A DNA stretch of 64,000 nt from Halogeometricum sp. S3BR5-2. GTDB taxonomy: Archaea; Halobacteriota; Halobacteria; Halobacteriales; Haloferacaceae. Shown here one piece after another: positions 1 through 64,000 of the stretch. Numbering within the stretch: position 1 is the first letter of the stretch; each line of letters starts with the position of its first letter. The notes under the pieces are model-generated. The model saw only the letters and a program-made list of their open reading frames with translations, was not told where the DNA came from and did not search any database. The stretch covers positions 1-64,000 of the forward strand of contig NZ_JAMQOQ010000006.1 of assembly GCF_031624635.1 (NCBI RefSeq). The letters are read 5' to 3'. The position numbers and the translations under genes were made by a program.

Positions 1-1
1 A

Positions 2-115
2 CAGCTGCAAAAGGCACTGAGCAACCGATTCTTTGACTCACTCGACGAGCTAACAACAGCGATCGACACCGCTCTCGACAAACTCTCCGTCCCTAAAGTG
101 AGCAATTACTTCTAG
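2..115 (+). CDS. IS630-family transposase, C-terminal fragment (runs off the window start)
   Basis: The first bases are open in one frame and end at a TAG. The last 37 residues begin QLQKALSNRFFDSLDEL and end KVSNYF. This resembles the extreme C-terminus of IS630/Tc1-type DDE transposases, where a Q-L-x-K-x-L-x-x-R-x-F helix follows the catalytic region. The catalytic residues lie outside the window. Codon use is more A/T-rich than in the neighbouring genes, as is common for mobile elements. Only about 7 nt separate the stop from the broken gene to the right, so the end of the insertion sequence must fall within those bases. The family call rests on a short tail and is moderate. Confidence 0.6.
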   Translation, partial: QLQKALSNRFFDSLDELTTAIDTALDKLSVPKVSNYF

Positions 116-126
116 TGTCTACTATA
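116..126. mobile_element. Right end of the IS630-type element / insertion junction
   Basis: The bases between the transposase stop and the truncated downstream gene read TGTCTACTATAG. IS630 elements target TA dinucleotides, and a TA-containing CTATAG sits exactly where the reading frame of the convergent gene is cut. The other terminal repeat and the target duplication partner lie outside the window, so the exact boundary is inferred. Confidence 0.4.
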
Positions 127-922
127 GTTCCTCGGCCTGCGCGCCGCGGACGCTCTCGGAGGACGACTCTAAGTGAGTGTTGACGACGGTCACCGCGGCG
201 CCCCGAACCGTCGCGTCCACGACGCCGTACCCGCGGTCGACGCGGAACGTCCGGTCGTCGCCGACGGGTACCGTCAGGGCCTCCTCGAACGTCGCGGACG
301 ACGTCCCCGTCACCTCGACGTCGGCGCCGGCCCGGACGAGGACGGCGTCGCGGTCGGTGAGGCGCACGTCGAGTTCCTTGCCGTCGACGAGTCCGGGGAA
401 CTCCGCGTCGGCGTTCGTCGTCACCCCCGCCACCTCGTACGGTTCGCCCGCGGCGTCGAGGGCGGTGGTGAGGTCCGCGAGGAAGTCGAAGGCGACCGTC
501 TCGGCGTCGGGGTCGCCGGCGCCGCCGTCGCCCGCGTCGTCGGTCCGGACGAGTGCGGCCTCCTGCACGCCGACCACGTCGGGTCGCGTCCGGACGAGTT
601 CGCCCGCTATCGCGGTCATTCGCTCGGTCGGTGCGCTCCGCTCGATGTCGGCGTACAGGTCGCCGACGGTGCGCGCGAGGCCCTGCACGGACTCGACGAG
701 AAAGAGGGCGAACAGGTTCGCGCCGAGGCCGAGGTTGCGCGTGGCGACGGTGAGTTCGGTCGCCCCCGCCGCGTCGGCCGCGGCGGCCACGGTGTCGTCG
801 TCCGCGCGGGCGGCGGCGGGGCGGGCGACGGTCGGAGCGGCGAGTCCGAGTCCGACGGCGGCACCGGCGCCGGCGCGGAGGGCGGAGCGACGAGAGAGGG
901 CGGTCCGGTCGCGGTGGGTCAT
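122..922 (-). pseudogene. Endonuclease/exonuclease/phosphatase family protein, 3' end truncated by the insertion sequence
   Basis: The 266-codon frame starts with a twin-arginine type signal (SRRSALRAG, then a hydrophobic stretch to about residue 40), so the original product was probably exported. The N-terminal half of a DNase I-like fold follows: N63 in TRNLG, the metal-binding glutamate in VGVQE (about 117-121) and NTH at 248-250. The family's later motifs, GDFN and the terminal catalytic histidine, are missing. The frame stops at residue 266 just after AQAEEL, where homologues usually continue towards the GDFN strand, and the stop lies in the IS junction. The product is therefore very likely inactive. 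The remaining frame is undamaged, which suggests a recent insertion. Confidence 0.72.
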
Positions 923-1010
923 CGTCGCCGGGTAGCGGCCTCCCGGATATCAATCTTCCTACCTGACAGGGAGGTGAGAGAGAAGAGAGGCGACGGTCGG
1001 ACCGATTGCG

Positions 1011-1883
1011 TTACTCGCCCTCGCGGAGTTCCTTCACGCGCGCGATGTTCCACGCGAACCCCTTGCCGTCCTCGGTGGGCGTCTCGAGGACGAGGGGGAC
1101 GTCCGCGAGGTCCGGGTGGTTGACGAACGCGGACATCCCCTCCTCGCCGATGAGACCCTCGCCGATGAGGGCGTGTTCGTCCTTGTTCGTCCCGCACTCG
1201 TGCTTGGAGTCGTTCAGGTGGACGCACGCGAGGTGTTCGAGACCGACCACGTCGTCGAGTTCCGCGACGGTGTCGTACACCCCCTCCTCGGTCGAGAGGT
1301 CGTACCCCGCGGCGAACGCGTGGGCGGTGTCGAGACACATATCGAGGTCCTGTTCGGACTCCTCGATGACGTAGGCGAGGTGCTCGAACTCGTCGCCCAT
1401 CTTCGTTCCGCTTCCGGCGTCGGACTCGACGAGGACGGTGACGCCGTCGGGGATGGCGAGGTCGTCCAGCACCGAGACGGCGTTGTCGAGTCCCTGCTCC
1501 TCGCCCGCCCCGGTGTGTGCGCCGAGGTGGACGTTCACGTAGGGGATGTCGAGTTTCTCCGCCATGTCCACCTCCGTCTGCATCGATTCGAGCGACTTCC
1601 GCCGGAGGTCCTCCTTCGGCGTGCAGAGGTTCACGAGGTACGACGAGTGGATGACCCACGGACCGTCGAGTTTCTCCGCCGTCTCTTTTCGGAAGAGTTC
1701 CGCCTCCTCGTCGCTTATCTCGGGGTCGCGCCACACCTGCGGCGAGGTGGTGAATATCTGCCCGCAGTTGCCGCCGAAGGCGACCTGCCGGTGAACCGCG
1801 TTGGCGACGTTGCCGTGCGGCGGCGTCTCCTCGTCCGAGGAGACTTTCGAACTGGCCATCGAGACGTGTGCTCCGACGCGCAT
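1011..1883 (-). CDS. nfo: Endonuclease IV (AP endonuclease)
   Basis: The product is a 290-residue TIM-barrel AP endonuclease that cleaves the backbone 5' of abasic sites in base-excision repair. Family motifs appear in order: MRVGAHVS at the N-terminus, [27 protein letters not shown] (variant of the usual ENTAGQG), [10 protein letters not shown] and [14 protein letters not shown] followed by IGEG. These include the His/Asp/Glu zinc ligands. The start was set at MRVGAH because the upstream in-frame residues have no family character. Length is normal. It stands alone, between the broken phosphatase-like gene and a divergent peroxiredoxin-like gene. Confidence 0.93.
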
Positions 1884-2002
1884 GGCAGACCGCAGGAGGC
1901 AGGGGCGTATAGTGACTTCGGACGACGGTCGTCGTCCGGAGGCAGTCCGGGTTACCATTCGTTCAAGAAAGTCTATGTAATTGGAGCGTGTGTCTACGGT
2001 AT

Positions 2003-2533
2003 ATGTCCGAGGTGGGACTCGCAGTGGGGGAGACGGTGCCGGACGTGCGCGAGCGAATCGTCCGGTCGAACGGGGAGACGGCGGACGTCGCGCTGTCGGA
2101 ACTCACGGCCGAACGACCGGTGTTGTTGAACTTCTACACGATGGATTTCAGCCCCGACTGCGTCTCCGAGTGGTGCGAGTTCCGCGACTTCGATTGGTTC
2201 GCCACGGGCGATACCGTACAGGTCGTCGGCGCGAGCAAGTCCGGCGAGCGACTCCACCGCAAGTTCATCAGCCAGTTCAGCCTCGGATTCCCGCTGTTCG
2301 CGGACACGCGCCTCGCACTCGCCGACGCGTTCGACGTGCGCTACCGGGCGTTCGGCGTCTCCCACCGCGCGCACCGCTCCTGTTTCCTCGTCGACGGGGA
2401 GATGCGCGTCCGCTACAAGTGGGTCGGCGAGCACTGGTTGGACCCGACGCGCGACACGCCGCCGGTCGGCGAGATTCACGACGCCGTCGTCCGTGAACTG
2501 GACGCCGACGACGTCGAGACGTTCGGGTTCTAG
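2003..2533 (+). CDS. Peroxiredoxin-like (AhpC/TSA, redoxin) protein
   Basis: This is a 176-residue thioredoxin-fold protein. The segment [11 protein letters not shown] resembles the peroxidatic loop of redoxins, with C53 as probable reactive cysteine and C58 five residues later as a possible resolving partner. A later GFPLFADTR segment and [15 protein letters not shown] match the strand order of AhpC/TSA proteins. The canonical P-x-x-x-T-x-x-C spacing is not kept, so activity could be thiol-disulfide exchange instead of peroxide reduction. The ATG chosen lies just after an A/T-rich stretch. The gene converges on the lipoate ligase family gene with only 2 nt between the stops. Confidence 0.8.
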
Positions 2534-2535
2534 TT

Positions 2536-3408
2536 TTAGCTTCGGGACGCCCGCTCCCGCGGGTCGCGCCGGACCCACTCGTCGTCGGCGTACTTCTCCT
2601 CCGCGCGCTCGCGCGCGCGAGCGAGTTCGTCGTCGGTCCACCCGCCCTCGTCGGCGTCGGCCCATGATTCGAGGGCAGACTCGACGGCCGAGACGGCCTC
2701 GGCGCTGGAGGCGTCGGAGAACTCGTCGACGCCGCCCACCCTGTCCGCGAACGCGTCGGGGGTCACGTCGTGGCCGTCGAAGACGGCGAGATGCTCGGCC
2801 GCCCGGACCGAGTAAGTCAGCGACCCGTGCTGGACGACCGAGTCGTTCCGGCGGTACTGGGCGTTGCCGCTCACCTTCTTGCCGCCGGCGACGACGTCGT
2901 GTGCGGGGTGGAGTTCGCGCAGGTAGCACGCGGGGTGCCATATCTCCGGCACCGACTCGTCGACGAAGTCGGCGTCGACGCCGAGGCGGGCGAAGGCGTC
3001 GAGAACGGGCGCGCAGAGCAGGTGGTAGCTCTCCATCAGGTCGCCCGGCAGTTCCGCCTTCGGCGCGACGATGGAGTAGGAGATGTCCCCCTCGGAATCG
3101 TGGTAGATGCCGCCGCCGCCGGTCTGCCGGCGGGTGACGGTGACGCCCTCGCGTTCGCAGTGCGCCCAGTCGACCGTCTCCGGGTCTTGATGGTAGCCCA
3201 GAGAGAGCGTGCTCGGTTGCCACCGATAGACGCGGACGGTCCGCGGGCCGCCCGCGGCGGCCGTCTCGGCGGCTATCTCGTCCAGCGCCATCTGCATCGG
3301 GCCGTCCCGCGCCTCCTCGCGGACGAGTCGCCACTCGCGGTCGGCCAACGGACCGCGCGCCTCGTCCGGCCCGAGTTCGGCGTCAGAGTCGGAGTCGGGG
3401 TCGCTCAT
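2536..3408 (-). CDS. Lipoate/biotin protein ligase family (LplA-like) protein
   Basis: A 290-residue member of the biotin/lipoate A/B ligase family, which attaches lipoate or octanoate to acyltransferase subunits or transfers a similar acyl group. Key features are the RRQTGGGGIYHD loop (about 93-104), which corresponds to the lipoyl-AMP binding RRxSGGGxVxHD motif, and GKKVSGNAQ with K178 in the position of the conserved G-x-K-x-x-G-x-x-Q lysine. The C-terminal 60 residues are acidic and helical, not the classical LplA accessory domain. The specific substrate cannot be told from sequence. The first ATG starts an acidic extension (MSDPDSDSD) usual in haloarchaea. Confidence 0.85.
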   Translation of the reverse strand: MSDPDSDSDAELGPDEARGPLADREWRLVREEARDGPMQMALDEIAAETAAAGGPRTVRVYRWQPSTLSLGYHQDPETVDWAHCEREGVTVTRRQTGGGGIYHDSEGDISYSIVAPKAELPGDLMESYHLLCAPVLDAFARLGVDADFVDESVPEIWHPACYLRELHPAHDVVAGGKKVSGNAQYRRNDSVVQHGSLTYSVRAAEHLAVFDGHDVTPDAFADRVGGVDEFSDASSAEAVSAVESALESWADADEGGWTDDELARARERAEEKYADDEWVRRDPRERASRS

Positions 3409-3471
3409 GTCGCGGGCTACGCGGGAGTCCGGGAAAGCGGTTTCGTCGCCCGCGGCCGCGCGCGCGCCGAC

Positions 3472-3834
3472 TCAGGAGAGCAGGCGGGAGACGAGGAGGA
3501 AGAGGCGCCGAAGGTTCGTTCCGAGCGTCTTCTGGTTCTCGCTGTAGAGGACGATGTCGTCCGACTCGCCGAGGTGAATCTCGACGGACCGACCCCGGTC
3601 TTTCAGGTCCGCGAGTTTGACCGCCCGGACGCTGTCGAGGGGGACCACCACGTAGCGGAAGTCCTCGTCGGCGATGTCGGCGTTGCAGTGTTTCCCGTAG
3701 ACGTGGAGGCTGTTCGTCGTCAGTCCGACCTCGTAGCCGATGTACTGCATCCCGCCGACGTCCGCCCCCGCTCGTTCCCCCTTTACCTTCGCCCGAAGCT
3801 TCTCGTCGGGTATCTCGATTCCGTCCACCATCAT
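3472..3834 (-). CDS. Hypothetical protein (120 aa, no recognised family)
   Basis: The frame encodes about 120 residues from tandem ATG codons (MMVDGIEIPDEKL). The body alternates short hydrophobic strands and turns (MQYIGYEVGLTTNSLHVYG, YVVVPLDSVRAVKL, SVEIHLGESDDIVLY), a pattern compatible with a small all-beta, PH-like fold, and ends in a hydrophobic helix (LRRLFLLVSRLL). Upstream in-frame residues are Arg-rich and low in coding character, so the ATG pair was preferred. It is divergent from the DUF4112 gene and shares a 187-bp spacer with it. No function is proposed. Confidence 0.6.
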   Translation of the reverse strand: MMVDGIEIPDEKLRAKVKGERAGADVGGMQYIGYEVGLTTNSLHVYGKHCNADIADEDFRYVVVPLDSVRAVKLADLKDRGRSVEIHLGESDDIVLYSENQKTLGTNLRRLFLLVSRLLS

Positions 3835-4021
3835 CTGGAGATATTCTCGAACAGTGATAAGCGTAGCTCCGTCGCCGCGGTTCGGGCGGGAGTCGGTGCG
3901 TCGACCTCTCGCCGTCCGCCGACGGCTGTCCAGGCGTCCGGACAGTCCGTCCGAACGGAGGGAAACGGTTGCGAGACGGTCCGCCACCGTCTTTTTGAGT
4001 GTTCGCTCCCTACGCGTGCGT

Positions 4022-4507
4022 ATGGAACGAGACGACTTCGCAGACGAGTTCGACGGCTACGACGGAGAGATTCCCGAGGGAGTAGACGAGGCGGCCGTCG
4101 AGCGGATGCGAACCGTCGCGCACGCCTTCGACGACCTGATAGACGTTCCCGGGACCAACAGCAGTATCGGTCTCGACCCGATACTCGGCGTCGTCCCCGT
4201 CGTCGGTGACCTCGCCAGCGCGGCGTTCTCGCTGTACATCGTCGCGGAGTCGGCGCGCCTCGGCGTCTCGTACAAGACGCTCGTCGCCATGCTCGCCAAC
4301 GTCGCCATCGACACCGCCGGCGGCGCAGTTCCGTACGTCGGCACGCTGTTCGACGCGGTGTGGAAGGCGAACCAGTGGAACTTCGAGATGGCGATGTCGG
4401 ACCTGCAGGACCAGTTCGACTTCGACGACGACTTCGGCGGCGGCGGACCCGGCGACTTCCCCGAGGACGACGACGGCGACGGCCCCGTCGTCATCGACGT
4501 GGAGTAG
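4022..4507 (+). CDS. DUF4112 domain-containing membrane protein
   Basis: A 161-residue protein whose centre matches the DUF4112 pattern: IDVPGTNSSIGLDPILGVVPVVGDL (about 42-66), a hydrophobic SAAFSLYIVAESARLGV helix, MLANVAIDT and GAVPYVGTLFDAVWKANQWN. Members are small integral membrane proteins of unknown role. The C-terminal tail is unusually rich in Asp and Gly (DDDFGGGGPGDFPEDDDGDG). A T-rich box about 27 nt before the ATG (CTTTTTGA near 3995) suggests a leaderless transcript. Confidence 0.82.
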   Translation: MERDDFADEFDGYDGEIPEGVDEAAVERMRTVAHAFDDLIDVPGTNSSIGLDPILGVVPVVGDLASAAFSLYIVAESARLGVSYKTLVAMLANVAIDTAGGAVPYVGTLFDAVWKANQWNFEMAMSDLQDQFDFDDDFGGGGPGDFPEDDDGDGPVVIDVE

Positions 4508-4520
4508 AGACCTTCCGAGG

Positions 4521-5903
4521 TCAGCGGTTCGGGCGGAGCACTTCGGCCACCTCGGCCGTCGTCTCCGGCGTCGCCAGCGCCGTCGCCTCGACGACCACGT
4601 ACCCGCTCAGCCCGTCCGCTAACCACGTGACGGACACTTCTTCTTGCCCCTCGTATCTGTGTAGTCGGTCCGCGACGTACTCGAACCCCACCGTCCCGAG
4701 GGCGCTTCGGACGAGAAGCGGGTTCGTCTCGGAGTCGAGAGCGTTGCCGACCGCCTCGACCGCCGCCTCGCGAATCGCGCGGACGTCCGCGGCGCTCTCG
4801 ACGGTCACGTACGCTCCGTTCTCGACGCGTTCGCGGAGCGATTCGAACGCCCGGACGCGAGTTAGCGTACGGAGCGCGGAGACGACGACGCGCGCTCGCT
4901 GACCCGTTTTCCGCTCGTCGTCGATGTCGTCGGCGTACTCGATGCTTCGCCGGAGGTCCGCGGCCGCGTGAGCGACGGGCTTCAGGTCGGCGTCCCCCTC
5001 GACGTACGCGGAGGCCTCCGACCCCGGACCGGGGGCCGAGAGCGCGCCGCGCCGGTCCGCGAGCATCGACGACAGTTGCTCCCCCGCGGCGGTCAGTTCG
5101 TCCCGAACCGAGCGCGGACTCCTCAGCGACGACTCGAAACGCCCGAAGAGGTACGCCGCCTGTTCCACCGCCGCGCGCGCCGCTTCGAGGTCGGCCGCGA
5201 ACTCGCCGACGCCGAGTGCGCTCTCGCGGGGGTGGCGCGTCCGGCCGGGTGCCCGGTTCAGCCGCCGCCCAGCGTCCGCGACCAGTTCCTCCAGTTTCGC
5301 GTGAACCAACGCGGCCCGGACGGGGTCCTCACCAACGTACCGCCACCGCTCGCGAAACGACTCGTACGCCCGTCGGACGGTCGGAACCGACGACTCGACG
5401 GCGGCGACGGTGAGCCCCGAATCGACCGCCGCCCACGCGGCCTTGACCTCCCGGACCGAGCGGCGGGCGTACCTGAGCGGTTCGAGCGCGTCGGCCGGCG
5501 ACCCCGCCTCCGACACCCGCCCGAGCGCCTCGGTCGCCCGGTCGTACAGCCTTCCGAACTCCTCTCTTACCATCCCGTTCGGAACCGCCTCGGCGTCGAA
5601 CGGTGCGGGGACCGACGAGAGCGCCTCCCGAAGCGCGCCGACCCGCCGGTCGACGTAGGCGGCCTCCACGTCCACCGGGAGCGGTTCGGTCACCGTCGGC
5701 GTCTCCCCCGAGAGCGCCGCTTCGAGCGCCGAGCCGTCTATCGTCGGCGGTTCGTCAGCCCCGAGCGGATTCAGGTCGTCCAGACCGGTACACCCGGCGA
5801 GACCCGCGAGCGCCGCGCTCCCCGCGAGAGCGAGGAGGCCGCGGCGCGAGCGACTCGGTCCGTTCCGCGCGTCGTCGTTCTTCGGTCGGCCCCCGTCGCT
5901 CAT
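4521..5903 (-). CDS. Twin-arginine secreted lipoprotein, function unknown
   Basis: A 460-residue protein with an N-terminal SRSRRGLLALAG twin-arginine signal and a lipobox LAGC (about residue 38), so it is probably folded before export and anchored by a lipid on the cell surface. The remainder is mostly charged, alpha-helical sequence with many Ala, Glu and Arg and no catalytic motif. The start overlaps the stop of the upstream lipoprotein gene by 4 nt (ATGA), so the two are very likely co-translated and may form one surface complex. The stop is 13 nt from the convergent DUF4112 gene. Confidence 0.72.
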   Translation of the reverse strand: MSDGGRPKNDDARNGPSRSRRGLLALAGSAALAGLAGCTGLDDLNPLGADEPPTIDGSALEAALSGETPTVTEPLPVDVEAAYVDRRVGALREALSSVPAPFDAEAVPNGMVREEFGRLYDRATEALGRVSEAGSPADALEPLRYARRSVREVKAAWAAVDSGLTVAAVESSVPTVRRAYESFRERWRYVGEDPVRAALVHAKLEELVADAGRRLNRAPGRTRHPRESALGVGEFAADLEAARAAVEQAAYLFGRFESSLRSPRSVRDELTAAGEQLSSMLADRRGALSAPGPGSEASAYVEGDADLKPVAHAAADLRRSIEYADDIDDERKTGQRARVVVSALRTLTRVRAFESLRERVENGAYVTVESAADVRAIREAAVEAVGNALDSETNPLLVRSALGTVGFEYVADRLHRYEGQEEVSVTWLADGLSGYVVVEATALATPETTAEVAEVLRPNR

Positions 5904-6628
5904 CGGTCGACCTCCGTCGTCTGGTTCGCCGTTCGATTCAGCGTCTCTGTGGTCCCCGCCGACCCCCCGTCGTCGGCCGTCGCCGGACCGAAGTTCGGCG
6001 GCTCGGTCGTCCGCTCCTCTTCCGGCGGCCGTCGGAGACGACATCCCCTGCTGCTCCACCCGGAACCGTAGCTGTTGACGGTGTCGGGATCGAGCGCCTC
6101 GGGGATGCGAATCAACGTCGAGACGCCGTCCCTCGCGTCGGCCTCGCAGGCGACGTCGGCGTCGCGGTAGGTGCTTCCGTAGTCGGTGTGGATGCTCGAA
6201 CCGGTCCACGAGACCCCGCACAGCGACAGCGTGCGACACTCCGAGACCGATTCGGTCTCGACGTACACCGTCTCGCTCTCGAAGTCGGTCGCGGCGACGA
6301 ACTCCCGGGCCGCGTCGGCGCCGTCGACGTCCGCGAACCGGAGGCGGTCGGCCGTCGTCTCGCTGGCGACGAACCCGCGCGTCTCGCGCATCCGGTCCGG
6401 CACCGTTCCTCGTTCCGTCGTCGTCTCCTCGTCGGGGTCGACGAACCACGCCGGCGGTTCGTTGCCGGCGTTCCTGAGTACGTAGTGGTCGGGGACGGGG
6501 CCGGGGTCGGAGCGGTTCGACCTCTCGACCGCCGTCGAGGATCCGTACGACTCGCCGTTGCACCCGGCGAGGCCGGAAAGGAGAGTCGCGGCCGCACCGA
6601 GGAGAAATCGTCTGCGCGTGGAGGGCAT
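5900..6628 (-). CDS. Twin-arginine secreted lipoprotein, function unknown
   Basis: A 242-residue secreted protein starting MPSTRRRFLLGAAATLL with lipobox LAGC. The body contains four cysteines outside the lipobox (in VSECRTLSLCGV, VACEAD and RGCRLR), which could form disulfides on the cell exterior. The tail is Thr/Glu/Asn rich. An ATG eight codons upstream (6652) is possible but would put residues before the twin-arginine motif, so the internal ATG is preferred. It is first in a two-gene operon with the larger lipoprotein through an ATGA overlap. Confidence 0.72.
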   Translation of the reverse strand: MPSTRRRFLLGAAATLLSGLAGCNGESYGSSTAVERSNRSDPGPVPDHYVLRNAGNEPPAWFVDPDEETTTERGTVPDRMRETRGFVASETTADRLRFADVDGADAAREFVAATDFESETVYVETESVSECRTLSLCGVSWTGSSIHTDYGSTYRDADVACEADARDGVSTLIRIPEALDPDTVNSYGSGWSSRGCRLRRPPEEERTTEPPNFGPATADDGGSAGTTETLNRTANQTTEVDR

Positions 6629-6828
6629 CGTATCATCAACGTTCAGTGACATTCGTAAATGCTTGGTGGTGCGGCGGCGACGCGTGCGGCCGATACGCCG
6701 CCACAGAACGGCGATTCGATGGGAGAGGGCAACTCGCGGCGACGCCCGCGTCGTGGCGTGAGCATAGCCGAAATGACCGAGCGCCGGAATTCGATATAGC
6801 GTTATTCAATTTACTGCCTCGACTCGCG

Positions 6829-6838
6829 GCCCTTTTAG
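6829..6838 (+). promoter_or_regulatory. Probable TATA element of the RIO2 gene
   Basis: CCTTTTAGG sits about 27 nt before the start codon at 6861, the distance expected if transcription begins at the ATG. Position and composition only; not experimentally supported. Confidence 0.4.
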
Positions 6839-6860
6839 GCGTCGCGGGCGTCGGTCGGGT

Positions 6861-7772
6861 ATGGTGCGGAACGTCGCGGGCGTGATGGCGGAACTCGAAG
6901 CCGAGGACTTCTACCTCCTGTCGGGCGTCGAACAGGGGATGCGCTTCGGCGAGTGGGTGAACCGCGGCAAACTCCCCGAACTCTCGGGTCTGACGGCCGA
7001 GAACGTGGAGTACCGACTGAACCGCTGTATGCGCCGCGACCTGGTCGAACGCAAGACCATCCAGTACGAGGGGTACAAACTCGCCGTCGAGGGCTACGAC
7101 GCCCTCGCACTCCGCACGTTCTCGAAGCGGGATACGATTCAGGGGGTCGGCGCCCCCCTCGGCGTCGGCAAGGAGAGCGACGTGTTCGAGGTGCAGTCGT
7201 ACAAACCGTTGGCGCTGAAGTTCCACCGTGAGGGGTACACGAACTTCCGCGAGGTGATGCGCGAACGCGAGTACACCTCCGAGAACCAGCACGTCTCGTG
7301 GCTCTACACCGCCCGGAAGGCGGCCGAACGGGAGTACGAGGTGCTCGAAGACCTCTACCCCGACGTCGCGGTGCCGCGGCCAATCGACCAGAACCGCCAC
7401 GCTATCGTGATGGACAAACTCGCCGGCGTCGAACTCGACCGGGCGAAACTGGAGTCCGAGCAGGTGGTCGGCGTCTTCGACCTCGTGGTCCGGGAAGTCG
7501 CCGGCGCCTACGAGGCGGGGTACGTCCACGCCGACATGAGCGAGTACAACGTCGCCGTCGGCGAGGAGGGGGTGACGGTCTTCGACTGGCCGCAGGCGGT
7601 CGCCACCGAACACGACAACGCGCGCGAACTGCTCGAACGCGACGTGAAGAACCTCCTCGACTACTTCCGCCGCAAGTACCCCGCCGCGATGCCCGAGGAG
7701 GTGGACTCCTCGTCGCTGTGCGACGCGGTTGCCGCCGACGAGTTCGAGACACTCCGCGCGTTTGCGGTGTGA
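6861..7772 (+). CDS. rio2: RIO2-type atypical serine/threonine protein kinase
   Basis: The 303-residue product has the RIO2 layout. An N-terminal winged helix (about 1-85) includes the stretch ending KLAVEGYDALAL. The RIO kinase domain has the glycine loop GVGKESDVF (101-109), the ATP-binding lysine K120 in LALKFHREG, the catalytic loop HADMSEYN with D225 and N230, and the metal-binding D242 in VFDWPQ. RIO2 kinases act as ATPases in late maturation of the small ribosomal subunit. Length is normal for archaea and all catalytic residues are present. It is monocistronic by spacing. Confidence 0.95.
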   Translation: MVRNVAGVMAELEAEDFYLLSGVEQGMRFGEWVNRGKLPELSGLTAENVEYRLNRCMRRDLVERKTIQYEGYKLAVEGYDALALRTFSKRDTIQGVGAPLGVGKESDVFEVQSYKPLALKFHREGYTNFREVMREREYTSENQHVSWLYTARKAAEREYEVLEDLYPDVAVPRPIDQNRHAIVMDKLAGVELDRAKLESEQVVGVFDLVVREVAGAYEAGYVHADMSEYNVAVGEEGVTVFDWPQAVATEHDNARELLERDVKNLLDYFRRKYPAAMPEEVDSSSLCDAVAADEFETLRAFAV

Positions 7773-8067
7773 GTCCCGTTATCGTTCGTTAGGTCGCCGT
7801 GCGCTTCTGAATCGACCGTTCTCGAATCTCTTACCGCTGGGTTCGGCACTTCTACCTGCTCGTCCGGGACACACCGATAAACCAGATTCCGCGATACGAA
7901 ATCCGGACGAGACCGGGTTCCCACGACTCGCGACGGTTCTGCGGGTCGCCGGTGAGTAGAGGGAATCAACGTCTGGTTTTCGCTAATCCAGAGGAGTACA
8001 GAGAGTGTCTGATATGTGGAACGATAGCACGAGTCATATCCGTCCGTGCCTTACCTCCGTGTGATGT

Positions 8068-9435
8068 ATGACTCGAACCGATCAACGTTCCAGTCAACCG
8101 AGAAGTGAGTCTCCCGTTCGTGTCGGCGTCTTGAGCCTCCACAACAGCAAGGAGACGAAGGCGATCCTGAATGCAGTGGAGGCGCTCGGTCACGAACCGG
8201 AGTGGCTGCGAGCGGAGAATACGGTCGTCCGCATCCGCGAGAGGGACGCCGAACTCAGCCCCGACGTCGACGTGATCGCCAATCGACTGCTCCTGTCGAA
8301 TACGGACCAACCGGCCGAAGAACTGGGATTGGCCCGAACGCTGGAGGGTATTCGCCCGATGCTAAACACACCGGATGCGACGGCACGGGCCGCGCACAAG
8401 ACCGCCGCAGCGATCGCGCTGGTCAACGAGGGGCTCCCCGTCCCGAAGACCGCTCTCGCGCTCAGCAACGACCAACTCAAACACGTCCGCGAGGAGTTCG
8501 GGAGCGAGGCGGTGTACAAGACCGCGATCGGGACGCACGGGGGCGGAGCGTGGAAGGTGTTGACGACCGACCCGCTCACGGCCCGCGTCGGGAAACGCCG
8601 CGCGTTCCTCCAGGAGTTGATCGGATGCGACGGAGAGACGCCGCGGGACCTCCGCGTGTACGTCGTCGGTGATCGGGTGATCGGGGCGATGCACCGACAC
8701 GCCGCCGAGGGAGATTGGCGGACGAACGTCGCCCGCGGCGGCAGCGTCGAAGACGTAACGGATTCCACACCGAAAGCGGTGCTCGACCTCGCTCGCCGCG
8801 CGGCGGCGACGCTCGGACTCGACTACGCCGGTGTCGACCTCATCGAGGGCGACGGCGAGTGGTACATCTTGGAGGTGAACCCGACGGCCGGGTTCAGGGG
8901 TCTCTATCAGGCGACGGGGCGGAGTCCGGCCCCGTACATCGCCCAGCAGGCCATCGAGTACGCGGGCGGGTCGGTCGATGCGGACCGAGTTGAGGGGCTC
9001 GCATCGACCCTCGACGACTCGGTCCCCCGCTGCAAACCGGCTCCGAAGCCGGTCGGGTCGGAGGAGGCGATTACGATCGGATTCACCGAGCAGGTCGTCG
9101 TCAGCGGGACCAGCGGAACGAAGACCGTGGTCGCAAAGTCCGATTCCGGCGCCGCCAGAACGAGTATCGACCTGCGACTCGCCGCGGACATCGGAGCGGG
9201 GCCGATTCACACCGTCTCACGGGTGCGGTCGGGGAGTTCCAAGCAGTCCAAGACGCGACCGGTCGTCGACCTCGTCATCGGAATCGGCGGTGAACAGTAC
9301 ACCGTCGCCGCGAATATCGAGGACCGAACCCACATGACGCACTCCCTTCTGCTCGGGCGAGACGTGCTGAAGAACTACCACCTCGACGTCGGTCGTCGGG
9401 TCGAAAGTCACGCGGAGATCGCCAGCGAAGAGTGA
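8068..9435 (+). CDS. RimK-type ATP-grasp ligase fused to a retropepsin-like aspartic protease domain
   Basis: The product has 455 residues. Residues about 17-310 form a RimK/glutathione-synthetase-like ATP-grasp ligase: NRLLLSNTD in the pre-ATP-grasp domain, AVYKTAIGTHGGGAW in the ATP-grasp core, QELIG and the metal-binding ILEVNPTAGF near the end. RimK enzymes add glutamate or similar amino acids to proteins or small acceptors. Residues about 330-455 carry AKSDSGAARTSID with D359-S-G, and LLLGRDVL near 430. These are the paired motifs of the retropepsin-like family annotated as an ATP-dependent protease associated with RimK. The two halves could make and hydrolyse the same peptide bond. No operon partner is seen. 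Confidence 0.85.
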   Translation: MTRTDQRSSQPRSESPVRVGVLSLHNSKETKAILNAVEALGHEPEWLRAENTVVRIRERDAELSPDVDVIANRLLLSNTDQPAEELGLARTLEGIRPMLNTPDATARAAHKTAAAIALVNEGLPVPKTALALSNDQLKHVREEFGSEAVYKTAIGTHGGGAWKVLTTDPLTARVGKRRAFLQELIGCDGETPRDLRVYVVGDRVIGAMHRHAAEGDWRTNVARGGSVEDVTDSTPKAVLDLARRAAATLGLDYAGVDLIEGDGEWYILEVNPTAGFRGLYQATGRSPAPYIAQQAIEYAGGSVDADRVEGLASTLDDSVPRCKPAPKPVGSEEAITIGFTEQVVVSGTSGTKTVVAKSDSGAARTSIDLRLAADIGAGPIHTVSRVRSGSSKQSKTRPVVDLVIGIGGEQYTVAANIEDRTHMTHSLLLGRDVLKNYHLDVGRRVESHAEIASEE

Positions 9436-9643
9436 GCGACGGCTCCATCCAGACACCAATCGGGCGCAACTCGACGAGAGGGCGACCGAGACCGGACGCG
9501 TCGCAGCGGAGCGCGAAATAAAACCGAACCCGTCGCTCGATTGGTTCGCCTAGTGCTCGTCCTCGTACTCGTTGACGGGAGACCGCATCGAGTTTTTCGC
9601 GTCCGAAAAGAGCGCGTCGGTCCGTCGGCCGCGATTCGACCGG

Positions 9644-10318
9644 TTAGCTCGCCGCGGCCTGACCGCTGCTCGTCCCGGTTCCGAGCCGTCGCTCCGCCAG
9701 CGCGAGCAGACCGTCGAGCGTGACGGCGAGCAGCGCGCCGCTGACGGCCCCGGCGAGGAGTTGGGGCGTGTTGAACAGCTGAATCCCGCCGATGACCCAC
9801 ACGCCGAGGCCCCCGCCGCCGATGAAGAACGCGAGGTAGGCGGTGCCGACGTTGAGCACCGTGCTGGTGCGGATACCGGCGAAGATGACGGGCAGCGCGA
9901 GCGGCAGTCGAATCTTCCGCAGCACCGTCCACTCCGACATCCCCATCCCGCGCGCCGCCTCGACGGTACCGTCGTCGACGTCCTCGAGGCCGACGATGGT
10001 GTTCGTCAGTACGGGCAACAGCGCGTAGACGAACAGGCCCACGAGGGCGGGGAGGAAACCCAGCCCCAAGAGGGGGAACATGAGCGCGATGATGGCGAGG
10101 GTCGGAATCGTCTGGGCGACGTTACCGACGGTCTCGACGACGCCTTTCGCCCGGTCGTTCCGCGTCGCGAGTATCCCGAGCGGAATCGCGACGGCCACCG
10201 CCAGCGCCTCGGAGACGAACACCAACAGGAGGTGCTCGCGGAACAGTTCGAGAAAGCGGTCGGAGTTCGCGAGGAGGTACGCCCACGTCTCCGCGAGCAG
10301 TCCGAGGAGTCCCGTCAT
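9644..10318 (-). CDS. Osmoprotectant-type ABC transporter permease (OpuB/ProW family)
   Basis: The 224-residue integral membrane protein has five to six hydrophobic segments. It carries the EAA loop EAARGMGMSEWTVLRKIRLP, where the permease docks on its ATPase. AQTIPTLAIIALMFPLLGLG and the GGGGLG segment are typical of quaternary-amine uptake permeases. The start overlaps the stop of the ATPase gene by 4 nt. It is the last gene of a four-gene operon and shares its fold with the permease at 11304-12017, so the transporter uses two different permeases. Confidence 0.9.
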   Translation of the reverse strand: MTGLLGLLAETWAYLLANSDRFLELFREHLLLVFVSEALAVAVAIPLGILATRNDRAKGVVETVGNVAQTIPTLAIIALMFPLLGLGFLPALVGLFVYALLPVLTNTIVGLEDVDDGTVEAARGMGMSEWTVLRKIRLPLALPVIFAGIRTSTVLNVGTAYLAFFIGGGGLGVWVIGGIQLFNTPQLLAGAVSGALLAVTLDGLLALAERRLGTGTSSGQAAAS

Positions 10319-11307
10319 GCGCCCTCCGACCGTCGGATGGCCGACTCGGTGATGACGCCGACCACCTCCGCGTCCTCGACGACCGGTAGCGCCTCCACGC
10401 CGGCCTGGATGCACCGCGAGAGCGCGACCTGCGCGCTGTCGGTGGGGGACACCGGAACGATTTCGCCCCCGTCGGCCATCACGGCGTCGTCACCGCGGAA
10501 GGCGTCGACGATGTCGGCGTGTTCGTCGGGCACCTCGGGTTGCATGACCTCCTCGACGCGGAGCACGCGGAGCCGTTTCAGCGTCCGGTCGGGGCCGACG
10601 AACTCCTCGACGAACTTCGTCTTCGGTTCGTTCAGCAGCGCCGTCGGCGTGTCGTACTGGACGAGTTGGCCCTCTCGCAGGATGGCGATTCGGTCGCCCA
10701 TCTTCAGCGCCTCGTTGATGTCGTGCGTGACGAAGATGATGGTCGTCTCTATCTCCCGCTGGATGTCGATGAACTCGTCCTGCAGTTCCTCACGGGTGAT
10801 GGGGTCGAGCGCGCCGAACGGTTCGTCCATCAGCATCACGTCGGGGCCGGCCGCGAGCGCCCGGGCGACGCCGACGCGCTGACGCTGGCCGCCGGAGAGG
10901 TCCGAGGGGTGTCGGTCCCGGTACTCCGCGGGCGGGAGCCCCATCAGGTCGAGCAGTTCGTCCACTCGCTCGTCGGTTCGCTCCTCGTCCCATCCCTTCA
11001 GTTCGGGCACGGTGGCGACGTTCTCGCCGACGGTCATGTGGTCGAACAGCCCGATGTCCTGGATGACGTAGCCGATCTGCCGGCGGAGCTCGGTCGCTTC
11101 GAGCTCGCTCACGTCCGTGCCGTCGTAGTAGACGGTGCCGTCGGTCGGCTCCTCAAGCCGGTTGACGAGCTTCATCGTCGTCGTCTTCCCGCAGCCGGAG
11201 GGGCCGACGAGAACGGTCGTCGTTCCCGCTTCGACCTCGAAGTCGAGGCCTCGCACCGCGTGCGTTCCGTCGCTGTACTTCTTGTGGACGTCGTCGAATC
11301 TGATCAT
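10315..11307 (-). CDS. Osmoprotectant-type ABC transporter ATP-binding protein with CBS-like tail
   Basis: This 330-residue ATPase energises uptake of glycine betaine, choline or a similar solute. Walker A is GPSGCGKTT, the signature [10 protein letters not shown], Walker B VMLMDEPFGALD and the switch histidine is in FVTHD. The last 80 residues (VEEVMQPEVP to VVGVITESAIRR) look like CBS-domain sequence, as in OpuA/ProV proteins, where CBS pairs sense ionic strength. Only one and a half CBS units seem present. The start overlaps the upstream permease stop by 4 nt. Confidence 0.93.
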   Translation of the reverse strand: MIRFDDVHKKYSDGTHAVRGLDFEVEAGTTTVLVGPSGCGKTTTMKLVNRLEEPTDGTVYYDGTDVSELEATELRRQIGYVIQDIGLFDHMTVGENVATVPELKGWDEERTDERVDELLDLMGLPPAEYRDRHPSDLSGGQRQRVGVARALAAGPDVMLMDEPFGALDPITREELQDEFIDIQREIETTIIFVTHDINEALKMGDRIAILREGQLVQYDTPTALLNEPKTKFVEEFVGPDRTLKRLRVLRVEEVMQPEVPDEHADIVDAFRGDDAVMADGGEIVPVSPTDSAQVALSRCIQAGVEALPVVEDAEVVGVITESAIRRSEGA

Positions 11308-12017
11308 GAGAGTCGTGCGTGAACCGCAGCGAGCGTTCGAGTCAGGGCCGCCCGGTCGACCTCCTCGCCGTTGCGGAGCCTGAGCCACTGTTCGAGCACC
11401 CCGAAGGCGTAGTCGAACGCGAGCGCCAGCGCCGAGAGGACGACCGTGGTGACGACTATCATCGCCGTGTCGCCGGCGCTGATACCGTAGAAGATGAAGT
11501 CGCCGAGGCCGCCGGCGCCGATGAACGCGCCGATGGCGGCGAGGCCGACGAGGATGACGACCGCGTTCCTGATTCCGGCCATCACCACGGGCAGCGCGAC
11601 CGGGAGTCGAACGCGCCGGAGGCGTTCGAGCCGGCTCATCCCGAGTCCCGTCCCGGCCTCGATGGCGGCGTCGTCGGCCCGGGTGAGCCCGATGTAGGTG
11701 TTCCGGATGACCGGTAACTGGGCGTAGGCGACCAGCGCGGCGATGGTCGGCGGGTTGCCGATGCCGAGCACGGGGACGAGGACGCCGAAGAAGGCGATGG
11801 CCGGAATCGTCATCAACACCCCCGCGACCCAGAGGACGACCGTCGCGGCGCGTTCGTGGTAGCTGATGACCACGCCGAGCGAGACGGCGACGGGGAGCGC
11901 GATGGCCAGCGTCCAGAGGGTGATGGCGACGTGTTCGTACGACAGTCGCGCGAGGCGACCGGCGTTCTCCGCGGCGAACGAGAGGAGTTCGCCGAGGAAC
12001 GAGGCGGCGGGAATCAC
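11304..12017 (-). CDS. Osmoprotectant-type ABC transporter permease (OpuB/ProW family)
   Basis: A 237-residue membrane protein with about six transmembrane segments. Its EAA loop is AIEAGTGLGMSRLERLRRVRLP, followed by AIGAFIGAGGLGDFIFYG, a GAGGLG stretch shared with ProW/OpuBB. It sits one base from the binding-protein gene and overlaps the ATPase gene by 4 nt. It presumably forms a heterodimeric channel with the permease at 9644-10318. Confidence 0.9.
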   Translation of the reverse strand: MIPAASFLGELLSFAAENAGRLARLSYEHVAITLWTLAIALPVAVSLGVVISYHERAATVVLWVAGVLMTIPAIAFFGVLVPVLGIGNPPTIAALVAYAQLPVIRNTYIGLTRADDAAIEAGTGLGMSRLERLRRVRLPVALPVVMAGIRNAVVILVGLAAIGAFIGAGGLGDFIFYGISAGDTAMIVVTTVVLSALALAFDYAFGVLEQWLRLRNGEEVDRAALTRTLAAVHARLS

Positions 12018-12018
12018 G

Positions 12019-12957
12019 TCAGATCAACCCCTCCGACCGGAGGTACTCGCGCGCGACGTTCTGCGGGTCCCGACCCTGCAGCGAGACGAGTCCGTTGAGC
12101 CGGAGGATGGTCTCGGTGTCGAGCGTCGGCCCGATGGCGTTCAGCGGTTCGCGCATCTCCGGCATCGCCTCCAGCGCCTCGCCGTTCACCAGGGGCGCGG
12201 GGTTGTAGATGGGGAAGAACCGCTCGTCGTCTTCGAGCGTCGTCAGCCCGTACTGCCGGATCTTCGGGTTGGTGCTGAACCCCATTCCGACCTCGGCGCC
12301 CCCCTCGCCGACGATCTGATAGGTGAGCGAGGAGCCGACGTTGCGGACGTTCAGGTTCCCGCGCATCTGGTCGAAGCCGTAGTGCTTCGCCAGCCCCGGC
12401 CAGCCGTCCGCTCGCTGCTGGAACTCGGGCCCCATCACGACCGTGAAGTCGGTGTTGCCCTCGGCGACGTAGCTCGCGAAGTCGCTCATCGTCTGCACGC
12501 CCGTCCGCTCGGCCCACGCGGGGTCCGCGATGAGGACGTACGTGTTGTTGAACGGCGCACGGTTCAGGTACTCGAGGTCGTACACGCGCTCGAACTCCCG
12601 CTTCACCGCCTGATACAGCTCTTCGGCGTCGGGGATGACCCGGTCGTGTTTCGGCGGGATGGTCGCCCACGCGCCGCCCGAGTACAGCCAGTACAGCGTC
12701 ACCTCGCCGTTCTTCACGGCGCGGAAGTTCATGGTGACGCCCCCGAGTCCCGTCTCGTCGAGGACGCTGAGGTCGGTGTTCTCGCGCAGCGATTCGAGCG
12801 CCATGTACCCGAGGATGATGTCCTCGGTGAAGCGCATCGAACTCACCTGCACCGTGTTCGTCGACTCGATACCGAGCACGCTCGTGCAGCCGGCGGTCGC
12901 GGCTATCCCGGCGGCTGCACCACCGCGCTTCAGAAAGGCGCGTCGTGTCCTGGTCAC
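12019..12957 (-). CDS. Osmoprotectant-type ABC transporter substrate-binding lipoprotein (OpuBC/OsmF-like)
   Basis: A 312-residue binding protein with a twin-arginine signal (TRTRRAFLKRG) and lipobox TAGC at C24. Typical segments are VQVSSMRFTEDIILGYM at the mature N-terminus and GGVTMNFRAVKNGEVTLYWLYSG, resembling the QaeA/OpuAC family of betaine/choline binders. The start codon is GTG, with a GGAG box 8 nt upstream (12966-12969), so this operon probably has a leader mRNA, unlike most neighbours. The ligand cannot be fixed without modelling the aromatic cage. It is first in the four-gene transporter operon. Confidence 0.9.
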   Translation of the reverse strand: MTRTRRAFLKRGGAAAGIAATAGCTSVLGIESTNTVQVSSMRFTEDIILGYMALESLRENTDLSVLDETGLGGVTMNFRAVKNGEVTLYWLYSGGAWATIPPKHDRVIPDAEELYQAVKREFERVYDLEYLNRAPFNNTYVLIADPAWAERTGVQTMSDFASYVAEGNTDFTVVMGPEFQQRADGWPGLAKHYGFDQMRGNLNVRNVGSSLTYQIVGEGGAEVGMGFSTNPKIRQYGLTTLEDDERFFPIYNPAPLVNGEALEAMPEMREPLNAIGPTLDTETILRLNGLVSLQGRDPQNVAREYLRSEGLI

Positions 12958-13039
12958 TGTCGTATCTCCGTCCGGAGTCCGAGGTTTCCGCGCGTCCGCG
13001 TCGGCCGAATCGATGGCACCGACGGCGCAGTCGTTCGCA

Positions 13040-13053
13040 CCGCCTTAAAGATG
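13040..13053 (-). promoter_or_regulatory. Candidate TATA element for the osmoprotectant transporter operon
   Basis: On the minus strand the bases read ATCTTTAAGGC about 85 nt before the GTG start of the binding-protein gene. This would give a leader of roughly 55-65 nt, consistent with the Shine-Dalgarno box seen there. Inferred from position and composition. Confidence 0.3.
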
Positions 13054-13078
13054 CACTCCAATAATCAAGTTCTCTGCT

Positions 13079-13160
13079 GAAAAAAACTATGGCTGTTAGT
13101 ACAACGTCCGCGTACTCAGACCCGCACTGCCCCGGCAGTGCGGCCGGTGAGAATCCGGCC
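13079..13160 (-). terminator. Two hairpins and a T-run downstream of the dehydrogenase gene
   Basis: Directly after the dehydrogenase stop (minus-strand reading) are a stem with 6-bp arms GGCCGG/CCGGCC (13142-13160), a perfect 10-bp stem with arms CCGCACTGCC/GGCAGTGCGG (13122-13143), and then a run of seven T on the transcribed strand near 13079-13085. This is a good candidate for a transcription end before the transporter operon starts. Confidence 0.5.
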
Positions 13161-13171
13161 TCGCGGACCGC

Positions 13172-14188
13172 TCACTCGACCGCGACGACGACTTTCCCCT
13201 GATGCTCGCCGCGGTCGACGTACCGGTAGGCCTCGCGGGCGTCCTCGAAGTCGAAGACGCGGTCGACGACCGGTTCCATCCCGGTCGTCTCCACGGCGTC
13301 GAGCATCCGGTCGAACATCGCGCGACTCCCGACGCCCATCACGCCCTCGACGTTCAGCGACTTCGCGAGGACCGGTCCGGGGTCGACTTCGCCCGCCTGT
13401 CCCGCGAGGACGCCGATGAGGTGGACGTGTCCGTTCGCGCCCGCCGCGGTCAGGGAGCGTTCGAGCGTCCCCGGGCCGCCGACTTCGACGACGTGGTCGA
13501 CGCCGCCGGTGCGCGCCCGAATCGCCTCGCCCCAGTCGGGCGTCGACTCGTAGTTGAGCGTCTCCGCCGCGCCGAGGGCTTCGGCGCGTTCGAGTTTCTC
13601 GTCGCTGGAGGAGGTGACCACGGGTCGCGCGCCGTGCATGGCCGCGAACTGAAGCGCGAACGTCGAGACGCCGCCGGTTCCGAGCGCCAGCACCGTCTCG
13701 CCGGCGTGCAGTCCGCCGTCCTCGACGAGGGCGCGCCAGGCGGTCAGCCCCGCGCAGGAGAACGATGCCCCCTGCTTGTAGGAGAGGCTATCGGGGAGGC
13801 GGGGGACGGCGTCGGCCGGGAAGGCGGCGTACTCGGCCAGCACGCCGGGGAAGTTGCCGCCGGTGGTCCGCGCCGTCTTCTCGGGCGTCCCCGGCCCGTC
13901 CACCCAGTCGGGCGCGAACGGCGTCGCCACGCGGTCGCCCTCGGCCAGTCGGTCCACGTCGTCGCCGGTTTCGACCACGTCGCCCGCGCCGTCCGAGAGC
14001 GGAATCACGGGGAGGTCCGAGCCGGGGTAGGCGAGTTCGTCGCTCGCGATGGCCAGGTCCCGGTAGTTGAGCGAACAGGCGCGGACGCGTACCAGCACCT
14101 CGTCGTCGTCGGGCGTCGGTCGGTCCCGGTCCACCAGTTCGACACCGTCGTAGTCGGCGTCCTCTGCGGTGACTTCGTAGGCTCGCAT
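13172..14188 (-). CDS. Zinc-type alcohol dehydrogenase / quinone oxidoreductase family (MDR) protein
   Basis: A 338-residue medium-chain dehydrogenase. The N-terminal GroES-like domain contains RVRACSLNYRDL and PLSDGAGDVVETGD; the Rossmann domain contains TVLALGTGGVSTFALQFA. The structural-zinc cysteines and the catalytic cysteine of true alcohol dehydrogenases are absent: the C-S-L-N-Y-R-D segment is the quinone-oxidoreductase-like pattern, which is zinc-independent. NAD(P)H-dependent reduction of a quinone or enal is likely, substrate unknown. The start is the first ATG with family similarity. A TrmB regulator gene lies 80 nt upstream on the same strand. Confidence 0.87.
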   Translation of the reverse strand: MRAYEVTAEDADYDGVELVDRDRPTPDDDEVLVRVRACSLNYRDLAIASDELAYPGSDLPVIPLSDGAGDVVETGDDVDRLAEGDRVATPFAPDWVDGPGTPEKTARTTGGNFPGVLAEYAAFPADAVPRLPDSLSYKQGASFSCAGLTAWRALVEDGGLHAGETVLALGTGGVSTFALQFAAMHGARPVVTSSSDEKLERAEALGAAETLNYESTPDWGEAIRARTGGVDHVVEVGGPGTLERSLTAAGANGHVHLIGVLAGQAGEVDPGPVLAKSLNVEGVMGVGSRAMFDRMLDAVETTGMEPVVDRVFDFEDAREAYRYVDRGEHQGKVVVAVE

Positions 14189-14268
14189 CACGCGGAAGGA
14201 GGGTCGGGAACCACTTTTACCCCGGTTTGTCCGACGGTCTGGCCGCCTCTTCGGGCGGCCCGAAGAAG

Positions 14269-15321
14269 CTATTCGACCGCCCGGAGTTCGACCGTCTCGG
14301 CCTCGAAGTCCTCGATGAACGCCCCGCTTCCGCCGACGCTGAACGTCCCGTCTTCGGTTTCGACGATGAGCGCGTTCTCGACGGGAAAGGAGTTGTTCGA
14401 CGGTTCGAGGAGGCCCTGCCGGATGTCGACGACGACTCCCGCCAGTTCGGTCCGGCCGTCCTCGATGTGCATCGACCGTCCGACGGCGCGGGCGGCCACC
14501 TCGCGGCCCGCCCGGACGTGCATGGTCGCCTGCAGCGCCGCGTGACGGAAGTCGTCGTACGTCGCCGGGAGGGCGTCGGGGTCGCAGGTGTACGTCTCGG
14601 CGGCCATCGGCCAGTAGTTGCCGAGAAACGACCCGACGAGCACCGGGCCGAGTTGCTCCTGCGCGAAGACGATGGCCTGCGCGCCCGTGTTCGACCGCGT
14701 CACCATCTCCGTCGGCGCGACGAGGCCGGCGCCCTGGTCGACGGTGAGCATCGTCGGCATCGGCGCCTCCCACGCGCGGGCGACCGATGCCAGCCCCGAG
14801 AGGTCGAGTTCGTCCGTCGGGCCGACGCCCGTGACGATGAGGAGGACGAGGACGCCGCGGTCGACCGCCGCGCGGAGTTCGTCGGCCACCTCGTCGACCA
14901 GCGAGTACGGCATCCCGAGCGTCACCTCCGTCTCCGCGCGGGCGACGAGTTCGGAGACGCGCTTGATGACGGTCACCCGCGACTTCACTACCTCGAACCG
15001 CTCGGAGCGCGGGGCCGCGCGGGAGAAGCGCGCTTCGAGGGCCGGTCCCATGTCGTCCAAATCGGAGGACAGCGAGTCGATCACGTCGGCCGGGGGACGG
15101 GCGCGGATGGTCGTCGGCACGGCGTGGTCGTTCACCTCGACGAACCCGCGGGCCTCGAGTTTCTCGGCGATGCTGTAGACGTAGCGCTTCGAGACGTCCG
15201 CCTCGTCCGCGATGGTGCTCGCCTTCGCCTCGCCGAGTTCGAGGATGGTGAGATAGGTGTCGATCTCCTTGTCGGAGAAGCCGAACCGCTTGAGTAGGTC
15301 CACGAGGGCCGCGTCGTCCAT
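14269..15321 (-). CDS. TrmB-family transcriptional regulator
   Basis: A 350-residue regulator with an N-terminal winged helix (LLKRFGFSDKEIDTYLTIL to YVYSIAEKLEARGFV, about 9-62) and a long C-terminal effector domain of the TrmB type (TrmB regulators usually sense sugars). The domain contains a PLD-like region (VTLGMPYSLVDEVADELRAAVDRGVLVLLIV) and a distal beta-rich part. It lies upstream, on the same strand, of the dehydrogenase and the osmoprotectant transporter, so these are plausible targets. A TATA-like box 27 nt before the ATG indicates a leaderless message. Confidence 0.85.
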   Translation of the reverse strand: MDDAALVDLLKRFGFSDKEIDTYLTILELGEAKASTIADEADVSKRYVYSIAEKLEARGFVEVNDHAVPTTIRARPPADVIDSLSSDLDDMGPALEARFSRAAPRSERFEVVKSRVTVIKRVSELVARAETEVTLGMPYSLVDEVADELRAAVDRGVLVLLIVTGVGPTDELDLSGLASVARAWEAPMPTMLTVDQGAGLVAPTEMVTRSNTGAQAIVFAQEQLGPVLVGSFLGNYWPMAAETYTCDPDALPATYDDFRHAALQATMHVRAGREVAARAVGRSMHIEDGRTELAGVVVDIRQGLLEPSNNSFPVENALIVETEDGTFSVGGSGAFIEDFEAETVELRAVE

Positions 15322-15343
15322 GCGGATACATGCAGAACACGGT

Positions 15344-15353
15344 CACTTATACT
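15344..15353 (-). promoter_or_regulatory. TATA element of the TrmB-family gene
   Basis: AGTATAAGTG on the minus strand is centred 27 nt before the start codon at 15321. This is one of the clearest haloarchaeal TATA boxes in the window and supports a leaderless transcript. Confidence 0.5.
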
Positions 15354-15537
15354 GTGGGCTACGCCGCCGAGCGGCGTCGTTCCGCCGTCCGGCGGCCGTT
15401 TCGCGGTTCTCGGTCGGGTCCCCGCTTGGTCCCGGTCCGACCGCTCGGCCTCGGTTCCTTCGCTCCGCGTTCTGTCTCTCCCGCACGCGCACGGGAACCC
15501 GGCCACGCTTTAGCCTTCGACCGCATACTGCGAGAGA

Positions 15538-16050
15538 GTGACAGACACGGAAGACGGAGACGAAGCCAACGGACCGCGGCCGTTCGTCCGCCGGCGGGAC
15601 GAAGGCGAGGCGTACCACGCGCTGGGCGCGTTGGCGCTGCGGAAGGCGACGAGCGGGGAGACGGGCGGAGCCTTCGAACTGGTCGAGCGCCGCGGCGACG
15701 AGAATCGGGTGATGACGCCCCTGCACGTCCACCGGTCGACGGACGAACTCTGGTACGTCCTCGACGGCGCGGTGGAACTGTTCGCGGCCGGGGACCTGCT
15801 GTCGGCGGGGCCGGGCGACACCGTCTTCGCCCCGCGAAACGTCCCGCACGCCTTCCGCATCGCGGCCGACGATACCCGAGTACTGCTGTTCGTCTCGCCG
15901 GGAGAGACGATGTTCCGCGAGGTGGGGACGCGCGTCGCGGAAGCGACGGTGCCCGCCGACGGCCCGGACGGCGACGAACTGAACCGCCTCGACGCGTTCG
16001 TCGCGGCGTCGGACGTGGAGATTCTCGGCCCGTCGCCGTTCGACGCCTGA
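15538..16050 (+). CDS. Cupin-domain protein
   Basis: A 170-residue single-domain cupin. The first cupin motif is MTPLHVHRSTDELWYVLDGAVEL, with two histidines and a glutamate as metal ligands; the second is APRNVPHAFRI with its histidine. Such small cupins may act as isomerases, dioxygenases or sugar-binding proteins; the substrate is not evident. The start is a GTG (at 15538), with CTTTAGCC (about 15508-15515) placed correctly for a leaderless message. It is divergent from the TrmB gene. Confidence 0.83.
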   Translation: MTDTEDGDEANGPRPFVRRRDEGEAYHALGALALRKATSGETGGAFELVERRGDENRVMTPLHVHRSTDELWYVLDGAVELFAAGDLLSAGPGDTVFAPRNVPHAFRIAADDTRVLLFVSPGETMFREVGTRVAEATVPADGPDGDELNRLDAFVAASDVEILGPSPFDA

Positions 16051-16240
16051 CGCCGCGTTCGACCCTGTCACCGTCCGGCACAGCGTCGACCGATTCGAAG
16101 TCGTTAAAGGCGAACCGGCGGTAGGTTCGGCAACTCGCTGGTCGGACGGGACGCCAGCGGGCACCCGAACACTCGGGACGACATGTGGAGTGCGGTCGAC
16201 GACAGAGCGCCTCCGAATCGCAAGCGCCCGTGGTGAAACT

Positions 16241-16831
16241 ATGGCACGAAGCTTCTATTCCCACATCAAGGACGCGTGGAAGAACCCCGGCGACGGCAAA
16301 CTCGCCGAACTGCAGTGGCAGCGAAAGCAGGAGTGGCGCGACCAGGGCGCCATCGTCCGCATCGACCGCCCGACGCGCCTCGACAAGGCGCGCGAACTCG
16401 GCTACAAGGCCAAGCAGGGCATCGTCGTGGCCCGCGTCTCCGTCCGCAAGGGCGGCGCGCGCAAACAGCGACACAAGGCCGGACGACGCTCGAAGCGGCA
16501 GGGCGTCAACCGCATCGGTCGCCGCAAGAGCATCCAGCGCATCGCCGAGGAGCGAGCCTCGCGCAAGCACCCGAACCTGCGCGTGCTCAACTCCTACTGG
16601 GTCGGCGAGGACGGCTCCCAGAAGTGGCACGAGGTGATCATGGTCGACCCCGAGCACCCGGCCATCCAGAACGACGACGAACTCAACTGGATCTGCAGCG
16701 ACGACCACAAGGGCCGCGCCTTCCGCGGTCTGACGAACGCCGGCACGTCCAACCGCGGTCTCAACGCCCGCGGCAAGGGCGCCGAGCACACGCGCCCCAG
16801 CATCGGTAGCGGTCGGCGCCGCGGCAAGTAA
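16241..16831 (+). CDS. rpl15e: 50S ribosomal protein L15e
   Basis: The 196-residue product matches archaeal and eukaryotic L15e throughout: MARSFYSHIKDAWKNP at the start, RQGVNRIGRRKSIQRIAEER in the centre, HPNLRVLNSYWVGEDG and GLTNAGTSNRGL towards the end. It is a universal component of the archaeal large subunit and one of the few basic proteins in the window. The ATG is preceded by GGTGA five bases upstream (a possible Shine-Dalgarno box). It is not in an operon with other ribosomal genes here. Confidence 0.97.
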   Translation: MARSFYSHIKDAWKNPGDGKLAELQWQRKQEWRDQGAIVRIDRPTRLDKARELGYKAKQGIVVARVSVRKGGARKQRHKAGRRSKRQGVNRIGRRKSIQRIAEERASRKHPNLRVLNSYWVGEDGSQKWHEVIMVDPEHPAIQNDDELNWICSDDHKGRAFRGLTNAGTSNRGLNARGKGAEHTRPSIGSGRRRGK

Positions 16832-16852
16832 GCCTCGGCCGACCGCGACCGA

Positions 16853-16880
16853 CGAGATTCGATTCTCGATTTCTTCTTTC
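16853..16880 (+). terminator. Candidate terminator of the L15e gene
   Basis: Twenty-two bases after the L15e stop a CGAGA/TCTCG hairpin with a six-base loop is followed by the T-rich run ATTTCTTCTTT. Archaeal termination relies mainly on the T-rich run; the short stem is supporting evidence. Confidence 0.45.
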
Positions 16881-16993
16881 GAATACTGAGCGACGAACGT
16901 GACGGACGGAGAGCGGCGCGTCCGCTCACCGTCGGAGTCGGGCAGGAGAACGAGAGAACGGGCGTGCGGCGAGCGCGGTTCGACGACCGAACC

Positions 16994-17314
16994 TCAGGCG
17001 TCGTGTCCGGACGCGACGGGACCGTCCCAGGCGTCGAAACCGCCGCGGAGGCTGGTCACGTCGGCGTCGAGATGGGAGTCGAGCATCGAGGCGACCCGAC
17101 GGGAACTCTGTCCGATGTAGCAGGCGACGACGATGTCGTCGCCCCACTCGGGGTCGACGTTCGCCAGCGAGAGGCGGTCGGTCGGGAGGTTCACCGACCC
17201 CTCGATATGTTCGGCGGCGAACGACGACGGGTCGCGGATGTCCACGACGGTGGTGTCCGCGTCCGCGTCTTCGAGTCTCGCCACGAGCGTCTCCGGCGTC
17301 GTCTCCGTCACCAT
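16994..17314 (-). CDS. Single-domain rhodanese-like protein
   Basis: A 106-residue sulfurtransferase-fold protein (GlpE/PspE size). VVDIRDPSSFAAEHIEGSVNLP is the strand-helix start of the rhodanese fold, and CYIGQSS holds the active-site cysteine, followed by RRVASML and GGFDAW. It could carry persulfide sulfur for thiolation reactions. It is divergent from the UbaA-like E1 gene, with about 138 bp between the starts. The pair fits a sulfur-relay context because E1-like MoeB/UbaA proteins act together with rhodaneses. Confidence 0.88.
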   Translation of the reverse strand: MVTETTPETLVARLEDADADTTVVDIRDPSSFAAEHIEGSVNLPTDRLSLANVDPEWGDDIVVACYIGQSSRRVASMLDSHLDADVTSLRGGFDAWDGPVASGHDA

Positions 17315-17422
17315 ATCCGGGACTTCGTCGCGCGCGGCAAACCCTCTTCGGTTCCGACTACTCCTCACGACGAATCGTGAGGGACGCCGCGCGCCCGCCG
17401 GCCGTCTTTCCGGCGGGCGCGG

Positions 17423-17430
17423 ATTTATTC
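17423..17430 (+). promoter_or_regulatory. TATA element of the UbaA-like gene
   Basis: ATTTATTC is centred 27 nt before the GTG start at 17453 and supports that start codon as the 5' end of a leaderless transcript. Confidence 0.45.
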
Positions 17431-17452
17431 GCGGCAGCCCCCAACGTCCGGT

Positions 17453-18262
17453 GTGACCCTCTCTCTCGACGCCACCCAACTGGACCGGTACTCCAGACAC
17501 ATCATCATGGACGAGGTGGGGCCGCCGGGACAGGAACGACTGCTCGACGCCTCGGTGCTCGTCGTCGGCGCCGGCGGCCTCGGGTCGCCCGTCGTCGAGT
17601 ACCTCGCCGCCGCGGGCGTCGGCCGCCTCGGAATCGTCGACGATGACGCCGTCGAGCGGAGCAACCTCCAGCGACAGGTAGTGCACGGCGACGACGACGT
17701 GGGACGACCCAAAGTCGACAGCGCCGCCGACTACGTCCGCGGCCTCAACCCCGACGTGGACGTCGACGCCCACGAGACGCGGTTGGAGAAGGGGAACGTC
17801 GGCATCCTCGGGGAGTACGACGTGGTCGTCGACGCGTCGGACAACTTCCCGACGCGATTCCTCGTCAACGACTTCTGCCGGATTCGCGACATCCCCGTGG
17901 CCCACGGCGCCATCTATCGGTTCGAGGGGCAGGCGACGACGCTCGTCCCCGGCGGCCCCTGCTATCGGTGTCTGTTCCCCGAGGCGCCCGAACCCGGCAC
18001 CGTCCCCGACTGCGCGACGACGGGCGTCCTCGGCGTCCTCCCGGGCACTCTCGGCTGTATCCAGGCGACCGAGGCGGTGAAACTCGTTCTGGAAGCGGGA
18101 GAACCGCTCGCGGGCCGCCTCCTGTTCTACGACGCGATGGAGATGACGTTCGAGACGGTTCCCTACCGACGGAACCCCGACTGCCCGGTGTGCGGCGAGG
18201 ACCCCATCGACTCCCTCGACGGCGTCGAGTACACCGACGCCTGCGCGGTGTCCGTCGAGTAG
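17453..18262 (+). CDS. ubaA: E1-like SAMP-activating enzyme / MoeB-ThiF family protein
   Basis: A 269-residue ThiF/MoeB/HesA adenylyltransferase. It has LVVGAGGLGSPVVEYLAAAG (nucleotide-binding loop), IVDDDAVERSNLQRQVV with the catalytic Arg and metal-binding Asp, and the zinc-binding cysteines of the C-x2-C pairs in GPCYRCLFP and CPVCGED. The crossover region has the cysteine-containing VPDCATTGVLG. In haloarchaea this family (UbaA) adenylates ubiquitin-like SAMP proteins for protein tagging, tRNA thiolation and molybdopterin synthesis. The start codon is GTG, with a good TATA box in front. The window contains a molybdoenzyme that would depend on such a pathway. Confidence 0.9.
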   Translation: MTLSLDATQLDRYSRHIIMDEVGPPGQERLLDASVLVVGAGGLGSPVVEYLAAAGVGRLGIVDDDAVERSNLQRQVVHGDDDVGRPKVDSAADYVRGLNPDVDVDAHETRLEKGNVGILGEYDVVVDASDNFPTRFLVNDFCRIRDIPVAHGAIYRFEGQATTLVPGGPCYRCLFPEAPEPGTVPDCATTGVLGVLPGTLGCIQATEAVKLVLEAGEPLAGRLLFYDAMEMTFETVPYRRNPDCPVCGEDPIDSLDGVEYTDACAVSVE

Positions 18263-18299
18263 GTCGGCTCCGCGGCCGCCCGTGCGGTCGCCGTCGCTC

Positions 18300-19952
18300 C
18301 TACTCTCCGCCGGTCGGTCGGGCCGACTCGGGGCGCGGGGCCGCGGCGGAGTCGGACCCGCCGCTCCCGCGCGCGTCGGTGTCGGACGTTTCGGAGACGG
18401 AGGCGTCGACGTCGAACGAGGCCGACACGTCGCCGCCGCAGAGGCGCGCGACCCGGTCGGTCAGTTCGCCGAGCGTCACCGTCTGGTCGGCCGTGGCGTC
18501 GGTTATCTCGGTCGAGGCGTCCCGGGCGTCGAAAGCGCGCGACTGGGCGCTCTGGATGGTCGTCGTCACCTGCTCGATGTTCTCCGCCTGTCCGTCCGTC
18601 GCGCGGGCGACTTCCGCGATGCCGTCGGCGCCCGTCCCGGTCGCCTCGGCTATCTCGTCGAGGGCGGTCAGCACGTCCGATATCTCCCCCGAGGCGACCC
18701 GAATCTGCTCGTGGGACTGCGCGGAGGCGTCGACGGTCTCGTCGGCCTGTTCGCGTATCTCGGCGATGCTCCCGGCGATTTCCTCGGTGTGCTCGTGCGT
18801 CTGGTTGGCGAGTTGCTTCACCTCGTCGGCGACGACGGCGAACCCCGACCCGGCCTCGCCGGCCCGCGCGGCCTCGATGTTGGCGTTGAGGGCGAGCAGG
18901 TTCGTCCGGTCGGCCACCTCGGCGATGACCTCGACGACCTCTTCGATTGCCTCCATCCGTTCGTGGAGTTCCGAGACCGTCTCCAGGAGATCCTCGGAGA
19001 TTTCGACGACGTTGTCGGTCGCCGTGCGGACGGACTCGCCGGCCCCGCGGGCGTCCTCGGCGGCCGTCTGCGCCTGCGCGGCGGAGGCGGCGACCTCGTC
19101 GGAGGTGGCGGCTATCTCCTCCATGCTGGCCGAGAGGTCCTCCATCTCGGCGGCGCCCGTGTCGAGCAGTTCGGCCTGCTCGGCGACGTGGGAGTCGATG
19201 CGCGTCGCGGCGTCGGCGGCGCGTTCGATGGCCTCGCCGAGATGGACTGCGGTCTCGTCGACTTCGTCGGCCAGTCGCTCGAAGCGCCCGGCCATCGCGT
19301 TGAACTCCGGCACGACGCGGAGCGTCGTCTCGGGGAGGTGGCCACCGTCGTCCTCGAATTCGATGCGCGCCGACAGGTCGCCGTCCGCGAGTGCGCCGAC
19401 CGTGTCGAGCAGTTCCTCGACGAGTCGCGTCGACGCGCGTTCGCGGGCGACCACGTCGGTGCGGTCGTAGATGGTCTCTATCACCGCGACGAGTTCCCCT
19501 CCCTCGAAGACGGGGCGGGCGACGAACCGGATGTGGCGTTCGACGCCGTCGCCGGTCACCATCGTGCTCCGGTCCTCGAAGCCGCCGTCGCCCGTGGCCG
19601 CCACGCCGAACGCCTCGTCGGCGTCGGCGGGCGCTTCGAGCACTTTGTCCGCTAAGGTCTTGGCCCGTCGGCCGTCGGGGTAGAACGCCTCGCTGGCGTG
19701 CCGGGACCCGAGGGCGTCCGACGAGGGGACCGCGGTGAGCGCCGCTATCTGCCGGTTCCACGCGACGACCGTTCCCTCGGCGTCGAGCACGAACGCCGGC
19801 GCGCCGACGCCTTCGAGCAGTTGAGTGCTGGTCAGCGAACGCGCGACGCCGGTGACCGTCTCCGAGGCGTCGGCGACGGTCCCGCCGTCGGGACGGGCGC
19901 CACCACCGCTCGAAAGCGCGTTCGAGAGGCGGGTGAGCAACGAATTCGACAT
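18300..19952 (-). CDS. Soluble methyl-accepting taxis transducer with PAS domain
   Basis: A 550-residue chemoreceptor without transmembrane segments, so it is cytoplasmic. A PAS domain spans about 45-155 ([18 protein letters not shown]). It is followed by a HAMP-like linker ([18 protein letters not shown]) and a long coiled-coil signalling domain whose tip contains [18 protein letters not shown], the CheA/CheW contact. Methylatable Glu/Gln pairs lie on both arms. The acidic, Ser-rich tail lacks a CheR-binding pentapeptide. It may sense redox state, light or a cytoplasmic metabolite through the PAS pocket. The start at 19952 (MSNSLL) is better than one 22 codons upstream. Confidence 0.92.
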
Positions 19953-20296
19953 CGTCACCCATTTCAACAGATAGTTGATAATTCTTTCTAGCTGATTTCC
20001 ACGGTTGATAATAGCCACCGTCGGTCGAACGAGAGGGGCCGGGACGGAGTCGAACGAGAGTGGGAGGCACGGGACGACTCGTCAGTACCGCGGGGCGGAC
20101 CGCTCTGAGGAGTGTGGCGAACACGGCGGCACCGACGCGTCCGCGAACGGGTGTGCCGCGCTCCGCGCGCCCGTCCGCGGCGACTCTCAGGTCACGACGG
20201 GCGTGGTCTCGTCATCGGATGTGAACGTTCGGTCGAGAGCCGACGGCGAGTCCCGCAGACCGCAGCGTTTTATCGGCCGCGACGCGGAGAGGAGGT
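19953..20296. other. Divergent intergenic region between the taxis transducer and mutS (344 bp)
   Basis: The left 60 bp is A/T-rich and contains the GTTGATAAT repeats and probable promoter for the transducer. The right end has GTTTTATCG (20266-20274) 27 nt before the mutS ATG, a probable TATA element. The middle is GC-rich with no convincing reading frame or RNA structure. Confidence 0.5.
19974..20012. repeat. Direct repeat GTTGATAAT upstream of the taxis transducer
   Basis: Two exact copies of GTTGATAAT lie 30 bp apart (19974-19982 and 20004-20012) in the A/T-rich promoter region of the transducer gene. A spacing of about three helical turns is what a dimeric regulator bound on one face would use. 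No regulator is assigned. Confidence 0.45.
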
Positions 20297-23032
20297 ATGA
20301 CCTCGCAGGGAATCGTCGAGGAGTTTCTCTCTTTGAAGTCCGACACGGAGGCGGATGTTCTGACGATGCAGTGCGGCGATTTTTATGAATTTTTCGCCGA
20401 CGACGCGGAGTTGGTGGCCGAGGAGTTGGACCTGAAGGTGTCGAAGAAGTCCTCGCACGGGTCGTCGTACCCGATGGCCGGCGTGCCGGTGGACGACCTC
20501 ACGCCGTACCTGAAGGTGCTCGTCGAACGCGGCTACCGGGTGGCCGTGGCCGACCAGTTCGACGGCGACGACGGCGGCCACTACCGCGAGGTGACGCGCG
20601 TCGTCACGCCGGGGACGCTGTTGGAGACGTCGGGCGCCGAGGCGCGCTACATCGCCGCCGTCGTCGCCGAGGAGGGCGGCGACCGGGTGGGACTCGCGTT
20701 CGCCGACGTGACGACGGGGCAGTTCTTCGTCACCGAGACGGCCGACGCCGACGCGGCCCACTCGGAACTCTACCGCTTCGCGCCCGTCGAACTCCTCCCC
20801 GGTCCCGTCGTCAGAGGCGACGACGAGTTCCTGCGCCGCCTCCGCGAGGAGACGGACGCCTCGCTGTCGCTGTTCGAGGCGGACGCCTTCGCGCCCGGCC
20901 GGGCGAAACACGTCGTCCGCGAGCAGTTCGGCCGCGAGACGCTGTCGAGCGTCGGACTGGACTCCGAGTTGGCCGTCCGCGCCGCGGGCGCCCTCCTCGG
21001 GTACGTCGAGGAGACGGGCACGGGCGTCCGCCGGTCGATGACCCGCCTGCAGACGTACGAGACGCGCGACCACCTCGAACTCGACGCGACGACCCAGCGC
21101 AACCTCGAACTGACGGAGACGATGCACGGGGGGACGGAGGGGTCGCTCGTGGACGCCATCGATCATACGGTGACGAGTCCGGGCGGCCGCCTCCTCCGCG
21201 AGTGGGTCACCCGCCCGCACCGGGACAGGGGGGAACTCGAACGCCGACTCGACGCCGTCTCGGCGCTGGCGCGGGAGGCACTCGCGCGTGAACGCGTGCG
21301 CGAGGAGTTGGGGGACGCGTACGACCTCGAACGCCTCGCCGCGCGCGCCGCCTCCGGAAGCGCCGGCGCGAACGACCTGCTGTCGGTGCGCGACACCCTC
21401 GCCGTCCTCCCCGCCGTCGCCGAGGCGATAGAGGACGGACCGCTGGCGGACTCCCCCCTCGCGGACGTGGTGGCGCGGCCGGACCGCGAGGCGGCGGCGG
21501 CCCTGCGCGAGGAACTCGCCGGTGCCCTCGCGGAGGACCCGCCAAAGACGGTGCGGCAGGGCGGCCTATTTAAAAGAGGCTACGACGACGAACTCGACGA
21601 ACTCATCGAAGGCCACGAGGAGGCCGAGCGCTGGATAGACGCGCTGGCCGACCGCGAGAAACGCGAGCACGGCCTCTCGCACGTCACCGTCGACCGGAAC
21701 AAGACCGACGGCTACTACATTCAGGTCGGCAAGTCCGTCGCCGACGGGGTGCCCGAACACTACCGCGAGATAAAGACGCTGAAGAACTCCAAGCGGTTCG
21801 TCACCGACGAGTTGGAGGAGAGAGAGCGCGACATCCTCCGACTGGAGGAGTCCCGCGGGGAGTTAGAGTACGACCTGTTCTGCGACCTGCGCGAACGCGT
21901 GGCGGAGGCGGCCGAACTCCTGCAGGACGTGGGGCGCGCCCTCGCGGAGGTGGACGTACTGGCGTCGCTGGCGACGCACGCCGCCGGCAACGACTGGGTG
22001 CGCCCGACGCTGACCGAGTCGGGACCGCTCCGCATCGACGCCGGGCGGCACCCCGTCGTCGAGCGCACGACCGAGTTCGTCCCGAACGACCTCCACATGG
22101 ACCGAGAGCGCGGCTTCCTCATCGTCACCGGGCCGAACATGAGCGGGAAGTCGACGTACATGCGGCAGGCGGCGCTCATCGTTCTCTTGGCCCAAGTGGG
22201 AAGCTTCGTCCCCGCGCGCTCGGCCGAGATAGGCGTCGTCGACGGCATCTACACCCGCGTCGGCGCGCTGGACGAACTCGCGCAGGGGCGCTCGACGTTC
22301 ATGGTGGAGATGCAGGAGCTATCGAACATCCTCCACTCGGCGACGGAGGATTCGCTCGTCATTCTCGACGAGGTGGGCCGCGGGACGGCGACGTACGACG
22401 GCATCTCCATCGCGTGGGCCGCCACGGAGTATCTCCACAACGAGGTGAAGGCGAAGACGCTGTTCGCGACGCACTACCACGAACTCACGTCGCTCGCGGA
22501 CCACCTCGACCGAGTGGCGAACGTCCACGTCGCGGCGGAGGAACGCGACGGCGACGTGACCTTTCTTCGAACGGTGCAGGAGGGACCGACCGACCGCTCC
22601 TACGGCATCCACGTCGCCGACTTGGCGGGCGTGCCCGAACCCGTCGTCTCCCGCGCCGACGACGTGTTGGGGCGACTCCGCGCCGAGAAGGCCATCGAAG
22701 CGAAGGGCGGCGGGACGAACGAACCCGTGCAGGCGGTGTTCGACCTCTCGTCGGGGCAGTTCGGCGGGGGCGGAAACGGCGGCGAGACGAACGGCGGCGG
22801 AGAGAACAACGAGGCGGCCGCCGTCCAGCGGTCGCGGCCGGCGTCGAACGCCGGGTCGGGAGGCGGCACCGACGCCGACGCCGATACCGATGCCGACGGC
22901 GGCGAGGCCGCGGACCCCGAACGCGACGCCGTCGTCGCGGAACTGCGCGAGACGGACGTGAACGGGACGTCGCCGCTGGAGCTGATGCAACGGGTGCAGG
23001 AGTGGCAGTCGCGGTTGGACGAAGAGTCGTAG
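20297..23032 (+). CDS. mutS: DNA mismatch repair ATPase MutS
   Basis: The 911-residue product has the full MutS1 layout. The mismatch-binding domain carries the F-Y-E motif (GDFYEFF, near residue 30). Connector, core and clamp domains follow. The ATPase has Walker A GPNMSGKST (about 612-620), Walker B VILDEVGRG (about 690) and the dimer-contact histidine segment FATHYHEL. A disordered Gly/Asn/Asp linker (about 815-880) precedes a C-terminal helix-turn-helix (LELMQRVQEWQSRL). The mismatch Phe and Glu are intact, so it should act in true mismatch recognition and not only in recombination like MutS5. mutL lies 2.6 kb downstream on the same strand. Confidence 0.96.
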   Translation: MTSQGIVEEFLSLKSDTEADVLTMQCGDFYEFFADDAELVAEELDLKVSKKSSHGSSYPMAGVPVDDLTPYLKVLVERGYRVAVADQFDGDDGGHYREVTRVVTPGTLLETSGAEARYIAAVVAEEGGDRVGLAFADVTTGQFFVTETADADAAHSELYRFAPVELLPGPVVRGDDEFLRRLREETDASLSLFEADAFAPGRAKHVVREQFGRETLSSVGLDSELAVRAAGALLGYVEETGTGVRRSMTRLQTYETRDHLELDATTQRNLELTETMHGGTEGSLVDAIDHTVTSPGGRLLREWVTRPHRDRGELERRLDAVSALAREALARERVREELGDAYDLERLAARAASGSAGANDLLSVRDTLAVLPAVAEAIEDGPLADSPLADVVARPDREAAAALREELAGALAEDPPKTVRQGGLFKRGYDDELDELIEGHEEAERWIDALADREKREHGLSHVTVDRNKTDGYYIQVGKSVADGVPEHYREIKTLKNSKRFVTDELEERERDILRLEESRGELEYDLFCDLRERVAEAAELLQDVGRALAEVDVLASLATHAAGNDWVRPTLTESGPLRIDAGRHPVVERTTEFVPNDLHMDRERGFLIVTGPNMSGKSTYMRQAALIVLLAQVGSFVPARSAEIGVVDGIYTRVGALDELAQGRSTFMVEMQELSNILHSATEDSLVILDEVGRGTATYDGISIAWAATEYLHNEVKAKTLFATHYHELTSLADHLDRVANVHVAAEERDGDVTFLRTVQEGPTDRSYGIHVADLAGVPEPVVSRADDVLGRLRAEKAIEAKGGGTNEPVQAVFDLSSGQFGGGGNGGETNGGGENNEAAAVQRSRPASNAGSGGGTDADADTDADGGEAADPERDAVVAELRETDVNGTSPLELMQRVQEWQSRLDEES

Positions 23033-23182
23033 GCGCCGTCTCCGCCGGCTGAGAATCGGGCGCGACTATTTGTCGGAGCGGAGCGTCCACGGGAGCACCG
23101 CATCGCCCCCCCGAAACGAGACGGCGGTCCGACCCACGGACCCCGACGCGCGGCGTCGGCGGCGGGGCGACGAACGAAGACG

Positions 23183-23938
23183 ATGACACGTGACGCCAGG
23201 CCGACGATCGGAATCTCGTACGCCGCGAGCGGCGGCAACCCGGTGAAGCTCCGCCTGTTCGAGCGGGTGCGGACGTGGGCGGACCTGATACTGCTGAAGT
23301 CGGAGCACCGGCATCCGGACCTACCGGAGATGGGGCTCGACCTCTACCACATGGCCCGCTGGTCGCCGTCGGCGTACGCGGACTTCGAGTCGGCCCGCGA
23401 CGCCGGCGTCCCGACCGTCAACTCCTACGAGGGGGCGCGGGCCACCGAGGACCGACTCGCCTCCGCCCGGGCCTGCGTCGACGCCGGCCTCCCGTTCGTC
23501 GACTTCGAGTACGGGACCGCGGCGGAGATAACGCTGGACCCGCCGGTGTTGGTCAAGGCCCGCCACGAACTCGACGACGACGGGCACGACTTCCACCGCG
23601 TGTTCACCGGTCCGATAGAGTTCGATGGCGAGCGGATGGTCGAGCGGTACGTCGTCCCCGCGCGGAGCTTCAAGGTGTTCAACGTCGGCGAGAACGTCCG
23701 GGCGACCGAACGGGTGTCGGAAGACAGCGAGTGGGAGCAGGTCGACGTCGCCGGCCGGTTCGCCGAACTCGCCGCCGACGTCGCCGCGCTGTTCGACCTG
23801 CGGCTGTTCGAGCTCGACATACTCGTTCATAAGAACTACTACATCATCGATATCAACCCGGTGGTGAGCCTCGACGGCGTCGAGGACGGCGTCGACGTCT
23901 ACGAGGAACTGCTCCGGACGGCCAGCGGAGTCGGCTGA
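23183..23938 (+). CDS. Small ATP-grasp superfamily protein
   Basis: A 251-residue protein that looks like a compact ATP-grasp ligase. LVKARHELDDDGHDFHRVF and ERYVVPARSFKVFNVG correspond to the ATP-contacting strands, and FELDILVHKNYYIIDINPVV ends in the metal-binding D-I-N-P motif of RimK/glutathione-synthetase-like enzymes. The N-terminal domain is short compared with RimK (about 290 residues). The substrate is unknown. It starts 150 nt after mutS and converges on a metallophosphoesterase gene. Confidence 0.7.
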   Translation: MTRDARPTIGISYAASGGNPVKLRLFERVRTWADLILLKSEHRHPDLPEMGLDLYHMARWSPSAYADFESARDAGVPTVNSYEGARATEDRLASARACVDAGLPFVDFEYGTAAEITLDPPVLVKARHELDDDGHDFHRVFTGPIEFDGERMVERYVVPARSFKVFNVGENVRATERVSEDSEWEQVDVAGRFAELAADVAALFDLRLFELDILVHKNYYIIDINPVVSLDGVEDGVDVYEELLRTASGVG

Positions 23939-23984
23939 CCGGCGATTCGTACGGCCCGCGGGGCGGGCCGGTCGGCAGTTCCGG

Positions 23985-24992
23985 TCAGTCCGAGCGAATC
24001 GGGCGTATCTCGCCCGTCGGGTCGGCCCGCTCGTCGACGAGCGGGAGGTTGCTCAACTGTTCGGCGTTCAGCCCGGAGATGACGGAACTGCGGGCGGAGT
24101 GAGACTGCGACGCCTCGTAGGCCGCCGCGACCTGCTCGCGGGTCGCCGCGGTCCGAGAGCGGACCGTCGTCCCCGTCTCGTCGACGTCGAGCAGGAGGTA
24201 CGACTGCGGGAACGAGCACAGTCCGGGGGAGACGAGTCCGCGGACGCCGCGCTCGCGGACCAGCGAGAGGAGGTGGACGTGCCCGGAGAGGTGAAGCGGG
24301 ACGTCGTGCCGCGAGAGCACGTCGAGCAGCGCGTCCGCGTTCTCGACCGGCGGGTGGGGCGCCCAGTCGTCGCCGACGTGGGCCGCGAGTCCGGGGAGAT
24401 TGTGGTGGCTGACGACGATTGCCTCCGCCGAGTCGGCGAGCATCCCGTCGAGGCGTTCGAGTTGCGCGTCGGAGACGGTCGCCGCCTCCTCCCCGTCGGG
24501 GCCGAGCGCCGTCGCGCTGTTGAGGCCGACGACGTCCAGTCCGCCGAGTGAGAGGCGCACCGGGAACCCGCCGTCGGTGAACAGTCGTTCGAAGCGCGCG
24601 ACGCGTCGCTCCTTGACGTCGTGGTTGCCCGGAACGACGAGAACCGGGACGCCGACGTCGTCGAGAATCGAACGCACGCACGCGATGTCGCGTTCCTCGC
24701 CGTCCTTCGTCAGATCGCCGGAGACGACGATGGCGTCCGCTCCCCGGCGCTCGGCGTCGGCCAGCGTCTCTCGAAACAGCTCTTGCGTCCGGTGAAACAC
24801 CTTCCACGTTCCCTCCGCGTCGACGGAGACGTGCGGGTCCGAGACGACGGCGACTCTCGTCGGGGTCGCGGCTCGCGGCCGGTCGAAGCGTGCGAGCGGA
24901 CGCTCCGAGGCGGCGAACGCACGCAACGCCGCCGCCGAGGCGGCATCGTCTTCCGCGAACTGCGGTCGTTCGGCGAGTTCTTCGACGCTCAT
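23985..24992 (-). CDS. Calcineurin-like metallophosphoesterase
   Basis: A 335-residue two-metal phosphoesterase with the motif series VSDPHVS (D-x-H), VVSGDLTKDG (GDxxxxG), VVPGNHDV (GNHD), VVSHHNLPG and HLSGHVHLL (GHxH), which supplies all metal ligands. The best relatives are the 3',5'-cAMP phosphodiesterase/Icc-like branch, but the substrate is not certain. An acidic N-terminal helix (MSVEELAERPQF) precedes the fold. A CTTATC box is centred 27 nt before this ATG on the minus strand, which supports the start over an upstream in-frame ATG (25076). It is convergent with the ATP-grasp gene. Confidence 0.88.
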   Translation of the reverse strand: MSVEELAERPQFAEDDAASAAALRAFAASERPLARFDRPRAATPTRVAVVSDPHVSVDAEGTWKVFHRTQELFRETLADAERRGADAIVVSGDLTKDGEERDIACVRSILDDVGVPVLVVPGNHDVKERRVARFERLFTDGGFPVRLSLGGLDVVGLNSATALGPDGEEAATVSDAQLERLDGMLADSAEAIVVSHHNLPGLAAHVGDDWAPHPPVENADALLDVLSRHDVPLHLSGHVHLLSLVRERGVRGLVSPGLCSFPQSYLLLDVDETGTTVRSRTAATREQVAAAYEASQSHSARSSVISGLNAEQLSNLPLVDERADPTGEIRPIRSD

Positions 24993-25206
24993 CGACCTGA
25001 GATAGCGGGGTCCGACTGATAAGCGTAGTGAATTTCCTATATAGTCATCACCGTATCGATATATACTCGCCAACAAATGCGGAGTCGGCGTCGTCAGTAG
25101 GTGGGGAAAAACGAGGGGGAGGAGGACGCTGTTCCGGTCGTGCGGACACCCCCAGCGCCTGATACCATGGCGAAACTACAAGGGCGGGAGCGCCGACTGT
25201 GTTACA

Positions 25207-25611
25207 ATGACTGAGAGACCACTCCGGGCGACGGTGAGTCTTCGAGGAGTGCTGTTCGCTCCTGACGGCGACGTTCTCGTCGTTCAGCGGACGAGCGACG
25301 AGGGATGGGAACTGCCGGGCGGCCGCCTCGGGGCGCAGGAGGACGCGAACGAGGGCGTGAAGCGCGAAATCGTCGAGGAGACGGGACTGGACGTGAATCT
25401 CGGGCAACCAGTGCACGCCCTCGCGTGGCGGAACGACGACGACAACGGGCGGTTCGGCGTCTACTACTACGCCACCGTCACCGAGCGGACGGTGTCTCTG
25501 AGCCACGAGCACGTCGGCTACGAGTGGCTCTCGCCGCGGAAGGCCGAGCGCCGACTGAGCGGTCCGCAGGGAGACGCCGTGAGCAACGCCCGGGAGGTGC
25601 ACGACGAGTGA
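25207..25611 (+). CDS. NUDIX hydrolase
   Basis: A 134-residue NUDIX fold with a canonical box GRLGAQEDANEGVKREIVEE followed by TGL, which supplies the metal-binding glutamates. The family hydrolyses nucleoside diphosphates linked to another group; members next to repair genes may clear damaged nucleotides such as 8-oxo-dGTP (inference here). Its TGA overlaps the GTG start of mutL by three bases, so the two are translationally coupled. Confidence 0.92.
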   Translation: MTERPLRATVSLRGVLFAPDGDVLVVQRTSDEGWELPGGRLGAQEDANEGVKREIVEETGLDVNLGQPVHALAWRNDDDNGRFGVYYYATVTERTVSLSHEHVGYEWLSPRKAERRLSGPQGDAVSNAREVHDE

Positions 25612-27911
25612 GCGACGGGGGCGAGGGCCGCCCGGCGATACGCGCCCTCGACGACCGGACCGTCCGCCAGATAGCCGCCGGGGAGGTGGTCGAACGACCC
25701 GCGTCGGTCGTCAAGGAACTCGTCGAGAACAGCCTCGACGCCGACGCGACTCGCATCTCCATCGCCGTCAACGCCGGCGGGACGGAGGGCGTCCGCGTCC
25801 GCGACGACGGCGTCGGGATGGACCGCGACGACGTCGAGATGGCCGTCGAGGAGCACACCACGAGCAAGATATCCGACGTCGACGACCTCGAATCCGGCGT
25901 CGGGACGCTCGGCTTCCGGGGGGAGGCGCTGCACACCATCGGCGCCGTCTCCCGCCTCACCGTCCGGTCGAAACCGCGCGGCGGCGACGGCGCCGGGACG
26001 GAACTCCGCGTCGAGGGCGGCGAGGTGGCCGACGTGCGCCCCGCGGGGTGTCCGGAGGGCACCGTCGTCGAGGTCGAGGACCTCTTCTACAACACGCCCG
26101 CGCGTCGGAAGTTCCTGAAGACGACGGCGACGGAGTTCGACCACGTCAACACCGTGGCGACGCAGTACGCCCTCGCCAACCCGGACGTGGCGCTCTCCTT
26201 GGAACACGACGACCGCGAGGTGTTCGCCACCGAGGGCCGCGGCAGTCTGGCGTCGACGGTGCTCTCGGTGTACGGGCGGGAGGTGGCGGAGTCGATGGTC
26301 CGCGTCGACGCCGAACCCGACGCCGGCCCCGTCGACTCGGTGACGGGCCTCGTCAGCCACCCCGAGACGACCCGGAGCGCGCGCGACTACCTCTCGACGT
26401 TCGTCAACGGTCGCTACGTGACCGCCCGACCGCTCCGTGAGGCCGTCTTAGACGCCTACGGCGGGCAACTCGCCCCCGACCGCTACCCGTTCGCCGTCCT
26501 GTTCGCCGACGTGCCGCGGGAGACGGTGGACGTGAACGTCCACCCCCGCAAAATGGAGGTGCGGTTCGACGACGAGTCCGGCGTCAAGCGCGCCGTCGAG
26601 TCGGCCGTCGAGTCCGCGCTCCTGGGCGAGGGGCTGATTCGCTCCTCGGCGCCGCGGGGTCGCTCCGCGCCCGACGAGGTGGAACCCGCGCCGGAGGCGC
26701 CGGAGACGGAGGCCCGCGGCGGGAAGGGGCACAGTCCCCAGCCACCGTCGTCGTCGGACGCCCCGCCGGACCGGTCGGAATCGAAGACGGAGGCGGCCGG
26801 CCGCGGCGACGGAGACGACGCCGGAGGGGTCGAAGCCGAGGCGTCGGAGTCGGGCGCGGGCGAATCTGCCGAATCTGCCGAAGTACCGAAATCGGTCGAC
26901 TCGGCGGCCGACTCCGACGGCGAAAACGAATCGAGCCTCCCCGACGGGGACGGAACCGACGTGACCGACGACGAGGCGTGGTCCGTCTCGGCCGGCCGGA
27001 CCCGCTCGCGGCCCGAGCGCGCGCCGGGGACGCCGAGCGCGTCCGTCGGAGGCGAATCGACGGCTTCCGAGACGGCGAGCGAGTCGTCGCCGGCGTCCGG
27101 AGCCGATTTGTCACCGACGGCGGCCGAGGCGACGCAGTCGTCGCTGGACGGCGCGTCGAGCGGTGCGGGAGGCGAGGAAGCGACGGGCATCGACGACGCC
27201 CGAGACGGGAGCGACCGCTCGCGGCGACTCGGCGCGCCGACGGTCCAGCGCGACCTGTCGGGCGATGCGGCGGCGCTGGAACCCGAGTTCGACTCGCTGC
27301 CGTCGATGCGCGTGCTCGGCCAACTGCACGACACCTACGTCGTCGCGGAGACGACCGACGGGATGGTGCTCGTCGACCAGCACGCGGCCGACGAGCGGGT
27401 GAACTACGAGCGTCTGCAGGCAAAGCTCGCCGGCGACGTGGCGACGCAGGCGCTGGCCGACCCCGTCGAAGTAGAACTCACGGCGCGCGAGGCGGCGCTA
27501 TTCGAGGAGTACCGCGAGGCGCTCTCGGAGACGGGGTTTCGGGCGGAACGAACCGACGAGCGGACCGTCGAGGTGCGGAGCGTCCCGGCCGTGTTCGCGG
27601 AGGCGCTCCGACCCGAACTCCTCCGGGACGCGCTCACGGCGTGCGTCAGCGAGGGGGAGTCGGGCGGCCGCGAGACGGTGGACGCCGTCGCGGACGAACT
27701 GCTCGCGGACCTCGCGTGCTACCCGTCGGTGACGGGCAACACGTCGCTGACCGAGGGGTCGGTCGTGGACCTGCTCTCGGCGCTGGACGACTGCGAGAAC
27801 CCCTACGCCTGCCCGCACGGCCGGCCGGTTCTTATCGAACTGGGCGACGAGGAGATAGCCGACCGGTTCGAGCGGGACTACCCGGGTCACGGCGGGCGAC
27901 GGGCGGAGTGA
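25608..27911 (+). CDS. mutL: DNA mismatch repair endonuclease MutL
   Basis: A 767-residue MutL. The GHKL ATPase domain has VKELVENSLDADATRI, the D-G-V-G-M loop and GFRGEAL; the transducer domain has TFVNGRYV and NVHPRKMEVRF. An unusually acidic, low-complexity linker covers about residues 345-560. The C-terminal dimerisation domain holds D590-QHA-AD-E-RVNY-E601, an exact DQHA-x2-E-x4-E endonuclease motif, and ACPHGRP near the end. MutL here should therefore nick the strand itself, as in organisms without MutH. The start is a GTG overlapping the NUDIX stop; upstream in-frame residues do not resemble MutL. Confidence 0.96.
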   Translation: MSDGGEGRPAIRALDDRTVRQIAAGEVVERPASVVKELVENSLDADATRISIAVNAGGTEGVRVRDDGVGMDRDDVEMAVEEHTTSKISDVDDLESGVGTLGFRGEALHTIGAVSRLTVRSKPRGGDGAGTELRVEGGEVADVRPAGCPEGTVVEVEDLFYNTPARRKFLKTTATEFDHVNTVATQYALANPDVALSLEHDDREVFATEGRGSLASTVLSVYGREVAESMVRVDAEPDAGPVDSVTGLVSHPETTRSARDYLSTFVNGRYVTARPLREAVLDAYGGQLAPDRYPFAVLFADVPRETVDVNVHPRKMEVRFDDESGVKRAVESAVESALLGEGLIRSSAPRGRSAPDEVEPAPEAPETEARGGKGHSPQPPSSSDAPPDRSESKTEAAGRGDGDDAGGVEAEASESGAGESAESAEVPKSVDSAADSDGENESSLPDGDGTDVTDDEAWSVSAGRTRSRPERAPGTPSASVGGESTASETASESSPASGADLSPTAAEATQSSLDGASSGAGGEEATGIDDARDGSDRSRRLGAPTVQRDLSGDAAALEPEFDSLPSMRVLGQLHDTYVVAETTDGMVLVDQHAADERVNYERLQAKLAGDVATQALADPVEVELTAREAALFEEYREALSETGFRAERTDERTVEVRSVPAVFAEALRPELLRDALTACVSEGESGGRETVDAVADELLADLACYPSVTGNTSLTEGSVVDLLSALDDCENPYACPHGRPVLIELGDEEIADRFERDYPGHGGRRAE

Positions 27912-27992
27912 GCGGACGCCGTCGTCGCGGGTCCCGCCGTCGTCGCGAGCGGACCGACCGAACTTATGTACCGTCTCGCAGAACGGGGAGGC

Positions 27993-28952
27993 ATGACCGA
28001 CATCGTAACCTTCGGGGAGACGATGCTACGCCTCTCGCCGCCCCGCGGGGAACGGTTGGAACGGACGCGAACGCTGGACGTCCACCCGGGCGGCGCGGAG
28101 AGCAACGTCGCCGTCACGGCGTCCCGACTGGGCGCCGACGCCGTCTGGCTCTCGAAGCTTCCGGACTCGCCGCTGGGCCGCCGCGTCGTCTCGGAACTGC
28201 GGAGCCACGGCGTGCGCACGGGCGTCGCGTGGGCGGACCCCGAGGCGACCCGGATGGGGACGTACTACGTCGAACACGGCGGGGCGCCGCGCGGGACGAA
28301 CGTCGTCTACGACCGCTCGGACGCCGCCGTGACGACGGCGACGCCCTCGGAACTGCCGGGCGGCGCGGTGCGGAACGCCGACCTGTTCTACACCAGCGGA
28401 ATCACGCCCGCACTCTCCCCGACGCTGGCCGAGACGACGGCGTCGCTGCTGGAGACGGCGACGGCGGCCGACACGACGACGGCGTTCGACCTGAACTACC
28501 GGTCGAAGCTGTGGACGCCCGAGGAGGCCGGCGAGACGTACCGGTCGCTGCTCCCGGACGTGGACGTGCTGGTGGGGGCCGAACGCGACATCGCCACCTG
28601 CCTCGGCCGCGAGGGCGACCCGGCGGACGTCGCGCGTGACCTGGCGGAGGAGTACGGCTTCGAGACGGTGGTCGTGACGCTGAGTTCCGAGGGGTCGCTC
28701 GCGTACCACGACGGGGAACTGCACGAACAGGGCGTCTACGAGTCCGAGACGTTCGACGCCATCGGCACCGGCGACGCGTTCGTCGGCGGCTTCCTCGCGA
28801 AGCGACTCGACGGCGGCGAGGTGCCCGAGTCGCTGGCCTACGGCGCGGCGGCGGCGTCGCTGAAGCGGACCGTCGACGGCGACCTGGCCGTCGTCACGGC
28901 CGCGGAAGTCGACGCCGTCGTCGAGGAGGACGCGGGCGGCATCTCGCGGTAG
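27993..28952 (+). CDS. kdgK: 2-keto-3-deoxygluconate kinase (PfkB family sugar kinase)
   Basis: A 319-residue ribokinase/PfkB-type sugar kinase. The N-terminus [12 protein letters not shown], the sugar-binding [15 protein letters not shown] and the catalytic [12 protein letters not shown] motif fit KDG kinases, which phosphorylate 2-keto-3-deoxygluconate in the semi-phosphorylative Entner-Doudoroff pathway of haloarchaea. The family also contains fructokinases, so the substrate is probable, not proven. It starts 81 nt after mutL and has its own A/T box (CTTATG near 27965). Confidence 0.82.
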
Positions 28953-29020
28953 CGACGGGTCGGACCGACCGCGCCGGCCGACGCCCGAACGACTATTCCT
29001 CCGCAGTCCTCCTATCGGAT

Positions 29021-30424
29021 ATGACGCACGTGGTCATCGTCGGCGCCTACGGAAGTGCGGGCGTCGCCGCCGCCGAGGGACTCCTCGACGCCGTCGGCTC
29101 CGAGATAGACCGATTGACGCTCGTCGACGACGGCGAACCCGGCGGCGGCCTCTGCATCCTCCGGGGCTGTATGCCCTCCAAGGAGGTGCTGTCGGCCGCC
29201 GAGCACCGCTACCGGGCCCGCCACGACCACCGCCTGCGCGGCGACCCGCCGGAGATAGACCTCGACGCGGTCGTGAGGACGAAAGACGAACACGTCTCGA
29301 ACTTCGCGGCGCACCGCCGCGAGGCGGTCCGCGAGATGGCGAGTCGCGACGGCGTCGAATTCCGCCACGAGACGGCGCGGTTCGTCGGCGACCGGACGCT
29401 CCGCGTCGGCGGCGAGGAGGTGGAGGCCGACCACGTCGTCGTCGCCACGGGGTCGACGCCGAACGTGCCCGACGTGTCCGGTCTCGACTCGGTCGACTAT
29501 CTCACCAGCGCCGACGTGTTGGACGCGACCGACCTGCCGGACTCCGGCGTCGTGATGGGGTTCGGCTACGTCGGCCTCGAACTCGTCCCCTACCTCGCGG
29601 AGGCGGGCGTGGACCTCACCGTGGTCGAACACGACGAACGGCCGTTGGACGAGGCCGACCCCGCGTTCGGCGACGACGTACTCTCGCTGTACCGCGAGGA
29701 GTTCGACGTGGAGATTCGCACGGAGACGACCGAAGAGCGGATAGAGAAGACCGACGACGGGGTCAGGGTGCACGTCGACGGGCCGGACGGCCCGGACGCC
29801 CTCGACGCCGAGTCGCTGTTCCTCTTCACCGGGCGTCGCCCCGCGTTAGACGGCCTCGGACTGGCGGAGGCGGGCATCGACGCCGGGGAGGATGAGTGGG
29901 TCGAGGACACGATGCGGACGCGGGGGAACGACCGGGTGTCCGTCGTCGGCGACGCGAACGGGAAGGAGCCGATTCTGCACGTGGCCAAAGAGCAGGGACA
30001 GGTGGCGGCCGATAATATCCTCGCCGCCGAACGGGACGAGTCGCCCGAGGTCTACGAGAACGTCCACCACCACGTCGTCTTCTCCGGGGCGGCCGTCTAC
30101 CCGTACGCGCGGGTCGGCCACTCCGAGGCGTCGGCCGAGGAGGCGGGTCTCGACCACGTCACCGTCCGCCGCGAGGCGGCCCGCGACGGCGTGTTCAAGA
30201 CGAAACTGGCCCCTCGCGGGCGGGCGACGCTCGTCGTCGGCGCCGACGGCACCGTCCTCGGCTATCAGGGCCTGCACCTCCACGCCGACGCGATGGCGAA
30301 GACGATGCAGGTGGTCGTCGAACGCGGGATGGACGTGCGCGAGGTGCCCGACCGGGCGTACCACCCGACGACGCCGGAGATACTCGACGGACTCCTCCGA
30401 CTCGCCGCGGAGCGACTGGAGTAA
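29021..30424 (+). CDS. Pyridine nucleotide-disulfide oxidoreductase (lipoamide dehydrogenase-like)
   Basis: A 467-residue class I flavin disulfide reductase. The redox-active pair is GLCILRGCMPSK (C-x4-C). The NAD(P)H site is GFGYVGLELVPYL, the second FAD site is VSVVGDANG, and the C-terminal YHPTTPEIL supplies the histidine-glutamate proton relay. The first FAD loop reads VGAYGSAG instead of the usual GGGPAG, which is atypical but seen in this subgroup. The partner disulfide (lipoamide, mycothiol-like or gamma-glutamylcysteine) cannot be chosen from sequence. It lies between kdgK and an antiporter gene, with its own spacing. Confidence 0.9.
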   Translation: MTHVVIVGAYGSAGVAAAEGLLDAVGSEIDRLTLVDDGEPGGGLCILRGCMPSKEVLSAAEHRYRARHDHRLRGDPPEIDLDAVVRTKDEHVSNFAAHRREAVREMASRDGVEFRHETARFVGDRTLRVGGEEVEADHVVVATGSTPNVPDVSGLDSVDYLTSADVLDATDLPDSGVVMGFGYVGLELVPYLAEAGVDLTVVEHDERPLDEADPAFGDDVLSLYREEFDVEIRTETTEERIEKTDDGVRVHVDGPDGPDALDAESLFLFTGRRPALDGLGLAEAGIDAGEDEWVEDTMRTRGNDRVSVVGDANGKEPILHVAKEQGQVAADNILAAERDESPEVYENVHHHVVFSGAAVYPYARVGHSEASAEEAGLDHVTVRREAARDGVFKTKLAPRGRATLVVGADGTVLGYQGLHLHADAMAKTMQVVVERGMDVREVPDRAYHPTTPEILDGLLRLAAERLE

Positions 30425-30566
30425 GGGAACCGACGCGCGCCGCGGCGAAGCGGTCGGTCGGGTCGCACGCGTCTCGGTCGCGTGTGACGGGAACCCACGA
30501 GAACGGATGCCTATGGCGCATAGATGCGACGGCTACAAATGCTCTAGTTGCATATCCGGCGTCGTA

Positions 30567-32045
30567 ATGGCGACACTATCGTTCGAACCGCTGACGTACG
30601 AGGACATCCCGGCGGAGGTGCGCCCCTCTCTCGGACAGGCGCTCGTCCCCATCGTGGGGATGCTCGTCTTCCTCAGCGTCGGCGCCATCGCCCTGGGTCT
30701 CGACCCTCAGATACCGCTGCTGTTCGGTATCGCCTTCACCGGCCTCGTTGGTCGGTACTGGTACGGCGTCTCCTGGGAGACGATGTACGAGGGCATCGTC
30801 GACGGCCTCCGGATGGGCATGCAGGCGATACTCATCATCTTCGTCATCTACATGCTCATCTCGACGTGGACGGGCGCGGGGACGATTCCCTCGCTCATCT
30901 ACTACGGACTCGAACTCCTGACGCCGCGGGTGTTCCTGCCGGTGGCGACGCTGCTCGCCGCCGTCGTCGCGTTCGCCATCGGGTCGTCGTGGACCACCGC
31001 CGGGACCCTCGGCGTCGCGTTCATCGGCATCGGCGCGGGCCTCGGCGTCCCCGAACCGATGACCGCCGGCGCCGTCCTGACCGGCGCGTACACCGGCGAC
31101 AAGGTGTCGCCGCTGTCGGACACGACGAACCTCGCGGCGGCCGTGACGAACACCGACCTGATGACGCACGTGCGGACGATGCGCGTCGGCACGGGCATCG
31201 CGATGCTCATCTCGCTCGGCCTGTACACCTACCTCGGGTTCGCGGCGACGGGGGCCATCCCGCCGGGCCGCATCGCCGAGATTCAGTCGGCCATCTCGGG
31301 GGCGTACGTCGTCTCGCCGCTGACGTTCGCCCCCCTCGCGCTGACGTTCGCGCTGGCGATTCGGGGCTACCCCGCCCTGCCGGCCATCACCTCGGGCGTG
31401 TTCGCGGGCGTGGCGACGCAGATTCTCGTGCAGGGACCGCGCTCCGTCGAGGGCGTCGTCGCCGCGATGGAGGTTGCGCAGTCGGGGACGACGGCCGAGA
31501 CGGGCGTCGAACTCGTGAACGGCCTGCTCTCCTCGGGCGGCCTCGTCGGGTCCGCGTGGACCATCACCGTCGTCGTCGCCGCCCTCTCCTTGGGCGGCAT
31601 CCTCGAACGCACGGGCGTCCTCGCCGTCGTCGCCCACCGCCTCGGGCAGTCCATCCGCGGCGTCGGCGGTCTGACCGCCGGGACGGCGCTCTCGGCGTTC
31701 GGGATGAACGTCCTCGCCGCCGAGCAGTACATGAGCATCGTCGTCCCCGGCATGAGCCTCCGCGGCCTCTACGACGAGTTCGACCTGGACAGCAGAAACC
31801 TCTCCAGAGCGGTCGAGGCGGCGGGGACGACGACGAGCGCGCTCGTCCCGTGGAACGCGGGCGGCGTCTACATGGCGACGGTGCTCGGCGTGCCGACGCT
31901 TCAGTACGCGCCGTACTACTTCCTCGGCTTCCTCTCTCCGGCCATCCTCGTCTTCATGGGCGTGACCGGGTGGCGCATCACGAAGCAGTCCGAGGAGACG
32001 ACGGCGGGCCTCAAGGGCGCCGTCGAGTCGCTCGGCGACGACTGA
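30567..32045 (+). CDS. nhaC: NhaC-family Na+/H+ antiporter
   Basis: A 492-residue membrane protein with about eleven hydrophobic segments. The conserved core GSSWTTAGTLGVAFIGIG, GAVLTGAYTGDKVSPLSDTTN and the late segment with ALVPWNAGGVYMATVLGVP are the signature stretches of the NhaC family. It would expel sodium in exchange for protons, an essential job for a high-salt cell; some relatives exchange malate and lactate. The ATG at 30567 follows a TATA-like ACAAAT about 30 nt upstream. Confidence 0.92.
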   Translation: MATLSFEPLTYEDIPAEVRPSLGQALVPIVGMLVFLSVGAIALGLDPQIPLLFGIAFTGLVGRYWYGVSWETMYEGIVDGLRMGMQAILIIFVIYMLISTWTGAGTIPSLIYYGLELLTPRVFLPVATLLAAVVAFAIGSSWTTAGTLGVAFIGIGAGLGVPEPMTAGAVLTGAYTGDKVSPLSDTTNLAAAVTNTDLMTHVRTMRVGTGIAMLISLGLYTYLGFAATGAIPPGRIAEIQSAISGAYVVSPLTFAPLALTFALAIRGYPALPAITSGVFAGVATQILVQGPRSVEGVVAAMEVAQSGTTAETGVELVNGLLSSGGLVGSAWTITVVVAALSLGGILERTGVLAVVAHRLGQSIRGVGGLTAGTALSAFGMNVLAAEQYMSIVVPGMSLRGLYDEFDLDSRNLSRAVEAAGTTTSALVPWNAGGVYMATVLGVPTLQYAPYYFLGFLSPAILVFMGVTGWRITKQSEETTAGLKGAVESLGDD

Positions 32046-32209
32046 GCGGCGTCGAAGACCCCTCTATCGCCCGCGACGCCGCTCTCGTTCTCGGCGGTGG
32101 CGCGGGCGCTCGAACCCGACGGCAACGGCGTCGTGTTCCCGGGCCCGGACCGGGGCGACCGATGCCGGCAAACCGCCCGCCTTTTCTCGATTCGGTCGAA
32201 AACGGTAGC

Positions 32210-32872
32210 ATGGACCTGACGACCGAGGGTCGCTACCGCGTCCTCGGACGCCCTCGCGACCCCGACGAACTCCTCCTCGTGGAACTGTCCGCGGACGCCT
32301 CGGACTCGGACGGCGGTACCCCGCCCGACGAGTCCTACGACCCGACGTACGTCGACGCGACGGGCTACGAGGGCGACCTCGCCGCGGCGGTCGACTCGCT
32401 GGCCGCGGGCAACGTCGTCGACGCCGACCTGACGTGGCGCGACGGCGACCCGCGGTTCGCGGACGTCTCCGTCGTCGCGGAGACGACGTTCACCTTCGCC
32501 GACGGCGTCACCGGGATGTTCGAGGCGGCCAAGCAGACGTGGATGGTCGCGGAGGCGGAGAACGAGGGGATGAACGCCCGCGTCACCCGCAACACCGACG
32601 GCGACCCGAACGGCGCGCTGTACGTCTTCGCCAAGCAGTCGGGCGCTCGCGACCTCTTCGAGGAGTTCCGCGACGGCGTCACGCCGCTGGAACCGCTGGT
32701 CCGCCGCGTCGACGTGGGCGAGGGGGAGGTGGAGGTACCGCCGGAGTCCGAGCAGGCCCGCGAGGTGTTCGTGCTGCGACCGGCGGACGAACCGTTTCTC
32801 GCCGTCTACATCGTCTTCGACCGGGAGGGGATGTTGGCGACGACGGTTCGGGACACCTACGTCCGCGACTGA
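32210..32872 (+). CDS. Conserved haloarchaeal protein of unknown function (220 aa)
   Basis: A mixed alpha/beta protein starting MDLTTEGRYRVLGRPRDPDELLLVEL. The centre (TTFTFADGVTGMFEAAKQTWM and NDG-like stretch VTRNTDGDPNGALYVFA) and the end (EVFVLRPADEPFLAVYIVFDREGMLATTVRDTY) are well ordered and Cys-free, suggesting a cytoplasmic soluble protein. I recognise the pattern as one repeated in haloarchaeal genomes but cannot give a function. An ATG 16 codons upstream is possible; the internal ATG has a T-rich box (CTTTTC) about 27 nt in front and was chosen. Confidence 0.68.
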   Translation: MDLTTEGRYRVLGRPRDPDELLLVELSADASDSDGGTPPDESYDPTYVDATGYEGDLAAAVDSLAAGNVVDADLTWRDGDPRFADVSVVAETTFTFADGVTGMFEAAKQTWMVAEAENEGMNARVTRNTDGDPNGALYVFAKQSGARDLFEEFRDGVTPLEPLVRRVDVGEGEVEVPPESEQAREVFVLRPADEPFLAVYIVFDREGMLATTVRDTYVRD

Positions 32873-32873
32873 G

Positions 32874-33848
32874 TCACTCCCAGTCGGGGTCGACGGGGTG
32901 CGCCGGCGTCTCGCCCGTCAGGACGCGGCGCACGTCCGCGGCGGCCGTCTCGTTCACCTCGGCGCTCGATTCCTCGGAGTACCACGCCGTGTGCGAGGTG
33001 ACGACGACGTTCGCGCGGTCTCGGAGCGGCGATTCGGGAGGAAGGGGTTCCGACTCGAACACGTCGAGGGCGGCGCAGTCTATCTCGCCGTCGTCGAGCG
33101 CTTCGAGGAGGGCATCCTCGTCGACGACGGCCCCGCGGCCGGTGTTCACGAGGGCGGCCTCCTCGCGCATCCGCTCGAACGCCGCGGCGTCGAACATCCC
33201 GCGTGTCTCCTCGGTTGCGGGGGCGTTGACGACGACGTAGTGAGAGCGCTCTAAGAGCGTCTCGAAGTCGACGAGGTCCGGGTCCGAGTCGTCGAAGTCC
33301 TCGGGTTCGAGGTAGGGGTCGTAGGCCACCGCGTCGAGGCCGAACCCGGAGACCATCTCGGCGGTCCGGCGGGCGATAGCGCCGAAGGAGACGAAGCCTA
33401 TCGTCCGCCCCGCCAATCGATGCACCTCGTGGGCGACCGAGTCGGCGGTCGGCCACTCGCCCGCGCCGATTCGGTCGTCCACCTCGGGGACGGCGCGGAC
33501 CGCCGACAACAGGAGCGCGACGGTGTGCGTCGCCACCTCGTCGGTGCAGTAGCCGGGGACGTTCGTGACGACGACGCCGCGTTCCTCGGCGGCGGCCACG
33601 TCGACGTTGTCGAACCCGACGGCGGCGCGGGCGACGACCGACAGGTCGAGTTCGTCGAGGGCCTCGCCGGTGACGGGCGTGGCGATGTCGGTGATGAGGG
33701 CGTCCGCGTCGGCCTCCCGACAGGCGTCGACGAGACGCTCCGTCGACCCGAGTTCGGCGAGGGTCACGTCGGCGACGCCGTCGAGCGTCTCGCGCAGGAC
33801 GTCCGGGCGAACCGTGTGGTAGTCGCTGGCGACGACTTGGTAGGTCAT
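32874..33848 (-). CDS. D-isomer specific 2-hydroxyacid dehydrogenase (CtBP-like)
   Basis: A 324-residue NAD-dependent dehydrogenase. Catalytic Arg, Glu and His are present in NTGRGAVVDE, ALDVFESEPLP and VVVTSHTAWYSEES. The nucleotide loop reads GRTIGFVSFGAIARR: relative to the usual G-x-G-x-x-G (GIVGFGRIGR) two of the glycines are replaced by Ser and Ala. The fold may tolerate this or the cofactor preference may be altered. The last residues match the C-terminal-binding-protein branch of the family. The physiological hydroxyacid is unknown. It converges on the unknown-function gene with a 1-nt gap. Confidence 0.88.
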   Translation of the reverse strand: MTYQVVASDYHTVRPDVLRETLDGVADVTLAELGSTERLVDACREADADALITDIATPVTGEALDELDLSVVARAAVGFDNVDVAAAEERGVVVTNVPGYCTDEVATHTVALLLSAVRAVPEVDDRIGAGEWPTADSVAHEVHRLAGRTIGFVSFGAIARRTAEMVSGFGLDAVAYDPYLEPEDFDDSDPDLVDFETLLERSHYVVVNAPATEETRGMFDAAAFERMREEAALVNTGRGAVVDEDALLEALDDGEIDCAALDVFESEPLPPESPLRDRANVVVTSHTAWYSEESSAEVNETAAADVRRVLTGETPAHPVDPDWE

Positions 33849-33942
33849 CGCCCGGCGGTTCGCCCCCGCGGGACTTAGTTCCGCGTTAGATTCCGGGAGG
33901 ACGAGCGGAAACGAACCTATCTGTTCGAGTGTGTGACAGATA

Positions 33943-34101
33943 ATGGCAGTAAGCGCACAAAAACGAGCACGAGACCTCGCGCGGTACGGACGCCACGTGC
34001 TCGGAGGCGACGGCGGCGTCGACACTCGCTTCGATATCCCGGACCGCCGCCCGCCGCGAGCGAACGGCGCGAGGACTTTTGTACTCCTTCACCATCTATG
34101 A
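33943..34101 (+). CDS. Possible short gene (52 codons), uncertain
   Basis: A frame from ATG at 33943 encodes 52 residues (MAVSAQKRARDLARYGRHVLGG, then DTRFDIPDRRPP) and ends three bases before the next start. CCTATC lies about 27 nt upstream. It is Arg-rich and lacks any family signal, and it could be only the 5' region of the kinase gene; it is listed because its position and spacing are those of a coupled short gene. Confidence 0.25.
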   Translation: MAVSAQKRARDLARYGRHVLGGDGGVDTRFDIPDRRPPRANGARTFVLLHHL

Positions 34102-34104
34102 CAT

Positions 34105-35211
34105 ATGGAGAGACGGGTGCGGGTGCTGTTCGTCGAGGGTGACGGCGATCCGACGCCGGTGTCGGCGGCGCGGTTCGCGGGCCGGGACGGAATCGAGGTG
34201 GAACGGGTCGCGGAGTGGGCGGCCGCCGGACGCGACGCCGAGGCGTACGACTGCGTCGTCACGAACCACGCGCTGAGCGACGGCGACGGCGTCGAGGTGG
34301 TGCGAGCGGTCGGCGCCGCGGCGCCGCGGGTGCCGGTGGTGCTGTACACGGCCGTCGGCGACGAGCGAACGGCGCGGGCGGCCCTCCGCGCCGGCGCGGC
34401 GGACTACGTCGTCGCCCGCGGGACCGACGGCCGGTCCGACGACGAGACCGAGGAATCGGGCGAGGCGGACCCGGAAGCGGTCGCGGAGCGAGAGGCGGCG
34501 ACGCTCGAAAGCCGCGTCCGCGCGGCCGTCTCGGAGGCCGACCGGGTCGTCGGGGAACTCACGCCGACCGAACGGGTGGCGGAGTTGGCGGCGCTCGACC
34601 GCCTCTTCCGGCACGACATCCGCAACGACATGGCCGTCATCGTCGGGTGGGCGGACGTCCTCCGCGACCATGTCACCGAGGAGGGGGAGGACATCCTCGA
34701 CAGAATCCTCGACAACGGCCGGGAGACGCTGGAACTGACCGACGCCGCGGGGGACGCGGCGGCGACGGTCACCGACGAGGCGGCGACCGCCGTCGAACCG
34801 ACCGACCTCGGCGAGGCGCTTCGGGAGGCGGTGCAGTCGCGGCGCGAGGCGTTCCCCGAGGCGAGCATCGAACTCGGCGCGGTGCCGGGGTGCCGCGTCG
34901 CCGCCAATCACCTCCTCGGGGCGGTGTTTCGGAGCCTGTTGAACGAGGCGGTGTCGGACTACCGCGGCGACGTCCCGTCGCTCCGCGTCTCGGCCGAACG
35001 CGACGGCGAAACCGTCCGCGTCCGGGTGGCGGACGCGGACCCGGACGGCGCGGGCGTCCGCGCGGAACCGCCGTTCGGGAGGGGAACCGACCTCGAACGC
35101 TCCGACGCCGACGTCCACCGGTACCTCGTCGAACGACTCGTGGGCGCCTACGGTGGGACGGTGAAAGCCGACGACGGCGCGTTCGTCGTCGAACTCCGCG
35201 CGCTGGACTAA
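34105..35211 (+). CDS. Histidine kinase with degenerate receiver domain
   Basis: A 368-residue two-part protein. Residues 1-110 fold like a response-regulator receiver (VRVLFVEGDGD, RVPVVLYTAVGDERTARAALRAGAADYVVA) but the phospho-accepting Asp is Asn54 (CVVTNHALSDGDG) and the conserved Lys after the last strand is Ala, so it should not be phosphorylated. Residues about 165-220 hold the dimerisation helix with H170 in FRHDIRND. The C-terminal ATPase domain is reduced: an N-box-like SLLNEAV is present, but the glycine boxes are weak (DADPDGAG, PFGRGTDLE). No transmembrane segments or sensor domain. A HxlR-receiver regulator lies downstream on the same strand. Confidence 0.75.
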   Translation: MERRVRVLFVEGDGDPTPVSAARFAGRDGIEVERVAEWAAAGRDAEAYDCVVTNHALSDGDGVEVVRAVGAAAPRVPVVLYTAVGDERTARAALRAGAADYVVARGTDGRSDDETEESGEADPEAVAEREAATLESRVRAAVSEADRVVGELTPTERVAELAALDRLFRHDIRNDMAVIVGWADVLRDHVTEEGEDILDRILDNGRETLELTDAAGDAAATVTDEAATAVEPTDLGEALREAVQSRREAFPEASIELGAVPGCRVAANHLLGAVFRSLLNEAVSDYRGDVPSLRVSAERDGETVRVRVADADPDGAGVRAEPPFGRGTDLERSDADVHRYLVERLVGAYGGTVKADDGAFVVELRALD

Positions 35212-35563
35212 CCTAGAGGTAAGTGGGACGCAGACCGGAGGGTTAGCTAAGAGTCTTTTATCTGCCGAGAGTAGCGGTAGTCGCCAGGGCGACCGGGTCC
35301 CGTCGAACGGACCCCCACTGCGAAGCGTCACTGTGTCGTCCGGCACACGAAGCGTTCGACACGGCGGGACTCGCATCCACCGGTCATCCGACACCGCGTT
35401 CGCGCGGTGTCTCCCCCCCTTTCGGTGGCTGCGACGGCGACGCGCCTTCACCGGCGCACCCCCATCCATCCCCCCTCCGCCACGTTCCGCCGCGCGGCGC
35501 TTTTCCCGACGCTACGACCGACGAGAGAAATCGTTATCAGTCGGGCTGGCAGATGTGCCGACG
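35212..35563 (+). other. 352-bp spacer: hairpins, second TATA and regulator promoter
   Basis: The spacer contains TCTTTTATCT (35252-35261), a TATA-like box with no start codon about 27 nt downstream. It is followed by a 6-bp stem GGGTCC/GGACCC (35295-35314) and by a 9-bp stem GACACCGCG/CGCGGTGTC closed by a TTCG tetraloop (35390-35411). CGTTATCAG (about 35532-35540) is a TATA box for the next gene. No convincing short reading frame is seen. Confidence 0.5.
35283..35415 (+). ncRNA. Candidate small structured RNA
   Basis: If transcription starts about 27 nt after TCTTTTATCT (35252-35261), the RNA would begin near 35283 and fold into the GGGTCC/GGACCC stem, ending shortly after the perfect 9-bp UUCG-capped stem (35390-35411) and the following C/T-rich run. 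It could instead be the 3' end of the kinase transcript. Inferred by eye only. Confidence 0.25.
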
Positions 35564-36394
35564 ATGAGCGACCGAGAACCGCCGCTTCGCGCCGTCCTCG
35601 ACGGAGCGACCGTCGTCGGGAAGAAGTGGCATCCGGCCGTCGTCTACTCGCTGGTGGCCGAGGGGCCGGCGGGGTTCTCCGAACTCGAACGGCGACTGGA
35701 CGTGTCCTCGAAGGTGCTCAACGAAACTCTCGCCGACCTCACCGAGTCCGGCGTGGTCGAACGACGCGAACTACAGGAGCGACCGCTCCGCGTCGAGTAC
35801 GCCCCGACGGAGGCCGGACGCTCTCTGGCCGAGGTGCTGTCGGACCTCGGCCGGTGGTCCGAGCGCTACCGCGCGGAGGGCGCGCCCGTCGTGTTGGTCG
35901 TCGACGACGACGCGCGCCTGACCGAACTCTACGCGTCGATGCTGGAGGGGTACGAGGTCCGCGCGGCCAACGACGGGAGCGAGGGGTTGGCGATGGTCGA
36001 CGACACCGTGGACGTGGTCCTCCTCGACCGGAAGATGCCGGAAGTCGCCGGAGAACGGGTCGCCCGCCGCATCGCCGAGGAGTACCCGTCGGTCCGCGTG
36101 GTGCTGCTCGCGTCGGACCGACTGGACGAGGCGGCGCTGACCGTCCCGTTCGACCGCTACCTCCGGAAGCCGGTGACGGCGACGGGGTTGACGGAGACGG
36201 TCGAGGACCTGTTGACCCCCCGCGAGGAGACGGTCCGTCGATATCTCTCGACGCTCGCGAAGACCGCGGCGTTCAACGGCGACACGAGCCTCGACGCCTA
36301 TCGGGAACTCGCGCGTCGACGTGACGAGTTGGCCGAGGAACTGCAGGACCCCGAGAGCGCCGCCGCCGACGCCGGACTCGGCGGCGGGGAGTGA
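35564..36394 (+). CDS. Response regulator: HxlR-type winged helix fused to a receiver and C-terminal helical domain
   Basis: A 276-residue regulator in an unusual order. Residues 1-100 form an HxlR-like winged helix (TVVGKKWHPAVVYSLVAEGPAGFSELER, VLNETLADLTESGVVERR). Residues about 112-225 form a phosphorylatable receiver: acidic pocket VLVVDDDARL, phospho-site D155 in VVLLDRKMPE, and the lysine in RYLRKPV. The last 50 residues (DLLTPREETVRRYLSTLAKTAAFNGD, YRELARRRDELAEEL) look like the HalX helical tail found behind haloarchaeal receivers. The upstream kinase is the obvious partner. The ATG lies 27 nt after CGTTATCAG. Confidence 0.85.
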   Translation: MSDREPPLRAVLDGATVVGKKWHPAVVYSLVAEGPAGFSELERRLDVSSKVLNETLADLTESGVVERRELQERPLRVEYAPTEAGRSLAEVLSDLGRWSERYRAEGAPVVLVVDDDARLTELYASMLEGYEVRAANDGSEGLAMVDDTVDVVLLDRKMPEVAGERVARRIAEEYPSVRVVLLASDRLDEAALTVPFDRYLRKPVTATGLTETVEDLLTPREETVRRYLSTLAKTAAFNGDTSLDAYRELARRRDELAEELQDPESAAADAGLGGGE

Positions 36395-36463
36395 CGCGCG
36401 GAAGAACGGCCGTCGGACGGTCGAATCGGAGGGAAGCGAAGAGAAAAGAGAAGAAAGTGAGAG

Positions 36464-36907
36464 TTACTCGCGCGCGTCGGCGCGGTCGGAATCGGTGCCG
36501 TCGGCGGCGGAGGGCGAGGCGACCCGGAACCCGTCGAGTTCGGTCGTACACCACGGACAGAAGTCGATGTCGCCGTCGAGTTCCTTCCCGCAGTGCGGAC
36601 AGTGCGTGACGGTGCCGTCCGCGCCGACGGCGCGACGCGCCGCCTCGTTCTGCGCGCGCGCGAGGAAGTAGGCGTCGAACAGGCTGGCGAACCCGACGAT
36701 GAGCACCGGCAGGACGGGTTCGATGGGGCCCGTCCCCTCGTAGAACGCCCGTAGCGCGGCGGGGTCGACGACCAGCAGCGACGTGGCGAACGAGAGACCG
36801 ATCCATCCCACCGCCCGTTTCCACCGGCGGAGATAGAGGTGGCCGCCGCCCGTGATGAGTCCGAAGAGGGCCGCGAGCCACGGCCGCTTCCGCGAGTTCC
36901 GCTCCAT
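36464..36907 (-). CDS. Zinc-ribbon membrane protein, function unknown
   Basis: A 147-residue protein with a basic N-terminus (MERNSRKRPW), three hydrophobic segments (LAALFGLITGGGHLYL, AVGWIGLSFATSLLVV, VLPVLIVGFASLFDAYFLA) and a C-terminal zinc ribbon with CPHCGKEL and CPWCTTEL (two C-x2-C knuckles). The acidic tail lies outside the ribbon. Zinc-ribbon membrane proteins of this size are common and uncharacterised in archaea. AGTTATCC near 36932 (minus strand) is a plausible TATA box. It is divergent from the ZIP gene. Confidence 0.78.
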   Translation of the reverse strand: MERNSRKRPWLAALFGLITGGGHLYLRRWKRAVGWIGLSFATSLLVVDPAALRAFYEGTGPIEPVLPVLIVGFASLFDAYFLARAQNEAARRAVGADGTVTHCPHCGKELDGDIDFCPWCTTELDGFRVASPSAADGTDSDRADARE

Positions 36908-37008
36908 ACGGAAACGTGAACGTTCGGTCAGGATAACTCTTGCGGGGTCGTTCGGAGGGCCGAACCGCCCGAATCCGGCGGGCTCGACCGGAATCGCCGG
37001 TACACCCG

Positions 37009-37020
37009 CTATAGTTTTAC
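37009..37020 (+). promoter_or_regulatory. TATA element upstream of the ZIP transporter gene
   Basis: CTATAGTTTTAC lies 27-35 nt before an ATG at 37045. If transcription starts there, a 15-codon frame is read first, overlapping the real gene start at 37080. Confidence 0.4.
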
Positions 37021-37044
37021 GTTCCGCTCGGCCACAGAGAGGGT

Positions 37045-37092
37045 ATGTCGACTTTCGTCGCCTCCGGAGGATATCGGGCGTGGCGTCCGTAG
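37045..37092 (+). CDS. Possible leader peptide overlapping the ZIP gene start
   Basis: ATG at 37045 opens a 15-codon frame (MSTFVASGGYRAWRP) whose stop lies 13 nt inside the ZIP gene in another frame. The TATA box CTATAGTTTTAC (37009-37020) places transcription start at or just before this ATG, so it would be translated as a leaderless peptide, while the ZIP gene has its own Shine-Dalgarno box. It may only be a chance frame. Confidence 0.3.
   Translation: MSTFVASGGYRAWRP
37066..37070 (+). promoter_or_regulatory. Shine-Dalgarno box GGAGG deciding the ZIP gene start
   Basis: GGAGG is 9 nt before the GTG at 37080, the only strong ribosome-binding site in the region, and supports that GTG over any upstream in-frame codon. 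Confidence 0.6.
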
Positions 37093-37970
37093 AGCAGACG
37101 TTCGTCGAGTTGGTGGGAACCGACCCGGTGGTGCAGGGCCTCGCGGGCGGCGTCGTCATCGCCGGGATGAACCTGCTCGGGGCGGTGTTGGTGCTGGTGT
37201 GGCGGAACCCGACCGAGCGCGCGTTGGACGGCGCGCTGGGCGTCGCCGCGGGCGTGATGCTGTCGGCGAGTTTCACGAGCCTCCTTCTGCCCGGCATCGA
37301 GTTCGCCTCCGACCCCTCCTACCGTCCCTTCTCTCTCGGCGGATTCGAGTTCGCCGGCATCGTCCCGGTGCTCGTCGGGTTCGTCCTCGGCGTCGCCCTC
37401 CTCGACCAGGCCGAACACTGGGTTCGGTACGTCGGCCCCCTCGTCAGCGGGCGGTTGTCCGAGCGCGCCGAGACGGACGGCGGCATAAAGCGGGCCGAGG
37501 AGATGGCGCGCGACGCCGACTCGCGCGTCCTCGGCGTCCTCCTCTTTACCGTCGCCATCACGCTCCACAACATGCCGGAGGGGCTGGCCGTCGGCGTCGG
37601 GTTCGGGTCGGGCGACGTGAGCAACGCCATCGCCCTCATGCTCGCAATCGGCATCCAGAACATCCCGGAGGGGTTGGCCGTCTCCGTGGCCGCCGTCAAC
37701 GCCGGAATGGGTCGGCGCTACTACGCCGCTGTCGCCGGCATCCGCGCGGGTGCCGTCGAGATTCCGCTGGCGTTCGTCGGCGCGTGGGCCGTCGTCGTCG
37801 CCGCCCCCGTCCTCCCTTACGCGATGGGGTTCGCCGCCGGCGGGATGCTGTACGTCATCGGCGACGAGATAATCCCCGAGACGCACATGCACGGCCACGA
37901 GCGACTCGCGACGCTCGGGATGATGGCCGGCGCCATCGTCATGCTGACGCTCGACGTGGTGCTCGGGTAG
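37080..37970 (+). CDS. ZIP-family divalent metal transporter
   Basis: A 296-residue membrane protein with about eight segments. The metal-transport helices carry HNMPEGLAVGVGFG and QNIPEGLAVSV (TM4 and TM5), the latter with Gln in place of the usual His as in the GufA subgroup. A short loop after TM3 is charged (GRLSERAETDGG) and there is no long His-rich loop. A late segment has EIIPETHMHGHERLAT, with His near the membrane exit. It should import zinc or a similar divalent ion. GTG start with a clear Shine-Dalgarno box. Confidence 0.88.
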   Translation: MASVEQTFVELVGTDPVVQGLAGGVVIAGMNLLGAVLVLVWRNPTERALDGALGVAAGVMLSASFTSLLLPGIEFASDPSYRPFSLGGFEFAGIVPVLVGFVLGVALLDQAEHWVRYVGPLVSGRLSERAETDGGIKRAEEMARDADSRVLGVLLFTVAITLHNMPEGLAVGVGFGSGDVSNAIALMLAIGIQNIPEGLAVSVAAVNAGMGRRYYAAVAGIRAGAVEIPLAFVGAWAVVVAAPVLPYAMGFAAGGMLYVIGDEIIPETHMHGHERLATLGMMAGAIVMLTLDVVLG

Positions 37971-38032
37971 TCGCGCGTCGAACCCGGCGGTCGTTCCGAC
38001 TCCGTTTTGTGCCGTCGCGCGAACCGACGGGT

Positions 38033-39505
38033 ATGCGTCCGGGAGCGACCCCCGCGCGGCCGAGCGTCCGACGGACGCTCCTCGCCGCGTCCGTCCCCTG
38101 TGCGGTTCTCGCCCTCGCGGCCCGTCCCGCGGCCGCCCACCAGTTCACCTCCCGGTTCGACTCGCCCGTCCCCCTCTCCTTGCTCTTCGCCGGCGCGGGC
38201 GCGACGGTGGCGGCGACGGCGCTCCTCCTCGCGCGGGCGCCCGAGATACCGGCCGTCGACCGCCGACTGGGTTCCGTTCCGGCGGCCGCCGGCGACGCCC
38301 TCGCCGCCGTCGCCCGCGTCGGCTTCCTCCTCGCGTTCGTCGCCGTCCTCGCCGACGGCGTGAGCGGTCCGCGCGCCCCCGCGGAGAACTTCGCCACCCT
38401 GTTCGCGTGGTCGCCGTGGCTGAAGGGCCTCGCCCTCGTCAGCGTCGTCGCCGGCAGCCCCTGGCGGACGCTGTCGCCGTGGCGGACGCTGTACGACGCG
38501 CTCTGTCGTGTGGAGGGCGGGGAGATTCGCCTCCGGGCGTACCCCGCCGCCCTCGGCCACTGGCCCGCCCTCGTCGGCTTCCTCCTCCTCGTCGGCGTCG
38601 CGGAGAATCTCACGCGCGTGCCGACGCTCCCGCGGGCGACGGCCGTCCTCGTCGCCGGCTACGCCCTCTCGATGCTGGTCGGCGCCCTCCTCTTCGGCCG
38701 GGAGTGGTTCGAGCGAGGCGACGCCTTCCACGTTCTCTACGACCTGTTGGGTCGCGCGGCGCCGCTCTCGGCGACTCGGAGCGAGGCGGGGCGGTGGGTC
38801 GTCCGCCTGCGCGCGCCGTGGTCGGCGTGCTCGGCGCCGGTGCCGACCCGGACCGCCGCCGCGTTCGTCGTGGCGGCGGTGTACACGGTGACGTTCGACG
38901 GGTTCGCCGAGTCGCCGCCGTACTGGGACGCCTACTTCGGCGTTCGGGAGGCGTTCGGCGTCGGCGCGTCGGTGAGCGTCGTCCTCTACGAGGCGGGCCT
39001 GCTCGGGTTCCTCCTCGGGTACGCCGCCGTCGTCGCCGTCGCGGAACGCGTCGCGGCGGCGGGACGGAGACGCGTCGGAACGGCGGGGCGCCCCTCGCCG
39101 GCGGAGACGGACGGCGGAGCGGAGTCGGGGTGTACCGGAGACGGGAGCGCTCCGACGACGCCGGGGACGCTCGCGTTCGCCGCGACGCTGGTGCCCATCG
39201 CCGCGGGCTACGAAGTCGCGCACAACCTCGCGTACGTGGCGACGACGCTGGGGCGACTGCCGACCGTCGTCGGGTGGCCGAGCGTCGACCCGCTCTGGTG
39301 GCTGTCGACGCCGACGTACTGGGGGACGCAGGTCCTCCTCGTCGTCCTCGGGCACGTCGTCGCCGTCGTCGCCGCGGAGGCCGTCGCCCGGCGGCGGACG
39401 CCGACGCGGCGGTGGGCGCTGGCGTCGCACGCGCCGCTGGTCCTCCTCATGGTCGGCTACACCGTCCTGTCGCTGTGGGTCGTCTCGCTGCCGGTCGCGA
39501 CCTGA
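38033..39505 (+). CDS. Polytopic membrane protein, function unknown
   Basis: The 490-residue product starts with a cleavable-looking signal (ARPSVRRTLLAASVPCAVLALAARPAAAHQF) and has about ten hydrophobic helices. Conserved-looking segments include WSPWLKGLALVS, SPWRTLSPWRTLYDAL, GREWFERGDAFHVLYDLLGRAAPL and GYEVAHNLAYVATTLG with a histidine in a helix. The duplicated W-R-T-L and the E-x-x-H-N pattern are notable, but I recognise no transporter or enzyme family. It lies between the ZIP gene and a secreted beta-propeller gene on the same strand, with separate promoters likely. Confidence 0.72.
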   Translation: MRPGATPARPSVRRTLLAASVPCAVLALAARPAAAHQFTSRFDSPVPLSLLFAGAGATVAATALLLARAPEIPAVDRRLGSVPAAAGDALAAVARVGFLLAFVAVLADGVSGPRAPAENFATLFAWSPWLKGLALVSVVAGSPWRTLSPWRTLYDALCRVEGGEIRLRAYPAALGHWPALVGFLLLVGVAENLTRVPTLPRATAVLVAGYALSMLVGALLFGREWFERGDAFHVLYDLLGRAAPLSATRSEAGRWVVRLRAPWSACSAPVPTRTAAAFVVAAVYTVTFDGFAESPPYWDAYFGVREAFGVGASVSVVLYEAGLLGFLLGYAAVVAVAERVAAAGRRRVGTAGRPSPAETDGGAESGCTGDGSAPTTPGTLAFAATLVPIAAGYEVAHNLAYVATTLGRLPTVVGWPSVDPLWWLSTPTYWGTQVLLVVLGHVVAVVAAEAVARRRTPTRRWALASHAPLVLLMVGYTVLSLWVVSLPVAT

Positions 39506-39606
39506 GCGGGTCGGGGGAGTCCGTCCCCGAAGAACCGAACCGAGCGCGCGTCGAACCCGCGCGCGGAACGGACGGCTTATCTCGACGGGGTCGGAAACTG
39601 CGAGCG

Positions 39607-40839
39607 ATGAGAACGGCGACGGTGCTGGTGATTCTCGCCGTCGCGGCCGCCCTCCTCGGCGTCGTCGGCTACGGTCTGCTCGGCGACGGCCTCGGTGGCG
39701 AGGGGTTCTCGGCGACGTGGACGAGCGACACGGGTCGCGACATCGCCGCGAACCACCACGCGGTCGCGGTCGGCGGGGGGAGCGTCTACGCGCCGATCAG
39801 CGGCGAGGACCGGAGCGGGAACTGCGCGCTGGTGGCCCTCGACGCCGCGGACGGGTCGACCCTGTGGAGCGACGGCGTCCCGGCGGCCAACTGCACGCTC
39901 CACTCCGTCGCCGACCCGACGCTGGCCGACGTCGACGGCGACGGGACGACCGAAGTCGTCGCCACCTCCACGGAGCGGGTCGTCCTCGGCTTCGACGCCG
40001 CCGGCGGCGAGGAGGAGTTCCGTTACGACCTCTCGGCGTACGGCTACACGAAACCCGTCGTCGCCGACCTCGCGGCGTCGCCCGGACGCGAACTCGTCGT
40101 GGTCGACGTGAGGGGGACCGCGTTCGTCTTCTCCGCCGACGGCGAGACGCTCTGGACGCACGAGTTCGGCGAGGAGGTGTGGGCGCAACCCGCCGTCGCG
40201 GACTTCGACGGCGACGGGCGACCCGAACTGCTGGCGGCCGGTCGGAGCGGCGGCGCCGTCCTGTTCGCGGGGGACGGGACCGTCGAGTGGCGCTCGGAGG
40301 TCGTGACGAACGACGCCATCACGTGGGGCGCGACCGGGCAGACCGACGGGGACCCCGCGCTGGAGGCCGTCTTCAGCACGGTCGACGGCGCCGTCGTCGC
40401 CGTCGACGGGGCGTCCGGCGAGGTGGAGTGGCGGGACTCCCACGACGAGTTCGCCGCCGTCCACGCCCTCGGCGACGGCGACGGCGACGGCGACGCGGAG
40501 GTGTACGTGACGACGCGCGACGGGCGATTCCGCGCCCTCGACGCCGCCGCCGGGACCGAGGAGTGGACCACCGACGTGGTCACCGAACGCGTCCAGATGA
40601 TGCCGCCGCCGACCCTCGGCGAGGTGGACGGCGACGACGGACTCGAACTCGTCGTCGCCGGCAACGACGGCGGCGTGACGCTCCTGAACGCCGAGGACGG
40701 GTCGGTCGCGGGTTCGTACGCGCGCGAGTCGCCCATCTACACCCACGCGACGCTGGCCGACGCGGACGACGACGGGCGGGCGGAGGCGTTCGTGATGTAC
40801 GGCGACGGCCGGGTAGTGCGACTGGATTACGGGGCGTAA
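39607..40839 (+). CDS. Membrane-anchored beta-propeller protein with FG-GAP/VCBS-like repeats
   Basis: A 410-residue protein with one N-terminal anchor (TVLVILAVAAALLGVVGYGLL) and about six to seven repeats of D-x-D-x-D-G type: LADVDGDGTTEVVA, VADFDGDGRPELLA, LGDGDGDGDAEVYV, LGEVDGDDGLELVVA and LADADDDGRAEAFV. Each is followed by a PQQ-like G-x-x-x-W strand (GSTLWSDG, GETLWTHE, GTVEWRSE, GEVEWRDS, GTEEWTTD). The mix suggests an extracellular calcium-binding propeller. Function unknown; possibly surface recognition. A CTTATCTC box lies 27 nt before the ATG. Confidence 0.8.
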   Translation: MRTATVLVILAVAAALLGVVGYGLLGDGLGGEGFSATWTSDTGRDIAANHHAVAVGGGSVYAPISGEDRSGNCALVALDAADGSTLWSDGVPAANCTLHSVADPTLADVDGDGTTEVVATSTERVVLGFDAAGGEEEFRYDLSAYGYTKPVVADLAASPGRELVVVDVRGTAFVFSADGETLWTHEFGEEVWAQPAVADFDGDGRPELLAAGRSGGAVLFAGDGTVEWRSEVVTNDAITWGATGQTDGDPALEAVFSTVDGAVVAVDGASGEVEWRDSHDEFAAVHALGDGDGDGDAEVYVTTRDGRFRALDAAAGTEEWTTDVVTERVQMMPPPTLGEVDGDDGLELVVAGNDGGVTLLNAEDGSVAGSYARESPIYTHATLADADDDGRAEAFVMYGDGRVVRLDYGA

Positions 40840-40887
40840 GGCGGCGAAGAGCGGCGAAGAGCGGCGAACCGTCCGGAGGACGCGCGG

Positions 40888-41070
40888 TCAGTCCGCCTCG
40901 GCGGCGAACTTCGCGAACGGGTACGCGAGTCCGAACGCGAGGAGGAGACAGCACGCCGCGCCGACGCCCAAGAGGAGGTCGCCCGTCACCGCGCCGACGC
41001 CGACGGGGAGCAGCGAGAGGCCCGCACCCGCGACGACCGCATCCAGCGGTGGCCCGTCCAGTTCGTCCAT
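40888..41070 (-). CDS. Small two-helix membrane protein (60 aa)
   Basis: The 60-residue product has two hydrophobic stretches, DAVVAGAGLSLLPVGVGAVTG and LLLGVGAACCLLLAFGLAYPF, with a short acidic start and end (MDELDG, FAAEAD). It converges on the propeller gene with a short gap. The hydrophobic pattern and acidic ends support a real membrane peptide; no family is recognised. Confidence 0.6.
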   Translation of the reverse strand: MDELDGPPLDAVVAGAGLSLLPVGVGAVTGDLLLGVGAACCLLLAFGLAYPFAKFAAEAD

Positions 41071-41164
41071 GCGACGGGTCGGCGCTCCGCGGGTAAGAGC
41101 CTATCCGACGCGCGTTCGCAGGGCACACCAGAACTGGTATCCGCGCCGGCCGGCTCTCTCGGAC

Positions 41165-42247
41165 ATGGAACGACGACGGTTCCTCGCCGCCGCGAGAACC
41201 GCGGGCGTCTGCGGAGTAGCCGGGGTGAGCGGCTGTCTCGGCGGGTCGGACCTGTTCGAGACGAGACCGGCGGCCACGGGGGCGGGCGGCGAACCGCCGC
41301 TAGTGGAGAACCGCCCGGACGCGGTGTACGTCCCGACGCACGTCGAGGGGACGGAGATGGCCGGCGCGGCGGACGTGGGCGACCTGAAAGTGGGGGTGAT
41401 GTACTCCTACCCGCACCGCTTCTGGGTCGTCGAGAAGGGCGACGACGACGCGTTCGTCGCCCGGAAGACGGCGATAACCGAGGCGGACAGCGTCCACCTC
41501 ATGGCCTCGGTCTGGGACCCGGAGACGGGCCGCGTGGTCCCGAACACCGGGCTGTCCATAGAGATTTCGCGGGACGGAGCGCTCGTAAGTCAGGAAGTCG
41601 TCTATCCGATGCTCTCCCAGCGGATGGGCTTTCACTACGGCGCGAACTTCCCCCTGCCGGGCGACGGGACGTACGACGTGTCGGTGAGCGTCGGCGGCCT
41701 CGACGCGAACCGGTTCGGCGCCTACGAGGGGAAGTTCGGCTCCCCGGCGGAGGGAACCGTCCGCTTCGAGTTCTCCTCGCGGGCGCTGAACGACCTCAGC
41801 TACCGAACGCTCGACGAGCGAAAAGGCGAACGCGCCGCCGTGAAACCGATGGAGATGGAGGCGATGCCGGTCGGGCGGGCGCCGGAGCGACTCCCGGGTT
41901 CGTCGTTCGAGCGGGGGAGCACGGGCGACGCGGTGTTCCTCGCGTCCGTCGTGACGGACGAACGGTTCGGAGAGGACCCCTATCTCGCCGTCTCGCCGCG
42001 GACGCCGTACAACCGACTCGTGATACCGGGCATGGCGCTCAGTGCCTCCGCCGACGGCGGCGCGTCGTTCTCCGGGTCGCTGACGGCGGGGTTGGACCCC
42101 GACGTCGGCTTTCACTACGGCGCCCCGGCGCCCGGTCTGACGGGGTCGGAGACCCTCGAAATCGCGGTCGACGTGCCGCCGCAGGTGGCCCGACACGAGG
42201 GTTACGAGACGGCGTTCCTCGACATGCCGCCGGTCACGCTGACGTAG
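41165..42247 (+). CDS. Tp34/P19-like metal-associated lipoprotein with two repeated domains
   Basis: A 360-residue exported protein with twin-arginine signal (MERRRFLAAARTAG) and lipobox SGC. The region about 60-200 resembles the Tp34/P19 family of iron- and copper-binding surface proteins: VGVMYSYPHRFWVVE, VHLMASVWDPETGRVVPNTGL and GFHYGANFPLPGDGTYDVSVSV. Residues about 255-360 repeat the second half (YLAVSPRTPYNRLVIPGM, GFHYGAPAPGLTGSETLEIAVDV). P19-type proteins bind Fe or Cu before uptake through a permease. Here no permease gene is adjacent, but copper and iron-linked genes follow. Both copies keep the HYGA motif. Confidence 0.75.
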   Translation: MERRRFLAAARTAGVCGVAGVSGCLGGSDLFETRPAATGAGGEPPLVENRPDAVYVPTHVEGTEMAGAADVGDLKVGVMYSYPHRFWVVEKGDDDAFVARKTAITEADSVHLMASVWDPETGRVVPNTGLSIEISRDGALVSQEVVYPMLSQRMGFHYGANFPLPGDGTYDVSVSVGGLDANRFGAYEGKFGSPAEGTVRFEFSSRALNDLSYRTLDERKGERAAVKPMEMEAMPVGRAPERLPGSSFERGSTGDAVFLASVVTDERFGEDPYLAVSPRTPYNRLVIPGMALSASADGGASFSGSLTAGLDPDVGFHYGAPAPGLTGSETLEIAVDVPPQVARHEGYETAFLDMPPVTLT

Positions 42248-42832
42248 CGGTTCCGAGACTCGCCCGAGTGAAGCGACGGAAGACCGGGAGAGACGGAGGA
42301 ACCACTGCCTCGGCTTCTCCGGGCGCGTCGCTCGTTGTTCGATTCGAGCGTGCGCACGCGCGAGGCCCCCGTCGCGTCCGAATCGACACCGAAGCGAACG
42401 AACGGGATTCTGGGGCCTCGTACTACCGATTCTCGCCCTCCGCGACGGTTCCGCGCGCGACGGTGCGCGCGGCCTTTTTTCGACGCGAATATTGACCTTA
42501 CTGCACGGACAGATTTGACGGAACAAGCGTGGAATGGGGTTCGTAACCGGGGGTTCGCGGGGTCGTTCAGCGGAGGCGGGGAGCGAGATACGCCTCGGAA
42601 ACCGTACCACGTCCGAACCGTTAATCCGACCCTCGAGAGAACGTATCTGAAACATCGCTGACCGGATAGGGCCCTCGACCGGGGCGAACACCGGGCCGGA
42701 GCCGTTCCGTCGGTTCGGTGGGAAGTTTCGTCCTAACGCCCGTATTCCCCGGAGTTAGCCGCTTACAACCGCGGTTAAAATAGTAGTAAATAGTGAAACT
42801 CTGTCTTACACGATATTATATCACGGAGAATT
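42248..42832. other. 585-bp intergenic region with a terminator and an A/T-rich promoter
   Basis: The left 200 bp is GC-rich and ends in a strong terminator (42451-42480). The middle has no convincing frame. The right 90 bp is A/T-rich with GGTTAAAATAG (near 42774-42784) as a TATA-like box, a GATATTATATC palindrome (near 42813-42823) and GGAG just before the start at 42833. Confidence 0.5.
42451..42480 (+). terminator. Intrinsic-like terminator downstream of the Tp34/P19-like gene
   Basis: A perfect 8-bp stem CCGCGCGC/GCGCGCGG with loop GACGGT is followed by CC and a run of six T. This is the best hairpin-plus-T-tract in the window, about 200 bp after the lipoprotein stop. Confidence 0.55.
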
Positions 42833-44695
42833 ATGCTGAATTATATGTCCCGTGACGAAGTGATTTCAGACAGAATGTCCCGGCTGGCAACACTCGTGGT
42901 CGCCCTCCTGCTCGTCACGGCGGGCTGCACCGCTGCGGGTACGCAATCGGCATCCTCCGACCGCGATATCGTGAGGAGCAACGAATCGGTAGACAGCACG
43001 GCGGCCGAATCGGCGGGCGAGGAGGCCGCCGCCTCCGCGGCCTCCGCGACGGCGACGGACGCTCGGTCCGCGACCGCTCCCGCGACGGACGCGGGCGAAA
43101 CGACGGCGAGCGATGACGCGGAGACGACGACGCAGACGCAGTCGCAGTCGAACGAGGACCCCTCCTCGGACTCGGACGACGAGTCCTCCTCCGACGACGA
43201 GTCGAGTGCGTCGAACGGCGGCGCGTCGGACTCCTCCACCTCCGACGGCACGTCGGACGCTGACGCCGAAACCGACGACACGTCCGAGAGTGAAACGGCG
43301 ACTACCGGCGACGAGACGGCTGCGTCGTCCGCGAGCGCCCTCGAAGCCGAGACCGAAGTGCGGACCGAGTGGAACGTGACTGTCACGACGGTCGCCGACG
43401 GCGACAGCCTCCTCGTGGAGTTCCCCGACGGTCGCCTGGAGAAAGTTGACCTCGTCGGCGTCGACGCCCCCGACGGCGACTACAGCGAAGACGACTTCAA
43501 CGGGATGGTGACGAAGGACGGCGGCGAAGCGTGGCTGAACGACTGGGGCGGCAAGACCACCGGCTTCGTGAGCGACGAAATCGGCGGGCGAGAGGTGCGA
43601 ATCCACGTGGATTCGGTCGCGGACCGCCGCGACGACTCCGGCACCCTCCAAGTGTACGTCGACGATGGCGACACCGCCACGCTAAACGCCGACCTGATAG
43701 AGCGCGGTTACGCGGAAGTCGCCGACTACCAGTTCTCGAAGAAGACCGAGTTCGAGCAGGAAGAGCAGAACGCCCGTCACGGCTACGACGGCCTCTGGCG
43801 CTTCTACGAGTCGGACCCCCTCGCGGGCCTCCCCGACGCGGACGACGAGACCGAGACCGAAACGCCGACTGAGACTGAGACTGAGACCGAGACCGAAACG
43901 CCGACTGAGACTGAGACTGAGACCGAAACTGAACCCGAACCGCAGACCGAGTGGACCGTGACGGTCACGATGGCCGCCACGGGCGACAGTCTCCTCGTGG
44001 AGTTCCCCGACGGTCGCCTAGAGAAAGTTGACCTCGTCGGCGTCGACGCCCCCGACGGCGACTACAGCGAAGACGACTACCGCGGCATGGCCACCGAAGA
44101 GGGCGGCGAGGCGTGGCTGAACGACTGGGGCGGACAGGCGACCGGATTCGTCGCCCGCGAGGTCGAGGGCCGAGAAGTCACCATCTACGTGGACTCGGTC
44201 GCGGACCGCCGCGACGACTCCGGCACCCTTCAGGTGTACGTCGACGACGGCGACACCGCTACGCTCAACGCCGACTTGGTCGAACGCGGCTACGCCCAAG
44301 TCGCCGACTACCCGTTCTCGAAGGAGGACGAGTTCGAGCAGGAAGAGCAGAACGCGTATCAGGGTTACAACGGCCTCTGGCGCTTCTACGAACCGAACCC
44401 GCTCGCCGGTCTTCCCGAGTCGGACGAAGAGACGAGCGAGGAGACGGTGACGGAGACGGAAACAGAGACCGAGACGGAACCCGAGGTCGAATCGACGACC
44501 GAAACCGAAACGGCGAGTGAGACCACGACGGAGACCGCGGTCGAGACCGAGACCGCCACCGAGACCGCGACCGAGACGGCAGTCGAAACCGAAACCGTCA
44601 CCGAGAGCGAGACGGAGAGCGACGAGACGGCGACGGCGACCGCCGCGGAGTCGACCCCGTCCGAGACCGAGGCGCCGACGAACGCGAGCGCGTGA
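42833..44695 (+). CDS. Lipoprotein with two tandem staphylococcal-nuclease-like domains
   Basis: A 620-residue exported protein. After MLNYMSRDEV a signal with lipobox TAGC (about residue 31) anchors it, and a Ser/Thr/Asp/Glu-rich stalk follows. Two SNase-like domains occupy about residues 182-335 and 375-530; a Glu-Thr repeat linker separates them and another Glu/Thr-rich stretch ends the protein. Conserved strands include DLVGVDAPDGDY, GYAEVADYQF and LWRFYESDPLAGLP. In copy one the calcium Asp pair D189-G-D191 is intact, but R35, T41, E43 and R87 of S. aureus nuclease align with D206, A212, D214 and S269. In copy two D189 is T383. Catalysis is therefore doubtful in both. The start uses a GGAG box. 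Confidence 0.8.
   Translation: MLNYMSRDEVISDRMSRLATLVVALLLVTAGCTAAGTQSASSDRDIVRSNESVDSTAAESAGEEAAASAASATATDARSATAPATDAGETTASDDAETTTQTQSQSNEDPSSDSDDESSSDDESSASNGGASDSSTSDGTSDADAETDDTSESETATTGDETAASSASALEAETEVRTEWNVTVTTVADGDSLLVEFPDGRLEKVDLVGVDAPDGDYSEDDFNGMVTKDGGEAWLNDWGGKTTGFVSDEIGGREVRIHVDSVADRRDDSGTLQVYVDDGDTATLNADLIERGYAEVADYQFSKKTEFEQEEQNARHGYDGLWRFYESDPLAGLPDADDETETETPTETETETETETPTETETETETEPEPQTEWTVTVTMAATGDSLLVEFPDGRLEKVDLVGVDAPDGDYSEDDYRGMATEEGGEAWLNDWGGQATGFVAREVEGREVTIYVDSVADRRDDSGTLQVYVDDGDTATLNADLVERGYAQVADYPFSKEDEFEQEEQNAYQGYNGLWRFYEPNPLAGLPESDEETSEETVTETETETETEPEVESTTETETASETTTETAVETETATETATETAVETETVTESETESDETATATAAESTPSETEAPTNASA
43402..43496 (+). repeat. First copy of a near-identical 95-bp segment in the nuclease-like gene
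   Basis: These 95 bp match 43984-44078 with only two differences, while flanking parts of the two domains have drifted more. The offset is 582 bp (194 codons), in frame. Confidence 0.85.
43984..44078 (+). repeat. Second copy of the near-identical 95-bp segment
   Basis: Partner of the copy at 43402-43496. It contains the domain strand with the D-A-P-D sequence. The shared nucleotide identity suggests recent duplication or gene conversion. Confidence 0.85.
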
Positions 44696-44859
44696 GGACG
44701 CGGACGGCGTCCGGCCGAAGAACGAATTCGATTTTTACGGCACCGACGCCCCGCGAGCGGCGTCTCTGTTCGGAGTGTGCGTGTGATTCGCACACATCGT
44801 TCTCGGCAGGCGGGAGTTACCGGTATCCGATATGTAGCGGCGGCGACGAGGGTGAAGTG

Positions 44860-46008
44860 ATGAAGGGTGAAATCGGTGCTCCCGGGGACGGAATCTCGCG
44901 ACGACAGTTCCTCGCCGCGACGGGGTCGACGGGCGTGGCCGCCGCGGCCGGGTGTCTGACCAGTTCGACGCCGACGGTCACGAAGGTGGACCCGGCGGGG
45001 GCCGCGGCGCAGGTCGCGAGCGACCTCCCGACGACCGGACGGCCGGAGGTGGTCGACCTCGAAGAACGGGGCAACCACGTGACGCTGAGAGCGGTGAACG
45101 CGGTGCACCACGTGCACCCGGGCGAGACGATGAACGGACCCATCACACTCCCCGTCGTGTGGGCGTGGCAGGCCGACGACGGGACGCCGTCGGTGCCGGG
45201 ACCCATCCTCCGGGTCACGGAGGGACAGGAGTTCAGCGTCACCCTCGACAACACGGGGATGGACATGCCGCACACGTTCCACGTCCACGGCCTGCGGAAG
45301 ACGTGGGAGAACGACGGCGTGCCGACGACGACGGGCGTCACCGTCGAACCCGGGCAGAAGCACACCTACGAGTTCACGGCCAACGTGGCGGGGACGCACC
45401 TGTACCACTGCCACTACCAGACGCCGCGGCACATGGACATGGGGATGTACGGCGTCCTGCGGGTCGAACCCGAGGGGTACGAGCGCGCCGACAAGGAGTA
45501 CTACATGACGGTCAAGGAGTGGGACACGCGCCTCTCGCGGCAGTACGGCGGCGAGGACGTCGTCTACGACATCACCGGTCGACAGATGGACACGTTCACC
45601 GTCAACGGGAAGTCGGCGCCGGCGACGTTCCACCCCGAGACGGGGTCGCCCCTCATCGTCGACCCCGGCGACACGGTCCGCATCCACTGGGTGAACGGCG
45701 GCTTCCAGGCGCACCCGATGCATCTGCACAACCACCGCTTCCGCGTCGTCGAGAAGGACGGGTCGCCCATCCCCGAAGCGATGCAGATCGAACAGGACGT
45801 GGTGAACGTCGCGCCCGCGGAGCGCTACACGATAGAGTTCGAGGCGGACGCCGACCCCGGCATCTACCTCGTCCACTGCCACAAGGTCGACCACGTCCGC
45901 AACGGGTCGTCGTACCCCGGCGGGATGCTCACGGCCGTCGTCTACACGCCCGTCATGGACACCGACCTGTTCAAGCGGGTGATGGCGTACGCGGGGTACG
46001 AGGCGTAG
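44860..46008 (+). CDS. Two-domain multicopper oxidase
   Basis: A 382-residue exported protein with twin-arginine signal (SRRQFLAATGSTG) and lipobox AAGC. Domain one (about 55-210) holds HTFHVHG and HCHYQTPRHMDMGM; domain two (about 230-375) holds HPMHLHNHRF and HCHKVDHVRNGSSYPGGM. Both domains carry an H-C-H and later His and Met, so each may bind type 1 copper, with the trinuclear cluster between subunits as in type A two-domain oxidases. The substrate may be a phenol, Cu(I), Fe(II) or nitrite-like compound. The ATG at 44860 follows a GAGGGTGAAG purine box. The halocyanin gene starts 2 nt after its stop. Confidence 0.88.
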   Translation: MKGEIGAPGDGISRRQFLAATGSTGVAAAAGCLTSSTPTVTKVDPAGAAAQVASDLPTTGRPEVVDLEERGNHVTLRAVNAVHHVHPGETMNGPITLPVVWAWQADDGTPSVPGPILRVTEGQEFSVTLDNTGMDMPHTFHVHGLRKTWENDGVPTTTGVTVEPGQKHTYEFTANVAGTHLYHCHYQTPRHMDMGMYGVLRVEPEGYERADKEYYMTVKEWDTRLSRQYGGEDVVYDITGRQMDTFTVNGKSAPATFHPETGSPLIVDPGDTVRIHWVNGGFQAHPMHLHNHRFRVVEKDGSPIPEAMQIEQDVVNVAPAERYTIEFEADADPGIYLVHCHKVDHVRNGSSYPGGMLTAVVYTPVMDTDLFKRVMAYAGYEA

Positions 46009-46010
46009 CC

Positions 46011-47039
46011 ATGACCGACTGCACGCGGCGGGACGTGCTCGCCGGCACCGGCGCGCTGGTCGGGGCGGGACTCGTCGGCGGACCGTTCCTCGCGCGTCCG
46101 GTCCGCGCCGCGGAGGAGACGGACCTGACCGAGTGGTTCGCGAAGACCGACGGCGCCGACGCCGTCGTCGACGCTACCGGCGAGAGCGAAGTCGCGGTAG
46201 AAGTGGGCTCGCCCGGCAACGGCGGCGACTTCGGGTTTTCGCCCCCCGTCGTCCGCGTCGACCCCGGCGCGACCGTGACGTGGGAGTGGACGGGGGCGGG
46301 CGGCAGCCACAACGTCGTCGCCGAGGACGGGTCCTTCGAGTCGGCGTACCACTCCGAAGCGGGCGCGACGTTCTCGGCGGACGCCCCCTCGTCGGGCGTC
46401 GTCCCTTACGCTTGCGTACCCCACTCGGCGATGGGGATGCGGGGAGCCCTCGTCGTCGGCGACGCCGCGGTGACGCTTCCCGGCGGAGCCGGAGGGGAGA
46501 GCGGGTCCGATGCCGGCGCTGGCGGCGGAGACGGTAACGCGGAGAAACCGTCGTTCGACGGCTGGTTGGACGGCACGGACAACTACGACGGCGTCGCGGA
46601 CCGCCGCGGCGAGTCGGAGGTGACCGTCGAAGTCGGCGCGATGGGTAACGGCGGCGAGTTCGCCTTCGAACCCGCGGCGATACGCGTCGACCCGGGCACG
46701 ACCGTCGTCTGGGCGTGGACGGGGACCGCCGGCGCCTACGACGTGGTTGACGAGGAACTCGGCTACGCGAGCGAACGGGTCCGCGGGACGGGCCACGAGT
46801 TCGCCCTCGCGTTCGACGGCGACGGCCTCTCGAAGTACGAGTGCACGACGTACGCCGACCGCGGGATGCGCGGCGTCGTCATCGTCGGCGAGGGGCCGGT
46901 GGACACGCTCACGCCGCGGGGCGTCGCCGCCGTCGCCGGCGCGACCGGACTGCTCGCGGCCGTCGGGGCCGCGGGACTCAGACTGCACCTACAGACGTCG
47001 TCGCAGTACGACCCGAACGCCGACGCCGGCGACCGCTGA
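46011..47039 (+). CDS. Double halocyanin-domain copper protein
   Basis: A 342-residue exported protein with a twin-arginine-like signal (MTDCTRRDVLAGTG), two cupredoxin domains and a C-terminal membrane helix (about residues 315-330). Domain one has all type 1 ligands: H100 (GSHNVV), C135, H138 and M143 (YACVPHSAMGM). Domain two keeps C278 and M286 but has Y243 and Y281 where the histidines should be (GAYDVV, YECTTYADRGM), so it should not bind copper normally. It starts 2 nt after the oxidase stop and is a likely electron partner of that oxidase. The second domain may be structural or bind a partner. Confidence 0.9.
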   Translation: MTDCTRRDVLAGTGALVGAGLVGGPFLARPVRAAEETDLTEWFAKTDGADAVVDATGESEVAVEVGSPGNGGDFGFSPPVVRVDPGATVTWEWTGAGGSHNVVAEDGSFESAYHSEAGATFSADAPSSGVVPYACVPHSAMGMRGALVVGDAAVTLPGGAGGESGSDAGAGGGDGNAEKPSFDGWLDGTDNYDGVADRRGESEVTVEVGAMGNGGEFAFEPAAIRVDPGTTVVWAWTGTAGAYDVVDEELGYASERVRGTGHEFALAFDGDGLSKYECTTYADRGMRGVVIVGEGPVDTLTPRGVAAVAGATGLLAAVGAAGLRLHLQTSSQYDPNADAGDR

Positions 47040-47050
47040 GCGGCGTCGGC

Positions 47051-47344
47051 TCAGTCGACGTTCGGCGCTTTTTCGTCGGTCCGACCCGGCAGCTCTATCT
47101 CGATTTCGAGCTCCGGTTCGCCGACGCCCTCGAAGTCTATCTCCAGTTCGACGGGTTCGCCGAACGCGAAGGGAAGCTCCCACTCGTCGGTCGAGAGGGT
47201 GAGTTCGTCGCCGTCGCGGAGTTGTTCGCCGAGTGCGACGAGGAACTCTCCCGCCTCGATGGCGTCGAGTCGGAACTCCTGTTCAAAGTCGCGTCCCGAC
47301 CGGATGACGGTCCGCTCGGAGTCGGTCTCGGGGTCGTCGCTCAT
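47051..47344 (-). CDS. Amphi-Trp domain protein
   Basis: A 97-residue acidic protein matching the amphi-Trp pattern: SGRDFEQEFRLDAIEAGEFLVALGEQLRDGDELTL followed by VELEIDFEG and a tail rich in Glu. Such proteins are small, haloarchaeal and of unknown role; some are linked to stress. Its ATG overlaps the stop of the 57-residue gene by 4 nt, and both share one iron-box promoter. Confidence 0.85.
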   Translation of the reverse strand: MSDDPETDSERTVIRSGRDFEQEFRLDAIEAGEFLVALGEQLRDGDELTLSTDEWELPFAFGEPVELEIDFEGVGEPELEIEIELPGRTDEKAPNVD

Positions 47345-47514
47345 CGTTTTTCACCCACGTCGAGCGTGAGGTCGCTGGCTATCCAGCCGTCGGCGTTCCC
47401 CGATTCGAGGAACACCGACCGACCGGGACGGCTCTCGCAGACGGATACCTGGGGCGCAGCGGCCGATTCGGACTCGGTCGTCCCCTCCTCTGACAGTCGT
47501 CGTTCGACGCTCAT
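47341..47514 (-). CDS. Small conserved-looking haloarchaeal protein (57 aa)
   Basis: Found by hand translation: MSVERRLSEE, an Asp/Glu/Ser-rich first half, then VFLESGNADGWIASDL and TLDVGEKR. The V-F-x-x-x-G-N-x-x-x-W-I-x-S-D motif resembles a short domain seen in other haloarchaeal proteins whose function is unknown to me. Its stop overlaps the start of the amphi-Trp gene (ATGA). Nine bases before the ATG is an iron-box palindrome. High coding quality (no rare codons, acidic) supports it despite its size. Confidence 0.7.
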   Translation of the reverse strand: MSVERRLSEEGTTESESAAAPQVSVCESRPGRSVFLESGNADGWIASDLTLDVGEKR

Positions 47515-47522
47515 CGCGAGTG

Positions 47523-47538
47523 TTTAGGCGGGCCTAAA
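47523..47538. promoter_or_regulatory. DtxR-family iron box upstream of the amphi-Trp operon
   Basis: TTTAGGCGGGCCTAAA is a 7-bp inverted repeat (TTTAGGC/GCCTAAA) around a 2-base centre. It lies at the transcription start region of the 57-residue gene (start at 47514). The pattern TTAGG-N-CCTAA is that recognised by DtxR/IdeR and archaeal Idr/SirR repressors, so iron-dependent repression is likely. Confidence 0.65.
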
Positions 47539-47591
47539 GTGAAAAAGGAAGCGGTTCGAGTCGGCGGGAATGGGCGGGGCCGAGAGGACGG

Positions 47592-47762
47592 TCACCGAGC
47601 GTCCGTGTCGGTGCCGGTGTCGAGGTCGGTGTCGGATTCCTCCCCGTCGGCGCTGTCGTCGCCTCCGCCGTCGGTCGCCTCGCCCCCGGCGGAGAACCCG
47701 AACAGCGAGAGCAACGCCCACGCCCACGCGTCGCCGCGGGTCCGCCGCGCGTCGCTCGTCAT
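47592..47762 (-). CDS. Small acidic protein (56 aa) coupled to the upstream gene
   Basis: Found by hand translation: MTSDARRTRGDAWAWALLSLFGFSAGG followed by a Gly/Asp/Glu/Ser tail. Residues about 12-24 include WAWALLSLFGF, a possible membrane-associated patch. Its ATG overlaps the stop of the 332-residue gene by 4 nt (ATGA), so it is co-translated. No family recognised. Confidence 0.6.
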   Translation of the reverse strand: MTSDARRTRGDAWAWALLSLFGFSAGGEATDGGGDDSADGEESDTDLDTGTDTDAR

Positions 47763-48757
47763 CGGCTCTCACCCGCCGGTCGAATCCGAGCGCACGTCAG
47801 CCCCGCCGGTTCGTCCGTCGCGGAGAACGCGAACGCGACCCGCCAGCCCTCGTCCGTCTCGGTCACGCGGAGCGCCGACGGCGGGCGGTCGGGCCGGCGA
47901 CGCGAGAGTTCGAGGACGACCGGGAGCACGGGGAGTCGGCCGTCCCGCGCCGAGAGCGCGTAGCCGGAGACGTCCGCCACCACGGTCCGCGCGCCGTCGG
48001 TCGACGCCGCGGATGCCGGGGGCGCCGACGGACGGCTGTAGTCGCCGACGAGGCCCAACTCGCGGAGGCGGGCGAGCGTCGCCGTCACCGACGCGTCGGT
48101 TCCGTCGCGTGTCTCGTCCCCCTCCGCCGGCGCGGGCGCCGCGGCGCCGGCCCGGTCGGTCGGAACGTCGGGGGCGAGTCGGTCGGCGGCGCGCGCGAGC
48201 ACGTCCGCCTGCTCGGCGGGCGAGAGCCGTCCGTCGAGTTCCGTCGCCATGCTCTCGAGGAGGCACAGACAGAGGTCGTCGGGGTCGGGGACGCACTCGG
48301 CGAGTTCGAAGTAAGCGTCCATCACCGCCGTCTCGACGGCGCCGTACCCCGCGTCGGAGAGCGTCTCGAACACCGCCGCCGCGACGCCGTGACAGAATTC
48401 GACGCGCCGCGACCGGACGGCGTCGCCCGCGGCCGCTTCCCGCGGGGCGGAACCCGCGGCGTCGAACGGCGTCCGCTTCCCGTTCGCGGCGTCGGTTCGC
48501 GGACGGCCGGGTGCGCCGACGCGCTGGCAGACGACGAGGTCGTAGAAGGGGAGTTGCGGGTCGTACCGGCGGAGCGCCGTGCGGTACTGTTCGGCCGCCC
48601 GCGCGGCGTTCCGCGCGACGGCGCGGCTCTCGAAACGCCGGCCCGCGACCGGAACCGGCCGCTCGCCGGTGCGCCCGCAGACGAGGGCGAACTCCCCCTC
48701 GTCGTCCGCCAGCGCTTCGACGTGTTCGCGTATCTCGACCAGCGTCGTTCCGACCAT
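47759..48757 (-). CDS. Haloarchaeal protein of unknown function under an iron box (332 aa)
   Basis: The N-terminus (MVGTTLVEIREHVEALADDEGEFALVCGRTGERPVPVAG) has a beta-strand pattern similar to a small haloarchaeal domain. The centre has cysteines in LVVCQRV and EFCHGVA, and the segment LCLCLLESMATELDG; the tail has ALRVTETDEGWRVAFAF. No catalytic motif is recognised. A GGAGGT box 6 nt before the ATG (48764-48769) indicates a leadered mRNA starting near the iron box 72 nt further upstream. It begins an operon with the 56-residue gene. Its iron regulation suggests a role in iron or redox handling (inference). Confidence 0.7.
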   Translation of the reverse strand: MVGTTLVEIREHVEALADDEGEFALVCGRTGERPVPVAGRRFESRAVARNAARAAEQYRTALRRYDPQLPFYDLVVCQRVGAPGRPRTDAANGKRTPFDAAGSAPREAAAGDAVRSRRVEFCHGVAAAVFETLSDAGYGAVETAVMDAYFELAECVPDPDDLCLCLLESMATELDGRLSPAEQADVLARAADRLAPDVPTDRAGAAAPAPAEGDETRDGTDASVTATLARLRELGLVGDYSRPSAPPASAASTDGARTVVADVSGYALSARDGRLPVLPVVLELSRRRPDRPPSALRVTETDEGWRVAFAFSATDEPAGLTCARIRPAGESR

Positions 48758-48828
48758 CCGGCTACCTCCGCCCCGCGTCGGAACGCCGCGTCGGTTCCGC
48801 TCCGTTCGTCGCCTCGCCGAGCATACTC

Positions 48829-48844
48829 TTTAGGCTAGCCTAAA
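48829..48844. promoter_or_regulatory. Perfect DtxR-family iron box upstream of the 332-residue gene
   Basis: TTTAGGCTAGCCTAAA is a perfect 16-bp palindrome, the same half-site as in the box at 47523-47538. It lies between the stop of the transporter gene at 48871 and the start of the iron-box gene at 48757, so it controls the latter. Confidence 0.75.
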
Positions 48845-48870
48845 ACATCAAAACGTTTTCGCTCGGCGAG

Positions 48871-50151
48871 TCAGTCGCTCGCGGCCGTCTCGCTCGTCCG
48901 ATTCGACGACTGGACGCGTCCGATGCGCCAGCGGAGGACGAGGACCGTGACGAGTCCGAGGACGAGGGCCGCGTTCATGACGTACAGCGCGCTCGTGTAG
49001 TTGCCCGTCGCCTCGAGGACGAACGAGGCGAGTTGCGGGCCGGCGACGCCCGCGACGCCCCACGCGGTGAGGGCGTAGCCGTGGATGGCGCTGACCTCGT
49101 CGGTGCCGAAGAGGTCGCTGAGGTACGCCGGGAGACAGGCGAACCCGCCGCCGTAGCAGGTGATGACGAGGAACATGACCGCCGCGAGCGTCCAGACGGC
49201 CGTTATCGCCGGCATCACGAAGAAGGCGACTATCTGGATGACCATGAACGCCCCGTACGTGGTCGTCCGGCCGACGTAGTCGGAGAGCGTCGACCAGAAG
49301 ATGCGGCCGCCGCCGTTGAAGATGCCGATGTAGCCGGTGATGAACGCCGCCGTCGTCGCCGTCGCGCCGCCGACCTGCTGGAGCATGGGCGAGGCGAACG
49401 CGAGCAGCATGATGCCCGCGGAGACGTTGATGAAGACGATGAGCCACACCATCCAGAAGCGCGGCGTCGTCCGCGCCTGCTTCGCGGTGAGGTTGTCCAG
49501 TCCCGACAGCGCGCTCTTGGCCTTCTCGTGGGCGTTCTCCTCGTCCTCCATCCCCGCCGGAAGCCACCCTTCCGGCGGCTTCGCGAGGTAACTCGCGCCG
49601 AGCGACATCAGAACGAAGTACAGCACGCCGAGGGCGAAGAACGTCGTCGCGACGTCGGTGCTCTGGATAAGGAAGTTCCCGAGCGGACCGGTCAGGAGGG
49701 CGCCGGCGCCGAAGCCCATGACCGCGAGGCCCGTCGCCATCCCGCGGCGGTCGGGGAACCACTCGACGAGCGTTCCGATGGGGGAGATGTAGCCGAGGCC
49801 GAGTCCCATCCCGCCGACGACGCCGAACGTGGCGAGAAACAGCGGGAGGCTTCCGAGGAGGACGCTGACGCCCGACCCGACCATCCCGAGACCGTACAGG
49901 ACGGCCGCGGACAACCCGGCCAGCCGCGGTCCGTACTCCTCGACGTACTTGCCGAGGAAGGCGGCCGTGATTCCGAGCACGAAGATGGCGATGGAGAACG
50001 CGAGCGTGACGCTCGACGTCCCCCACCCCTGCGTCTCGTTCAGCGGTATCTGGTAGATACTGTACGCGTAGATACTCCCGATGGACAGGTGAATCGCCAC
50101 CGCCGAGAGGGCGATGAGCCACCGGTTTTTGTCCGCCGTCGTTCGAGACAT
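48871..50151 (-). CDS. OFA-family major facilitator (oxalate/formate antiporter-like)
   Basis: A 426-residue twelve-helix transporter. The N-terminal IHLSIGSIYAYSIYQIPLNET and the GGMGLGLGYISPIGTLVEWFPDRRGMATGLAVMGFG motif, followed later by CYGGGFACLPAYLSDLFGT, are typical of the oxalate:formate antiporter family. Members exchange monocarboxylates or take up oxalate; in this neighbourhood substrates linked to the cox-like enzyme are possible. The upstream A/T-rich segment with TTTTGAATTAAC about 30 nt before the ATG is a promoter. Confidence 0.85.
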   Translation of the reverse strand: MSRTTADKNRWLIALSAVAIHLSIGSIYAYSIYQIPLNETQGWGTSSVTLAFSIAIFVLGITAAFLGKYVEEYGPRLAGLSAAVLYGLGMVGSGVSVLLGSLPLFLATFGVVGGMGLGLGYISPIGTLVEWFPDRRGMATGLAVMGFGAGALLTGPLGNFLIQSTDVATTFFALGVLYFVLMSLGASYLAKPPEGWLPAGMEDEENAHEKAKSALSGLDNLTAKQARTTPRFWMVWLIVFINVSAGIMLLAFASPMLQQVGGATATTAAFITGYIGIFNGGGRIFWSTLSDYVGRTTTYGAFMVIQIVAFFVMPAITAVWTLAAVMFLVITCYGGGFACLPAYLSDLFGTDEVSAIHGYALTAWGVAGVAGPQLASFVLEATGNYTSALYVMNAALVLGLVTVLVLRWRIGRVQSSNRTSETAASD

Positions 50152-50290
50152 GCTCTATAATAATAATTTGTTAATTCAAAAGCCTGCTGGCAGTCAGAAA
50201 AAGGATGTTAGACGTATTGGAGATAATGTTGCCGCTTGAGCGAGAATTGTTCGCCCGAAGCCGGTCGGGGCGGACGGGAACGAGGGCGTT

Positions 50291-51373
50291 TTACCGAATC
50301 AAGTGAATCGCCGCCGCCGGAACGACGGCCGCCACGCCGGCGCCGTCTCGTATTTCCGCCTGCTCGAAGCGGTGCGGCGTCGCCCGCGCCGTCAGCGAGG
50401 CGGGGGCGCCGCGGACGTCGACGACGACCCGGTAGCCGTCGCCCTCGTTCAGCCATCGGCGGACGGTCCCCCGGAGGACGTTCTCGTCGCCGGGGTGGGC
50501 CTCGTCGGGGGGAGCCCCGGACGGTGACCGAAGTCGGACCCGCGACGGGCGGACGCACGCCGTGACGTCGCCGGCGACCGGCGCGTCGGCCGGGACCGCC
50601 GCTCGCAGTCGGAGGTCGCCGACGCGGAGTGTGACCCCGTCGCTCGGGTCGCCCGTCCGGCCGTTCGCGCCCCCGACCACCGTCGCGTCGAACAGGTTGT
50701 CGGTGCCGGTGAACCGGGCGACGAACTCGCTCTTCGGGCGGTCGAGCACGTCCGCGGGCGTCCCCACCTGCTCGACGGTCCCGTCGCGGAGGACAGCGAT
50801 TCGGTCGCCGAGCGCCGTCGCCGTGCGCTGGTCGTGCGTGACGTAGACGACGGGGATGTCGAGCGAGTCGAACAGGTCGCGGAGTTCGTCGCGGAGGCGG
50901 TTGCGGATGGGGGCGTCGAGGCTCGACAGCGGTTCGTCCAAGAGGAGGGCGTCCGGGTCGGCGGCGAGGGTGCGAGCGAGGGCGACGCGCTGTCGCTCCC
51001 CGCCCGAGAGCGCCGCCGGCTTGCGGTCCAGCGCGTCGCGTATCTCGAAGCGGGCCGCAAGTTCCTCGACGCGGGCGTCGTCGTCCGCCGCGTAGGCGAC
51101 GTTCTCGCGGGCGGTCATGTGGGGGAACAGCGCGCCGTCCTGAAATACGATTCCCGCGCCGCGCCGCTCAGGCGGCAGGCCGTCGAGTCGCCTGCCGTCG
51201 AGCGAGACGCACCCCGCGTCGGGCGAGAGGATGCCGGCGACGAGGGAGAGGAGCGTCGTCTTCCCGCTCCCGGACGGGCCGAGCACGCAGAGCACCTCGG
51301 AGCCGACGGAGAGGTCCGTCGGTCCGAACGCGAACCCGGCGTAGGACTTCCGCAGTCCGGTCAGTTCCAGCAT
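50291..51373 (-). CDS. Molybdate/tungstate-type ABC transporter ATP-binding protein
   Basis: A 360-residue ATPase with Walker A GPSGSGKTT, Q-loop IVFQDGALFPHMT, signature LSGGERQRVA, Walker B ALLLDEPLSSLD and switch histidine VTHDQ. The C-terminal 110 residues resemble TOBE-type sequence (ACVRPSRVRLR, VRRWLNEGDGYRVVVDV), which binds oxyanions or regulates the transporter in ModC/WtpC proteins. Molybdate, tungstate or sulfate are possible; molybdate or tungstate are favoured by the molybdoenzyme genes nearby. The start is 1 nt from the permease stop. Confidence 0.9.
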   Translation of the reverse strand: MLELTGLRKSYAGFAFGPTDLSVGSEVLCVLGPSGSGKTTLLSLVAGILSPDAGCVSLDGRRLDGLPPERRGAGIVFQDGALFPHMTARENVAYAADDDARVEELAARFEIRDALDRKPAALSGGERQRVALARTLAADPDALLLDEPLSSLDAPIRNRLRDELRDLFDSLDIPVVYVTHDQRTATALGDRIAVLRDGTVEQVGTPADVLDRPKSEFVARFTGTDNLFDATVVGGANGRTGDPSDGVTLRVGDLRLRAAVPADAPVAGDVTACVRPSRVRLRSPSGAPPDEAHPGDENVLRGTVRRWLNEGDGYRVVVDVRGAPASLTARATPHRFEQAEIRDGAGVAAVVPAAAIHLIR

Positions 51374-51374
51374 C

Positions 51375-52181
51375 TCACTCCAATGGATTGGTGCCGAGGG
51401 CGTTCAGCGCGACGAGCGTGGCGACGGCGACGCCGAGGAGGACGACGGCGACGGGGAAGGCGTTCTCCAGACCGAGCGTCGAGAAGGAGACCCATATCTG
51501 GACCGGCATCGTCCGCGGGTAGTACGCGAGCATGATGGTGGCGCCGAACTCGCCCATCGAGCGGGCGAACGCGAGCGTGATTCCCGCGACGACGCCCGGC
51601 CAGGCCATCGGGAGCGTCACGCGCCGAACGGTCGACAGGCGACTCTTTCCGAGCGACCGCGAGGCGTGTTCGAGGCTCCGGTCGACCCCCTCGAACGCCG
51701 ACTTCGCCGTGACGACGACGAACGGCGAGGCCACGAACGTCTGCGCCAGCACGACGCCGGCGAGCGAGCGGGTGAGCGGAACGCCGACGGACGCGCCGAG
51801 GCTTCCGAGGACGGTGCCGGGGCCGACGACGGTGAGAAGCACCATGCCGCTGACGATGGGCGGGAGGACGAGGGGGAGAACCACCACGGCGGTGACGAGC
51901 GTCGCGGCGCGCCCCTCGGCCCGCGCCAGCCAGTAGGCGAGGGGGAGGCCGAAGACGGTGGCGACGGCCGCGCTGACCGTCGAGGCGGCGAGAGACGTGG
52001 TCGCCGCGGAGACGACGACGGGGTCGGACAGGCGGCGGAGGACCGTCGCGGGCGACTGGGCGACGAAGAGCGAGAGCAGGGGGACGAGGTAGTAGCACAA
52101 GAGCACCGCGCCGAGGAGGAGCGTCGCTGACAGCCAGTCGAACCGGCCGGCGGCGTCAGTCCGCGACGGCGTCGGGAACAT
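51375..52181 (-). CDS. Molybdate/tungstate-type ABC transporter permease
   Basis: A 268-residue permease with about six segments and an EAA-like cytoplasmic loop ASRSLGKSRLSTVRRVTLPMAWPG, as in ModB/WtpB/CysT. RSMGEFGATIMLAYYPRTMP follows; the R-S-x-G-E-F-G motif is characteristic of molybdate/tungstate permeases. The start overlaps the last 26 nt of the binding-protein gene. Confidence 0.92.
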   Translation of the reverse strand: MFPTPSRTDAAGRFDWLSATLLLGAVLLCYYLVPLLSLFVAQSPATVLRRLSDPVVVSAATTSLAASTVSAAVATVFGLPLAYWLARAEGRAATLVTAVVVLPLVLPPIVSGMVLLTVVGPGTVLGSLGASVGVPLTRSLAGVVLAQTFVASPFVVVTAKSAFEGVDRSLEHASRSLGKSRLSTVRRVTLPMAWPGVVAGITLAFARSMGEFGATIMLAYYPRTMPVQIWVSFSTLGLENAFPVAVVLLGVAVATLVALNALGTNPLE

Positions 52182-53130
52182 CTCCGGTGTACCGCGGGTA
52201 CTCGTCGGGGATAACGAACCCGAAATCGGCCAAGTAGTCGCCGGCGACGTGCGCGTCGAACACCGCGCGGGCCGCCGGCGAGGGTCGCCGGAGCGTCGAC
52301 CCGTAGCTGATGAGGCCGCCTTCGACCACCTTGCCGCTCGGCAGTTCGTAGTCGGCCGCCGCGTACGCCTCCGTGCGGTCGGGGTCGCTCAGGTCGATTT
52401 CGGGCGGGAGTTCGACGTAGTCGTACCCGCGCTCGACGGCCATGTTCCGGTAGGTGAACGCGGCGTCTATCGCCCCCGTCTCGAACTGGCTGACGAGTTG
52501 CGTCTCCGGGTATATCTGTCTCCTCTCGGGTATCGCCGCGCGGAGGTCCGCCTCCGTGCCGTAGTGGTCGGTGGCGAGTTCGAGGGCGAACAGCGTCCGG
52601 TAGCCGAGGGGGTCGAGGTCCGGGTCGGTCCGGCCGAGCGATACCTCCTCGGAGAGAAGCGGCCGGTACCAGCCGTCGGCGCCGGCGTCCGCGACGCGCC
52701 GGCCCCCCTCGGTGTCGGCGTTGTAGGCGACGACGAGGGAGTTCGTGGCGAACTCGGCGTACCACTCGGGGCGAAGCGGCGAGTCGAACAGCGCCACGTC
52801 CGCGACGGAGACGAGGTCGGGGTCCTTCTGCCCCTCGGCGACGAGGCGGGCGACGCGGGCGGAGCCGTGCGCCTCCACCTCCAGATTCGCGTCGACGGCG
52901 GGTTTGAGCCCGTGTTCGAGGGCGTTGTTCAGACTCCCGGCCGCGAGCATCGACACCGTCGCCGACCCGCCGTCGCCCGTTCCGCCGACCGTCGCGTCCC
53001 CGCTTTCGGCGCCGCCCGCGCCGTCGCCGGCGTGGCCGAGAACGCGGGCACACCCGGCGAGGCCGCCCATCGCCGCCGCCGCGCCGGCGAGGACGGACCG
53101 GCGACGGACCGACGAGTCAGCGTCAGGCAT
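52156..53130 (-). CDS. Molybdate/tungstate-binding lipoprotein
   Basis: A 324-residue oxyanion-binding protein. The signal is twin-arginine (VRRRSVLAGAAAAMG) with lipobox LAGC. The mature protein has SMLAAGSLNNALEHGL and ELATDHYGTE, and the late segment ETQLVSQFETGAIDAAFTYRNMA; the pattern agrees with WtpA/ModA proteins that bind MoO4 or WO4. The A-G-S-L-N segment is the oxyanion loop, as in archaeal WtpA. A CTTATTGG box lies 26 nt before its ATG, and the operon is divergent from the Tfx gene. Confidence 0.9.
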   Translation of the reverse strand: MPDADSSVRRRSVLAGAAAAMGGLAGCARVLGHAGDGAGGAESGDATVGGTGDGGSATVSMLAAGSLNNALEHGLKPAVDANLEVEAHGSARVARLVAEGQKDPDLVSVADVALFDSPLRPEWYAEFATNSLVVAYNADTEGGRRVADAGADGWYRPLLSEEVSLGRTDPDLDPLGYRTLFALELATDHYGTEADLRAAIPERRQIYPETQLVSQFETGAIDAAFTYRNMAVERGYDYVELPPEIDLSDPDRTEAYAAADYELPSGKVVEGGLISYGSTLRRPSPAARAVFDAHVAGDYLADFGFVIPDEYPRYTGDVPDAVAD

Positions 53131-53151
53131 GCGGTCAAAGAGAGTCGTTCG

Positions 53152-53159
53152 ACCAATAA
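53152..53159 (-). promoter_or_regulatory. TATA element of the molybdate/tungstate transporter operon
   Basis: CTTATTGG on the minus strand is centred 26 nt before the start codon at 53130, so the operon is probably transcribed as a leaderless mRNA from beside the inverted repeat. Confidence 0.45.
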
Positions 53160-53165
53160 GACTAT

Positions 53166-53185
53166 CTCAAACGGTTCTGTTTGAG
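53166..53185. promoter_or_regulatory. 20-bp inverted repeat between tfx and the transporter operon
   Basis: CTCAAAC-N6-GTTTGAG is a perfect 7-bp inverted repeat with a 6-bp centre. It lies just before the Tfx start (53191) and beside the TATA box of the transporter operon (53152-53159). It is the obvious candidate operator for the Tfx protein, which could control both directions. Confidence 0.6.
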
Positions 53186-53190
53186 TCCGC

Positions 53191-53616
53191 ATGGTGGCGA
53201 CCGAGGCGACGATACTGACCGACCGCCAGCGAGAGGTGCTCGAACTCCGCGAGAAAGGGTACACGCAGAAGGAGGTGGCCGAGCGGTTGGGGACGACGGA
53301 CGCGAACGTGAGCGCCGTCGAACGCGCCGCGGAGACGAACGTCGAGAAGGCGCGCCGGACGCTCGAACTCGTGCGGACGCTCCGCGCGCCCGTGCGCTTC
53401 ACCGTCCCGTCGGGGACGTCGTTCGACGCCCTCGTGGACGAGGTGTACGCCCGCGGTGACGACGCCGGCGTCAAGGTGGCCTACTGCCGCCCGGAACTGT
53501 ACGCGCACCTGTACGGGATGCTCGAAGGGCACTCCAGTCAGAACCACCTCGACACCGCCGTCGAGATGGGCCTCACCGAGAGCGGCGAGGCGAAGGTGTT
53601 CACGGCCGCCCCCTGA
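53191..53616 (+). CDS. tfx: Tfx-family DNA-binding protein
   Basis: A 141-residue archaeal regulator. Residues about 10-55 form a LuxR-like helix-turn-helix (LTDRQREVLELREKGYTQKEVAERLGTT); residues about 70-141 are a Tfx C-terminal domain with YCRPELYAHLYGMLEGHS. Tfx was first linked to molybdenum-dependent fmd gene control in a methanogen. Here it is divergent from a molybdate/tungstate transporter, with an inverted repeat between them, which fits a molybdate-responsive regulator (inference from context). It converges on xdhC with a 27-nt gap. Confidence 0.9.
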   Translation: MVATEATILTDRQREVLELREKGYTQKEVAERLGTTDANVSAVERAAETNVEKARRTLELVRTLRAPVRFTVPSGTSFDALVDEVYARGDDAGVKVAYCRPELYAHLYGMLEGHSSQNHLDTAVEMGLTESGEAKVFTAAP

Positions 53617-53643
53617 CCCGGTCGCGCCGGGGCGACGCGGCCC

Positions 53644-54804
53644 TCAGTCCGTCCTTCCGTCTGCGTCCACGTCGACTCGGTCGTGGATGGGACCGGCGCG
53701 CCGACTGAGATGCTGGGGCGTCCGGTCGTTCGCGACGGCCAGCAGTTCGGCGACGATGCTGTAGCCGATCTGGTACGGCGAGTCGCCGCCGAGGCTCAGC
53801 CCGATGGGCGTGTAGATTCGCTCGCGTTCGGCCTCGGTGAGCGTCCGGCCGTCCGCGGCCAGGTCCTCGCGCATCTCCTCGAAGCGGTCGTGCGGACCCA
53901 TCAGGCCGACGTAGGGCACGGGCGTCTCCAACAGCGCTTCGAGCGCGATGCGGTCGTCGAGGAAGTTGTGCGTCATCACGACGGCGTAGGTGTCCCCGTC
54001 CCACTCGCGCATCTCGCCCACGTCGGCCGGCGAGGCGGAGACCACCTCGTCGGCGCGGGGGAACCGCTCTCCGCCCGCCTTCCCGCCGCGGAACGAGACG
54101 ACGGTCACGCGGAAGTCGACGAGTTTCGCCAACTCCACGACGGGCGCGACGTCCGGTCCGGAGCCGAAGACGACGAGTTCCGGCGGCGGGCGGACGCCCT
54201 CCAGAAACACCTCGACGGTCCCGCCGTCCGTCTCGGCGGTGACCGTCTCGGCCTTGCCGCCCTCGTACAGCGTCGCCATCGCGGGTTCGAGTTCGGCGAG
54301 GACGTCCGGGTCCGAGAGGGCGCCGTCGGCGGCGTCCGAGAAGCCCTCCCCGTCGTAGTACGCGCGGGCGCCGGGTTCGAGGCCCGCGCTCTCGCCGCCG
54401 ACGGCGGTGGCGACGCCGATTGGGTCCCCGCCGAGTCGGGCCTCGACCACGGGGCGATAGGAGTCGTCGAGCGGTTCCAACAGGACGGTTATCACGCCGT
54501 TGCAGCCGACGCCGAGGCCCCACACGTCGTCCTCGCCGGTGAGGTCCCACGTCTCCACGCGCGGGTCGCCGTCGGACAGCACGTCCGCCGCGAGGGCGCG
54601 CACCTCGTCCTCCAGACAGCCCGCGGTGATGCTGCCCGCGCCGCTACCGTCGGGTCTGAGTATCATCTTCGCGCCCGGTCTGCGGTAGGCGCTCCCCTCG
54701 ACGTCGATGACGGTCGACAGAACGGCGTCCGCGTCGTCGTCGAGCGCTGCGCGTATCTGGTCGAAAACGTCGGTCTCCGGGAGGCTCCAGTCGGTCGTGC
54801 TCAT
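53644..54804 (-). CDS. XdhC/CoxI-family molybdenum cofactor maturation factor
   Basis: A 386-residue protein of the XdhC family. The N-terminal domain contains GSAYRRPGAKM and the GxGCxG-like GLGVGCNGVI; the C-terminal Rossmann domain contains VVFGSGPDVAPVVELAKL and VVMTHNFLDD, followed by TPIGLSLGGDSPYQIGYSIVAELL. XdhC proteins bind molybdenum cofactor, help its sulfuration and hand it to xanthine-dehydrogenase-type enzymes. Its start overlaps the CoxE stop by 4 nt, so it belongs to the CoxD-CoxE operon. Confidence 0.9.
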   Translation of the reverse strand: MSTTDWSLPETDVFDQIRAALDDDADAVLSTVIDVEGSAYRRPGAKMILRPDGSGAGSITAGCLEDEVRALAADVLSDGDPRVETWDLTGEDDVWGLGVGCNGVITVLLEPLDDSYRPVVEARLGGDPIGVATAVGGESAGLEPGARAYYDGEGFSDAADGALSDPDVLAELEPAMATLYEGGKAETVTAETDGGTVEVFLEGVRPPPELVVFGSGPDVAPVVELAKLVDFRVTVVSFRGGKAGGERFPRADEVVSASPADVGEMREWDGDTYAVVMTHNFLDDRIALEALLETPVPYVGLMGPHDRFEEMREDLAADGRTLTEAERERIYTPIGLSLGGDSPYQIGYSIVAELLAVANDRTPQHLSRRAGPIHDRVDVDADGRTD

Positions 54805-56177
54805 GGGTCGTTCGTGGTGTGTGCCGGTGATTCGGTCGTCCGCCGCTGCGTCTCCGTCCGTCTCGGGTCGAACTCGTAGCCGACGCGGCCGCCCGCGCCC
54901 TGCCGGCGCAGTTGCCGCGCCATCTCGCGCACGTCGTCCGGGCCGGCGAACGCGAACAGGCCGTCGACGAACGGGAGGGCGGCGGCCATCCCCCGCGCGG
55001 TCGGTTCGTACGCCGCCGCCGTCGCCAGCGGGTTCAGCCACAGCAGCCGGTCGGCGCGGCGGCGCAGCCACGACAGTTCGCGTTCGAGGCCCGCCACGTC
55101 GCCCATCTCCAGGCCGTCGCTGACGACGAAGACGACGGTGTTGCGGTCGACGGCCTCCGGGGCCGTCTCGCGCAGGCGCGAGAGCGAGTCGCCGATGCGC
55201 GTGCCGCCGCCCCACCTCGCCTCCGCCGCGTCGAGGGCGTCCGTCGCTTCCGCGGCGGTGGGGGCGTCCACCGCGTCGGTCACCTCGCGGAGGTCCTCGT
55301 CGAAGAAGAACACCCGGTTGTCGCCCCACGCCGCGCGGGCGCGGCGGAGGAACTCGACGAGGAACCCCCGGTCGACGGCGTCCAGCACCGACCGGCTCAC
55401 GTCGACCAGAAGCAGCGCCCTGACCGCCGTCCGGCGTCGCTCCCGCCGCGGCATCGAGAGGACGGCGCCGCCGGCGGCGACGCTGGTTCTGAGCGCGCGA
55501 CGGACGTTCGGGTGGTCGTCGCCGGGGCCGAACCGGCGCCCCTGCACGTCGGCCAGCGCGCGCGTCAGGTCGGCGAACGCGTCGTCGAGGTCGGTCGAGC
55601 CGAGGGGGAAGCCGCCGGCGACGGCCTCGGCCGCGCCGGCGGGACTGTACCGCGCCGCCGCCTCCTCGTTCTCGTCCCCGTCGCCGTCGTCGGAACTCTC
55701 GTCGGTGACCGCCGCGGCGAACGACTCGGTCAGCGAGCGCGCGGAGTCGTCCGCGCCGCCGCCGTCGTCGCCGTCCGCGGCGTCGTCGGATTCACCCGCC
55801 TCGTCGGCCGAGTCGGCGAACGGCGCGAGCGCCCCGTCCACGTCGTCGAGCGGCGAGGCCCCGTCGTCGGGGCCGGCGGCGAGTCGCCGCCAGAACTCCT
55901 CGAACAGACGGTCGAACGCCTCGAAGTCCGCGCGGTCGGCGAGGAGGCCCGCCCGGAGCGCCGAGCGGACCCGGTCGCGGTCCCCGAGGCCGACGACGGT
56001 CAGCGAGCGACCCGCCGTCGTCGCCGCGTTCGCCGGGACGGACGCCCCCGCGCGCCGAAGCGCCCTGACGAACCGGACGAGTTCGACGCGGAGGTGGTCG
56101 GCCACCGCGTCTTCGAGTCGACCGTTCCCGTCCGCGCCGGCGGCGTCGATGTCGGGGCCGCCGTCGGGTCGGGTCAC
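54801..56177 (-). CDS. coxE: VWA-domain protein of the CoxE family
   Basis: A 458-residue protein. The N-terminal half is helical with an Asp/Glu-rich insertion (about residues 105-165). A von Willebrand A domain (about 250-430) contains the MIDAS motif LLVDVSRSV and later threonine and Asp positions in GGGTRIGDSL and VFVVSDGLEMGD. CoxE works with the MoxR-type ATPase CoxD to assemble the metal centre of CO dehydrogenase in bacteria. It overlaps its neighbours by 4 nt on both sides. Confidence 0.9.
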   Translation of the reverse strand: MTRPDGGPDIDAAGADGNGRLEDAVADHLRVELVRFVRALRRAGASVPANAATTAGRSLTVVGLGDRDRVRSALRAGLLADRADFEAFDRLFEEFWRRLAAGPDDGASPLDDVDGALAPFADSADEAGESDDAADGDDGGGADDSARSLTESFAAAVTDESSDDGDGDENEEAAARYSPAGAAEAVAGGFPLGSTDLDDAFADLTRALADVQGRRFGPGDDHPNVRRALRTSVAAGGAVLSMPRRERRRTAVRALLLVDVSRSVLDAVDRGFLVEFLRRARAAWGDNRVFFFDEDLREVTDAVDAPTAAEATDALDAAEARWGGGTRIGDSLSRLRETAPEAVDRNTVVFVVSDGLEMGDVAGLERELSWLRRRADRLLWLNPLATAAAYEPTARGMAAALPFVDGLFAFAGPDDVREMARQLRRQGAGGRVGYEFDPRRTETQRRTTESPAHTTNDP

Positions 56178-57205
56178 GCCTCCGACCTCGCTCGCTCGGC
56201 CGCCGCCAGCAGTTCCTCCAAGAGGCGGTCGTCCACCCGTTCGACGTCCTCGACCTCCTTCAGCAGACAGCCGAGCGTGTTGCGGACCGTCTCGGGGGCC
56301 AGTTCGCCGTCGGTTCCGGGTCCGTCGGCGTCCGCGGCGGAACCGGCGTCGGCGGTACCGACGGCGCCGTCCCCGCCTCCGTCGCGGAGGGCGGCGACGG
56401 CCCGCGCCCAGTCGATGGTCTCTGCCGCCCCCGGCGGCTTCCGGAGCGGTTCCTCGCGGAGTCGCGCGGCCATCGCCGCGAGTTCGCTCGCCACCAGTCC
56501 GTCCAGTTCGGGCACCTTCCGTTCGAGGATGGCCGTCTCCTTCTCGAAGGACGGCGGCGAGACGTGCAGGTACAGACAGCGGCGCTTGAGCGCGTCGCTC
56601 AGCGCCCGGGTGCGGTTGGAGGTGACGACGACGACGGGCGGGCGCTCCGCTCGGACGGTGCCGAGTTCCGGCACCGACACCTGAAAGTCCGAGAGGACTT
56701 CGAGGAGGAGCGCCTCGAACTCGTCGTCCGCGCGGTCTATCTCGTCGACGAGGAGCACCGGCGGGCGGTCGGCGTCGGCGCGGAGCGCCCGCAAGAGGGG
56801 GCGTTCGAGCAGATACTCCTCGGTGAAGACGGACGGGTCCCGCGGGTCGGCGTCGGCGTCCGTCGTGGGAGAACCGCCGTCAGCCCGGTCGACCGGACTG
56901 CCGCCCGACTGGACCGCGAGTAACTGCTTCGCGTAGTTCCACTCGTAGAGGGCGTGTTCGGCCGTGAGTCCCTCGTAGCACTGGAGTCGAACCAGTTCGG
57001 AGCCGAAGCGCGCGGCCAGCACCTTGGCGAGTTCCGTCTTCCCCGCACCGGGTTCGCCCTCGACGAGGAGGGGTTTGCCGAGACGGAGCGCCAACAGCAC
57101 CGTCGTGACGATGTCGTCCTCGGCGACGTAGTCCTCCGCGTCGAACGCCGCGCGTATCTCCGCCTCGGTCACGTCGGCGAACGCCGTCGTCGGTCGGTCC
57201 GTCAT
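56174..57205 (-). CDS. coxD: MoxR-type AAA+ ATPase of the CoxD family
   Basis: A 343-residue AAA+ ATPase with Walker A GEPGAGKTE, Walker B VLLVDEIDRAD, sensor 1 VVVTSNRTR and an arginine finger in LKRRC. The insert DADADPRDPSVFTEEYLLERPLLRAL is typical of MoxR proteins. Together with CoxE it is a chaperone pair thought to insert or unfold for the metal centre. It is the first gene of a coxD-coxE-xdhC operon that is separated from coxM by 209 bp in which no other gene is seen. Confidence 0.93.
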   Translation of the reverse strand: MTDRPTTAFADVTEAEIRAAFDAEDYVAEDDIVTTVLLALRLGKPLLVEGEPGAGKTELAKVLAARFGSELVRLQCYEGLTAEHALYEWNYAKQLLAVQSGGSPVDRADGGSPTTDADADPRDPSVFTEEYLLERPLLRALRADADRPPVLLVDEIDRADDEFEALLLEVLSDFQVSVPELGTVRAERPPVVVVTSNRTRALSDALKRRCLYLHVSPPSFEKETAILERKVPELDGLVASELAAMAARLREEPLRKPPGAAETIDWARAVAALRDGGGDGAVGTADAGSAADADGPGTDGELAPETVRNTLGCLLKEVEDVERVDDRLLEELLAAAERARSEA

Positions 57206-57414
57206 CTCGTCGGTCGGGTGGTCATAGTCGTGGCGTGATAGTAGGTTCGTCGGTCGTTCGTCCGCGGTTCGCGTCGGAGTCTGAGTCTGCGTCCGAGTCG
57301 GGGGTCGAACCGCGGCGGCGCTCCCCGCGAGAGGTGAGTCGTCGCGGCGGCCGCGAGCGATTCGGGGGAGCGTCCCCGCCTTCGCCCGCGACGGTCCGGG
57401 TCCCGTCCGTCTGC
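57206..57414. other. 209-bp gap between coxM and coxD
   Basis: GC-rich, with no frame that looks coding, no clear TATA box and no strong hairpin. The upstream operon may read through into coxD. Confidence 0.4.
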
Positions 57415-58304
57415 TCAGTCGGCCGCGGCGGACGCCGAGACGCGTTCGCTCGCGTCCTGCAACGCCCGCTTCGTGTACACCTCCAGCAGTTGGGCGCGGA
57501 ACGCCGCCGAGGCCTGCAGGTCGTCCATCATCATCGCCTCGTCAAGGTCGTCCGCCGCGCGACTCGCGGCCGCCTCGATGGCGTCGTCGCCGAGGGTTTC
57601 GCCCGTCAGGGCGTCCTCGACGGGTTCGAGTCGGACGCCGTGGTCCATCACGCCGTTGGCGGCCACCTTGACGGAGGAGACGGCGTCGCCGTCCGTCGCG
57701 ACGAGCGCCGAGACGCCGACCATCGGGTAGCCCGACGCCGGACTCGGTTTCTTCGCGTACGTCCCGACGGCGCCGTCCGCCGACGGCAGTTCCACGCGCA
57801 CCAGCAGTTCGCTCGGGCCGAGGTCCGTCGCGTACATGCCGAAGAAGAACTCCTCGGCGGGGACCGAGCGCTCGCCGTCCGGACCGTGGACGACGAGCGT
57901 CGCGTCCGAGACGAGCGCCGGCCCCGGCAGGTCCGACGCCGGGTCGGCGTGCGAGAGGTTTCCGCCGACTGTTCCTCTGTTCCGGACCTGTCTGTCCCCC
58001 AACTGCTCGATGGCCGCCGTCAGCGCCGGCGCGTGCTCGTGCGCGTCGTCGGCGTCGAGCACCTCGCTGTAGCGCGTCATCGCCCCGATGGTCAGCGTGT
58101 CCCCGTCGCCGGAGACCCCTCGCAACTCCTCGACGCCGCTGATGTCTATCAGGACGTCGGGGCTGGACAGCCCCGTCTTCATCGCCGGGAGCAGGCTGTG
58201 TCCCCCCGCCAGCAGTTCGGTCTCTTCCATCGCGTGCTCTTCGAGCAGGTCGACCGCCTCCGAGACCGACTCGGCCTCGTAGTAGTCGAACTCGTCGGGG
58301 AACA

Positions 58305-58305
<1 letters not shown>
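57415..58305 (-). CDS. coxM: Molybdenum hydroxylase FAD-binding subunit (CoxM family)
   Basis: A 296-residue medium subunit. The FAD-binding loops are AGGHSLLPAMKTGLSSPDVLIDI and TVGGNLSHADPASDLPG; the late YPMVGVSALV segment is also conserved. It would receive electrons from the iron-sulfur subunit and pass them to an acceptor. The start overlaps the stop of the large-subunit gene by one base (TGATG), so the subunits are translated together. Confidence 0.93.
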
Positions 58306-60757
<2,452 letters not shown>

Positions 60758-60761
<4 letters not shown>

Positions 60762-61363
60762 CGGCTCTCACCCTCGTCGGGCCAGCGGACCTCGCAGCGG
60801 TCGGCCGTCTCCGCGCCGGGACTCGGTCCCGAGGCGCATCCGGCGTCGCCCTCCGCGCGTTCCTCGACGGACCCGCCGTCGGCGACGGCGCCGGAACCCA
60901 TCGTCTCGGCGGCGTTCTCGACGGCGTTGACGATGTTCTGATAGCCCGTGCAGCGGCAGAGGTTGCCTTCGAGGCCCTCCCGAATCTCCTCGCGGGAGGG
61001 GTCGGGATTCTCTTCGAGGAGGTCCGTCGCCGTCATCATCATCCCGGGCGTGCAGTAGCCGCACTGGAGGCCGTGCTCCTGTTGGAAGCCGGTCTGGATA
61101 GGGTGGAACTCGCCGTGGTCCGCGAGTCCCTCGACGGTGTCCAGCGTCGCGCCGTCGGCCTGAACGGCCAAGAGCGTGCACGACTTGACCGCGTCGCCGT
61201 CGAGGTGGACCGTACACGCGCCGCACGTGCTGGTCTCACAACCGACGTTCGCGCCGGTGTAGCCGAGTTGGTCCCGCAGGGCGTGGACGAGCAGCGTCCG
61301 CGACTCGACTTCGAGTTCGTGTTCTGTCCCGTTGACCGTCAGCGTGATGTCGTGTTCTGCCAT
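60758..61363 (-). CDS. coxS: Molybdenum hydroxylase iron-sulfur subunit (CoxS family)
   Basis: A 201-residue small subunit with two [2Fe-2S] sites. The N-terminal plant-ferredoxin type site has C-x4-C-x2-C-x11-C in [16 protein letters not shown] and its last cysteine in VKSC. The second site has QCGYCTPGM and CRCTGY. The C-terminal 40 residues ([17 protein letters not shown] and beyond) are an acidic extension absent from bacterial homologues. The start was set at [12 protein letters not shown]; upstream in-frame sequence is not family-like. It is 2 nt from coxG and overlaps coxL. Confidence 0.95.
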
Positions 61364-61365
61364 GG

Positions 61366-62013
61366 TTAGTCCGAATCGCTCGACCGACCGAGCACCCGGT
61401 CGACGAGTCCGCGGTCGCTCTCCGCCCCGTCCGACTCCGCCGCGTCGCCCTCGGTATCGACGTCCGAGAGCCGCTGTTCGTCCAATTTGTCCTCGACCGA
61501 CGAGAAGAACCGCTTGACGACGCGGTTGGCGACGGGGTTGACGACCCGTTGGCCCATCTGCGCCACCTTGCCGAACACGTCGGCCTCCGTCTCCCAGTCG
61601 ACGGCGGTTCCGTCCTCGGTCTCCGAGAGCGTCATTCCGGAGGACATCTCGAAGGAACTGTTGCTGGAGGAGCCCTCGCCGACGGCGGACATCTCCGGGT
61701 AGTCGCGCTCGTCGATGGTGACCACCGTCTCGAACGTCGGGTTCACCGGACCGACGCTTATCTGCATCAGGGCGGCGTAGTGGTTGCCCTCCTCGAACGC
61801 TCGCCCGGCGATGACCTCCGGGTCGCCGGTCAGTTCGACGTCCCGGTCGGCCGTCCGTTCGCGCAGGGCGTCGAAGTCGGGGTCCGGGTCGTCGACTTCG
61901 ACCAAGAACTGACAGCCGGGGAGCGACTCCTCGACCAGGACGGGGTCCGAGAGGGCGAGCCACACCTCCTCGACGGACGAACCCTCCAGCTCGAACGTCC
62001 CGCTAAACTCCAT
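61366..62013 (-). CDS. coxG: CoxG/SRPBCC-family protein
   Basis: A 215-residue SRPBCC-fold protein: MEFSGTFELEGSSVEEVWLALSDP, GCQFLVEVDD and VSVGPVNPTFETVV-like strands, then a long helical, charged tail. CoxG proteins are proposed to recruit CO dehydrogenase to the membrane. The start at MEFSG is six codons inside a longer frame and fits the family. An ACTATGAT box lies 27 nt before this ATG, so this is the first gene of a coxG-S-L-M operon. Confidence 0.88.
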   Translation of the reverse strand: MEFSGTFELEGSSVEEVWLALSDPVLVEESLPGCQFLVEVDDPDPDFDALRERTADRDVELTGDPEVIAGRAFEEGNHYAALMQISVGPVNPTFETVVTIDERDYPEMSAVGEGSSSNSSFEMSSGMTLSETEDGTAVDWETEADVFGKVAQMGQRVVNPVANRVVKRFFSSVEDKLDEQRLSDVDTEGDAAESDGAESDRGLVDRVLGRSSDSD

Positions 62014-62035
62014 ACCGCCACCTCTTGGCACGTGT

Positions 62036-62043
62036 CATCATAG
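62036..62043 (-). promoter_or_regulatory. TATA element of the coxG-S-L-M operon
   Basis: ACTATGAT on the minus strand is centred 27 nt before the coxG ATG. The region between it and moeA is A/T-rich, so a divergent control region for both directions is likely. Confidence 0.4.
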
Positions 62044-62066
62044 TCCACGAAAACGGTTCGAGCGTG

Positions 62067-62100
62067 TATTTATAATGCTTTGCCCTTATGATTATATAAG
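62067..62100 (+). promoter_or_regulatory. A/T-rich moeA promoter region
   Basis: TATTTATAA (62067-62075) and TTATATAAG (62092-62100) are both good TATA candidates. The second would start transcription near 62125 and the first near 62100, just before an ATG at 62105. Confidence 0.45.
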
Positions 62101-62104
62101 GTCA

Positions 62105-62210
62105 TATGCACTCCCCGATTCGACGACACGGCGGCGACGCGAGCGAGCGAGGCTCCCGCGAACGAGTCGCGTCCGTGCGGACGCGCGGCGGGCGCGGGCG
62201 GCGAGCGTGA
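62105..62210 (+). CDS. Possible short leader frame before moeA
   Basis: ATG at 62105 opens 34 codons starting MHSPIRRHGGDASERGS, ending with a TGA that overlaps the moeA GTG (GTGA). TATTTATAA lies about 33 nt upstream. The peptide is Arg-rich and has no family; coupling to moeA is possible but the frame may be chance. Confidence 0.25.
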
Positions 62211-63457
62211 GCGACGCCGAGCCGATTCGGCGGGCGGCCGCGGTCGAACGCCTGCTCGAACTGCGCGCCGCGCGGCCCGACGCGCCGACGGAACGGGTCG
62301 AACTCGCCGCGGCCGCCGGTCGGACGCTGGCCGAACCGGTCGTCGCCGGGCGTGACGTGCCCGAACGCGACCGGGCGACGATGGACGGGTTCGCCCTCGC
62401 GGCCGACGACGACTACCCGCTGACCGTCGTCGGCGAGGTGTTTCCCGAGGACGACGCGCCGACGATACGGCGGGGAGAAGCCGTCGAGATAGCCACCGGC
62501 GCGCCGCTTCCCCCCGAGGCGGACGCGGTGCTGATGCGCGAGGACGCGACCGTCGGGGACGGCCGCCTGTCCGGTCCCTCGCTCGCGTCGGGGACGAACG
62601 TCTACCCGGCGGGCGCGACGGCGGCGGCCGGCGAGCGTCTGCTCTCGGCGGGCGAGACCGTCGACCCGCGACACGCGGCGCTCCTCCGGGACGTCGGCGC
62701 CGACGCCGTGACCGCAGAGCGACGCCTGAGCGTCGGCGTCCTCGCCACAGGAACGGAGATTCGCGAGGGGCGGCAACCGGACCGCGACTCGGAGATGCTG
62801 GCGAACCTCGTCCGCCGGTGGGGTCACCGCGCGGCGATTCTCGACGCCGTCCCCGACGAGGAGGCGGCGGTCCGCGAGGGAATCGAGGCCGCCGCGGCGG
62901 ACCACGACGCCGTGCTGACGACCGGCGGCACGAGCGTCGGGCACGCGGACCACGTCGTCGGGGTGCTCGCCGAACACGAGACGCTGTTTCGCGGCGTCGC
63001 GCTCAGGCCCGGCCGACCGGTCGCCGCGGCGACGGTGAGGGGAACGCCCGTGTTCGCCCTGCCGGGGAAACCGATGGCCGCCCACGCGGCGGCGACGCTG
63101 GTGCTCCGGCCCTACTTCGTCGGACGCGACCGACTGCCGACCGTCGAGGCGACGTGCGCGGCGCGAGTGACCCTGCCGGGGGGCGAGAACGAATACGAGT
63201 ACGCCATTCCGGTGACGCTGGAAGACGGCTCAGGTCCGGCGGTGGGGCCGGGGGCGGGGTCGGAGTTGACGGACCCGCCGACGGCGACCCCCCTCGGACA
63301 CGCCGCCTCGTCGTTTCCGCTGTACGGGGAGCGGTTCGCGCCGGGACGGGTCGCGTCGAGCACGCGAATCGCGCTGGCCGACGGCGTGGTCCTGACCCGC
63401 GCGGCCGTCGAGAAGGGGGAACGGGTCGCCGTCGTCCCGTACGGCGTCGTGGAGTGA
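62207..63457 (+). CDS. moeA: Molybdopterin molybdenumtransferase MoeA
   Basis: A 416-residue MoeA. It has ATMDGFALAADD, the MoCF loop TTGGTSVGHADHVVG and LPGKPMAAHAA, plus a C-terminal beta-rich domain (from TLPGGENEYEYAIPV). It inserts molybdate into adenylylated molybdopterin. The GTG start at 62207 was chosen because upstream in-frame sequence has no similarity. A 34-codon frame (62105-62210) overlaps it by GTGA. It is divergent from the cox genes and completes the cofactor-supply side of the island. Confidence 0.92.
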   Translation: MSDAEPIRRAAAVERLLELRAARPDAPTERVELAAAAGRTLAEPVVAGRDVPERDRATMDGFALAADDDYPLTVVGEVFPEDDAPTIRRGEAVEIATGAPLPPEADAVLMREDATVGDGRLSGPSLASGTNVYPAGATAAAGERLLSAGETVDPRHAALLRDVGADAVTAERRLSVGVLATGTEIREGRQPDRDSEMLANLVRRWGHRAAILDAVPDEEAAVREGIEAAAADHDAVLTTGGTSVGHADHVVGVLAEHETLFRGVALRPGRPVAAATVRGTPVFALPGKPMAAHAAATLVLRPYFVGRDRLPTVEATCAARVTLPGGENEYEYAIPVTLEDGSGPAVGPGAGSELTDPPTATPLGHAASSFPLYGERFAPGRVASSTRIALADGVVLTRAAVEKGERVAVVPYGVVE

Positions 63458-63508
63458 GCGAGGCAGGCCGTCGCTCGTTCCGATGAGAGACCGCCGGCGT
63501 CGCCGCGT

Positions 63509-64000
<492 letters not shown>

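Follow-up and report, generated by a model that had tools for sequence, protein, structure and literature searches.

Gene organization of the locus

The window analyzed here, a 64-kb stretch of the Halogeometricum sp. S3BR5-2 genome, contains two short minus-strand operons of uncharacterized proteins, each headed by a palindromic iron box. By kinship, too, the genus is Halogeometricum: the congeneric genome G158 has the locus recorded for Halogeometricum limi. The features of the locus are the following.

47051-47344, minus strand: 97-aa amphi-Trp domain protein (TIGR04354 and PF20068), ATGA overlap with the p57 gene
47341-47514, minus strand: 57-aa protein p57, DUF7331-like, pattern CExxPGxxVFxESxNxDGWIxxD
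47523-47538, no strand given: iron box 1, TTTAGGCGGGCCTAAA, an exact palindrome that lies 8 bp before the p57 start
47592-47762, minus strand: 56-aa microprotein p56 with an R-x-R-x2-AWAW-x4-LFG core and an acidic tail; its gene overlaps the 332-aa gene at an ATGA
47759-48757, minus strand: 332-aa protein, DUF7552 (residues 5-79) and DUF7551 (residues 118-325)
48762-48824, minus strand: 20-codon ORF, MLGEATNGAEPTRRSDAGRR plus stop, leaderless, with its ATG (48824) 4 bp after box 2
48829-48844, no strand given: iron box 2, TTTAGGCTAGCCTAAA, a perfect palindrome at the head of the DUF7552-DUF7551/p56 operon

A preliminary description of this DNA had reported the two palindromes and an ATGA overlap within each gene pair, and direct reading of the sequence shows both palindromes to be exact and both overlaps to be real. 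Its ORFs and overlaps were correctly drawn, but the amphi-Trp gene lies outside the interval of 47341-48844 that it gave for the module, ending at 47051. It had also taken box 2 to be the control site of the 332-aa operon; the box does head this operon, but it does not adjoin the 332-aa gene, as the 20-codon ORF lies between them and 71 nt separate the box from the 332-aa start, which has a GGAGG ribosome-binding site before it. On the plus strand and convergent with the amphi-Trp gene are a multicopper oxidase gene followed by one for a protein with two halocyanin-type copper domains (44692-47039). Upstream of the 332-aa gene, on the same strand and outside the boxed operon, is a gene for an MFS transporter (48871-50151) whose score passes the NCBIfam threshold for the L-lactate transporter SfMCT (NF049980).

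The domain assignments of the 332-aa protein are secure, with Pfam scores of 120.9 bits for DUF7552 (E 2.6e-35, cut-off 27) and 222.2 bits for DUF7551 (E 7.3e-66, cut-off 52.6). Its AF2 model, of good confidence (pLDDT 86), consists of an N-terminal alpha/beta domain, a bundle of helices, and a sheet at the C terminus. An alignment of 45 members (mean column identity 35%) shows H123 and C163 to be invariant and C27 and C122 to be conserved at 90% or more; these Cys and His residues would fit a metal or cofactor site. A sequence search of the PDB found no solved relative of DUF7551, and a Foldseek search found no convincing fold match. Its operon partner p56, a new microprotein family in which the AWAW-x4-LFG core is conserved, matched nothing in Pfam and NCBIfam profile searches, and its relatives are located after DUF7551-DUF7260 in other genomes.

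The protein p57 resembles the small haloarchaeal proteins of Pfam DUF7331 (PF24018) in its C-terminal pattern with GW and D, but its score is below the family cut-off (E 0.033, 15.1 bits versus 27 bits) and it can only be called DUF7331-like. It differs from that family in forming a subgroup of its own, with boxes and an invariant Cys. The invariant residues in a 32-member alignment are C26, P30, F35, E37, N40, G43, W44, I45, and D48, and a PDB sequence search returned no relative. The 97-aa protein reaches the cut-offs of both amphi-Trp models (TIGR04354: E 1.6e-13, 50.8 bits versus a cut-off of 31; PF20068 likewise), and it is the link to an iron box that sets it apart from other amphi-Trp domain proteins. 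A PDB sequence search gave nothing meaningful for it, and a fold search from its low-confidence AF2 model (pLDDT 62) gave nothing.

The box sequence and its occurrence in the genome

We searched both strands for the pattern TTTAGGCNNNCCTAAA, allowing up to 2 mismatches, and used shuffled versions of the 64-kb window as a chance control. Only 0.04 matches are expected by chance in the window, and no shuffle reached the observed count. The 4.66-Mb genome contains 6 perfect TTTAGGCNNGCCTAAA sites, two of which are boxes 1 and 2, together with 13 one-mismatch and 13 two-mismatch sites, for a total of 32 versus 13 for the reversed control. Both promoters carry the TTAGGC/GCCTAA palindrome characteristic of a DtxR-type, haloarchaeal FerR-like iron regulon, and both have a T-rich TATA-like element followed by the palindrome, with 4 bp (box 2) or 8 bp (box 1) between its end and an ATG. 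This arrangement of TATA-like element, box, and start is the same as that found at the siderophore receptor genes. Boxes 1 and 2 are single, unlike those at many sites in the genome, where boxes occur in pairs ~36 bp apart (e.g. at 7505/7541 of L016 and 5382/5419 of L026). A separation near three and a half helical turns suggests that two repressor dimers occupy such paired promoters.

To see what the remaining boxes mark, 16 stretches around other sites in the genome were examined with genes called by composition. Sites lie 2-5 bp upstream of several siderophore-binding lipoprotein starts (Peripla_BP_2-type; L016, L017, L019, L021, L024, L025, and L026), at a FecCD permease with an ABC ATPase (L017), and upstream of a siderophore-type class-III aminotransferase (L018), a DtxR-family gene (L022), a DUF7260 gene (L019), and a DpsA-like gene (L029), while one 2-mismatch site is upstream of a ZIP-like gene. 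The DpsA and siderophore-type aminotransferase labels come from our reading of the sequences and the other labels from profile matches. Thus, the site that heads the two operons also heads iron-uptake genes of the same genome. In Haloferax volcanii, a 'ferR regulon signal' precedes all fhu (siderophore) genes and operons, and several fhu-encoded proteins are more abundant under iron starvation (PMC11349517). From the siderophore and iron genes behind the other boxes, together with the H. volcanii ferR signal at fhu, we conclude that the boxes belong to an iron regulon.

DtxR-family repressors with metal-ligand motifs are encoded in the genome, which has three full-length DtxR-family proteins with intact motifs (HRLLE and EVHDEA..LEHH). 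Their closest solved relatives include the Mn-responsive MntR, ScaR, and SloR, and with several full-length candidates present, the box alone does not settle iron versus manganese control. There is also a short DtxR homologue (C2:450177; L022:6166-6570) with tandem iron boxes at its head, which has relatives at L211, L216-L221, and L249-L287 and is linked to DUF7551 and p57 in other genomes. This protein lacks the ligand residues of a metal-responsive DtxR regulator: the canonical positions H79, E83, H98, E105, and H106 (DtxR numbering) are replaced as H->Y, E->S, H->E/Y/H, E->A, and H->G when compared with 8pvt/5zr4. To judge from these replacements, it seems incapable of the usual kind of metal binding.

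Conservation of the two operons

The p57/amphi-Trp operon is widely conserved together with its box. Among 38 amphi-Trp loci, p57 lies directly before amphi-Trp in 29, every one of which has the box. The remaining loci comprise three without p57 but with a box of their own, two inside FecCD/ATPase- or SBP-DUF7551-amphi operons, and four that have no box and no iron operon upstream. When viewed from p57, a box is found within 80 nt upstream of 38 of 40 distinct genes, compared with 0.015 expected from dinucleotide shuffles, although the p57 loci are mutually related and the 40 are not a count of independent events. Across 32 p57 loci, the box precedes the ATG by 2-9 bp, in most cases by 7-9 bp; a TTTTT (TATA-like) element at -31 to -27 is just upstream of the box, and the flanks are weakly conserved. 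The boxed p57 loci span many genera of the window's family as well as other families (Haladaptatus, Halomicrobium, and Halosimplex), so the site is conserved before orthologues in other species.

Of the 391 genomes of the class, 219 encode DUF7551. We surveyed 80 GTDB loci (79 scored), counting neighbors within 4 kb and boxes within 350 bp upstream. A siderophore-binding lipoprotein gene is the most frequent neighbor (44 loci), followed by flavin oxidoreductase (26), ABC ATPase (25), DUF7260 (22), and the DtxR homologue and p56 (12 each). The linkage to siderophore receptors, flavin oxidoreductases, DUF7260, and the DtxR homologue extends across haloarchaeal families. A box was found upstream in 34 of these loci, and many of the unboxed DUF7551 genes sit behind a boxed lipoprotein gene in what is apparently one operon. 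The preliminary description had proposed a search for the same four-gene set beside such boxes elsewhere, and the set does recur: the fullest order, DUF7551-DUF7260-p56-DtxR-box-p57-amphi-Trp, is found at L216 and L217, and at L218 with one extra gene inside. In Haladaptatus, the order box-DUF7551-box-p57-amphi-Trp (L288, L289, and L292) follows the plan of the window without p56. In other congeners the two halves lie apart from each other, both of them boxed (L069, L076, L214, and L215), and in congener G359 (L213) an internal deletion took the DUF7551 domain and p56, with DUF7552, both boxes, p57, and amphi-Trp being kept. The module is absent from many relatives. From the deletion and the split congeners, we regard the unit as a regulon whose parts are frequently, though not invariably, found together. 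Box 2 is perfect in L213 and has at least one mismatch in L212. It should be noted that the DUF7551 gene of the latter congener (G407, L212:7826-8808) is apparently frameshifted in the linker, which yields pieces of 223 aa and 162 aa and is possibly a sequencing error.

The last codons of the 20-codon ORF, GGAGGTAG, contain the Shine-Dalgarno sequence of the 332-aa gene, and the ORF has the same length and stop in congeners L212 and L213 as in the window, with the overlap of its end and the Shine-Dalgarno sequence shared by all three Halogeometricum genomes. Leaderless mini-ORFs starting 0-5 nt after a box were seen in the window and in L064, L073, L091, L211, L212, L213, L288, and L292. Of the 33 DUF7551 leaders that are 10 nt or longer, 18 have an ATG 0-5 nt past the box, against a rough expectation of ~8%, an excess that is consistent with leaderless starts. 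Within Haloferax the mini-ORF ATG is not kept, being CTG in 2 of 4 close sequences, and a conserved regulatory role for the mini-ORF was considered and left aside for this reason.

A probable role in the response to iron starvation

The four genes are very probably uncharacterized parts of the iron-starvation response, since both the sites and the siderophore-uptake neighbors are kept across many related genera. The claim that one shared iron box heads two operons of uncharacterized proteins is upheld by the boxes at iron-uptake genes of the same genome and by the near-fixed spacing of the box over many genera. The candidate iron-response module of the preliminary description likewise gains strong support from comparative genomics. 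The wider module, with DUF7260, a DtxR homologue, and siderophore transport, escaped that description, as did the mini-ORF. We consider it probable that the locus comprises two iron-starvation operons of the haloarchaeal DtxR-type (FerR/Idr/TroR-like) regulon and that the encoded proteins are cytoplasmic accessory factors. What the sequences show directly is the identity of the boxes, their rarity, placement, and conservation, and the gene linkage; the regulator, its direction of action, and the biochemistry are inferred, with the direction and the metal taken from the DtxR family. With iron plentiful, a metal-loaded DtxR-family dimer would sit on the 16-bp palindrome between the TATA element and the leaderless transcript start, such that its occupancy would occlude the start and block transcription. 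Once iron becomes scarce, the repressor would leave the palindrome and transcription would resume, with the DUF7552-DUF7551/p56 and p57/amphi-Trp pairs being made alongside the siderophore receptors and transporters. To judge from gene neighborhoods, the most likely function of the four proteins is an accessory one in the cytoplasm, in the use of ferric siderophores or the handling of iron. The DUF7552-DUF7551 protein, with the Cys and His residues conserved in it, is probably a partner of the flavin oxidoreductase and the siderophore importer often encoded beside it, as the linkage of DUF7551 with genes for receptors and flavin oxidoreductases suggests that it acts once the siderophore has been imported; with no solved relative or convincing fold, it is this linkage that points to an accessory role.

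The palindromes might instead be chance matches or promoter-like sequence of no regulatory role, and the box does overlap T-rich promoter sequence. Chance as their source is refuted by the window shuffles and by the count of boxed p57 genes, and with a nearly fixed spacing and conservation over many genera also to be explained, we attach next to no weight to this reading. A further alternative is that the sites serve Mn or Zn through an MntR/SirR-type DtxR paralogue with only an indirect link to iron, for which one could cite the three full-length paralogues, their Mn-responsive solved relatives, and the site before the ZIP-like gene. The perfect sites and tandem pairs, however, head siderophore receptors, FecCD, and siderophore-type genes, all of which are iron genes, and we regard control by Mn or Zn as improbable. 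As for the DUF7551 domain itself, it was conceivable that it is a haem- or NO-sensing H-NOX/V4R-like domain tied to the iron regulon, given that H-NOX structures hold ranks 1, 2, and 4 of the Foldseek search (E 0.38-1.7, prob 0.11-0.30). Every one of these matches is below significance, however, and hhalign profile-profile comparison gave probabilities of only 0.1% for H-NOX and 0.6% for V4R, while H-NOX versus V4R, the positive control, scored 81%. The profile comparison led us to reject this fold, and a sensor of this kind is very improbable.

The alternative that deserves the most attention is a regulatory module, in which DUF7551, DUF7260, and p56 would serve as sensors of iron or siderophore status for the short DtxR homologue, itself unable to bind metal in this reading; in the genome of the window, this partner would work in trans from contig C2. 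The order DUF7551-DUF7260-p56-DtxR (L216, L217, L218, L211, and others) speaks in its favor, as do the tandem boxes of the short DtxR gene and its missing metal ligands. On the other hand, the neighbors of DUF7551 are mostly transport genes rather than the DtxR homologue (44 versus 12 of 80 loci), and no sensor domain was recognized in DUF7551, such that we view this module as unlikely, if still the strongest competitor. The more elaborate form, an iron-sensing relay in which DUF7552-DUF7551, DUF7260, and p56 control the ligand-less DtxR homologue and p57/amphi-Trp serve as a dedicated, separately boxed output, seems to us less likely again. We favor accessory factors of siderophore use or iron handling over either form of signaling module.

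Relation to known iron regulons and implications

The regulatory system itself is an ordinary DtxR-type haloarchaeal iron regulon. Bacterial DtxR/IdeR boxes are dyads with TTAGG half-sites near promoters, a feature shared by the sites described here, as is the presence of DtxR-family regulators in the genome, whereas the haloarchaeal site is a 16-bp dyad that occurs in tandem ~36 bp apart at many sites and in the context of an archaeal TATA promoter. Compared with the haloarchaeal FerR/Idr/TroR iron regulon, the palindrome is of the same TTAGG type and is likewise close to the leaderless starts of genes for siderophore transport; the difference lies in the targets, which here are DUF7552-DUF7551, p56, the DUF7331-like p57, and amphi-Trp. 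No mention of amphi-Trp, DUF7551, DUF7552, DUF7260, or DUF7331 was found in the literature searched, which did not extend to Leyn & Rodionov 2015 and the TroR/Idr papers. As far as that literature goes, these genes are new to the iron regulon, and an earlier listing of some of them is possible.

These results propose a testable physiological setting, namely iron starvation and siderophore use, for five families known only as domains or hypothetical proteins (DUF7551/DUF7552, DUF7260, the DUF7331-like p57, amphi-Trp, and p56), several of which are widespread in haloarchaea. Furthermore, a boxed, module-linked DtxR homologue that apparently lacks the usual metal binding bears upon how iron regulation is layered in haloarchaea.
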